Made by a program: the position numbers and the translations under genes. Source: Myxococcales bacterium (GTDB lineage Bacteria > Myxococcota > Myxococcia > Myxococcales > 40CM-4-68-19). From it: a stretch of 32,915 bases of DNA. The notes beneath the pieces are model-generated. The model ran no database searches and was not told the origin of the DNA. It worked only from the letters and a program-made list of their open reading frames with translations. Below, piece by piece: positions 1 through 32,915 of the stretch (positions within the stretch are counted from its first letter, which is position 1; every line of letters starts with the position of its first letter). The stretch covers positions 1 through 32,915 of the forward strand of contig JAIVGS010000011.1 in NCBI GenBank assembly GCA_020201435.1. Reading direction: 5' to 3'.

Positions 1-594
1 GTCGAGTGCGACGTGCGCGAGCTGTCGCAGTGCGTGGCCGCCGTCGAGCGGGTGGTCGGGCAGCTCGGGCGGCTCGACGTGCTGGTCAACAATCACGGAG
101 CGAACTTTCTCGCGCCCGCCGCGGGGATTTCGCAGAACGGGTGGCGGGCGATCACCTCCGTCGTGCTGGACGGGACGTTCCACATGAGCCGCGCGGCGTT
201 CGAGCCGTTGCGCGCGTCCGGGAGGGGACGGGTGATCTCGATCGCCGCGACCAACGCGTTCGGCGCCTCGCCGCTGATGGCGCCGAGCGGCGCGGGGAAG
301 GCGGGCGTGATCTCGCTGATGCAGTCGCTCGCGGTCGAGTGGGCGCCGTTCGGGATCACCTGCAATTCGGTTTCGCCCGGACCGGTCGACACCGAGGGCG
401 CGAACCAGCGGCTGTGGGCGGACGACGATGCGTACCAGCGGGTGGCGCGGCGAGTGCCGCTCGGCAGAAGGCTGGCGACGCCGGCCGACGTGGTCGGGCC
501 GGTGCTGTTCCTCGCCAGCGACGACGCGTCGTTCGTCACCGGGGCGGAGATCGTGGTCGACGGGGGCGAGCGACTGCGGCAAGTGGATGTCTGA
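1..594 (+). CDS. SDR-family oxidoreductase, 2,4-dienoyl-CoA reductase-like (5' partial)
   Basis: The frame is open from base 1, so the gene starts upstream and the Rossmann TGxxxGxG motif is outside the window. The visible 197 residues show the SDR landmarks: an NNHG version of the NNAG motif at residues 30-33, a catalytic-type Lys100, a PGPV loop after it, and a C-terminal DGGE. From the NNHG onward the order and spacing resemble mitochondrial 2,4-dienoyl-CoA reductase (NADPH-dependent reduction of dienoyl-CoA in unsaturated fatty acid oxidation). As in that family the K-4 position is Ser (Ser96) rather than the classical Tyr. The separate catalytic Tyr of DECR, 11 residues before this Ser, is Asn85 here. 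The fold assignment is firm; the substrate is an inference. It overlaps the next small ORF by 8 bp. Confidence 0.85.
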   Translation, partial: VECDVRELSQCVAAVERVVGQLGRLDVLVNNHGANFLAPAAGISQNGWRAITSVVLDGTFHMSRAAFEPLRASGRGRVISIAATNAFGASPLMAPSGAGKAGVISLMQSLAVEWAPFGITCNSVSPGPVDTEGANQRLWADDDAYQRVARRVPLGRRLATPADVVGPVLFLASDDASFVTGAEIVVDGGERLRQVDV

Positions 595-766
595 GCTTTT
601 CGACGACTTGCGCCGTCACTGCCAGGAAGTTGCGCTGCACGGCCTCAACCATGTTGCGACGGCCACCGAGCGGGAGCCTGTCATCGACGCTTTCCTCGCG
701 TCGGGTCCATCGGACGAGAAACTGATCGAGCACGCGGAGGAGTGCCGCGCCGGACGAGCTCAATAG
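587..766 (+). CDS. Small hypothetical protein (59 aa), translationally coupled to the SDR gene
   Basis: A 59-residue ORF starts with ATG at 587, inside the last codons of the SDR gene (8-bp overlap), and ends with TAG at 764-766. It is acidic, has no signal peptide or membrane segment, and has Cys and His residues but no clear metal-site motif. I do not recognise a family. Support comes from the overlapping start/stop arrangement, which suggests translational coupling, and from the strong hairpin that follows its stop codon. In so GC-rich a genome a chance ORF of this length is quite possible. Confidence 0.4.
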   Translation: MSELFDDLRRHCQEVALHGLNHVATATEREPVIDAFLASGPSDEKLIEHAEECRAGRAQ

Positions 767-778
767 CGCGCGAATTCC

Positions 779-815
779 GAGCCGGCGAGCGGGGCTCGAT
801 CACGCTCGCCGGCTC
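779..815 (+). terminator. Hairpin after the SDR operon, probable terminator
   Basis: A perfect 13-bp inverted repeat (779-791 with 803-815; arm GAGCCGGCGAGCG) with an 11-nt loop begins 12 bp after the small ORF's stop. No T-run follows, so simple intrinsic termination is not assured. It lies between convergent genes (the lipoprotein gene ends at 915), where such a stem could stop transcription from either side or protect the 3' end. The remaining 816-914 shows nothing recognisable. Confidence 0.55.
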
Positions 816-914
816 CTCGCGCGGACGAGCCCGGTCGGCGACGTGAGCAGCCGGCCGTCGTAGTGGTCGGCGTTCAGCCGCGTGTCGCGCCGATCGCCGC
901 GGTCCCGAAACCGG

Positions 915-1205
915 TCAGATCAAGTCCGAATCCGAGACGTACCCTTCCTTCCCGTTGTCCAGCTTCACGTGCCGGTAGCCGAAGCCGGTCTGTTCCGAAT
1001 CCGCGCACACCCGCGAGCGGTTCGCGAGCTTCGCGACCGGAGCGGACGTGCTGTCCGGGCTGGTGTAGACGATCGCCTCGCCGTTCACGGTGGCGGGCGA
1101 GCACGAGCCGGCCTGGGCGGACATCGTCCCATTTTCGGACGACGACGACGGCGTGGCGCAAGCAATAAAAGCGAGACCAAGGACTGCGGCAGCGACGAAG
1201 CGCAT
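915..1205 (-). CDS. Putative lipoprotein with bacterial SH3-like domain
   Basis: This is a 96-residue secreted protein. The N-terminus is a short lipoprotein signal (basic start, hydrophobic run, lipobox-like FIAC with the lipidated Cys at 16), followed by a Ser-rich linker. Residues about 35-96 look like an SH3b-type module: a GEAIVYTSPDST strand-turn, then a C-terminal GYRHVKL...GKEGYVSDSDL pattern typical of SH3_3 repeats that bind cell-wall or protein ligands. Two cysteines (in GSCS and RVCAD) could form a disulfide. A GGAGGA ribosome-binding site lies a few bases upstream of the ATG. It stands alone on the minus strand. The ligand cannot be inferred. Confidence 0.8.
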   Translation of the reverse strand: MRFVAAAVLGLAFIACATPSSSSENGTMSAQAGSCSPATVNGEAIVYTSPDSTSAPVAKLANRSRVCADSEQTGFGYRHVKLDNGKEGYVSDSDLI

Positions 1206-1262
1206 GTGTTCCTCCGTTGAGGTTCGCTCCCTCTACGGAGTGACCGCGCGACCTATTTCGTT

Positions 1263-1709
1263 TCAGCTCAGCGACAACTTCATGCCCAGATGCGTGCCGC
1301 GAAAACCGAGCCGCTGGTAGAAGCGGTGGGCGTCCTTGCGCGCGAGGTTCGAGGTGAGCTGCAGGACGCTGCAACCGCGGCGGCGCGACTCGCCGATCGC
1401 CCAGCGCATCATCTCCGTCCCGAGCCCGCGACCGCGATGCGCCGAATCGACCCGCACCGCTTCGACGATGGCGACCCGCGACCCGCGCCGCATCAGATGG
1501 CGCAGAAACGTCAGCATGAACGTGCCCACGACCGCTTCGTCGGCGACGGCGACATAGGTGCAGCTCACGCCGGAGTCCTGCATCTCGCGCAGCGCGTGGA
1601 GGTAACAGTCGGAATCGGGCGGCAGCTCGTCCGAAAGCGTCGCCCGGTCGGCGAGCAGCAGCCTCATCAGCGCGGGCAAGTCGCTCTCGACGGCCGGCCG
1701 GATGATCAT
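1263..1709 (-). CDS. GNAT-family N-acetyltransferase
   Basis: A 148-residue single-domain acetyltransferase that would transfer an acetyl group from acetyl-CoA to an unknown amine. The fold markers are in order: the N-terminal 'IIRPAVESDLPAL' strand-helix, a central beta strand ending in VEAVRVD, the acetyl-CoA pyrophosphate loop HRGRGLGTEMM, and a C-terminal 'AHRFYQRLGFRGT' motif seen in most GNATs. A longer frame is open upstream, but the ATG at 1709 gives the standard domain boundary and overlaps the GST stop by 4 bp (ATGA). The two genes are therefore probably co-translated. The substrate is unknown. Confidence 0.9.
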   Translation of the reverse strand: MIIRPAVESDLPALMRLLLADRATLSDELPPDSDCYLHALREMQDSGVSCTYVAVADEAVVGTFMLTFLRHLMRRGSRVAIVEAVRVDSAHRGRGLGTEMMRWAIGESRRRGCSVLQLTSNLARKDAHRFYQRLGFRGTHLGMKLSLS

Positions 1710-2296
1710 TCGAGCTCGATGAACCCAGGCTGCGCCCGGATGCGCGCCAGCCACGCCGACACCGACGGATACGCGGCGAGATCGTGCCCGGCGTCCGGCG
1801 CGAGCTGCGTGTAGGCACAGAGCGCGATGTCGGCGACCGAGTACGAACCGGCCAGCCACTCCCGTGACGCGAGATGGCGCTCGAGCACTTTCAGCGCGGA
1901 AACGGCGCGCGGCCGGAAATACGAATCGAGCCGCTCGGCCTCGGCCGGCTGCGCCTTCCGGAAGATCCGCGGCAGCCCGATGTTCAGCTCGAGCTGGTTC
2001 TGCTCGAAGAACATCCATTCGTGCACGTGCGCGAGCGAGCGCGGATCGGCGGGCAACAAAAAAGATCCTCGCGACAGATGCAGCAGGATCGCATTCGACT
2101 CGGACAAGGAAAAATCATCATCTTCGGTGATGAACGGCACCCGCCCGAACGGATTGCGCGCGCGAAACCCGGGGGTGCGCGCCTCGCCCTTGAACAGATC
2201 CAGCTTCACGACCTGGTGCGGGATCTCGAGCTGCCGCAGGAGCAATCGCACCTTCCAGGTGTTCCCCGAGTAGGGCGCGTCGTAGAAAACGAGCAT
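1706..2296 (-). CDS. Glutathione S-transferase family protein
   Basis: A 196-residue protein with the canonical two-domain GST layout. The N-terminal thioredoxin-like domain (about 1-78) contains 'YSGNTWKVRLLL', the cis-Pro motif GRVPFI (about residue 51-56) and the glutathione gamma-Glu binding SESNAI motif. The C-terminal all-helical domain contains the conserved 'WLAGSYSVADIALCAYT' N-capping/hydrophobic staple region. The length is normal for bacterial GSTs. The first gene of a GST-GNAT pair, it is divergent from rnhB with only 38 bp between start codons, so promoters of the two genes must be compact or overlap. Substrate (detoxification or a specific catabolic step) is not determinable. 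Confidence 0.92.
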   Translation of the reverse strand: MLVFYDAPYSGNTWKVRLLLRQLEIPHQVVKLDLFKGEARTPGFRARNPFGRVPFITEDDDFSLSESNAILLHLSRGSFLLPADPRSLAHVHEWMFFEQNQLELNIGLPRIFRKAQPAEAERLDSYFRPRAVSALKVLERHLASREWLAGSYSVADIALCAYTQLAPDAGHDLAAYPSVSAWLARIRAQPGFIELE

Positions 2297-2334
2297 GTTG
2301 CGCGCAGACTACCGCCCGTCCTAGGCTGCCGTCG

Positions 2335-3159
2335 ATGCGCGCCGAGGATCTTCGCAGGACGCCCGTGCCCGAGCTGCACCGGCTGTTCTGCGAGGAGGAC
2401 CGCGACCTGCCGAGCGGCGGCCTGACCGCGCTCAAGCAGGATCCGCGCGCCGGCGCGCGGGCGATCGCCGAGCGGATCGAAAAGCGCAACCACGAGGCGC
2501 AGGCGGAAGGCCGGCGGCTCACCCGGCTGTCGGCATTCGAGCTTCCGCTGTGGGATCAGGGCATCCTCCACGTCGGAGGCGTCGACGAAGTCGGGATGGC
2601 CCCGCTCGCGGGTCCGGTCATCGCGGCGGCCGTCATCCTCAGACCCGGAACGCGCATCAAGGGCGTCAACGACTCGAAGCAGCTCACTCCCGAAGAGCGC
2701 GACGCGCTCGAACCCGAGATCCGGGAGAACTGCATCGCGGTCGGCATCGGCCGCGCCGAAGTGCACGAGATCGACACCATCAACATCTATCGCGCCGGCT
2801 TGCTCGCGCTCCGCCGCGCCGTCGAGGCGCTGGCGCCCCAGCCGCAGCACCTGCTCGTCGACGCGCGCAGGCTCGACGGCCTCCCGATGCCGCAGCAGGC
2901 GATCATCAAGGGCGATGCGAAGAGCATCACCATCGGCGCCGCCTCGATCGTCGCCAAGGTCCACCGCGACCGGCTGATGGCGCAGCTGGACTTGCAATAT
3001 CCGGGATACGGGTTCGCCTCGCACAAGGGTTATCCCACCGCGGAGCACCTGGGCGCACTCGAGCGCCTAGGCGCATGCGAGCTCCATCGGCGAAGCTTCA
3101 CGCCGGTGGCGAAAGCGCTGGGTCTCATTCCCGAGCAGCAGGAGCTGTTCGCAAAATGA
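2335..3159 (+). CDS. rnhB: Ribonuclease HII
   Basis: The enzyme would remove ribonucleotides and RNA from RNA-DNA hybrids. The RNase HII core spans about 78-265 of 274 residues. The four catalytic acidic residues are present: Asp84 and Glu85 (GVDEVG), Asp176 (LLVDA) and Asp212 (HRDRL). The DSKQL motif (113-117) and the YGFASHKGYPT motif are also present. Two oddities stand out. The glycine-arginine-glycine motif that follows the first two catalytic residues in most RNase HII is Gly87-Met88-Ala89 here, and there is a charged N-terminal extension of about 75 residues not found in the E. coli enzyme. The ATG at 2335 is taken as start, but a later start would shorten that extension. The membrane protein gene follows 10 bp downstream. 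Confidence 0.95.
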   Translation: MRAEDLRRTPVPELHRLFCEEDRDLPSGGLTALKQDPRAGARAIAERIEKRNHEAQAEGRRLTRLSAFELPLWDQGILHVGGVDEVGMAPLAGPVIAAAVILRPGTRIKGVNDSKQLTPEERDALEPEIRENCIAVGIGRAEVHEIDTINIYRAGLLALRRAVEALAPQPQHLLVDARRLDGLPMPQQAIIKGDAKSITIGAASIVAKVHRDRLMAQLDLQYPGYGFASHKGYPTAEHLGALERLGACELHRRSFTPVAKALGLIPEQQELFAK

Positions 3160-3169
3160 GGGGGCTTCG

Positions 3170-3982
3170 ATGGAACTGTTGCTGGCGCCGGAGGGCGAGG
3201 TCGTCGCCGAGCATCCGGCGACGCTGACCTATCGCGTCTTTTCCGTTCTCTTTCTCGTGCTGCCGGGCGCCGCGCTGCTCGCGCTCTCGACGCAGCTCGG
3301 GCCGAACGACGCCGACGCGCGCATTCCGATGATCGTCTTCGGCATCCTCCCGCTCGCGCTCGGCGTGCTGGCGATCCTCCAGCAGAACAAGAGCAAGGTC
3401 GTGCTGCGCGCCGACGGCGTCGAGCGCTGGGGCCTGCGCGGCAAGCTCTGGGCGCTGCGCTTCGCGGAGATGCCGCAGCTCCACTATCGGGTCATGAAAG
3501 TGCGCCTCGGCGGATTGCTCGGCCTGGTCCTCCCGGCGCTGGGGACCAACTACCACCTCGGCTTCACCGAGCCGAGCGGCAAGAAGCGGACGATCCCGGC
3601 GAACCTCAAGTCGATGGAGATCCTCGCCGAGCGCGTGGTCGAGCAGCACACGACCTCGCACTTCGCCGCCGCCCGCAAGCAGATCGACGCGGGCGAGGAG
3701 GTGCGCTTCGGCAAGTCGGTCGCCGTCGACCGCGAGAAGCTCTCGGTCAAGAAGCTGTTCGGCGGGATGAAGTCGTGCCCGCTCGCCGAGATCGAGAAGT
3801 TCGTGGTGCAGAACGGCGCGCTGCGTGTGCGGCAGCGCGGCAAGCTGATGAACTTCGCCAGCATCTACACCGCGCAGATTCCGAACGTGTTCCTGTTGCT
3901 GAAGTTGCTCGACTCGCTCCTCGCGCAGAAAACGGCTCTCGGCGAGGACCGCGACTTCGCCGGCCAGGCGTACGTTGGCTGA
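3170..3982 (+). CDS. Membrane protein of unknown function with a soluble C-terminal domain
   Basis: A 270-residue protein. Two hydrophobic segments lie near the N-terminus (about 21-42 and 51-69) with a short acidic loop between them. A third weaker apolar stretch is at about 112-126. The rest is a soluble beta-rich region with 'SKVVLRADGVERWGLRGKLWALRF', a pattern like PH-type or DUF6585-like membrane-anchored domains. A second similar 'GMKSCPLAEIEKFVVQNGALRVRQ' segment follows. I do not recognise a definite family and infer no activity. The ATG at 3170 is preceded by a G-rich ribosome-binding region overlapping the rnhB stop. Its end overlaps yhbY by 8 bp, so rnhB, this gene and yhbY are probably one transcript. 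Confidence 0.7.
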   Translation: MELLLAPEGEVVAEHPATLTYRVFSVLFLVLPGAALLALSTQLGPNDADARIPMIVFGILPLALGVLAILQQNKSKVVLRADGVERWGLRGKLWALRFAEMPQLHYRVMKVRLGGLLGLVLPALGTNYHLGFTEPSGKKRTIPANLKSMEILAERVVEQHTTSHFAAARKQIDAGEEVRFGKSVAVDREKLSVKKLFGGMKSCPLAEIEKFVVQNGALRVRQRGKLMNFASIYTAQIPNVFLLLKLLDSLLAQKTALGEDRDFAGQAYVG

Positions 3983-4280
3983 AGAGCTCTCCGGGAAGCA
4001 GCGCCGCCACCTGCGGGCGCTGGGACATCATCTCGACCCGGTGCTGCAGATCGGCCACGAGGGCGTGAGCGACGCGGTCGTCGAGCAGGCGAACGCGCAG
4101 CTCGAGGCGCACGAGCTGATCAAGGTGAGAGTGAGCGAGAACGCGCCGGACGATCGGCGCTCGTCGGCGGCGGCGCTCGCCGAGCGGTGCAACGCGCACC
4201 TCGCGCAGGTCCTCGGACGGACCGCGCTGCTGTATCGCCGGCGGCAGGAGCAGCCGGAGATCGTGCTGCCGAAGCGATGA
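3975..4280 (+). CDS. yhbY: YhbY-family (CRM domain) RNA-binding protein
   Basis: A 101-residue single CRM-domain protein, the normal size for this family, which binds pre-50S ribosomal particles. The hallmarks are visible: 'LSGKQRRHLRALGHHLDPVLQIGHEGVSDAV' at the N-terminus (family consensus L-xx-Q-xx-LR-xx-AH-L-xP-xx-G-x-GL), 'HELIKVRV' in the middle and 'GRTALLYRR' near the end. The start is TTG at 3975, overlapping the upstream membrane protein gene by 8 bp. No closer ATG preserves the first helix. It is followed by a palindrome cluster and then a convergent gene. Confidence 0.9.
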   Translation: MAEELSGKQRRHLRALGHHLDPVLQIGHEGVSDAVVEQANAQLEAHELIKVRVSENAPDDRRSSAAALAERCNAHLAQVLGRTALLYRRRQEQPEIVLPKR

Positions 4281-4353
4281 TCGCGCTGCGTGCCGGAGAT
4301 GCGCTGGCGGAGAGCCACCCCGCAATCCTGGTTTTGTGATCAGCTCCATCAGA

Positions 4354-4454
4354 AGACCCGGGCTGAAGCCCGGGTCTAGCAAAGAACAAGCCCCCTGAAG
4401 GGGGCTGAATCACCAATGCACATTCCCGGTGTGGAAGCCCCCTTCAGTGGGCTT
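4354..4454. repeat. Cluster of three palindromes, likely bidirectional terminator / REP-like
   Basis: Three hairpins lie in the gap between convergent genes. The first is 4354-4364 with 4367-4377, an 11-bp perfect stem (AGACCCGGGCT). The second is 4389-4396 with 4399-4406, an 8-bp perfect stem. The third is 4435-4440 with 4449-4454, a 6-bp stem. Hairpins one and two share the core GCYC..CTGAAG..GGGC. The third has the inverted core CTTCAG, and its 18-bp body differs from the second mainly in the centre. This looks like a mobile-type palindromic repeat family rather than one simple terminator, although it probably also ends both transcripts. Bases 4281-4353 show nothing else. Confidence 0.65.
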
Positions 4455-4459
4455 GAACG

Positions 4460-6505
4460 TCACGCCTTCGACCCCATCAGCCGCAGCTCCCGCTGCGCCT
4501 CGACGTGCTTGGGCTCCAGCTCCAGCACCTTCTGGTAGCACTTCTTCGCCAGCTTCAGGTCGCCCACGACTTTCGACATGTGGCCGAGGAAGAGGTGCGC
4601 CGGCAGGCACCGGTCGACCATCTTGATCGCCTTCCGGCAATCTCCGGCGGTCTCCTCGTAGATGGCCTTCCGATCCTGCGCGAGCAAGAACCGGGCGTAG
4701 CCGCGCCACGCGTAGAACTCCGCCTCCTGGTCGTTCATCGAGATGGCTTTCTCGATCAGGTCGAGCCCCTCCTGGTACTTGCGCGCCTTGATCATGATCT
4801 CGGCGCGCTGGAAGTTCTCCTCGGCGGCGAAGATCCGCGCGACGTCGAAGCTGTTCTTCTTACCCTCCAGCTCCTCCTCGTACTCCTTGCGCCGCTTGTC
4901 GTCGCCGATCACCTGGGCGGCCTCGTTGATCCGCGCGAAGAGGCGTTCCTTCAACGCCTTGAGCTCGCCCTGCGCCGGATCGGCGACGGTGTCCGGATGC
5001 AGCTCCTTCGCCAGCACGAAGAAGTTCCGCTTGGCCTCCGCCGAGGTGGCGGTCTTGCGGTCCATGCCGATCGCCTCGAAGTGATCGGCCGCGGTCAGCT
5101 TCTCGAGCAGCGCCGAGAGGCGCTCGAGCTGCGCCGCCTGAGTCTCGCCGGCCGGCCCCTGCGCGAACGTCGGCGCCGGGCGCATCGGCGGCGCCGGCGA
5201 AGGTTTTGGAGCCGCCTGCATCACCGGAGGCGCCGACTTCATCACCGGCGGCGGCGCGGCACGCTTCGCCGGCGGCGCGGTCCGTCCGACCTCCCGCGCC
5301 GTCTTCGGCAGCTCGCGCTTCTTCGCCGCCGCGGGCGCCTCGGACCGCTCGGCGTTCGGCGGCAGCGGCTCCCCAGCTTTCGAAGGCGGCGCGTCCTTGA
5401 CCGGCTCCATCTCCGGGTCGGTCCTGGCTTCTTCCGTCTCGGCGAACGAGAGATGACCGAGCTCGGTCAACAGGTACAGAAGGCGAACGGTGACGCCGGT
5501 ATCCTGCGACTTGAGCAGCTCCTCGCCGGTGCGGGTTCCGTCGAGCGAGGCGTAGAGCCGCGCCTCCTGGGCGTTGAGGGCGAGCTCGTCGACCTTGCCG
5601 ATGCCCATGCCCCCCGACCGGACCACCGGCCGCAAGAGCCGCTTCCCGAGCCGCGCGCGCAGAAGCGGGACCTCGAGCCGGCGCACCGACTCGACCAGCA
5701 GCGTCCACTTGGCGCCGAGCGGAAACGCGCCGGGCGGCGACGGCGCATCCTTTTGGAAGCTGAAAGTTCCGCGCCACGCGAGGAGCGCGCGGTCGAGGAG
5801 GAAGCTCGCGTAGTCGCCGAGCAGCTTGTGCGCGTCGGCGGGCGGGATCAGCTGCATCTGGAACATCACCGAGACGAGGTCCTGCCCGTTCTTGCTCGCC
5901 TGCTCCTCCGCCGCGATCGCCTTGTCGGCGGTGACGATGCCGCGCTGCTGGAGGAAGCGCACCAGCGACTGATCGGGATCGTCGGTGCCCAGGTACTCCG
6001 GCGTCCCGCGCCGGAAGCTGATGGTCAACATCCGGCCCTTCTCGAGCTCGAGCGCCAGCCGGCCGGTGGCGTTGGTCAGCGCGGCGAGCGCATAGAGCCG
6101 AACCGGTGACATTTCGGCCAGGCTGCCGCTCTCCGGCAGCTCCAGCGGCTTTTCGGCGACCGGCGGCGGCGGCGGCGGCGCCTTCGGCTTGGGGGCCGGC
6201 GGGGGCTCGTCTTTCGCCTCGGCCGCGGCGATCGGCGTCTCCTTGATGCCGAATGCCTCGGCGATCGCCTTGGAAATCCGCGGCGGCTGCGACGACGGCG
6301 GCGGCGCCTTCTTTTCCACCTTGCGCGGCGGCGTGAGCAGGTCCTTCAGCTCGGGAAACTCGCTGCCCGGCCGCCAGTTCTGGCCGTCGAGCGAGGCTTC
6401 GCACATCTCGGTCAGCTGGCCCTTCAGCCGGTCCAGCGCGGCGAGCGTATAGGGCCCCCAGGTCCGCCCCTGCTCGGTCCGCACCCAATAATTCCGATCC
6501 GCCAC
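4460..6505 (-). CDS. GYF-like / DUF4388 / J-domain / TPR mosaic protein
   Basis: This 681-residue soluble protein is built of several modules. Residues 6-58 resemble a GYF_2-type domain (W-GPYT-...-G at the start, W-RPGSEFPEL at the end). A Pro/Ala-rich linker with runs of Pro follows to about 122. Residues about 125-360 match the DUF4388 (PATAN-like) pattern known from myxobacterial regulators. A second Pro/Lys-rich linker runs to about 460. A J domain spans about 474-546 with an intact His503-Pro504-Asp505 motif, so it could stimulate a DnaK partner. TPR-like helices fill about 560-681. Zinc-finger and G/F regions of classical DnaJ are absent. The start is GTG at 6505; no good ribosome-binding site is seen. 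It is divergent from the metallopeptidase-like gene with a gap of 23 bp. Cellular role is unknown. Confidence 0.85.
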   Translation of the reverse strand: MADRNYWVRTEQGRTWGPYTLAALDRLKGQLTEMCEASLDGQNWRPGSEFPELKDLLTPPRKVEKKAPPPSSQPPRISKAIAEAFGIKETPIAAAEAKDEPPPAPKPKAPPPPPPVAEKPLELPESGSLAEMSPVRLYALAALTNATGRLALELEKGRMLTISFRRGTPEYLGTDDPDQSLVRFLQQRGIVTADKAIAAEEQASKNGQDLVSVMFQMQLIPPADAHKLLGDYASFLLDRALLAWRGTFSFQKDAPSPPGAFPLGAKWTLLVESVRRLEVPLLRARLGKRLLRPVVRSGGMGIGKVDELALNAQEARLYASLDGTRTGEELLKSQDTGVTVRLLYLLTELGHLSFAETEEARTDPEMEPVKDAPPSKAGEPLPPNAERSEAPAAAKKRELPKTAREVGRTAPPAKRAAPPPVMKSAPPVMQAAPKPSPAPPMRPAPTFAQGPAGETQAAQLERLSALLEKLTAADHFEAIGMDRKTATSAEAKRNFFVLAKELHPDTVADPAQGELKALKERLFARINEAAQVIGDDKRRKEYEEELEGKKNSFDVARIFAAEENFQRAEIMIKARKYQEGLDLIEKAISMNDQEAEFYAWRGYARFLLAQDRKAIYEETAGDCRKAIKMVDRCLPAHLFLGHMSKVVGDLKLAKKCYQKVLELEPKHVEAQRELRLMGSKA

Positions 6506-6528
6506 GCCCGTGAGAATATCATGGCGAC

Positions 6529-7101
6529 GTGCGCTCCACCGTCCGTGCGCGGCGACCGCCGAGGCCGAATGCGACGCTCCTCTGCCGCCGCATCGTCGCC
6601 GACATGGCGCGGAAGCTGCCCGAGTTGTCGCACGTGAAGGCGGCGCGGATCCTCTTCGTGGCGGGAGAGGCCCGCCGCGGATCGAGGGCGACGATCCGGC
6701 CGCTGGCCGGCGCGCGCATCTCGCTCAAGGGCAGGCGGGCGCTCTACTGCGTGACGCTGCGGCCCAAGTTCTTCCGCGCCTCGACCCCCGAGCAGCGCGT
6801 CGAGACGCTGCTCCACGAGCTGCTGCACATCTCGGCGGGGTTCGATGGGCGGCTGCACCTGGGGCGGCGGCACGCGACCCTGTCGAAGGCGAAGTTCGAG
6901 GCGCTCCTCCGGCCGCTGGTGCGGCGCTATCTCACCTCCGCCGACACCTCGCTCCTGTCCGGCCTTGCCCACGACGGCGAGATGGTCGCCCGGCAATGGC
7001 TCGAGCGCCCCACCGGCCGCAACTCGCGGCAGGCGTACAACGAAAAACACCTTTTCATCGGGCCCGTGCAGATGATCACGCGTCGGCAACTGCATTCTTG
7101 A
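6529..7101 (+). CDS. Putative zinc metallopeptidase of the phage-metallopeptidase type
   Basis: A 190-residue protein with an HExxH zinc motif, HELLH at residues 96-100, placed in 'TLLHELLHISAGFDGRLHLGRRH'. A third ligand could be His110 or His115. The N-terminal half ('VKAARILFVAGEARRGSRATIRPLAG', 'YCVTLRPKFFRAS') and the distance to HExxH resemble the putative phage metallopeptidase family found in phages and many bacterial chromosomes. No signal peptide or membrane segment is visible, so it should act in the cytoplasm. The start is GTG at 6529. No phage genes are nearby. The substrate is unknown and activity is inferred from the motif only. Confidence 0.75.
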   Translation: MRSTVRARRPPRPNATLLCRRIVADMARKLPELSHVKAARILFVAGEARRGSRATIRPLAGARISLKGRRALYCVTLRPKFFRASTPEQRVETLLHELLHISAGFDGRLHLGRRHATLSKAKFEALLRPLVRRYLTSADTSLLSGLAHDGEMVARQWLERPTGRNSRQAYNEKHLFIGPVQMITRRQLHS

Positions 7102-7132
7102 AAAGCGCGCCCGTACCTGCGAGGTAATTGCC

Positions 7133-8161
7133 ATGAAAATCGCGGTCCTGACCGGCGGCGGAGATTGTCCGGGCCTCAATGCGGTGATCCGCGCGGTGGT
7201 CCGGCGCGGCGAGCAGCACGGGCTCGAGGTGATGGGCGTGCACGAGGGCTGGCGGGGACTGATGGATCCGCCGCTGCACGATCGGCTCACCCGCGAGGCG
7301 ACCAGCGGAATCCTGCATCTGGGCGGCACGATCCTCGGGACCAGCCGGACCAACCCGTTCAAGAAGCCGGGCGGGTCGGAGATGGTGATCAAGAACCTCA
7401 AAGGCCTGAACGTCGGCGCGGTGGTGGCGATCGGCGGCGAGGATACGCTCGGCGTAGCGACCAAGCTGTCGACGATGGGCGTCAACGTGGTGGGGGTGCC
7501 GAAGACGATCGACAACGACCTGTCGGGCACCGACCTGACGTTCGGGTTCGATACCGCGGTGCAGATCGCGACCGAGGCCATCGACCGCCTGCACTCGACG
7601 GCGGAGTCGCACAACCGGGTGATCGTCTGCGAGGTGATGGGGCGGCACGCGGGGTGGATCGCGACGCACTCGGGGATCGCGGGCGGAGCGGACGTGATCC
7701 TGATTCCGGAGAAGCCGATCGAGATCGAGAACGTGTGCGAGCACATCCAGCGGCGGCATCGGTCGCGGGGAGTGAACTTCTCGATCGTGGTCGTCGCCGA
7801 GGGAGCGAAGCTCGGGGGGAGCGAGGCGAGGATCGCCGAGAAGCTCGACGAATTCGGCCACATCCGGCTGGGCGGGATCGGGCAGCAGATCGCGGAGCTG
7901 ATCGAGAAGAAGACCGGGTTCGAGACGCGCTCGACGGTGCTCGGGCACATCCAGCGGGGAGGGTCGCCGACGGCGTTCGACCGCGTGCTCGGGACGCGGT
8001 TTGGCGTTCATGCGGCGGACATGGTGGCGCGGGGAGAGTGGGCGAGGATGGCGGCGCTGAGGGGGAATGAGATCGTGAGCGTGCCGCTGGCGGAGGCGAC
8101 GGCGAAGCTGAAGACGGTGCCGCCGGAGTTTTTCGCGGTTGCCGAGGTGTTTTTCGGGTAG
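7133..8161 (+). CDS. 6-phosphofructokinase, likely pyrophosphate-dependent (mixed-substrate group)
   Basis: A 342-residue PfkA-family enzyme phosphorylating fructose 6-phosphate to the 1,6-bisphosphate in glycolysis. Motifs: GGGDCPGLN (8-16), PKTIDND (123-129, with catalytic-type Asp127), 'MGRHAGWIA', and C-terminal 'GHIQRGGSPTAFDR'. Numbering happens to match the E. coli enzyme. At position 104, Gly in ATP-dependent enzymes, this protein has Asp (GGEDT, 101-105), and at 124 it has Lys. Asp104 plus Lys124 is the recognised signature of pyrophosphate-using PFKs. PPi dependence is therefore inferred, which would make the step reversible. The ATG at 7133 has a GAGG ribosome-binding site about 10 bp upstream. 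The stop is followed within about 12 bp by a simple-sequence tract. Confidence 0.92.
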   Translation: MKIAVLTGGGDCPGLNAVIRAVVRRGEQHGLEVMGVHEGWRGLMDPPLHDRLTREATSGILHLGGTILGTSRTNPFKKPGGSEMVIKNLKGLNVGAVVAIGGEDTLGVATKLSTMGVNVVGVPKTIDNDLSGTDLTFGFDTAVQIATEAIDRLHSTAESHNRVIVCEVMGRHAGWIATHSGIAGGADVILIPEKPIEIENVCEHIQRRHRSRGVNFSIVVVAEGAKLGGSEARIAEKLDEFGHIRLGGIGQQIAELIEKKTGFETRSTVLGHIQRGGSPTAFDRVLGTRFGVHAADMVARGEWARMAALRGNEIVSVPLAEATAKLKTVPPEFFAVAEVFFG

Positions 8162-8172
8162 TTGCGAGAGCG

Positions 8173-8340
8173 GAAAAGAGAACGAGAACGAGAACGAGAA
8201 CGAGAACGAGAACGAGAACGAGAAGGAGAAGGAGAAGGAGAAGGAGAACGAGAAGGAGAACGAGAAGGAGAAGGAGTTTTGGAGAAGGAGAACGAGAAGG
8301 AGAACGAGAAGGAGAAGGAGAAGGAGTTTTGGAGAAGGAG
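8173..8340 (+). repeat. Purine-rich GAGAAC/GAGAAG tandem repeat tract
   Basis: About 170 bp of near-continuous hexamer repeat follows the pfk stop codon. It begins with about seven GAGAAC units (to about 8220), then changes to GAGAAG mixed with GAGAAC. A larger unit ending in AAGGAGTTTTGGAGAAGGAG is present twice (around 8272-8290 and 8322-8340), so there is a higher-order duplication. The plus strand is almost all purine. Open frames crossing it (Glu-Asn and Arg-Glu repeats) are artefacts of the period of six. Such tracts change length by slippage and can adopt unusual structures. No function is visible. Confidence 0.9.
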
Positions 8341-8434
8341 CAGGCTCGCGCCAGCCCTTTGGGCTGTCACTCCGCCTGCATTCTGGACAAAGAAAACATC
8401 AAGCTCGCTGCGCTCGCGCTTTTGGGTTCGGATC
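8341..8434. other. Gene-free spacer with short hairpins
   Basis: Together with the flanking repeat and hairpin this completes a 335-bp stretch without a gene. A 6-bp perfect hairpin (8352-8357 with 8361-8366, CAGCCC-TTT-GGGCTG) could be a weak terminator. Around 8401-8421 there is an imperfect palindrome of the AGCTCGCTGCGCTCGCGCT type. I see no ORF with a plausible start and no promoter. Confidence 0.5.
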
Positions 8435-8513
8435 GTCGTCCTTCGTTCGGCATCGTTCGGCCTCCCGCCTTCGGCTTTGTTTGAGGAGGCCGAACGATGC
8501 CGAACGGGACGAC
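8435..8513 (+). promoter_or_regulatory. Long hairpin covering the ribosome-binding site and start codon of the IVS-family gene
   Basis: A 22-bp perfect inverted repeat (8444-8465 with 8485-8506) has a 19-nt loop and is extended, after a 2-nt bulge (8442-8443), by 7 more pairs (8435-8441 with 8507-8513). The right arm contains GAGGAGG (8483-8489), a strong Shine-Dalgarno sequence, and the ATG at 8497-8499 with correct spacing. In RNA the left-arm CCTCC would pair with GGAGG. If the region is transcribed, translation of the downstream gene should be shut off by structure. Alternatively it is a mobile palindromic element that happens to supply the start. Confidence 0.7.
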
Positions 8514-8847
8514 TGGGTTGCTTCACGAAAAGCTGATCGCGTGGCAGGTCGCGTGCGAGTTGCTGCGCGTGGTCAGGGATGCACGGATTTCTGACGCGAA
8601 ATTGCGCGATCAGGCGATGAGGGCGGCGCAGAGCGCGTGTCTGAATATCGCCGAGGCCAACGGGCGGGATTCGCCGGCGGATCGGAGGCGGGTGTTTGCG
8701 ATTGCGCGTGGTGAAGCCGCTGAGGCTGCCGCCGCCGTGCAGGTTGCGGCGATTTCGGGGTGCTGCGCGGAGCCCATTGCTGACGAGGCTCGTCGGATCG
8801 GCGGCAGGGTGGCGGCGCTGCTCTCGGGACTGATTCGGTCGATGTAA
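8497..8847 (+). CDS. Four-helix-bundle protein of the 23S rRNA intervening-sequence (IVS) family
   Basis: A 116-residue helical protein. The family pattern is clear: 'LIAWQVACELLRVV' in helix 1, 'LRDQAMRAAQSACLNIAEANGR' in helix 2 (consensus L-xx-Q-xx-RAA-S-xx-NIAEG-xx-R), and 'RRRVFAIARGEAAEAAAAV' in helix 3. Members form small pentameric four-helix bundles and are found inside 23S rRNA intervening sequences or as stand-alone chromosomal genes. Their function is not established. The ATG at 8497 sits inside a long hairpin; an in-frame TTG at 8518 is an alternative start just outside the stem. Only 1 bp separates its stop from the start of the FHA activator gene. Confidence 0.85.
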   Translation: MPNGTTGLLHEKLIAWQVACELLRVVRDARISDAKLRDQAMRAAQSACLNIAEANGRDSPADRRRVFAIARGEAAEAAAAVQVAAISGCCAEPIADEARRIGGRVAALLSGLIRSM

Positions 8848-8848
8848 G

Positions 8849-10228
8849 ATGCCGGCCATGGCGGGGACGTTGACGCCGGCGATGGGGATCAAGCGGTCGG
8901 CGCCGGCGGCGCCGCCGGTTGCGGCGCTCTATGTCGCGTTGCAATGCGAGAGGCCCGGCGCGCCCACTTCGAGGCACCTGCTGACCGAGATCGACAAGGT
9001 CGCGATCGGACGCGGCGAGCATCCGGCGGTCGTCCGGCGCGCGAACGAGATGATCCTGACGCTGGCCGACACCTGGATGTCGCAGAAGCACGCGATCCTG
9101 CGGCTCTCGGGTGCGCGCTGGATCGTCGAGGACGCGGGCTCGCGCAACGGCACGCTGGTCAACGGCGCGCCGTGCACGCGGGCGGTCCTCAAGGACGGCG
9201 ACGTGGTCGAGCTCGGCCATACGCTGCTGTTGTTCCGGGAAAAGGTCGCGGCGAGGCCCCCGCTCGACCTCGACGCGAAGCAGCTCGAGGCGCCGGCGCA
9301 CGGGCTGGCCTCGTTCGCGCCGGGGTTGATGGCCGAGACGGCGCGGCTGCGGACCATCGCCCGGTCGACGGTCAGCGTGGTGATCCACGGCGAGTCGGGC
9401 AGCGGGAAGGAGATCGCCGCCCGCGCCCTGCACCAGCTCTCGGGACGGCCGGGGCCGTTCGTGGCGGTCAACTGCGGGGGCATCGCGAAAAACCTCGTCG
9501 AATCCGAGATGTTCGGCTACCGAAAAGGGGCGTTCTCGGGCGCCGACGAAGACCGGCCCGGCCTGATGCGCAGCGCCGACAAGGGGACGCTGTTTCTCGA
9601 CGAGATCGCCGACCTGCCCTCTGCCGCGCAGGCGGTCCTGCTCCGGGCGCTGCAGGAATCGGAGGTGGTGCCGGTGGGGGCGACGCGGCCGGTCAAGATC
9701 GACGTGCGCGTCCTCGCCGCGACGCATTACGACCTGCAGGAGCAGATCGCGGAAGGGGCCTTTCGCGCCGACCTGTTCGCGCGCATTTCGGGGTTCACCG
9801 TCCGGCTGCCGCCGCTGCGGGAGCGGCGGGAGGACCTCGGCCTGCTGATCGGCGAGATCCTGAAACGGCTGACGCCGGACGCCGTCCAGCTCACGCCCGC
9901 CGCCGCCCGCGCGCTCTTCGCGTACCAGTGGCCGCTCAACGTCCGCGAGCTGGAAAAGTGCCTGGCCACCGCGGTGATCCTCGCCGCGGGGCAGCCGATC
10001 GACGTCCAGCACCTTCCGGACTGGGCCCATCCGTCCGAGACGCCGGTGGCGCAGAAGCCGGTGCCTCCGCCGACCGAGGACGACATCCGCCAGCGCGACG
10101 AGCTGCTCGCGCTGCTCAAGGAGCACCGCGGCAACGTCTCTTCGATCGCTCGCGCGATGGGCAAGGCGCGGATGCAGGTGCAACGCTGGCTCAAGCGCTA
10201 CGGCCTCGATCCGGAGGAGTTTCGCTAG
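8849..10228 (+). CDS. FHA-domain sigma54-dependent transcriptional activator
   Basis: A 459-residue enhancer-binding protein. The N-terminal domain (about 45-130) is an FHA phosphothreonine-binding module with its key residues: Arg55 (IGRG), Ser78 and His81 (SQKH), and Asn100 (SRNGT). The AAA+ domain (about 150-385) has Walker A GESGSGKE (181-188), Walker B TLFLDE (247-252) and the sigma54-contact loop as GAFSGA (227-232; consensus GAFTGA). A Fis-type helix-turn-helix lies at about 425-455. There is no receiver domain, so the input is probably a Ser/Thr-kinase-phosphorylated partner, as known for myxobacterial FHA activators. The next operon has a -24/-12 promoter with repeated upstream sites, so it is the likely target. 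ATG 8849 is used; in-frame ATGs at 8858 and 8882 are alternatives. Confidence 0.93.
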   Translation: MPAMAGTLTPAMGIKRSAPAAPPVAALYVALQCERPGAPTSRHLLTEIDKVAIGRGEHPAVVRRANEMILTLADTWMSQKHAILRLSGARWIVEDAGSRNGTLVNGAPCTRAVLKDGDVVELGHTLLLFREKVAARPPLDLDAKQLEAPAHGLASFAPGLMAETARLRTIARSTVSVVIHGESGSGKEIAARALHQLSGRPGPFVAVNCGGIAKNLVESEMFGYRKGAFSGADEDRPGLMRSADKGTLFLDEIADLPSAAQAVLLRALQESEVVPVGATRPVKIDVRVLAATHYDLQEQIAEGAFRADLFARISGFTVRLPPLRERREDLGLLIGEILKRLTPDAVQLTPAAARALFAYQWPLNVRELEKCLATAVILAAGQPIDVQHLPDWAHPSETPVAQKPVPPPTEDDIRQRDELLALLKEHRGNVSSIARAMGKARMQVQRWLKRYGLDPEEFR

Positions 10229-10273
10229 GTGCAACACGGGTGCAACAGCGGCGCACGCGGGGCGAGATGTTGC
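10228..10273 (+). promoter_or_regulatory. Candidate upstream activating sites for the FHA activator
   Basis: Two identical GGTGCAACA boxes lie at 10228-10236 and 10239-10247, exactly 11 bp apart (one helical turn). An inverted half-site TGTTGC (complement of GCAACA) lies at 10268-10273. They sit about 75-120 bp upstream of the transcription start predicted from the -24/-12 promoter, the usual place for enhancer sites bound by sigma54 activators. The activator gene itself ends at 10228. Binding by this activator is inferred. Confidence 0.6.
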
Positions 10274-10324
10274 GCTTACATTTGATTACAACCTGAAATC
10301 AGCCACTTGACGTATGCGTCCGGT

Positions 10325-10338
10325 GGCGCGCGCCTTGC
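10325..10338 (+). promoter_or_regulatory. Sigma54 (-24/-12) promoter
   Basis: The sequence from 10324, TGGCGCGCGCCTTGCT, matches the sigma54 consensus TGGCACG-N4-TTGCW with one mismatch. The invariant GG (10325-10326) and GC (10337-10338) are separated by exactly 10 bp. Transcription should start near 10350, about 20 bp before the ATG at 10369, leaving room for the GGGGAGGA ribosome-binding site at about 10356-10363. Confidence 0.75.
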
Positions 10339-10368
10339 TCTTCCCCTCCTCACGAAGGGGAGGACCAA

Positions 10369-10527
10369 ATGCGCAATCTGATCCGTGAATGGGGATTTCC
10401 GGCCGGTCTGGGCACGCTCTGGGTGCTCGCTCTCGTCTACACGCTGCACGCGGTGAGCGGTCTGCCGCAGGGGCAGCCGCGGCGAGAGGCGCCGGTCACC
10501 CGCGAGAGCCCCTCGACCAACTCGTAG
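10369..10527 (+). CDS. Small single-pass membrane protein (52 aa) at head of the GMC operon
   Basis: This 52-residue ORF begins at ATG 10369, just after a strong GGGGAGGA ribosome-binding site, and ends with TAG 10525-10527. It has a short basic N-terminus (MRNLIREW), one hydrophobic helix at about 10-32 and a polar, Pro/Arg-rich tail, so the tail is probably outside if the positive-inside rule holds. It is the first gene after the sigma54 promoter and lies 25 bp before the Tat-signal subunit gene. It might anchor or help assemble the GMC enzyme at the membrane, but no family is recognised and this role is inferred from position. Confidence 0.7.
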   Translation: MRNLIREWGFPAGLGTLWVLALVYTLHAVSGLPQGQPRREAPVTRESPSTNS

Positions 10528-10552
10528 GCCGCGCGATGGTATACGAGCGAGC

Positions 10553-11155
10553 ATGTCCGAGGGCCGCCGCGGCCTGCTCAAGAAAACCCTTGGGGGAGCG
10601 GCGCTGCTCGTCGCCGCGGGAGCGGTTCCGATCGCGCTGCGCCGGACGAGGCTCCGAACGCCGCGGTCGCCGCTCCGCTTCTTCACCCCGGCGGAGTACA
10701 GCATCTGGGCCGCCGTCGCGGAGCGCGTCCTGGCCCGGGACGCGACCGCAGCGACTGCGGAGGGGGACGGCGTCGATCAGGCCGCGCTTCGGGGGGAGCG
10801 CCGGCCTGCCGCGCCGACCCCGAGCGAGATCGACGTCGCCGGGAAGGCCGACGCGTTCCTCGCTCCGCTGCCGGCGAACGACGCGCGCGACCTGAAGCAG
10901 CTGCTGGCGCTGTTCGACAACGCGCTGTTCAGCGTCGTCACCGGCGGGCCGCCGCGGCCGTTCACGCAGATGGACGCGGCGGAGCAGGACGCGCACTTGA
11001 CGCGCTGGGAGACGTCGCGGCTGGCGATCCGGCGGACCGGGTTCCAGGCGATGAAGCGGCTTTGCTGCGCGCTCTATTTCTCGGACCCGCGAACGTACGC
11101 GTCGATCGGGTACCCGGGGCCGCCGGTCGAGCTGGTGAGGTCGGTCGTCCGATGA
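10553..11155 (+). CDS. Gluconate 2-dehydrogenase subunit 3-like protein with Tat signal
   Basis: A 200-residue protein. The N-terminus 'EGRRGLLKKTLGGAALLVAAGAVPIAL' has a twin-arginine motif (Arg-Arg-Gly-Leu-Leu-Lys) followed by a hydrophobic core, so it should be exported folded by Tat. The body ('FFTPAEYSIWAAVAERVLARD', a central 'LKQLLALFDNALF', then 'RWETSRLAIRRTGFQAMKRLCCALYFSDPRTYASIGYPGPP') is typical of the small subunit that accompanies membrane-bound GMC dehydrogenases. In known complexes this subunit carries the signal-less flavoprotein through Tat as a hitchhiker. The next gene fits that role: its ATG overlaps this stop by 4 bp and encodes a GMC enzyme with no signal peptide. Confidence 0.85.
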   Translation: MSEGRRGLLKKTLGGAALLVAAGAVPIALRRTRLRTPRSPLRFFTPAEYSIWAAVAERVLARDATAATAEGDGVDQAALRGERRPAAPTPSEIDVAGKADAFLAPLPANDARDLKQLLALFDNALFSVVTGGPPRPFTQMDAAEQDAHLTRWETSRLAIRRTGFQAMKRLCCALYFSDPRTYASIGYPGPPVELVRSVVR

Positions 11156-12639
11156 TCCATCGCGGCAGCGACAAGGATCTCGTCCTGAAACCGGACGTTT
11201 GCGTGGTCGGCAGCGGCCCTGGCGGCGCGATGGTGGCCTCGCGGCTGGCGCGCAAGGGCGCAAGCGTCGTCGTCCTCGAGGAAGGCGGCTATCACCTGAA
11301 GGACGAGTTCGACATGCAGGAGGCGACCGCGTACCCGCGCCTCTACCAGGACCGCGGGCAGCGGGCGACGGCGGACCTCTCGATCTCGGTCCTGCAGGGC
11401 CGAGCGGTCGGCGGCGGGACGGTGGTCAACTGGACCACCTCGTACCGCACGCCCGACGACGTGCTCACGTACTGGCGCGACCATTTCGGTCTCGGCCTCG
11501 GACCCGAGACGCTGAAGCCGCACTTCGAGGACGTCGAGCAGCGGCTGGGCATCCGGAAGGTCGACCTCGAGGATACCAACCCGAACAACCGCGCGATCTA
11601 CGACGGCTGCAGGAAGCTCGGCTGGCAAGTCGACACCATCCGGCGAAACGTGCGCGGCTGCCTGCGGACCGGGTACTGCGGGATGGGCTGTCCGGTCGAC
11701 GCCAAGCAGTCCGCGACGCTCACGTACCTGCCTGACGCGGTCGCGGCCGGTGCGGAGGTGTACTCCGACTGCCGCGTCGATCGCATCGAGTGGTCCGGCC
11801 GGCGCGCGACAGGCGCGATCGGGTACTTCGGGTCCGGGAGGACGGCGCGGGTCGAACCCCGGGTGGTCGTCGTCTCGGGCGGGGCGATCAACTCTCCGGC
11901 CCTGCTGCTGCGCTCGGGCATCGCTGGAAACGTCGGTAAATACACATGGTTACATCCCGTGGTCGCGATGGGCGCGTTCTACGACGAGGCCATCGAGGGC
12001 TTCTACGGCGCGCCCCAGAGCGTCGCCTCGCATCACTTCGCGCACCGGACCGAGGGCGCGGGGTTCTTCATCGAAGCCGCGCCGGTCCATCCGATGCTGG
12101 CCTCGATCGCGATGCCCGGCTTCGGCGCGCCGCTGCGGGCGCGGATGGACCTGCTGCCGAACGTGTGCGCGACCATCTCGCTGATGATCGACGGGTTCGA
12201 CGCCTCGGAGCGCGGCGGCACCGTCACGCTGCGGCCCGACGGCGGCCCGCGACTCGACTATCCGTTCACCGATCGCATCTACGAGTGTTTTCGCGCGGGA
12301 ATGAAGGCGATGGCGCGCCTGCACCTCGCCAATGGAGCGCGCGAGGTCGTCAGCTTCCACGCCTCGCCGGTCCACATCCGGCGCGAGGACGATCTCGCGC
12401 TGCTCGAGTCGGCGCCCCTCGGGCCCAACCTCTTCGCGGCCTTCACCGCGCACCAGATGGGCGGCTGCCGGATGGGCGCGGATCCCGCGGTCTCGGTCGT
12501 GGACCCGCAGCTCAGGCACCACGACTTCGAGAACCTCTTCGTCGTCGACGGCAGCGCCTTTCCGACTTCACTCGGCGTGAACCCGATGGAGTCGATCTAC
12601 GCCCTCGCGTCCTGGGCCTCGCAGCAGATCCTCGCGTGA
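11152..12639 (+). CDS. GMC-family FAD-dependent oxidoreductase
   Basis: A 495-residue flavoenzyme, probably oxidising an alcohol, sugar or sterol. The FAD-binding motif VVGSGPGG (18-25) is at the N-terminus, followed by an acidic end of strand 2 (LEEGG), 'GRAVGGGTVVNWTT' (83-96), and C-terminal active-site residues His434 (HQMGGCRMG) and Asn477 (GVNPMESIY). Three cysteines, Cys170, Cys176 and Cys180 (GCLRTGYCGMGC), lie where Fe-S-containing FAD-glucose dehydrogenases carry their cluster; long-chain alcohol oxidase-like GMC proteins also have similar cysteines. No signal peptide: export is probably with the preceding Tat subunit. A frame open further upstream is discounted because ATG 11152 gives a 4-bp coupled overlap. 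No cytochrome c gene is adjacent. The substrate is unknown. Confidence 0.92.
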   Translation: MIHRGSDKDLVLKPDVCVVGSGPGGAMVASRLARKGASVVVLEEGGYHLKDEFDMQEATAYPRLYQDRGQRATADLSISVLQGRAVGGGTVVNWTTSYRTPDDVLTYWRDHFGLGLGPETLKPHFEDVEQRLGIRKVDLEDTNPNNRAIYDGCRKLGWQVDTIRRNVRGCLRTGYCGMGCPVDAKQSATLTYLPDAVAAGAEVYSDCRVDRIEWSGRRATGAIGYFGSGRTARVEPRVVVVSGGAINSPALLLRSGIAGNVGKYTWLHPVVAMGAFYDEAIEGFYGAPQSVASHHFAHRTEGAGFFIEAAPVHPMLASIAMPGFGAPLRARMDLLPNVCATISLMIDGFDASERGGTVTLRPDGGPRLDYPFTDRIYECFRAGMKAMARLHLANGAREVVSFHASPVHIRREDDLALLESAPLGPNLFAAFTAHQMGGCRMGADPAVSVVDPQLRHHDFENLFVVDGSAFPTSLGVNPMESIYALASWASQQILA

Positions 12640-13529
12640 CCGAGGAATTGACCGCTTCCGAAGGGGGACGGCTCGACAAGGTCGTGGCGAAGCTGTTCGG
12701 CGTCTCGCGCGGCCGCGCGATGGACTGGATCGCCGAGGGACGCGTCCGCGTCGACGGGAAGCGGGCGCCGAAAGGCGCCCCGGTCGCGGCGGGAGCGCGG
12801 ATTTCGGTCGATCGGCCGCCGCCGGATCAGCCCGCGCCGCAGCCCGAGCTGGCGATCCGGATCGTCCATGCCGACGAGCACATCGTGGTCGCCGACAAGC
12901 CGGCCGGGATGCCGTCGCATCCTTTGAAGCCGGGTGAAAAGGGGACCGCGGCGAATGCGCTGGTCGGCCGTTTCGCCGAGCTCGCGGCGATCGGGCCGCA
13001 CGCCCGCGAAGGCGGCCTGGTGCACCGCCTCGACACCGATACCTCGGGGCTTCTGCTCGCGGCGAGGACCGGAAAGGCGTACCAGATGCTGCGCGCGCAG
13101 TTCACCGCGCGGTCGGTCGAGAAAGGGTATCTCGCGCTCGCGCAGGGAGAGATCCACGCGGGCGGCGAGATCGCGCTGCCGCTCGCGCACGAGGGGCCGC
13201 GGATGACGGCGATCAGCGACCCGGAGTACGCGGAGACGCACGGAGCGCGGCCGGCGGTGACGCGCTTCGCCCCCGTCGAGCGCCGCGGAGGGTTCACGCT
13301 GCTCGACGTCGAGATCCCGACCGGCGTCATGCACCAGATCCGCGCGCACCTGGCGTTCATCGGGCATCCGCTGGCGGGGGATACGCTCTACGGCGGTCCC
13401 TCGCTGCCGGGCCTCGAACGTCATTTCCTGCACGCCTCGCGGCTGGCGTTCGCCCACCCGGACGGCTCACGGGCGCGGTTCGAAAGCCCCCTCCCGCGCG
13501 ACCTCGCCGAGCTCTTCGCGGCCCTTTAA
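12636..13529 (+). CDS. RluA-family pseudouridine synthase with S4 domain
   Basis: A 297-residue enzyme converting uridine to pseudouridine in rRNA or tRNA. The S4 RNA-binding domain is at 10-55 ('GRLDKVVAKLFGVSRGRAMDWIAEGRVRVDG'). The catalytic domain has 'VVADKPAGMPSHP' (84-96), the signature HRLDTDTSGL with catalytic Asp133, and 'MHQIRAHLAFIGHPLAGDTLYGG' near the C-terminus. This is the layout of RluC/RluD-type enzymes; which position is modified cannot be said. The start is GTG at 12636, overlapping the GMC stop by 4 bp (GTGA). A housekeeping gene is thus translationally tied to an oxidoreductase operon, which may be accidental. Confidence 0.93.
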   Translation: MTEELTASEGGRLDKVVAKLFGVSRGRAMDWIAEGRVRVDGKRAPKGAPVAAGARISVDRPPPDQPAPQPELAIRIVHADEHIVVADKPAGMPSHPLKPGEKGTAANALVGRFAELAAIGPHAREGGLVHRLDTDTSGLLLAARTGKAYQMLRAQFTARSVEKGYLALAQGEIHAGGEIALPLAHEGPRMTAISDPEYAETHGARPAVTRFAPVERRGGFTLLDVEIPTGVMHQIRAHLAFIGHPLAGDTLYGGPSLPGLERHFLHASRLAFAHPDGSRARFESPLPRDLAELFAAL

Positions 13530-13548
13530 TACACGCGCGTTACTTGCG

Positions 13549-13577
13549 TTGACAGAGAAGGGCCCTCTGTGTAGTCT
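13549..13577 (+). promoter_or_regulatory. Sigma70-type promoter of the tolQ-exbD operon
   Basis: A perfect -35 box TTGACA (13549-13554) is followed after 17 bp by TAGTCT (13572-13577), an acceptable -10 box. The start would be near 13584, about 40 bp before the ATG at 13626 and upstream of the GGAGGA ribosome-binding site at about 13610-13615. It lies just after the RluA stop, so the channel operon is probably transcribed separately. Confidence 0.65.
13552..13570. promoter_or_regulatory. Palindrome in the promoter spacer, possible operator
   Basis: ACAGAG (13552-13557) and CTCTGT (13565-13570) form an inverted repeat around AAGGGCC, placed between the -35 and -10 boxes. A repressor bound there would block RNA polymerase. 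A palindrome of 6-bp arms can occur by chance, so the operator role is only suggested by position. Confidence 0.35.
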
Positions 13578-13625
13578 CCGCCGCCTTTTCGACCCGGCTC
13601 TGCTTTCCGGAGGAAGCCAACCGCC

Positions 13626-14396
13626 ATGGTGCTGCTCGCTCAAGCTGCCGATTTCAGTCTCATAGGGATGTGGAAGTCGATGGGCCTTCCGGCGCGCCTG
13701 GTCGTCATCACGCTGGCGATCATGTCCGTCTATTCGCTGAGCGTGATGGCGGAGCGGCTGTTCAGCTTCTCGCGGGCGAAGGACCAGAGCCGCAAGTACG
13801 CGGAGAAGCTGCGCGACCTCCTGCCCGGCCATCAGATGCAGGAGGCGGCGCAGTACGCCACCACGCTCAAGTACGGACACATCCCGCGCGTGCTGGGCGC
13901 TGGAATCTCCGAGTACAACAAGGGCCGCGAGGCGCTCGCGCAGCAGGGTCCGCACGACGTCGGCGAGTTCGATTTGGTCGAAGCCATCAATCGATCGGTC
14001 GATCGGGCGACCTTGCGCGTGACCGCCGATCTGCGGCGGGGGTTGTCCGGCCTCGCGACCGTGGCGTCTTCCGCGCCGTTCGTCGGGCTGCTCGGAACCG
14101 TGCTCGGCATCATCACCGCCTTCCAGCTGATGGCGGCCTCCGGCTCTGGCGGCCTCGCGTCGGTTTCGGCAGGAATTTCAGAGGCTTTGATCACCACCGC
14201 GTTTGGTCTGCTGGTCGCGATCCCCGCCCTGATGATGTACAACTACCTCACCAACCGCGTCGAAGAGATGACGGTCGACATCGCGGACGCCTCGAACGAG
14301 CTGGTCGACTTCTTCCTCAAGGAAGGCCGCTTCGACGAGCCGATGACGAACCCCGGCGCCGGCGGCAAGCCCGCGGGAGCGCCGGCGAAGGCCTAA
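13626..14396 (+). CDS. MotA/TolQ/ExbB proton channel family protein
   Basis: A 256-residue inner membrane protein. One transmembrane helix lies at about 22-42. A long cytoplasmic segment follows, then the conserved 'SSAPFVGLLGTVLGIITAFQLM' helix at about 148-170 and 'ALITTAFGLLVAIPALMMYNYL' at about 187-208. This is the standard three-helix TolQ/ExbB topology with the Pro and Thr of the proton path. The C-terminus is a short Pro/Gly/Ala tail. With the two ExbD-type partners encoded directly after it (3 bp apart) it should form a proton-driven motor that energises an outer-membrane or motility process. No tonB, tolA or receptor gene is adjacent, so the load is unknown. Confidence 0.93.
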   Translation: MVLLAQAADFSLIGMWKSMGLPARLVVITLAIMSVYSLSVMAERLFSFSRAKDQSRKYAEKLRDLLPGHQMQEAAQYATTLKYGHIPRVLGAGISEYNKGREALAQQGPHDVGEFDLVEAINRSVDRATLRVTADLRRGLSGLATVASSAPFVGLLGTVLGIITAFQLMAASGSGGLASVSAGISEALITTAFGLLVAIPALMMYNYLTNRVEEMTVDIADASNELVDFFLKEGRFDEPMTNPGAGGKPAGAPAKA

Positions 14397-14399
14397 GCC

Positions 14400-14816
<417 letters not shown>

Positions 14817-14818
14817 CC

Positions 14819-15322
14819 ATGAGCATGGACGTCGGGGCGAAGAAGGGCCCCCGCTCGGACATCAACATCACGCCGCTGGTCGACGTCGTGCTGGTGCTGC
14901 TGATCATCTTCATGGTGCTGACGCCGCTGATGGAGAAGGAGATCGGCGTCCGCGTGCCGGAGGAGACGCCGCCGGAGATGCAGAACGAGCCCCCGCCGCC
15001 GGACCTGACGCAGATCCTGTTCAAGGTCGACGAAGCGGGCAATTTCCACATCAACAACGAGACCTTGACCGACGTGAATCTGATGGACCGGCTGAAGGCG
15101 TATTACCGCCTGGCCAAGAGCAAGGAAGCGACGCAGGGGCCGCCGGTCATCTTCTTCGACGCCGACGACAAGGCGAAGTACGTGCGGGCGGTGAAGGCGC
15201 TCGACGCGATTCGGGACAGCTCGTCGGGGTGGACGATCGGGATGATGACCGAGTCGCTCAAGGGCGAGGCGGCGCCCGCCGCGACCGACGGCGGAACGGC
15301 CCCGGAGACTCCCGCGAAGTAA
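14819..15322 (+). CDS. ExbD/TolR-family protein, second paralogue
   Basis: A 167-residue protein starting at ATG 14819, 2 bp after the stop of its paralogue. The N-terminus repeats 'RSDINITPLVDVVLVLLIIF' with Asp22 in the helix. The periplasmic part is longer and begins with an acidic, Pro-rich stretch (about 45-62), then 'TQILFKVDEAGNFHINNETL' and a C-terminal Ala/Thr/Pro tail. It completes a 1:2 set (one TolQ-like, two ExbD-like), the same gene composition as the AglRQS gliding motor of Myxococcus, although this alone does not identify it as that motor. The stop is followed at once by a repeat region. Confidence 0.93.
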   Translation: MSMDVGAKKGPRSDINITPLVDVVLVLLIIFMVLTPLMEKEIGVRVPEETPPEMQNEPPPPDLTQILFKVDEAGNFHINNETLTDVNLMDRLKAYYRLAKSKEATQGPPVIFFDADDKAKYVRAVKALDAIRDSSSGWTIGMMTESLKGEAAPAATDGGTAPETPAK

Positions 15323-15510
15323 AGCCGTGCCCGTCCCCGTCCCCGTTTTCGAGCACGTGCCCGTGCGGGTGCAGGTGCCCGTGCTGGTGAGCGGGCACGT
15401 CCACGGGCACTGGCACGTGCCCCCGAGCACGGGCACGGCCACTCCCACGTGCCCCCGAAAACGGGCACGGGCACTGGCACGTGGCCCCCAAAACGGGCAC
15501 GGGCACAGCT
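15323..15510. repeat. GTGCCC/GGGCAC-rich region with three 32-bp tandem units
   Basis: The whole gap between the convergent genes exbD and pcnB is low-complexity CCCGTGCC/GGGCACGG sequence. Its right part consists of three head-to-tail 32-bp units, 15414-15445, 15446-15477 and 15478-15509, each starting CACGTG and containing a stem of the type GTGCCC...GGGCAC. The left part (15328-15413) contains degenerate copies of the same hexamers in both orientations. RNA from either strand would fold strongly, so it could act as a two-way terminator. Confidence 0.85.
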
Positions 15511-15512
15511 TT

Positions 15513-16967
15513 TCAGTGCGCCGGGTGGTGGCTGCGGTGACGGCGGCCACCGCGGCGGTGGCGCCGTTGCGGCTCGTGGTCGACGTCGTGGACCTGCGAG
15601 AGGTCCTGCCCCGCGAAGATCGACTGCCACTTCGCCAGCTGGTCGGCGCCCTGCCCCGTCGCCGCCACCGACAATTCGAAGACCGCCAGCGCCTCGGGGA
15701 AATACGACTGGCGCGCGAAAGCCTGCGGGGAGGTGCGGCGACGCCGACGTTCGCCGGCGAGGATCGGCTGGGCGAGGAGGATCAGCCGCGAGCGCTCGGC
15801 GATCCGCCGCGGAAGGCGCGCCGTCCGGACCATCTCGCCGAGGACGATCTCGGGAGCGACCACGTCCTGCGGCAGCGACCACGGCTGGACGTCGCCGCCG
15901 ACCGAAAAGGCCGGGACGCCGCCGAGGCGCTCGTCGTGCAGCTCGGCCGCCTCGACGAGCGCGGCCTCGGGAAGCGGTGCTTGTGCCGGATCTTCCTGCT
16001 CTTTTTCCAACGCCTCGAGCTGCTGATCGAGGGCGTCGTCCTCTACGGGAACGGGCTTCTGCGGCCGCGCCGGACCCTTCGGAATCGGTCCTTTCGGCGC
16101 GCCCTCCCGCGGGAGCGGCGCGAGAAGCGTCGCGAGGAGGACCGAGTCGGACGGAATCTCGCCGACCCGGACGTGCCCGTCGAGCGCGTCGAGCGCCCGC
16201 AGGTGCCGCTCGGCCTCCTGCGGCCCGCTCCGCTCGAGATACGCCGCGACCGGCGGCAGCAGGATCCGCAGCGCGTGGACCTCGCGCAGGATCTCGAACG
16301 ACCGCCGCGACGCCCCGGAGCGCAAGAGCTTCATCACCTCTTCCAGGACCCGGGGCGGCGCGCAGCGCGGGATCTCTTCCACGTGCTGCTTCATCGCCGC
16401 GAGCGTCGCCGGCTCGATCTCGAAGGCGCACTTCGCGGCGAAGCGGATGGCACGCAAAATGCGCACCGGGTCCTCGCGCATCCGCACGTCCGGGTTGCCG
16501 ATCGTTCGGATCAGCCGAGCGTCGAGGTCGGCCTTGCCGCCGACGTGGTCGACGACCTTCCCCTCGTCGACGTCGTAAAAGAGCGCGTTGACGGTGAAAT
16601 CGCGCCGCCGCGCATCCTCCTCGGCGCTGCCGAAGACGTTGTCGTGCCGGATCAGCAGGTCGCTCGGCAGGTCCTGCAGCTCGTCGAGCGGGTTGGCGCG
16701 AAACGTCGAAACCTCGATGATCTTGCCGCCGCGGAAGAAGACATGCGCCAGCCGGAACCGGCGCCCGATCAGCCGTGAATTGCGGAACGTCTCCTTCACC
16801 TGGGCCGGATGGGCGCTGGTCGCGACGTCGAAGTCCTTGGGCCGGATCCCGAGCAACAGGTCGCGGACGCAGCCGCCGACGAGGAACGCCTCGTGGCCCG
16901 CCCGCCGCAGCCGGCGCACGACCTTGACGGCATCGGGGTCCAGGCGGTCTTCGGGGATCTCGGGCAA
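15513..16967 (-). CDS. pcnB: Poly(A) polymerase / PcnB-type nucleotidyltransferase
   Basis: A 484-residue class II nucleotidyltransferase. Motifs: 'AFLVGGCVRDLLLG' (27-40), catalytic Asp45 and Asp47 (KDFDVAT), 'RLIGRRFRLAHVFF', 'RRDFTVNALFYD' and 'REDPVRILRAIRFAAK'. The RLIGRRFRLAHV block and the very basic His/Arg-rich C-terminus favour PcnB (RNA 3' adenylation, promoting decay) over the CCA-adding enzyme. An Asp/Glu/Pro-rich insert lies at about 320-365. The frame is open far upstream, but homology begins right after TTG 16967, which I take as the start; the surplus upstream frame overlaps the opposite gene. The third residue of the usual GGGVRD is Cys. Confidence 0.88.
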   Translation of the reverse strand: MPEIPEDRLDPDAVKVVRRLRRAGHEAFLVGGCVRDLLLGIRPKDFDVATSAHPAQVKETFRNSRLIGRRFRLAHVFFRGGKIIEVSTFRANPLDELQDLPSDLLIRHDNVFGSAEEDARRRDFTVNALFYDVDEGKVVDHVGGKADLDARLIRTIGNPDVRMREDPVRILRAIRFAAKCAFEIEPATLAAMKQHVEEIPRCAPPRVLEEVMKLLRSGASRRSFEILREVHALRILLPPVAAYLERSGPQEAERHLRALDALDGHVRVGEIPSDSVLLATLLAPLPREGAPKGPIPKGPARPQKPVPVEDDALDQQLEALEKEQEDPAQAPLPEAALVEAAELHDERLGGVPAFSVGGDVQPWSLPQDVVAPEIVLGEMVRTARLPRRIAERSRLILLAQPILAGERRRRRTSPQAFARQSYFPEALAVFELSVAATGQGADQLAKWQSIFAGQDLSQVHDVDHEPQRRHRRGGRRHRSHHPAH

Positions 16968-17040
16968 GGTGGGCGTACCTAGACTGAACCGCGACCGGGG
17001 GTCAATCGGAACCGGGCCGTTCGTCCAAGACTGCGGATTG

Positions 17041-17961
17041 ATGGCCGGGCGGAGGCATGCTAGCAGGGCGGTGGCGACCATGACCGCGATCCTGCTCAGC
17101 CTGCTGCTCTGCGCGCCTGCGGAGCCCGACCGGCTCGCCAACGCGCGCAGTCTGGTCGCGGCTGGTAAGTACGCGGATGCATTGGTCGATCTCCAGGCGG
17201 TCTCGCAGATGTACGGCAACACCATGCGGGAGCAGGCCGAGATCTCGGCGCTGCGGGCGAGCGCGCTGCTCGGGCTGCCGGCTTCCACCGAGCACCGCCT
17301 CGAGGCGGTCCAGGCGCTCCAGGAGATGTACCACGTCGATCCCGACGGGACCGCGCTGGCCCACGCCACCGACGAGGCGAAGGCCCTGGCCCAGCACCTG
17401 CGCACCGAACGGTCGCTGGTGCTCACCGACCGGATCGTCGTCGCCCGATCCGGGCGCCCGCTGCGCATCCGGGCCCGACTCGCCGGCGTCCGGATCGGCG
17501 AGCCGCAGCTGTTCCTCAACTACAGCGCGCAGCACGGGTCGGAAGAGCCCGAATACGTGCGCGTTCCGATGGAGCGGGTAGCGGCGGCGGACACGTACGA
17601 GGCATGGCTGCGGCCCGGCGTCGGCGGCGTCCCGGGCGGCGGCGAGCACCTGCTTCTCTACTACATCGAGGCGGTCGACCCCGGCGGGCTCGTGCTCGAC
17701 TCGAACGGCACCGCGAAGGACCCGATCCGCCTGACGCTCTCCGACACACTGCCGGAAGCGGCCGGCATCGCCGCGCTCGACGAAGGCGGCCGGGCCGCTC
17801 ACCCGGTCCTCCCGCCGCCGCAGCGGCCCTGGTACAAGCGCTGGACCATCGTCGGCCCGATCGTCGCGGCGATCGTGATCGGCGGAACCATCGCCCTGAT
17901 CGCGACCCAACCCAAGCCGCAGCCCAACGAAGGCAACCTCGGGCGGCTGGATCTGCCGTGA
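17041..17961 (+). CDS. Envelope protein with helical repeat N-terminus and C-terminal membrane segment
   Basis: A 306-residue protein starting at ATG 17041 (or ATG 17080, which leaves a 293-residue form). A signal-like hydrophobic stretch 'MTAILLSLLLCAPAEP' is near the start. Next come TPR-like helices ('RLANARSLVAAGKYADALVDLQAVSQMYG'), then a beta-rich domain ('LTDRIVVARSGRPLRIRARLAG...', '...HLLLYYIEAVDPGGLVLDSNGTAKDPIRLTL'). A Pro-rich linker and one transmembrane helix (about 268-290, 'WTIVGPIVAAIVIGGTIALIA') end the protein. The layout resembles myxobacterial envelope proteins of unknown role. Its stop overlaps the following lipoprotein gene by 4 bp (GTGA), so the two probably act together. 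Confidence 0.75.
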   Translation: MAGRRHASRAVATMTAILLSLLLCAPAEPDRLANARSLVAAGKYADALVDLQAVSQMYGNTMREQAEISALRASALLGLPASTEHRLEAVQALQEMYHVDPDGTALAHATDEAKALAQHLRTERSLVLTDRIVVARSGRPLRIRARLAGVRIGEPQLFLNYSAQHGSEEPEYVRVPMERVAAADTYEAWLRPGVGGVPGGGEHLLLYYIEAVDPGGLVLDSNGTAKDPIRLTLSDTLPEAAGIAALDEGGRAAHPVLPPPQRPWYKRWTIVGPIVAAIVIGGTIALIATQPKPQPNEGNLGRLDLP

Positions 17962-18350
17962 AGCGGGCCGCCCTGATCGCCCTCTTGGCGGTCTGCGCCG
18001 CCTGCAAGCAGCAGGATCCGGCGCTGATGATCACCATGACCGGGCCGTTTCTCGTCCCGCAGAACGCCAACAAGCTGCATCTCGACGTGTTCGACTTTCC
18101 CGAGTTGACGCTGATCCGCAGCAAGGACTGGTGCTACGACCCCACGCCGAACTGCGACTCGCTTCCGCCGTCGTCGAATGGGCTGATCGGCACGGTGACC
18201 CTGGTCCAGACCGGCGACGCGCACCATCGCGTGAAGATCAACGCCACCTTGCTGCTCGGCGCGAGTACCGTCGGCGCCGGGACCCTTCAAGCCGACTTCC
18301 AAGGTGGCGCGACGACGTTTCTCGAGGTCCCCATGACGCGGGTGCCCTAG
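17958..18350 (+). CDS. Putative lipoprotein of unknown function
   Basis: A 130-residue protein starting with GTG at 17958, overlapping the preceding stop. The N-terminus 'MKRAALIALLAVCAACKQQ' is a good lipoprotein signal, with the lipidated Cys probably at 16. The mature part has a beta-rich look and one likely disulfide (CYDPTPNC). I recognise no family. It is cotranscribed with the TPR/membrane-helix gene. Its TAG stop overlaps the opposite-strand HIT stop (CTAG at 18347-18350), so the two transcripts converge with no gap. Confidence 0.72.
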   Translation: MKRAALIALLAVCAACKQQDPALMITMTGPFLVPQNANKLHLDVFDFPELTLIRSKDWCYDPTPNCDSLPPSSNGLIGTVTLVQTGDAHHRVKINATLLLGASTVGAGTLQADFQGGATTFLEVPMTRVP

Positions 18351-18682
18351 CCAGGCGGCCACTCCATCTGCCGTCCGCCGACGACGTGCAGGTGGATGTG
18401 GTGAACCAGCTGGTTGGCGTCCCGCCCGGTGTTGATCACCGCCCGCCAGCCGGTCTTGTCGATGCCCGTCTCGCGCGCCACCTTGCCGGCCAGCTCGTAG
18501 ACGTGGGCCATCACCGACCAGTCGGTGACGTCGTTGAGCGAGGCGATGTGCCGTTTCGGGATCACCAGGACGTGCTGCGGCGCCACCGGGTTGATGTCGG
18601 GAAAAGCCACCGCGTGCGCGCTTTCGCCGACCTTCTTTGCCGGGATCTCCCCGGCGACGATCTTGCAGAAGATGCAGTCCAT
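18347..18682 (-). CDS. HIT-family (histidine triad) nucleotide-binding protein
   Basis: A 111-residue HINT-type hydrolase, which would cleave purine nucleoside phosphoramidates such as aminoacyl-AMP. 'DCIFCKIVAGEIPAKKV' at the start and 'PQHVLVIPKRHIASL' in the middle are diagnostic, and the triad is His95-Ile-His97-Leu-His99. Start at ATG 18682 overlaps the dtd stop by one base (TGATG). Last gene of the ferritin-dtd-HIT operon. Pairing with dtd makes sense because both deal with faulty aminoacyl adducts; that link is an inference. Confidence 0.94.
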   Translation of the reverse strand: MDCIFCKIVAGEIPAKKVGESAHAVAFPDINPVAPQHVLVIPKRHIASLNDVTDWSVMAHVYELAGKVARETGIDKTGWRAVINTGRDANQLVHHIHLHVVGGRQMEWPPG

Positions 18683-19131
18683 CAGAACACCTTTTTCGAG
18701 TCGAGGAGCAGCGTGACCGGTCCTTCGTTGACGATCCGGACCTGCATGGTGGCGCGAAAGACGCCCTCCTGCACGTCGACGCCGCGGTTGCGGCAGATCG
18801 AACAGAAGCGGTCGTAGAGGGGCTTCGCGATCGCAGGCGGCGCGGCGTCGATGAACGCCGGGCGGCGGCCCTGCCGGGCGTCGCCGAAGAGCGTGAACTG
18901 GGAGATCGCGAGCAAGGCGCCCTTCACCTCGATCAGCGAGCGGTTCATCTTGCCCTGCTCGTCCTCGAAGATGCGCAGCTCGCAAACTTTGTCCGCGAGC
19001 CACCGCGCATCGGTCTCGGCATCCTGCTGTCCGACGCCGACCAGGACACAGAAGCCGTTGGCGATGGCGCCCGTGACCTTGCCGTCGACGCTGACGCTCG
19101 CTTCCGAGACCCGCTGGACGACTGCGCGCAC
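18682..19131 (-). CDS. dtd: D-aminoacyl-tRNA deacylase
   Basis: A 149-residue enzyme of near standard length (E. coli about 145) that removes D-amino acids, and glycine from tRNA-Ala, as a proofreading step. The two signature motifs are intact: SQFTLFGD (consensus SQxTL) and the Gly-cisPro NEGPVT near the C-terminus, with 'MRAVVQRVSEASVSVDG' at the start. The start lies 3 bp after the ferritin stop, and its stop overlaps the HIT start by one base, so the three genes form one operon. Confidence 0.95.
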   Translation of the reverse strand: MRAVVQRVSEASVSVDGKVTGAIANGFCVLVGVGQQDAETDARWLADKVCELRIFEDEQGKMNRSLIEVKGALLAISQFTLFGDARQGRRPAFIDAAPPAIAKPLYDRFCSICRNRGVDVQEGVFRATMQVRIVNEGPVTLLLDSKKVF

Positions 19132-19134
19132 TCC

Positions 19135-19716
19135 TCAGTGTTTAGTCGAAATCGGCGCGGTTGGCTCGCGCGGATCGAGCGTCTCCAGCAAGGTCGAGAG
19201 ATCGTCGGCGTGCTCCTCTTCCTTGGCGAGCACCTCTTCCATCATCCGGCGCGAGGTCGGGTCGTTGTCCCCGAAGAAGCGGATCAGCTCCAGGTACGAC
19301 TCGATCGCGATCCGCTCGGCGATCAGGTCTTCCTTGATCATGTCGACGAGCGAGGTGCCTTCCGCGTACTGCGAGTGCCCCCGCGTGGTCAGCCCCTGCG
19401 GGTTGAAGTCGGGCGCGCCGCCGAGCTGGCGGATGCGGTCGGCGATCATGTCGGCGTGCCGCTGCTCTTCGACGGCGTGCTCCATGAACTCGTCGGCGAT
19501 CGCCTGGTAGTGGATGCCGGCGGCCATGAAGTGATGGCGGCGGTAGCGCAGCACGCAGATGATCTCGGTCGCGAGGGCCTCGTTGAGCAGCTTGATCGCG
19601 GTCTCGAGATCGCCGCGGTAGGCCGGCGTCACCGCACCCTTCTCGACGTGCTCGCGGGCGCGGCGCTGGATTTCTTTCATGTCCATCACGAATGGCATCG
19701 CCTTTGGCTGTTCCAT
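19135..19716 (-). CDS. Ferritin-like / bacterioferritin-type protein
   Basis: A 193-residue four-helix iron protein. The di-iron ligands are in the expected order: Glu in 'LNEALATEIICVLRYRRHHFMA', Glu and His in 'EHAVEEQRHADMIADRI', Glu in 'AERIAIESYLELI', and Glu and His in 'EEVLAKEEEHADDL'. This matches the bacterioferritin/ferritin-like class that stores or detoxifies iron. Start at ATG 19716 is chosen; ATG 19698, with a closer AAAGGCG ribosome-binding site, is a fair alternative. It is first in an operon with dtd and HIT, and only about 30 bp separate it from the divergent M20 gene. Confidence 0.9.
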   Translation of the reverse strand: MEQPKAMPFVMDMKEIQRRAREHVEKGAVTPAYRGDLETAIKLLNEALATEIICVLRYRRHHFMAAGIHYQAIADEFMEHAVEEQRHADMIADRIRQLGGAPDFNPQGLTTRGHSQYAEGTSLVDMIKEDLIAERIAIESYLELIRFFGDNDPTSRRMMEEVLAKEEEHADDLSTLLETLDPREPTAPISTKH

Positions 19717-19746
19717 GGCGGAAAAACTAGGCATTCTGTGGAGCGC

Positions 19747-21135
19747 ATGCTCTCGAAAGGCTTCCTCGAGCTGGCGAAGCGGTTGATCGCCGCGAATACC
19801 GTTTCCGCGAACGGAACGAAGCAGGCGGCCGACCTCCTGCATTCGCTCTGGGAGCATGCGGGACTCCGCGTGGCGCGGCAGGTGGTGGACGGGATCCACG
19901 TCAACCTCCTCGGCGGACCGGGCGGGGACGCATCGGGCGCGGGCGGCGTGCTGCTCGTCACTCACCTCGACACGGTGCCGGCGGGTCCGGGATGGGAGAC
20001 CGATCCGTGGACGCTCACCGAAAAAGAGGGAGCTCTCCACGGGCTCGGCGTCGCGGACGTGAAGCTCGACGCGCTCTGCAAGGCCGAGGCGGCGCGGCGG
20101 TTGCAGGGGCGCAAGTGTGCGCGTCCGTTCTGGCTCCTGGGAACGTTCGGCGAGGAGGTCGGCCTGCGCGGCGCGCGGCATTTCGTGGCCTCCGACCTGT
20201 TCGCGCAGGTGCAGCCCGCATTCGTGCTCTGCGGCGAGCCCAGCGAGCTGCAAGTGATCTCGGCCCACAAGGGTTACGTCGTGGTCCGCTGTTCGCTGCG
20301 CGATCTGAAAGCGCGCCCTGTCTCCACTGCCGGCCCGGGCGTCGAGCAGCTGACCTTCGCGGGGAAAGCGGCGCACAGCTCGACGCCGCACCTCGGCGTG
20401 AACGCGATCCGCAAGGCGCTCGAGTGGTCCCGCAGCTCGGGCACGCCGGTGATCTCCGCGCGCGGCGGAACCTCGAGCAACGTGGTTCCCGCTTCGTGCG
20501 TGCTGGAAGTGCCGGCGCCGCGCGACAAGGGCCAACCCGCGCCGGACGAGGTGAAGTTTCTGGCGCCGCGCGAGCCGGAGCCGAATCTCTGGCGAGCGCT
20601 CGCCACCGCCTCGGCCCTCGCCGAGCTCTGGCAGCAGCTGCTGCCGAAAGGGAGCGATTCGCGGTTCGATCCTCCCGGCGCGGTCGGCGGGTTGAACGTC
20701 CTCGGCGGCGAAGCGGGCGCGATCTGGTTCGATCTCGACGCGCGCCTGCTGCCGGACCACGATCCCGACGCGTTGATCGGACATTTCGTACAAAATGCGC
20801 AGGCGTGGGTCGAGCAGCTCGGGCACGGCGAGCTGCAGCTTTCGGTGTCCACCGAGCGCAACGCCGGGGGCATGGCCCTGCGCGACGACTCGCCCCTGGT
20901 GTTGAAAGCGGGCGCGGTCCTCGCCCGGCACGGCCTCGACCCGAATCCACGCGCCAAGCCGACCAGCACCGAAGCGGGCGTCTTCGCCCGGGCCGGGTGC
21001 GAGGCGATCGTCTTCGGCCCCGGCAAGTCGACCGGGAACGCGCACACCGCGAACGAGCGGATCGAGATGGCGCAACTCGAGAAGGCGTGCGATCTGTACG
21101 AGTCCCTTCTCGTGGAGCTCTGTTCGTGTACCTGA
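19747..21135 (+). CDS. M20-family peptidase / deacylase (ArgE/DapE-like)
   Basis: A 462-residue zinc hydrolase. Metal and catalytic positions are visible: His73 and Asp75 (THLDTVP), bridging Asp104 (GVADVK, usually GxxDMKG), Glu136-Glu137 (GTFGEEVGL), and a C-terminal His in 'GNAHTANERI'. The dimerisation domain starts near 'KAAHSSTPHLGVNAI'. The family removes acyl groups from N-acyl amino acids (acetylornithine, succinyl-diaminopimelate) or cleaves dipeptides. Its stop lies inside the first codons of astA (10-bp overlap) and astD follows, which makes a succinyl-amino-acid substrate attractive. GTG 19738 is an alternative start just upstream. Confidence 0.88.
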   Translation: MLSKGFLELAKRLIAANTVSANGTKQAADLLHSLWEHAGLRVARQVVDGIHVNLLGGPGGDASGAGGVLLVTHLDTVPAGPGWETDPWTLTEKEGALHGLGVADVKLDALCKAEAARRLQGRKCARPFWLLGTFGEEVGLRGARHFVASDLFAQVQPAFVLCGEPSELQVISAHKGYVVVRCSLRDLKARPVSTAGPGVEQLTFAGKAAHSSTPHLGVNAIRKALEWSRSSGTPVISARGGTSSNVVPASCVLEVPAPRDKGQPAPDEVKFLAPREPEPNLWRALATASALAELWQQLLPKGSDSRFDPPGAVGGLNVLGGEAGAIWFDLDARLLPDHDPDALIGHFVQNAQAWVEQLGHGELQLSVSTERNAGGMALRDDSPLVLKAGAVLARHGLDPNPRAKPTSTEAGVFARAGCEAIVFGPGKSTGNAHTANERIEMAQLEKACDLYESLLVELCSCT

Positions 21136-22163
21136 TCCGCGACGTGCAGAAGAGCGATCTGCCGGCCCTCAAGAAGCTCGCCCACGAGCTGGACACGGTG
21201 AACCTGCCCAACGACGAGAAGGAGCTGACCTCGATCATCGAGAAGTCGGCGCGGTCGTTCGACGGGCGGATCCGCGAGGTGTTCGACCGCGAGTACCTGT
21301 TCGTGATGGAGGACCCGCGCAACGAGAAGGTGGTCGGGTCGTCGCTGATCATCGCCCAGCACGGCACGCGCGACGCGCCGCACATCTTCTTCGACGTCTA
21401 CGAGAAGGAGCACTACTCGCACTCGGTGGACAAGCACTTCCGGCACCGCGTGCTCTCGATCGGGTACAACTTCGACGGGCCGACCGAGATCGGCGGCCTG
21501 GTCGTCGACCCGGCCTTCCGCGGGCAGGGCAAGCCGGGCAAGCAGCTCTCGTACGTGCGTTTTCTCTACGTCGCCATGCACCGCGCGCGGTTTCGCGACC
21601 GGATCCTGGTCGAGCTTTTGCCGCGGCTCGAGGAGGACGGCCGGAGCCCGCTCTGGGAGGCGCTGGGACGGAAGTTCACCGGCCTCAGTTACCAGGAAGC
21701 GGATCGGCTGAGCCGGGAGAACAAGGAGTTCATCCAGCAGCTCTTTCCGCCCGGCGAGATCTACGCGACGATCTTCTCGCAGAAGATCCAGGACGCGATC
21801 GGCGAGGTGGGGCCGGAGAGCGTCGGCGCGAAGACGATGCTGACCACGATCGGCTTCCGCTACGACGAGCGGATCGATCCGTTCGACGGCGGACCGCACT
21901 ACTCTGCTCCGACCGAGCTGATCGATCCGATCCGCGGTTTCCGTCGGGCGCGGCTGTCCGCTCAGCGGCTGCAGACCGACGCGCTCGCCGACGAAGTGCA
22001 GGACCGGCTGATCGCGGTCGAACGGACGCAGGGCCGCAACCGGTTTCGCGGAGTGTGGACCAAGTGCGTTTTCCGCGACGCCGAAGTGCAGATTCCGAAA
22101 GAAGCCGCCGAGATGCTCGAAGCCGGCGACGGCGACCGGCTGCACACGATTCCGTTCGACTGA
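21126..22163 (+). CDS. astA: Arginine N-succinyltransferase
   Basis: A 345-residue protein, practically the length of E. coli AstA (344). It would catalyse the first step of the arginine succinyltransferase pathway, arginine + succinyl-CoA. Family features include 'YLIRDVQKSDLPALKKLA' at the start, 'YEKEHYSHSVDKHFRH', 'GPTEIGGLVVDPAFRG', and 'FTGLSYQEADRLS...NKEFIQQLFP', followed by 'GAKTMLTTIGFRY' and a C-terminal 'WTKCVFRDAEVQIP'. The start is GTG at 21126, overlapping the M20 gene by 10 bp. astD lies downstream beyond a palindromic element; astB and astC are not in the window. Confidence 0.93.
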   Translation: MYLIRDVQKSDLPALKKLAHELDTVNLPNDEKELTSIIEKSARSFDGRIREVFDREYLFVMEDPRNEKVVGSSLIIAQHGTRDAPHIFFDVYEKEHYSHSVDKHFRHRVLSIGYNFDGPTEIGGLVVDPAFRGQGKPGKQLSYVRFLYVAMHRARFRDRILVELLPRLEEDGRSPLWEALGRKFTGLSYQEADRLSRENKEFIQQLFPPGEIYATIFSQKIQDAIGEVGPESVGAKTMLTTIGFRYDERIDPFDGGPHYSAPTELIDPIRGFRRARLSAQRLQTDALADEVQDRLIAVERTQGRNRFRGVWTKCVFRDAEVQIPKEAAEMLEAGDGDRLHTIPFD

Positions 22164-22166
22164 TTT

Positions 22167-22251
22167 TGGGACACATTAACGGGGACACATTACCGGTTTC
22201 CGGGGAAATTCGGAGGCTTGCGGTTTAATGTGTCCCCGTTAATGTGTCCCA
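22167..22251. repeat. REP-type inverted repeat with GGGGACACATTA core
   Basis: A 26-bp perfect inverted repeat (22167-22192 with 22226-22251) around a 33-nt centre. Each arm contains the GGGACACATTA word twice (GGGACACATTAACGG, then GGACACATTA). It begins 4 bp after the astA stop and ends 20 bp before the astD ATG. GGGGACA-type palindromes are commonly REP elements dispersed by Y1 (REP-associated) transposases; none is encoded here. As RNA it would fold into a stable hairpin between two operon genes. Confidence 0.85.
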
Positions 22252-22271
22252 CCACCAATTCGTCGCCCTCC

Positions 22272-23658
22272 ATGGACGTCATCGAGAACCGATCGCCCGC
22301 GGATCTGTCGCTCGTGCTGTCGCGCCATCCCTGGTCGCTCGACCAGGTCGACGAGGCGGTGGCCGCGGCGCGGAAGGCGTTCACCGGCGAGCGCCGGGTC
22401 GACCTGGTGCGCAAGATCGGCGCCGTGCTCGAGGCGCACGAGGAGGAGCTCGCCCGGGCCATCGCGCTCGACGTCGGCAAGCCGCTCTGGGAGGCCCGCA
22501 CCGAGGCGCAGGCGTGCGCCGCCAAGGCGACCATCACCGCCGACGAGGGAATGAAGCTGGTCGCGGGCTCTACGCAGGGATCGCTCGAGCTGCGATTTCG
22601 CCCGATCGGCGTGCTGGCCGTTCTCGGCCCGTTCAACTTCCCGGTGCATCTGCCGAACGGCCACATCCTGCCCGCGATCGCCTGCGGCAACTGCGTGGTC
22701 TTCAAGCCGAGCGAGGTCGCGCCCCATGCCGCCGAGGTGTACGCAACGTGCCTCGCGGAAGCCGGGGTGCCGCCGGGCGTGTTCAACCTCGTGCAGGGCG
22801 GACCCGCGGTCGGCGCGGCGCTCTCGGCGCATCCCGGCGTCGACGGCGTCCTGTTCACCGGGTCGTGGACAGTCGGCCAGGCGATCCGGAAGGCGACGCA
22901 GGGGCAGGCGAAGATGCTCGCGCTCGAGATGGGCGGAAAGAATGCCGCGATCGTCCTCGCCGACGCGGATTTCGACAAGGCCGTCTACGATGTGCTCTTT
23001 TCCGCCTTCGTCTCCGCCGGACAGCGCTGCACGGCGGCGTCGCGGGCGATCGTCGTCGGCGACGCGCGGAAATTCGCCAGGAGAATCGCGCAGCTCGCGC
23101 AGCAGCTCGCGATCGGCCACCCGTTCGACGAAGGCGTCTTCATGGGTCCGCTCGCATCGCCGGCGGCGCTCGACAAGTTCGAGCGAGGCCTGAAAGAGGC
23201 CGGCGAAGAGGTCGTCCTCGGTTCACGGAGAGTGAAACCACGGGGGTTGGACGGGTGCTACGTCACCCCCTCCGTGCATCTTGTCCAAACTGTACGAAAC
23301 GTCCCTTACCAGCGGGAGGAGCTCTTCGGACCCGATCTGGCCGTCTACCCGGCCGCGTCGGAAGAGGAAGCCGTCGCCATCGCCAACTCGACCGATTACG
23401 GTTTAGCGGCGAGCGTCCACACGCGCAGTCAGGAGACCTTCGACCGCGTCCAGCGCGCCCTCGAGTGCGGCGTCGTCAACTGGAACGCGCCGACCGTCGG
23501 CGCCAGCGGCCGGCTGCCATTCGGCGGGCTGAAGCGCTCCGGCAACCATCGGCCCGCCGCCCTCTGGAGCACGCTCTACTGCGCGGCGCCGGTCGCGGTG
23601 ATGCGCGGCGAGGCCGGTCTGGACCGCACGAAGTTGGCGCCGGGAGTCGCCTGGATCG

Positions 23659-23666
<8 letters not shown>
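22272..23666 (+). CDS. astD: Succinylglutamate semialdehyde dehydrogenase
   Basis: A 464-residue aldehyde dehydrogenase oxidising N-succinylglutamate semialdehyde with NAD+. The catalytic Glu219 (LEMGGKN) and Cys253 (SAGQRCTAASR) are present. AstD-type features are 'LAVLGPFNFPVHLPNGHI', 'VFNLVQGG', and the ending 'PFGGLKRSGNHRPAALWSTLYCAAPVA', which matches E. coli AstD rather than general ALDHs. Compared with that enzyme (492 residues) the protein starts about 17 residues late and lacks the usual 'INGxW' N-terminal strand. A palindromic element sits just upstream, and no ribosome-binding site precedes ATG 22272. ATG 22242, inside the element, is in frame and an alternative start. Overlaps selB by 8 bp. 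Confidence 0.9.
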
Positions 23667-25625
<1,959 letters not shown>

Positions 25626-25629
<4 letters not shown>

Positions 25630-27344
25630 CCGCGACCGAGCTGATCCGCGGATTCGTCGAGGTCGCCGTCGCCGCGCAGCAGCAGCGGACGCTGGCGGAG
25701 TTCTTCGACACCGTCCGCAAGCACCTGCGCGAGATGGGCCTCACCTCGACGGTGGTGGAAGTCGAGGGCGCGCGCTTCCGTTTCGCTCCATTCGCGCCGG
25801 CGCTGACCCAGGTGGGCGCCGAGGTGCGCGAACGGCTCGCCGGCTGGCAGCCTCTCTCGCGGCTGCCCCTCGACGTCACCCACGCCGAGGGCATGCTGGT
25901 CGAGGATCTGCCGGCATTTCTGGCGCGGATGGCCGGCGTCCCCGACGACGCCTATCGCGGGCGCGTGCCGCCGCGGGCGATCGTCGCGACGATCCCGGAC
26001 GTCGATCGCACGTACGTGCTCTCCTGCTCCGGCGAGAACCTCGACGGCGCGGTAGCGGGCGCCTTCGGCCTTCTCGCCCGCCAGCTCGCCGCGGCGGTGC
26101 AGACCACGCGGCAGCTCGAGGAGCTGACCACGCGCGCCGAGGAGATGGCGCTGCTCAACGAGATCGCGCGGCAGCTCGCCGGATCGCTCGAGGTCGGCCG
26201 GCTCCTCGAGCTGGGCGGCGAGTCGCTCAAGCGAATCCTCGGGGGCGAGCTGTGGTTCGTGATGCTGCCGGAGCCGGACGGCCTGCACTTCGCCGGGCTG
26301 CGGCCCGAGGACGCGGACCTCGCGTCGGTGGTGATGCCGTTCGACCAGCCGACCACGGCGGTGCGGGCGTTCAAGGCGCGCGAGCCGGTGCAGGTGATCG
26401 CGCCGCTGGCGCCGGACGCCGCGCCACTCTCGCTGCGGATGGTCGAGCGGTTCGGCCACAAGACGACGCTGGCGGTGCCGCTGCTCGCGCGCGACGAAGT
26501 GCTCGGCGTCGCGGTCGTCCTGGCCAGGCAGGAGCGAACCTTCACTCGCGCCGAGATCGATCGCGCGCGGGCCGTCGCCGGCCAGCTCGGCCTCGCGCTG
26601 CTGTCGGCGCGACTCTACGACGACCTCCGCCGCAGCTACGCCGAGCTGGCGCAGGCGCAGAAGGAGCTGATCGACCGCGAACGGCTGGCGGCGCTGGGCG
26701 AGCTGTCCGCGTCGATCGCGCACGAGGTACGCAATCCGCTCGGCGTGATCTTCAACTCGGTGGGGAGCCTCAAGCGCATCCTCAAGCCGGAGGGGGACGC
26801 CGCGCTGCTGCTCGACATCATCGGCGAGGAGGCGGACCGGCTCAACGGGATGGTCGGGGCGTTGCTCGACTATTCGCGGCCGGTGCAGCCGGCGCTGCAG
26901 CCGCTGCCGCTGCGGCCGCTCCTCGACGAGGCGCTCGGCGCCGCCCGGCAGCAGGTCGGGGCCGCCGCCGAGCAGGTGAAGGTGCAGCTGCGGGTTGCGC
27001 CCGAGGTCGCGACCGTGCGCGCGGATGGCCGGCTGCTCCGGCAGGCGTTGATCAACCTCTTCCTCAACGCGTACCAGGCGATGCCGCGCGGCGGCGTGCT
27101 CGAGGTGCGGGCGGCGCTGGCCGAGGGTTCGGTCGAGATCGCGATCCGCGACAGCGGGCCGGGGATCCCCGCCGATGCGCGCGCAAAAGTGTTCCAGGCG
27201 TTTTTCACCACCAAGGCGACCGGCACCGGGTTGGGACTCGCGGTGGTGCGCCGGATCGTCGAAGGGCACGGCGGCAGCATCGGCCTCGCCCAGGACGTGA
27301 AAAACGGCGCCGAATTCAGCCTGCGGCTTCCGATCGCGGACTGA
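25626..27344 (+). CDS. Soluble GAF-domain sensor histidine kinase
   Basis: A 572-residue kinase without membrane segments. An N-terminal sensor region (about 1-160) of no clear family is followed by a short coiled-coil and a GAF domain at about 170-330. The HisKA domain has the phosphorylation site His366 (IAHEVRNPLG). The ATPase domain follows with the N box 'LINLFLNAYQAM', 'RDSGPGIP' and 'GTGLGLAVV'. The NtrB-like HEVRNP box and the sigma54-type regulator encoded 18 bp downstream make a cognate pair very likely. Its ATG overlaps the selB stop by 4 bp. The signal is unknown but should be cytoplasmic. Confidence 0.94.
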
Positions 27345-27362
27345 TCGCGTTACTTCTTCGCC

Positions 27363-28696
<1,334 letters not shown>

Positions 28697-28700
<4 letters not shown>

Positions 28701-29302
28701 AGAAGAAGGGGACACCCTCTCCGCCCTTGGACCCTCCGGCGAAAGCCGGAGAGGGGGGCGGCCTCAGCGACGACGAGCTGTGGTCGGTCGCTCTCGACGG
28801 GGCGACGCCGCTGCAGGACCGCAGCGCGCGGATCAAGCCCGGACCGAAACCGCTGTCGGTCCCGCCGGCGCGGCTCGACCCGGAGCTCGAGGCGTACGAC
28901 GAGCTGCGCGCGCTGGTCACCGGCGAGGTCGCGTTCGACGTCTCGGACAGCGACGAGTTCATCGAGGGGCACGCGCACGGCCTCGACGCGCACGTCGTCC
29001 GCAAGCTCAAGCGCGGCGAGTTCGCGCTGCAGGCGCACCTCGATCTGCACGGCCTGCTCAAGGACGAGGCGAAGAGCGAGCTCGAAGCGTTTCTCGCGAG
29101 GTCGCGGCAGCAGGGAAAGCGCTGCGTCCTCGTCGTCCACGGCCGCGGCCTGCACTCGAAGGACCAGGTACCGGTGCTCAAAGACGCGCTCAAGCGGTGG
29201 ATGGCGACCGCGCGCTTCGCCCGGCACGTGCTCGCGTTTTCGACCGCGCGCCCTCACGACGGCGGCGCGGGCGCGGTGTACGTGCTCCTCAAGCGCCAGT
29301 AA
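28697..29302 (+). CDS. Smr-domain protein
   Basis: A 201-residue protein with a C-terminal Smr (small MutS-related) domain: 'AHLDLHGLLKDEAKSELEAFL' (LDLHG box), 'CVLVVHGRGLHSKD' (HGRG box) and 'HDGGAGAVYVLLKR' at the end. Smr domains bind nucleic acid and often nick branched DNA or cleave RNA; stand-alone ones act in ribosome rescue or DNA processing. The start is TTG 28697, giving a coupled overlap with the regulator. The first 25 residues or so (KKKGTPSPPLDPPAKAGEGGG) are encoded by a palindromic repeat and look like acquired low-complexity sequence, so a later start is possible. Confidence 0.88.
28715..28755. repeat. Palindromic element inside the 5' end of the Smr gene
   Basis: Arms CCCTCTCCG (28715-28723) and CGGAGAGGG (28747-28755) are perfectly complementary. 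A second, alternative stem CCGGC-GAAA-GCCGG (28736-28749) with a GNRA-type loop lies inside. The word GGGGACAC (28708-28715) precedes it, the same core as in the two REP-type elements of this window. It encodes a Pro/Gly/Lys stretch. Confidence 0.6.
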
Positions 29303-29310
29303 GATGGCGC

Positions 29311-30244
29311 ATGCGGTTTGTCTGCGTGTTCCTGTGCCTGTGCGGCTGCACGAACAAGGCAGGACCGCCGTCGAGCGCGTCGAAAGCGCGTCTGCCCGCC
29401 CGGATCGTGATCGGCGCGACCTTGCCGGTGAGCACTGCCGAGGGGCAGACGGCGCGCTTCTATCGCGAAGGGTACGAGTTGGCCGTCGAGGAAGCGAACC
29501 GCGCCGGCGGAGTGAACGTCTCCGGGCGCCGCATCCCGGTGGTGCTCGAGTTTCTCGACGACGCCGGCGATCCGTCGGGAGCTGCGGCGCAGATTCGGAC
29601 GCTGGTCGACGAGAAGAAAGCCTCGTTCCTGCTCGGCAGCGCGTCGGGTGCGGTGGTCGAGGCGCAGAGCGCGCTGGCCGAGGGGCGGCGGATCCCGTAC
29701 GTCACCGCGGCGGGCGAGAGCAAGGCGCTGTTCGAGCGCGGTCTCAAGTACTTCTTCGGCCTTCAGGCGCCGGTGCAGCTCCTCGCCTACACGCAGATGC
29801 GCTGGATCGACGAGCAACAGAAAGCGCGCCGGCTGCCGACGCCGCTCGTTCGGCTTTCGCGGCTTGAGCTACATCCTCTCCGCCGTTTGGTGGAGCGCGC
29901 GGCTCGCCAAGCGCGGCTTGAACAAGCAGTTCGCCGACGAGTTCAAGGAGACGTACCACCGCGATCCCGACTGGTACGGCGCGCTCGCCTACGAAGCAGG
30001 CCGCGCGCTCCTCGCCGCGATCGCTTCGTCGGGCGACGCGAAATCCGATTCGGTCCGAACCCAGCTCGCGACGATGAAGATGGAATCGATCCTGCCCGGC
30101 GGCCGCCTGTTGTTCGGCCCCGACCAGCAGGCGATCTACCCGTTCGTCGTCCAGCAGAACCAGCCCGACGGCTCTTCACCCGTCATCTTCCCGAACGACG
30201 TCGCCGAAAGCCCCGGCGTCCCCGTCAACCCGAGGTGCCACTAG
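29311..30244 (+). pseudogene. Broken ABC-type (branched-chain amino acid-like) solute-binding lipoprotein
   Basis: Two halves of one periplasmic binding protein lie in different frames. The first (29311 to about 29844) has a lipoprotein signal with lipobox LCGC (Cys13), then 'IVIGATLPVSTAEGQTARFYREGYELAVEEANRAGG' and 'DDAGDPSGAAAQIRTLVDEKKASFLLGSASGA', typical of LivJ-type receptors. After about residue 178 it loses similarity. The second half, shifted by one frame (about 29850-30244), resumes with 'GLSYILSAVWWSARLAKRGLNKQFADEFKETYHRDPDWYGALAYEAGRALLAAI', the C-terminal lobe. The intact family is about 370-400 residues; the two parts make about 310, so roughly 100 codons or so of the middle are missing. 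Internal deletion plus frameshift, or an assembly collapse. Confidence 0.85.
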
Positions 30245-30333
30245 TCGGAGATTCGGGGACACAATACTCAACTCCGCTAAAGGGCCGTCATCCCAAGGTC
30301 GGAAATAAGTACTGTGTCCCCATAACTCCGACT
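30243..30333. repeat. REP-type imperfect inverted repeat with GGGGACACA core
   Basis: Arms of 34 bp (30243-30276 and 30300-30333) are inverted and imperfect. The ends AGTCGGAG/CTCCGACT and the core GGGGACACA/TGTGTCCCC are exact; nine or fewer inner positions differ. The centre is 23 nt. The element starts within the TAG stop of the broken binding-protein gene and ends in the stop of nuoN on the other strand. It is related in core to the palindrome at 22167-22251. Confidence 0.8.
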
Positions 30334-31912
30334 AACGGCCGAAGGCGGTTGCGGCGGATTGGGTGAGCACGGCGAAGGCGCCGGGTTGCACGCCCATCCA
30401 GATCACGAGCAACGCGCAGCCGGCGATGGCGAGGCCGGCGGTCAGGAGGCGGCCGCCCTGGATGGCGTCGGGCTTCGCCTCGGGAACCATGTACACGTAC
30501 ACGACGACGCGCAGGTAGTAGTACAGGCCCGCGACGGACGTGAGCACGCCGAAGATCGCCAGCGGCGCGAGGCCGGCCTCGATCGCCGAACGGAAGACCA
30601 CCAGCTTCGCCATGAAGCCCGCCGTCGGCGGCACGCCGGCGAGGGAGACCATGAACAGCGACATCGCGGCAGCGAGGCCGGGATGACGCTCCGACAGCCC
30701 CGACCAGGACGAGAGATCGTCGCCGAGGCCCGACAGCGCGAGCTTGCGCTCGATCACCGCGACCACCGCGAACGCGCCGATGACGGTCACGCCGTATGAG
30801 GCGAGGTAGAAGAGCAGTCCCTCGACCGCGTCGGCGCGGGCGGTCCCCGCCATCGCGGCCACCGCGACGAGCAGGTACCCGGCGTGGGCGATCGACGAGT
30901 ACGCCAGCATCCGCTTCACGCTCCGCTGCGGAATCGCGAGCAGGTTCCCGGTCAGCATCGTCAGGAGCGCGAGCCAGACTACGAGCCGACCCCAGACATG
31001 CGACTCGCCGAAGCCGCCCACAAGGATCCGGACCAGCGTCGCAAACGCCGCCGCCTTCACGCCGGCGGCCATGAACCCGGTCACCGGCGCCGGCGCGCCG
31101 TCGTAGACGTCCGGCACCCACATGTGGAACGGCACCGCCGCGACCTTGAAAGCGAACCCCGAGGCGAGCAGCGCGACCGACGCCGCGAGCAGCGTCCCGG
31201 CTCCGGGCGCCGCCGCTCCGCGAACCGCGGCGGCGACGTCGGCGATGCGCGTCGATCCCGTGGCGCCGAAGGCGAGCGCTGCCCCGTAGAGGAAGATCGC
31301 CGAAGCGAACGATCCGAGGATGAAATACTTGAACGCCGCTTCCGCCGGCCGCTTGCCGCGGCGCAGATACGCGCAGAGCGCGTAGACCGCGAGCGACATC
31401 ACTTCCAGCGAGACGAAGATGACGATCAGGTCGGTCGCCTGAGCGAGCAGGCACATGCCGGCGCTGGAGAAGAGCGCGAGCGCGTAGAACTCGCCGCGGG
31501 TCGCGCGCAGCGACTCGAGATACGAGAAGGCGATGACGCAGGAGAGGAGCAGTGATCCGCACACGACCGCCGCGATCACCCGCGCGAACCCGTCGCTCAC
31601 CGCGGCGCCGGAAAAGAGCGACATCGTCGGGTCGCCGATCTGCGCCAGCGCCGCCCACAGACCCGCTGCTGCAATCGCCGCCGCGAGCCAGGCCTGGTAA
31701 CGGCGATCCGGGGCCGGCTCCGGCGGAGGCGGCGCGACGTCGGCCTGCGGCGGCAGTTTTCTCTGCGCGTCCGCTGCGGGGCCGGTCGTGCTGCCGAGCT
31801 GCGACGGTTTCACCGCCCGTAAAAAGACCTCGCTGGTCAGGAGCACCAGCGCGCCGATCGAGAGGATCAACGCCGGCAGCACACCGTACAGATCGCTGGG
31901 GTTGAAATTCAT
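30332..31912 (-). CDS. nuoN: NADH-quinone oxidoreductase subunit N
   Basis: A 526-residue antiporter-like membrane subunit of complex I. It shows many hydrophobic helices and the family blocks 'LEVMSLAVYALCAYLRR', 'EAAFKYFILGSFASAIFLYG', 'GFAFKVAAVPFHMWVPDVYDGAP' and 'KRMLAYSSIAHAGYLLV', including the membrane-embedded Glu and Lys residues used in proton transfer. An unusual Pro-rich loop (about residues 37-75) is inserted after the first helix. The ATG at 31912 overlaps the nuoM stop by 4 bp. It is the last gene of the nuo operon; its stop lies in the REP-type element. Confidence 0.95.
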   Translation of the reverse strand: MNFNPSDLYGVLPALILSIGALVLLTSEVFLRAVKPSQLGSTTGPAADAQRKLPPQADVAPPPPEPAPDRRYQAWLAAAIAAAGLWAALAQIGDPTMSLFSGAAVSDGFARVIAAVVCGSLLLSCVIAFSYLESLRATRGEFYALALFSSAGMCLLAQATDLIVIFVSLEVMSLAVYALCAYLRRGKRPAEAAFKYFILGSFASAIFLYGAALAFGATGSTRIADVAAAVRGAAAPGAGTLLAASVALLASGFAFKVAAVPFHMWVPDVYDGAPAPVTGFMAAGVKAAAFATLVRILVGGFGESHVWGRLVVWLALLTMLTGNLLAIPQRSVKRMLAYSSIAHAGYLLVAVAAMAGTARADAVEGLLFYLASYGVTVIGAFAVVAVIERKLALSGLGDDLSSWSGLSERHPGLAAAMSLFMVSLAGVPPTAGFMAKLVVFRSAIEAGLAPLAIFGVLTSVAGLYYYLRVVVYVYMVPEAKPDAIQGGRLLTAGLAIAGCALLVIWMGVQPGAFAVLTQSAATAFGR

Positions 31913-32915
31913 TTCCCCCGCTCCGGCTCCGGCTCCGGCGACGGCGGGCGAGCCATCGGCGCGCGCTGCGGCAGGAAGATGCGCGGCGCGGTCGTGTCCT
32001 GCGACGGAGCGGGCCCCTGCGCGCGCGGCCGCGGCGCTTCCGGCTTGGAGACGCGGGCGACGAAGGCATCCACGGGCTCCTTCACGGCCGAAAGCAGCGG
32101 CTGCGGAAAGAACCCGATCCAGACGATCGCCGCGATCAGCGGCGCGATCGTGAACCACTCGCGCACGTCGAGGTCGCGCACGCCGTGCGACGCCGCCTTC
32201 CGCTGCGGACCCCAGAAGACGCGCTGGTACATCCAGAGCATGTACACCGCGCCGAGGATCACGCCGCTCGCTCCCACGACGCCAAGTGTGATCCCCTTCG
32301 GGTATTCGAGCGGCAGGAACAAGGCGAGCACCGCGAAGACGACGAGCCCGATGAACCCTCGAACCAACCACTTCCCGGAAAGAAGGGCCCCGATGAGCAC
32401 TCCGGCCAACAGCGCGACGACGGGCCGCGCCATGGCCGGCAGGATCCAGGGGGCACCCAAACCACGTGAGGTAAACGTGCCGAGCAGCACCAGGAACTCG
32501 CCGATGAACCCGTTTGTCCCCGGAAGACCGATCGACGAGAGCGTCACCACCAGGAACGTGGCCGCGATCGCCGGCGCAACGCGGGCCAGGCCGCCGTAGG
32601 CCGCCAGATCGCGGGTGTGCGTGCGCTCGTACAGGTAGCCGATCATCAGGAACAGCGCGCCGGTCGAGATGCCGTGGTTCACCATCTGCAGCACCGCGCC
32701 GGACGCGGCCTCCGCCGTCAGCGCGGAGAGGCCGAGCATCACGAACCCGAGGTGCGCGACCGACGAATACGCGATCAGCCGCTTGAGATCGCTCTGCGCC
32801 ATGCACATGAACGAGCCGTAGACGATCCCGATCACGCCGAGGACGGCGATGGCCGGCGCGTAATCCAGGGCCGCCTGCGGAAAGAGCGGCATCGCGTAGC
32901 GGATGAAGCCGAAGG
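31909..32915 (-). CDS. nuoM: NADH-quinone oxidoreductase subunit M (5' partial)
   Basis: The C-terminal 335 or so residues of NuoM are present; the frame is open to the window edge ('FGFIRYAMPLFPQAALDYAP'). Family blocks: 'CMAQSDLKRLIAYSSVAHLGFVMLGL', 'GAVLQMVNHGISTGALFLMIGYLYERTHTRDL' and 'SSIGLPGTNGFIGEFLVLLG', with the Lys, His and Glu of the proton channel. After the last helix there is a Pro/Arg/Glu-rich tail of about 55 residues that E. coli NuoM lacks. It is translationally coupled to nuoN. Confidence 0.95.
   Translation of the reverse strand, partial: FGFIRYAMPLFPQAALDYAPAIAVLGVIGIVYGSFMCMAQSDLKRLIAYSSVAHLGFVMLGLSALTAEAASGAVLQMVNHGISTGALFLMIGYLYERTHTRDLAAYGGLARVAPAIAATFLVVTLSSIGLPGTNGFIGEFLVLLGTFTSRGLGAPWILPAMARPVVALLAGVLIGALLSGKWLVRGFIGLVVFAVLALFLPLEYPKGITLGVVGASGVILGAVYMLWMYQRVFWGPQRKAASHGVRDLDVREWFTIAPLIAAIVWIGFFPQPLLSAVKEPVDAFVARVSKPEAPRPRAQGPAPSQDTTAPRIFLPQRAPMARPPSPEPEPERGK

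What the first reader, a model, noticed from the sequence alone, without database searches (positions are those of the whole stretch)
8435..8513. Near-30-bp hairpin locks up the Shine-Dalgarno and start codon of an IVS-family gene
The right arm of a 22+7 bp stem contains both GAGGAGG and the ATG at 8497, and the left arm carries the complementary CCTCC. Such a stable stem should silence translation unless opened by a ligand, temperature, a protein or an upstream ribosome. IVS-family proteins have no settled function, and self-encoded RNA control would be new. The alternative is a mobile palindrome that landed at the gene's 5' end.
Basis: partly seen in the sequence, partly recalled or inferred. 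Interest (0 to 1): 0.6.

Follow-up and report, generated by a model that had tools for sequence, protein, structure and literature searches.

The report
RNA lock on a mobile IVP gene
A long hairpin that buries the ribosome-binding site and start codon of a small four-helix protein gene turns out to be a conserved working part of a multi-copy jumping gene cassette found across myxobacteria, so the hairpin and the gene travel together and the hairpin most likely keeps the gene's translation low.

Summary
The hairpin is real (8435-8513, MFE -61 kcal/mol, z -6.9) and holds the SD and ATG 8497 of a PF05635 (23S_rRNA_IVP) gene. It is not a stray palindrome. The genome has 13 IVP loci; nine (window included) carry the same start-codon hairpin, and full-length hairpin copies lie only in front of IVP genes. 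The cassette is mobile: a same-genus genome has 14-17 bp where the window has about 690 bp, and a complete relative has four 92-97% identical cassettes. Across the phylum 69 of 154 IVP loci (21 genomes) have the SD in the 3' arm of a long stem. Arm sequences differ completely between genera while pairing is kept (95.6% Watson-Crick; 43% when arms are re-paired at random). Opening the window's RBS costs 37 kcal/mol (46 control genes: median 10.9, maximum 21.7). The protein is under purifying selection (dN/dS 0.14), so the lock must be opened or leak. Best reading: a conserved cis-acting translational lock, working like those of IS200 and ISPpu9 transposase mRNAs, but on a cassette without a transposase. 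What opens it, and how the cassette moves, are unknown. No RNA-strand wobble bias was seen, so RNA-level selection is inferred, not proven.

The parts
8162..8847 (+). IVP cassette as inserted: tandem array + three hairpins + ORF; right end lies at about the stop codon or within a few bases after it
   Evidence: Empty site in G002: PFK stop and the next gene's ATG are 17 bp apart, PFK and downstream gene aligned on both sides
8171..8339 (+). 5' tandem array of GAGAAC/GAGAAGG units
   Evidence: Sequence; similar arrays at the 5' end of the other copies
8340..8379 (+). hp1: GCAGGC...GCGCCAGCC/GGCTGTCAC...GCCTGC hairpin, found in the other cassettes and, inverted, at the 3' end of some
   Evidence: motif census
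8402..8424 (+). hp2: AGCTCGCTGCGCTCGCGCTTTT segment shared by copies in G000 and G002
8435..8465 (+). 5' arm (outer 7 nt 8435-8441, main arm 8444-8465) with anti-SD CCTCC 8461-8465 and CAT opposite the start codon
8466..8484 (+). Apical loop with a small inner GCC-UUC-GGC hairpin and conserved ...GA just before the SD
   Evidence: 36 of 39 distinct loops end in GA
8485..8513 (+). 3' arm holding GGAGG, spacer, ATG and codons 2-5
8483..8489 (+). Shine-Dalgarno GAGGAGG
   Evidence: Sequence; canonical distance to ATG 8497
8497..8847 (+). IVP ORF, 116 aa, PF05635 four-helix bundle
   Evidence: E 2e-14; AF2 pLDDT 95.8; 2gsc TM 0.80-0.87

Best explanation
The hairpin is an integral, selectively maintained 5' RNA structure of a mobile cassette whose only gene encodes an IVP-family four-helix bundle protein. 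In any transcript that crosses it, SD and start codon are folded into a stem of 22 or more bp, so the IVP is translated only rarely, or only after the stem is opened by something not yet known (candidates: antisense or trans RNA, RNase III or a helicase, or the IVP protein bound to its own leader). This limits expression of a multi-copy selfish element, as RBS-burying hairpins do for IS200 and ISPpu9 transposase mRNAs. Shown here: the structure (by prediction), its linkage to the gene, its conservation by compensatory change, cassette insertion and amplification, and purifying selection on the protein. Inferred: transcription across the stem, repression in vivo, the opener, and the link to mobility.
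For: Nine of 13 IVP loci in the genome carry the start-codon hairpin; full-length hairpin copies occur only before IVP genes. SD in the 3' arm with an in-frame start 4-14 nt on in 69 of 154 IVP loci from 21 genomes. 33 distinct arm pairs: 95.6% Watson-Crick against 43% mean and 61% maximum when arms are re-paired; 4893 compensatory against 772 other pairwise differences. RBS opening energy: IVP median 18.6, 43 of 122 above 25; controls median 10.9, maximum 21.7; p 7e-9, per-genome medians p 6e-6. 52 of 72 members of one supported clade are strongly occluded. Other IVP branches (G190, G189, G049, G065/G066) hide the SD with different geometry, usually at the stem base. Hairpins stay near-perfect although copies differ by dS of about 1.5; dN/dS 0.14. 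Empty sites and recent amplification. Precedents: IS200 RBS stem-loop (PMC12594629); ISPpu9 5'-UTR, where weakening the structure raised expression 26-fold (PMC8450116).
Against: No transcript or protein data. Interior G-U and A-C mismatches are about equally common (16 against 22), so there is no sign of selection on the RNA strand in particular. Some related IVP genes (G163, G164) carry a similar hairpin with the same UGA-type loop that does not cover the SD, so occlusion may be a by-product of a recognition hairpin. Template-switch correction of palindromes could keep arms matched without selection. The hairpins in the covariation count were chosen for pairing; the controls are only 46 genes with predicted starts.
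Confidence: 0.6

Rival explanations
1. The hairpin is primarily a recognition structure (for the IVP protein or a mobility enzyme) and translational occlusion is a side effect or an autoregulatory by-product: IVP binds the hairpin with its UGA bulge, as Avd works with RNA in diversity-generating retroelements.
For: Loop end GA conserved in 36 of 39 loops; G163/G164 keep the loop type without covering the SD; fold match to Avd, TM 0.72-0.73 with 4dwl; PF05635-Avd homology noted in PMC10053308.
Against: Other IVP branches hide the SD with unrelated stems and loops (G190, G189), which points to occlusion as the shared property. No RNA-binding test. No reverse transcriptase in G000-G002.
Confidence: 0.22
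2. Read-through protection: the hairpin forms only in transcripts that enter from outside (such as from the co-directional PFK gene), while a promoter inside the element starts in the loop and escapes, as in IS10/IS50 fold-back inhibition.
For: The cassette lies just downstream of and co-directional with PFK; escape of internal starts is known for IS10/IS50 (own knowledge).
Against: A start in the loop would need a promoter in the left arm, whose sequence varies freely among relatives; no sigma-70-like site in the region.
Confidence: 0.08
3. Neutral palindrome: the arms are kept identical by template-switch correction or gene conversion, and the hairpin persists only because deleting it removes the start codon.
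For: Palindromes can be perfected by template switching (own knowledge); four G001 copies lack the hairpin together with its ATG; no G-U over A-C excess.
Against: Placement over SD and start codon across a deep clade and, with other geometry, in other clades; internal mismatches shared by G064/G068/G069 (and similar in G067) copies were not corrected away.
Confidence: 0.1
4. A mobile palindrome that happened to land at the gene's 5' end.
For: The palindrome has further copies in the genome.
Against: Full-length copies sit at IVP starts; gene and hairpin are absent together at the empty site.
Confidence: 0.02

Closest known systems
IS200 tnpA 5'-UTR stem-loop and ISPpu9 tnp 5'-UTR
   Same: A stable hairpin buries the RBS of the single gene of a small multi-copy element and keeps its translation low (PMC12594629, PMC8450116)
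   Different: Here the gene is a four-helix bundle IVP, not a transposase; the stem also covers the ATG and first codons; arms turn over completely between genera; no Asr9-like antisense RNA known
IVS elements of 23S rRNA (Leptospira, Coxiella) encoding S23p
   Same: PF05635-type protein encoded in a small element with paired ends; described as selfish and long suspected to be mobile (PMC4990558)
   Different: The window cassette lies between protein genes, not in rRNA; it has a strong SD locked in a hairpin, whereas the Coxiella IVS has a poor SD lost on RNase III excision
Avd of diversity-generating retroelements
   Same: Same fold (TM 0.72-0.73)
   Different: No reverse transcriptase found in this genome; no template/variable repeat pair sought
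REP/REPIN elements with RAYT (Y1) transposases
   Same: GC-rich hairpin hp1 in inverted pairs at the ends of some cassettes; short ORF-less copies; Y1 transposases abundant in genomes with many cassettes
   Different: The cassette carries an IVP gene and tandem arrays; recognition by RAYT untested, linkage to a RAYT gene not examined

Membership tests
PF05635 23S_rRNA_IVP protein family | Profile score over the curated cut-off | tested here: met
   54.1 bits, cut-off 33.8
PF05635 23S_rRNA_IVP protein family | Four-helix bundle fold like 2gsc/2rld | tested here: met
   AF2 model pLDDT 95.8; TM 0.80-0.87 to 2gsc
23S rRNA IVS element | Inserted in 23S rRNA | tested here: not met
   Lies between a phosphofructokinase gene and an FHA/sigma-54 activator gene
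23S rRNA IVS element | ORF enclosed by terminal inverted repeats | tested here: inconclusive
   40 of 133 IVP loci have inverted flanks above the null's 99th percentile, but the window copy does not, and the G033 arrays are direct
IS200/ISPpu9-type RBS-sequestered element | RBS folded into a stable 5' stem | tested here: met
   By prediction only: 37 kcal/mol to open
IS200/ISPpu9-type RBS-sequestered element | Gene is a transposase | tested here: not met
   Only an IVP ORF
IS200/ISPpu9-type RBS-sequestered element | Stem measured to repress translation | not testable with these tools
   Needs reporter fusions
Diversity-generating retroelement | Reverse transcriptase | tested here: not met
   No PF00078 match in G000, G001 or G002 (drafts, so absence is not absolute)
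REPIN/RAYT system | Y1 transposase in the genome | tested here: met
   21 PF01797 matches in G000
REPIN/RAYT system | RAYT acts on hp1 | not testable with these tools
   Needs biochemistry
Any Rfam family | Match over gathering score | tested here: not met
   Only sub-threshold microRNA-hairpin and IRES matches

The most novel reading that the evidence does not exclude
IVP genes are the core of a widespread class of transposase-less mobile cassettes with tandem-array ends, in which the IVP protein acts with its own structured leader RNA (hp1 plus the start-codon hairpin) as a ribonucleoprotein that controls its translation and takes part in its mobility; 23S rRNA IVSs would be members that landed in rRNA.
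Probability: 0.2. Interest if true: 0.88.

Novelty: new variant of a known kind. Interest (0 to 1): 0.62.

Why it matters
IVP/S23p proteins have been known for decades without a function. A conserved leader hairpin that locks their translation, in a cassette shown to insert and amplify, gives a concrete handle: it predicts what to mutate, what to pull down and where to look for an opener, and it recasts free-standing IVP genes as parts of mobile elements. It would extend RBS-burying self-control from transposase genes to an element with no transposase.

Tried and rejected
Stray mobile palindrome: rejected, since full-length copies are IVP-linked. Start at TTG 8518: not conserved. Translational coupling to an upstream ORF ending at the loop UGA: no such ATG/GTG ORF in any G000 or G001 copy; 16 of 41 overall, not conserved. 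Sigma-70 promoter in the region: none. Known RNA family: none over threshold. RNA-strand wobble test: uninformative, G-U 16 against A-C 22. Reverse-transcriptase-driven mobility in cis: no RT in G000-G002. Plasmid or phage relatives: none found. The MAFFT alignment of hairpins misplaced arm gaps and was replaced by a register counted from the loop. A first control set of 20 genes was contaminated by element-proximal ORFs and was replaced. An out-of-phylum sample could not be run because the tool takes genome handles only.

Full report
OBSERVATION. The stem at 8435-8513 is as described: a 22-bp perfect inner stem (8444-8465 with 8485-8506), a 7-bp outer stem and a 19-nt loop. The RNA fold is -61.1 kcal/mol against -37.0 for shuffles, z -6.9. 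The 3' arm holds the SD and ATG 8497 of a 116-aa PF05635 ORF.

NOT A STRAY PALINDROME. G000 has 13 IVP loci. Searching the hairpin in the genome gives full-length copies at C43, C281, C80, C121, C286, C158 and C72 besides the window, each directly upstream of one of those IVP genes; C131 has a decayed ninth copy. One contig-end fragment (C69) cannot be assigned. The rest are short weak matches.

THE CASSETTE. The copies share one layout: tandem array of GAGAAC/GAGAAGG units, hp1 (GCAGGC..GCGCCAGCC/GGCTGTCAC..GCCTGC), hp2, the start-codon hairpin, IVP ORF, and in some copies an inverted hp1 and array at the 3' end. Over 133 IVP loci with enough flank, 40 have inverted flanking sequence above the 99th percentile of mismatched flanks; the window copy does not, so it lacks a recognisable 3' end. 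Array plus hp1, or deletion derivatives without a full ORF, occur elsewhere in G000 and G002 (L156, L162, L163, L170, L171).

MOBILITY. In G002 the phosphofructokinase stop and the next gene's ATG are 17 bp apart, with both genes aligned; the window has about 690 bp there. A second site, C286, has 929 bp between flank probes in G000 but about 367 in G001 and 472 in G005. In the single-contig genome G033 four cassettes of about 1.6 kb are 92-97% identical at 1.81, 1.86, 3.59 and 4.84 Mb; each has two convergent IVP genes, each gene with its own SD hairpin, and ends in CGACC-type arrays beyond which the flanks differ. How they move is open. No reverse transcriptase was found in G000, G001 or G002. 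Y1 transposase matches number 21, 13, 13 and 20 in G000, G002, G001 and G003 but 1, 4 and 3 in G004-G006, which have no IVP. That is seven genomes, uneven in completeness, and only suggestive.

CONSERVATION OF THE LOCK. Over the phylum 69 of 154 IVP loci, from 21 genomes, have an SD in the 3' arm of a long stem with an in-frame start 4-14 nt on. Arm sequences are unrelated between genera, as in GTTCGTCATCGCCGGCTCCTC (G001), GCCGTCATTGGCGTTTCCCCTT (G009), GTCGTCTCGCATTTCGGCCTCC (G028) and GTTTCCTTCTCCATTTTGTCGACCTCC (G015), and each is matched by its own 3' arm. Over 33 distinct arm pairs, 95.6% of the 18 innermost pairs are Watson-Crick, against 43% (maximum 61%) when 3' arms are dealt out at random; of pairwise differences 4893 are compensatory and 772 are not. 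These hairpins were picked for pairing, so the shuffle, not the percentage, is the evidence. 36 of 39 distinct loops end in GA just before the SD.

An unselected measure agrees. The cost of unpairing start -14 to +3 is 37 kcal/mol for the window; over 122 IVP genes with an SD the median is 18.6 and 43 exceed 25; over 46 control genes the median is 10.9 and the maximum 21.7 (Mann-Whitney p 7e-9; per-genome medians, n 32, p 6e-6). In a tree of 149 IVPs strong occlusion is concentrated in one clade (52 of 72 rows; SH-aLRT 94) spanning several families of the order; columns are few and many forks unresolved. Outside it, G190 (AT-rich), G189, G049 and the G065/G066 group hide the SD with stems of other geometry, usually at the stem base; in the G065/G068 cassettes an hp1-like element lies inside the loop of that stem.

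THE PROTEIN IS USED. Among 15 hairpin-bearing copies in G000 and G002, mean dN is 0.21 and mean dS about 1.5 (near saturation), ratio 0.14. The protein is therefore maintained and must be translated at some time. Stems that stay paired at that synonymous distance, with a non-coding left arm, need selection or active correction. The AF2 model is a confident four-helix bundle (pLDDT 95.8), matching 2gsc and 2rld, and more weakly Avd (4dwl, TM 0.72-0.73).

MECHANISM. The simplest account is a cis-acting translational lock that keeps a selfish cassette quiet, like the RBS stem-loop of IS200 (PMC12594629) and the 5'-UTR of ISPpu9, where weakening the structure raised a fusion 26-fold (PMC8450116). 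Steps shown: predicted structure, linkage, conservation, mobility, purifying selection. Steps inferred: transcription through the stem, repression, opener. At 37 kcal/mol a thermometer or small ligand is unlikely. The left arm varies too freely to carry a conserved promoter, and no sigma-70-like site was found, which weakens a read-through-only model. No conserved upstream ORF enters the loop.

WHAT SPEAKS AGAINST. G-U and A-C interior mismatches are about equal (16 and 22), so the RNA strand is not singled out. G163 and G164 keep the loop type without covering the SD, so the hairpin may be first of all a recognition site. Template-switch correction could help keep arms perfect; against it, G064, G068 and G069 copies, and similarly G067, share an uncorrected internal mismatch. 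Four G001 copies have lost the hairpin with its ATG, as expected for an unstable palindrome.

VERDICT. Observation confirmed, interpretation partly supported, and the object is larger than reported: a mobile IVP cassette family with a conserved translational lock. New variant of a known kind (self-silencing leader of a small mobile element), with a non-transposase gene of unknown function. No earlier description of a start-codon hairpin on free-standing IVP genes was found in the held papers, which do not cover most subscription journals.

Noticed in passing
window 8340-8379 and G000/G002 loci L156, L162, L163, L170, L171: hp1 hairpin (GCGCC...TGTCAC) with tandem array also occurs without a full IVP gene, like non-autonomous or decayed copies.
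   Followed up: partly
L104, L105, L178, L181, L184 and others: IVP genes without a start hairpin are still often flanked by short tandem repeats, inverted about the gene (for example GGTTCCTGGTTCC / GGAACCAGGAACC), as if array ends were a general property of IVP cassettes.
   Followed up: partly
L111, L112, L231, L232 (G033): Two-gene cassettes: two different IVP subfamilies, convergent, each with its own SD hairpin; four near-identical copies in one single-contig genome.
   Followed up: yes
L193-L200 (G190): Divergent IVP pairs share one AT-rich palindrome that serves as SD hairpin for both genes.
   Followed up: no
L082, L084, L085, L089 (G001): Copies that lost the hairpin together with the ATG; C19 and C74:25018 have nearly the same junction in different surroundings, hinting that a hairpin-less copy was moved in trans.
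   Followed up: partly
genus genomes G000-G006: Y1 transposase numbers are high in genomes with IVP cassettes and low in those without (seven genomes only).
   Followed up: partly
window 22167-22251 and 30237-30339: REP-like inverted repeats around the motif GGGGACAC (one with perfect 26-bp arms); a similar GGGGACAC motif in tandem stands next to several IVP cassettes (L038, L039, L156).
   Followed up: no
window 15338-15452: Array of CGTGCCCGTGC-type repeats in inverted order, like the flanks of the IVP copy at C66 but with no IVP gene identified there.
   Followed up: no

Follow-up and report, generated by a model that had tools for sequence, protein, structure and literature searches.

Sequence anatomy of a putative sigma54 activator and membrane microprotein cassette beside a myxobacterial GMC oxidoreductase operon

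Which genes are controlled by an FHA-domain sigma54 activator that lies directly ahead of an exported GMC oxidoreductase operon? The arrangement occurs in a 32,915-nt stretch of myxobacterial DNA (the window; features in Table 1). We consider it fairly probable that activator, promoter and a short membrane protein gene form a cassette with a small regulon in trans, and that the GMC operon is co-transcribed by virtue of its position.

Table 1. Positions of the features discussed, in window coordinates.
Feature	Position	Strand	Basis
Phosphofructokinase gene (pfk), insertion-site marker	7133..8161	+	Pfam PFK; upstream of subunit gene in five relatives
FHA / AAA+ sigma54-interaction / HTH activator (EBP) gene	8849..10228	+	Pfam matches, loop and FHA residues, identity to G002 and G001
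Two direct TGCAAC boxes, predicted enhancer	10230..10246	+	Kept in G002; triad recurs at G000:C33 and G000:C77
Inverted half-site GTTGC	10269..10273	-	22 nt past box 2
Sigma54 -24/-12 promoter TGGCGCGCGCCTTGCT	10324..10339	+	Score 15.5/16.5; kept in G002 and, with the cassette, in G001
52-aa membrane microprotein, REWGFP family	10369..10527	+	First gene under the promoter; homologs by profile
TATACG, -10-like, candidate old promoter of the pair	10540..10545	+	Just before subunit gene
Tat-signal small subunit, gluconate 2-dehydrogenase subunit 3-like	10553..11155	+	Pair conserved; twin-arginine start
GMC-family flavoenzyme	11152..12639	+	Pfam GMC_oxred_N 3.3e-52, GMC_oxred_C 9.3e-24

The activator has the features of a bacterial enhancer-binding protein (bEBP). 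Its product matches the Pfam models FHA (3.6e-13), Sigma54_activat (1.7e-57) and AAA_lid_14, along with weak HTH models, in agreement with an earlier sequence-only reading that had an FHA/AAA+/Fis activator ending at 10228. A GAFSGA loop of the GAFTGA type, Walker A GESGSGKE and Walker B LFLDEI are present, and its own genome (G000) carries rpoN (PF04552 match on contig C105, 209 bits). The conserved FHA residues R, S, H and N are all found, as G54-R55, S78, H81 and N100. The protein is 79% identical to its ortholog in G002, the closest relative to carry the gene at this place, and 70% identical to that in G001. A second ATG, at 8858, is a possible alternative start codon. Of the 27 family activators, 14 have a kinase motif no more than 3 kb away (a raw count), and a kinase motif search of the window found none; Ser/Thr-kinase phosphorylation is a plausible input to the activator.

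Immediately behind the activator gene, the TGCAAC boxes occupy 10230-10235 and 10241-10246, a spacing of 11 bp. The consensus for sigma54 promoters is TGGCACG-N4-TTGCW; we scored sites with weights that we chose ourselves from this consensus (maximum 16.5), and called a site strong at a score of at least 14. The promoter, with exact GG-N10-GC spacing, is the top sigma54 site in the window, both strands scanned; four other window sites reach at least 14, scoring 14.0-14.5, and one of these is the box pair read backwards. The box pair with its 11-bp spacing, the inverted half-site and the GG-N10-GC promoter had been noted before, and all were located here and found to be kept in G002. The 140-bp intergenic region shows 81% identity to G002 (114 identities, 26 mismatches and 10 gap columns), about that of the coding sequences (82-86%). 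Single-locus repeat statistics were mostly non-significant and the box repeat by itself is borderline (p 0.125 by 6-mer count and 0.055 by length of the longest repeat), so the weight is carried by conservation in G002 and by the genome scan below. A candidate RNA hairpin over the ribosome-binding site was rejected (z -0.66; 44 of 200 shuffles equally good; 5' arm at or before the expected start).

Downstream, the order of small membrane ORF, Tat subunit and GMC enzyme was confirmed as previously read, and it too is kept in G002. The subunit begins with the twin-arginine motif RRGLLKK. An automatic procedure assigned a twin-arginine start together with a start codon at 41 of 45 loci, the window included; of the other four, three showed no recognisable RR and one had no start codon. 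Against Pfam Gluconate_2-dh3 it scored 23.1 bits, just below the cut-off of 23.4. The GMC start overlaps the subunit end (ATGA), no signal peptide was seen by eye in the GMC protein, and the adjoining of a GMC large subunit and a Tat-signal subunit 3 protein is that expected of an FAD-dependent GMC dehydrogenase with a Tat small subunit. FAD-dependent fructose and glucose dehydrogenases likewise combine a GMC flavoprotein large subunit with a Tat small subunit, and the window pair resembles them in having a GMC protein without apparent signal and a Tat-signal small subunit. It differs in that the similarity is weak (structure matches of ~43-47 bits, which include the fructose and glucose dehydrogenase large subunits 7w2j and 6a2u) and in that no cytochrome c gene was found among the scanned neighbours, the next genes being pseudouridine synthase and MotA/ExbB. 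Matches to the GMC protein (E<=1e-80) occur in 43 of 99 genomes, its own included; the subunit, too, is present in 43 of 99.

The pair may have a promoter of its own. A -10-like hexamer at -20 to -9 was found in 19 of the 41 subunit loci versus 93 of 1472 control ORFs, the controls being the first ATG of any ORF of at least 150 codons and thus including spurious ones; this automatic count replaces 21 of 24 from hand-picked loci, in some of which the start had been moved. Such an enrichment would suit a rather doubtful alternative, according to which the short-leader promoter TATACG (10540) is the sole driver of the pair and the sigma54 transcript stops before it. Against this, the hexamer is absent in 22 of the 41 loci, TATACG fits TATAAT at only 4 of 6 positions, and no terminator was seen in the 25 bp between 10527 and 10553, and read-through is compatible with the sequence.

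Comparison of loci bears on whether activator and pair belong together. In five of the seven judgeable other family genomes, the pair lies directly behind pfk; at L067, L070, L072, L074 and L111, the subunit gene comes no more than ~170 bp after pfk, and no activator lies in the gap. This pattern suggests that activator, promoter and small ORF were inserted between pfk and the pair. Gene order, boxes and promoter are all kept in G002. When the 300 nt ahead of the subunit gene were scanned, a sigma54 site scoring at least 14 was found at 2 of 41 loci, those of the window and G002 only. In G001, the cassette (activator 70% identical, promoter and microprotein) lies on contig C113, and by-eye reading shows a hairpin with a T-run behind it that resembles an intrinsic terminator; the GMC pair lies on C65. 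We also looked for a genome in which the G001 position is cleanly unoccupied, for which no simple two-flank comparison was obtained; in eight genomes, the 136-1500 bp upstream of the rlmL-like gene, which in G001 flanks the cassette, matched neither the activator nor the ORFs on the far side of the cassette.

These comparisons divide the earlier interpretation. A sigma54 activator beside a conserved promoter and boxes, in a genome with rpoN, stands; the GMC pair as conserved target (2/41) does not, and the separate contigs in G001 speak against the claim that the GMC operon is the activator's target. The conservation check proposed at the time had a mixed outcome, boxes and promoter being kept in the only other compared GMC locus with the activator and the promoter scoring below 14 in the 39 other judgeable loci. 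It is unlikely that control of the exported oxidoreductase is what the activator evolved for, with the small ORF encoding an accessory subunit of the enzyme: the shared gene direction in the window and G002, the gap of ~25 bp that separates the subunit gene from the small ORF, the subunit/GMC overlap in the window and the lack of a visible terminator between small ORF and pair fit this proposal, but sigma54 sites precede the subunit gene at only two of the 41 loci, the pair is common in genomes where no activator accompanies it, and relatives of the microprotein are encoded at many other places. With the cassette as the unit, its position between pfk and the old pair in this lineage makes it probable that the sigma54 promoter serves the pair as well, the oxidoreductase genes probably being passengers. 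As no terminator was seen between microprotein and pair, the latter may still be a real target in the window species and G002.

What recurs under the promoter is the microprotein. It has one predicted helix and the family core REWGFPv..i..W.vA.AYTL, and its dN/dS versus G002 is 0.375 over the whole gene and 0.206 over the first 34 codons. The 22 members scanned gave no convincing Pfam, NCBIfam or PDB family: Pfam returned a single match (to a yeast kinase family, 0.0023, for one member), NCBIfam weak matches in at most two members (best 0.051) and PDB a best value of 0.19. No description of the REWGFP family was found in the open-access literature. Profile A1, built from five microproteins picked via activators, found 23 further places, 10 of which have a sigma54 site of at least 14 within 160 nt upstream, the remaining 13 scoring 12 or less. 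Shuffling gives an expectation of 1.0%, and the binomial value for 10/23 is 1.4e-14, with rows treated as independent although the genomes are related; among real ORFs used as control, 2 of 349 had a site in a 96-nt stretch. These figures replace an earlier 11/21 (binomial 1.8e-17) from profile A2, which omitted six matches, all promoterless, after their upstream DNA had been seen; 10/23 is unselected. Profile matches at G010:C183, G005:C73, G006:C159, G008:C155 and G000:C103 stand outside the promoter counts. Some of the 13 site-less matches may be false family members. The upstream enrichment indicates that the small ORF, rather than the GMC pair, is the recurring first gene under the promoter, and the relatives compared point to its product as the activator's main target.

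The boxes were then sought elsewhere. A TGCAAC pair was found at two further G000 places (C33 and C77), each 77-85 bp before a sigma54 site (chance of such a site ~2.6% each) and each with an inverted half-site at matching spacing; box 2 and half-site are 22, 21 and 22 nt apart at the three G000 loci and 23 in G002. The box-pair pattern was derived from the window, so the independent test consists of only the two other G000 places. In raw counts neither element is enriched in G000: the exact promoter pattern gave 8 matches versus 10 for the reversed pattern, which makes this count useless as evidence, and the box pair gave 3 versus 15 for the control. Box pairs near a sigma54 site numbered 1 of 5 in G001 and 1 of 6 in G002, the latter being the cassette itself. 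At G001 L240, a box cluster lies ahead of another REWG microprotein with a 15/16.5 sigma54 site. The G001 activator ortholog has no TGCAAC boxes behind its gene or within 500 nt before it; the cis boxes are thus not invariably retained. Since triad and promoter recur at two other G000 places, the description of the module as self-contained has to be given up; a small number of further envelope genes with the same triad and promoter are probably controlled by the activator in trans. A pairing of recognition helix and box (GKARMQ-QRW with TGCAAC; GKARTQ-QRW with GTGGCGCCAC) looked suggestive to the eye but is not claimed: L153, L142 and L250 are without exact TGCAAC, L144 is without a GTGGCGCCAC box, and L194 has both. 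That GC-rich DNA has produced the -24/-12 site and the boxes by chance is very improbable, for although sites of at least 14 occur at ~0.11 per kb per strand in G000 and number five in the window, site and boxes are kept in G002, the site is kept in G001, sigma54 sites are enriched before microproteins, and the triad geometry is shared.

What the sequence itself shows is the anatomy, its conservation, the enrichment within the family, the geometry of the triad and the pattern of insertion. For the cassette with its trans regulon and co-transcribed operon, DNA binding, phospho-control, transcription and any function of the microprotein are inferred. In the proposed mechanism, the FHA domain would read a phosphothreonine signal, upon which the activator would assemble as a hexamer at the TGCAAC triad. 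The GAFSGA loop of the activator would then contact sigma54-RNA polymerase at the promoter, transcription would begin near 10350, and the microprotein would be made first. The pair would be read from this promoter besides its own.

FHA-domain sigma54 enhancer-binding proteins of Myxococcus xanthus were reportedly described by Jelsbak, Givskov and Kaiser in 2005 (cited in PMC12288465). The window activator shares their FHA-AAA+-HTH layout and has the sigma54-contact loop and FHA residues; the likeness noted is one of layout, and the account of the boxes, promoter and microprotein beside the gene comes from the present locus. In M. xanthus, losing sigma54 by deletion is stated to be lethal (PMC12316311). 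An analysis of genome context by Francke et al. (PMC3162934, 2011) found activator genes near sigma54 targets and predicted exterior-related targets. The present case is alike in activator, promoter and predicted exterior-related targets, and differs in that the conserved target is a microprotein of <60 aa, with predicted trans targets in addition.

Because the predicted enhancer adjoins the gene of its activator and is met again, in fixed geometry, elsewhere in the genome, targets of FHA activators become predictable and testable. The locus also points to sigma54-driven membrane microproteins, very short genes that annotation may miss, and suggests a route by which an unrelated metabolic operon could fall under sigma54 control. 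For a broader proposal we see about even chances: a hitherto undescribed family of 29-72-aa membrane microproteins would be a main sigma54 output in one myxobacterial family, FHA activators with an enhancer behind their stop codon would switch the promoters, and the cassette would move between loci and capture downstream operons. The succession of EBP gene, sigma54 site and short ORF also occurs at L148, whose 78-aa protein is absent from the microprotein family list obtained by profile search, and at L147, L149 and L194.

The locus is best explained, with somewhat better than even confidence, as a sigma54 activator/microprotein cassette with which the downstream GMC pair (subunit 3 and GMC genes) is probably co-read; comparison of the loci supports a putative sigma54 switch that has a membrane microprotein as its conserved first product. 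We hold our confidence at this level rather than slightly higher, since two places make up the trans test of the boxes and the enrichment within the microprotein family comes to an unselected 10 of 23. All features listed in the sequence-only reading were found at their positions. The genome holding the window (4.76 Mb, 363 contigs, 96% complete; the window is contig C108) contains rpoN, and the FHA, Walker and GAFSGA motifs of the activator are intact.

Features of the window locus and its surroundings
Feature	Position (strand)	Remarks
Phosphofructokinase gene (pfk)	7133-8161 (+)	upstream of activator
GAGAAG-type hexanucleotide array	8178-8326	24 copies, in pfk-activator interval
23S rRNA-intervening-sequence-type protein gene	8497-8847	Pfam PF05635, 2.1e-14; ends 1 bp ahead of activator ORF
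Activator gene (FHA/AAA+/HTH)	8849-10228 (+)	
TGCAAC boxes (two)	10230-10246	predicted enhancer
Inverted GTTGC half-site	10269-10273	forms triad with boxes
sigma54 -24/-12 promoter	10324-10339	
Small ORF (microprotein)	10369-10527 (+)	52 aa, REWGFP family
-10-like element TATACG	10540-10545	retained in window
Subunit 3 gene	10553-11155	
GMC gene	11152-12639	ATGA overlap with subunit gene
Tandem repeat	15402-15506	32-bp unit, 3.3 copies, unit start CACGGGCACTGGCACG

Subunit 3 (E<=1e-5) was matched in 43 of 99 genomes and GMC (E<=1e-80) likewise in 43, the window's own counted each time, and the window proteins were mapped onto 45 fetched regions (L067-L111). The gene order proposed earlier is kept in G002, the nearest relative that has the activator at this place (pfk, activator, small ORF, subunit, GMC, with the contig stopping within GMC), but this was the only one of the 45 regions with an activator immediately 5′ of the subunit gene. 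When the intergenic regions of window and G002 were aligned (114 identities, 26 mismatches), the expected conservation was seen to extend to the two TGCAAC boxes, the inverted half-site and GG-N10-GC. The two loci differ upstream; G002 lacks the GAGAAG-type array, leaving 17 bp from pfk to the likely activator start, and has no 23S rRNA-intervening-sequence-type gene at the corresponding place. Seven further genomes in this family carry the subunit gene on the same contig as pfk. The two genes lie within about 170 bp of each other, with no activator in between, at loci L067, L070, L072, L074 and L111, while other sequence without an activator match separates them at L071 and L075. These arrangements are most simply read as an insertion, in the window/G002 lineage, that placed the activator, promoter and small ORF behind pfk and ahead of the pair.

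The pair may have an older promoter of its own, because a -10-like hexamer stands 9-20 nt ahead of the start in 19 of 41 loci (93 of 1472 control ORFs) and TATACG is kept in the window, where this promoter thus seems to be retained. The 41 loci are those in which the twin-arginine start and start codon could be set automatically. As for the -24/-12 site, its presumed conservation at orthologous pair loci holds for the window and G002, but no other locus scored >=14 (of 16.5) within 300 nt 5′ of the subunit gene (2/41). No terminator could be recognised across the 25 bp that separate small ORF and subunit gene, and the pair may be co-transcribed with the small ORF.

The microprotein family shares the core REWGFPv..i..W.vA.AYTL, with best 18-residue hydropathy means of 1.4-2.3; it matched no Pfam, NCBIfam or PDB family convincingly. 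Comparison of window and G002 shows purifying selection on the frame of the small ORF (dN/dS 0.375 over the whole frame, 0.206 over the first 34 codons). Searched against the order at a cut-off of E<=0.01, profile A1 (five proteins) matched 10 of 145 genomes; profile A2 (22 proteins) matched in 14 of 147 genomes of the class, namely 9 of the 12 in the window's family and five of another family, the strong match among these five being G138. The 28 A1 places comprise the five seeds, picked via activators, and 23 others. A sigma54 site >=14 lies within 160 nt upstream in 10 of these 23, the other 13 scoring <=12; shuffled upstream DNA gave such a site in 1.0%. The enrichment rests on this unselected count. 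Among A2 members the site was present in 16/26 (11/21 without seeds), 40-62 nt ahead of the start, versus 2/349 control ORFs, a count biased because A2 rows were chosen after the upstream DNA was seen. At L149 and L194, the ORF that begins within about 50 bp 3′ of the microprotein has an N-terminus resembling that of a lipoprotein (AACG, by eye).

Activator matches at E<=1e-60 in 60/60 genomes were expected, as the family is large. At eight of the best 30 activator loci (window, L068 of G002, L142, L147, L149, L151, L148 and L158), a site >=14 lies no more than 120 nt from the stop codon. At L142 (G001; activator 70% identical, at another locus), L147, L149 and L148 the activator is again followed by an ORF for a short protein with a single hydrophobic stretch, that of L148 not being recovered in the microprotein family list; an exported-looking and a kinase-like protein follow at L151 and L158. 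Behind a Polyangium activator (L250, 53% identical) come GCGCAAC repeats, a TGGCACC-N4-TTGCC site and a gene for an exported-looking protein.

FHA sigma54 activators are reportedly already known in M. xanthus. By raw count, Ser/Thr kinase motifs neighbour 14 of 27 family activators; FHA input from such kinases would be consistent with the FHA domain and these neighbourhoods. Themes of sigma54 genome context are already known from PMC3162934 and PMC12316311, and in the open-access literature, as far as its text was available, no paper on the microprotein family or its sigma54 link was found.

The pattern TGCAAC-N0..10-TGCAAC, derived from the window, occurs at three places in its genome, so that two remain as a test in trans. 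At each of the three, a sigma54 site lies 77-85 bp downstream, and the second box is followed after 21-22 nt by an inverted GTTGC. At about 2.6% for a site in such a stretch, two of two would arise by chance about 7 times in 10,000. Of the two predicted trans targets, that on contig C33 encodes a protein of 85 aa with a single hydrophobic stretch, and that on C77 an exported-looking protein of 464 aa in which an HEYGH motif was picked out by eye. From these and the hydrophobic core of the microprotein, we would guess at a role in the cell envelope. Against such targets, 4/5 box pairs in G001 and 5/6 in G002 lack such a promoter downstream, and the box pair is not commoner than its reversed control. 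The triad plus promoter was found at 9 places in 7 of 14 genomes (including G003, G007, G010 and G011), versus 2 places in one genome for its reversed control. In G001 the activator's own boxes are missing; there, a TGCAAC/GTTGCA cluster lies ahead of a further REWG microprotein (L240), whose site scores 15/16.5.

A block ATCAGC-ACTTGACGTA, about 10-26 bp ahead of the -24 element, is near-identical in the window, G002 and G001, being kept in the latter despite the lack of boxes. Finally, a palindrome, GTGGCGCCAC, lies upstream of five sigma54 microprotein promoters (L189, L192, L193, L194, L147) and, in G005 (L152), just 3′ of a family activator's stop codon; it is possibly a second box type of the activator family.
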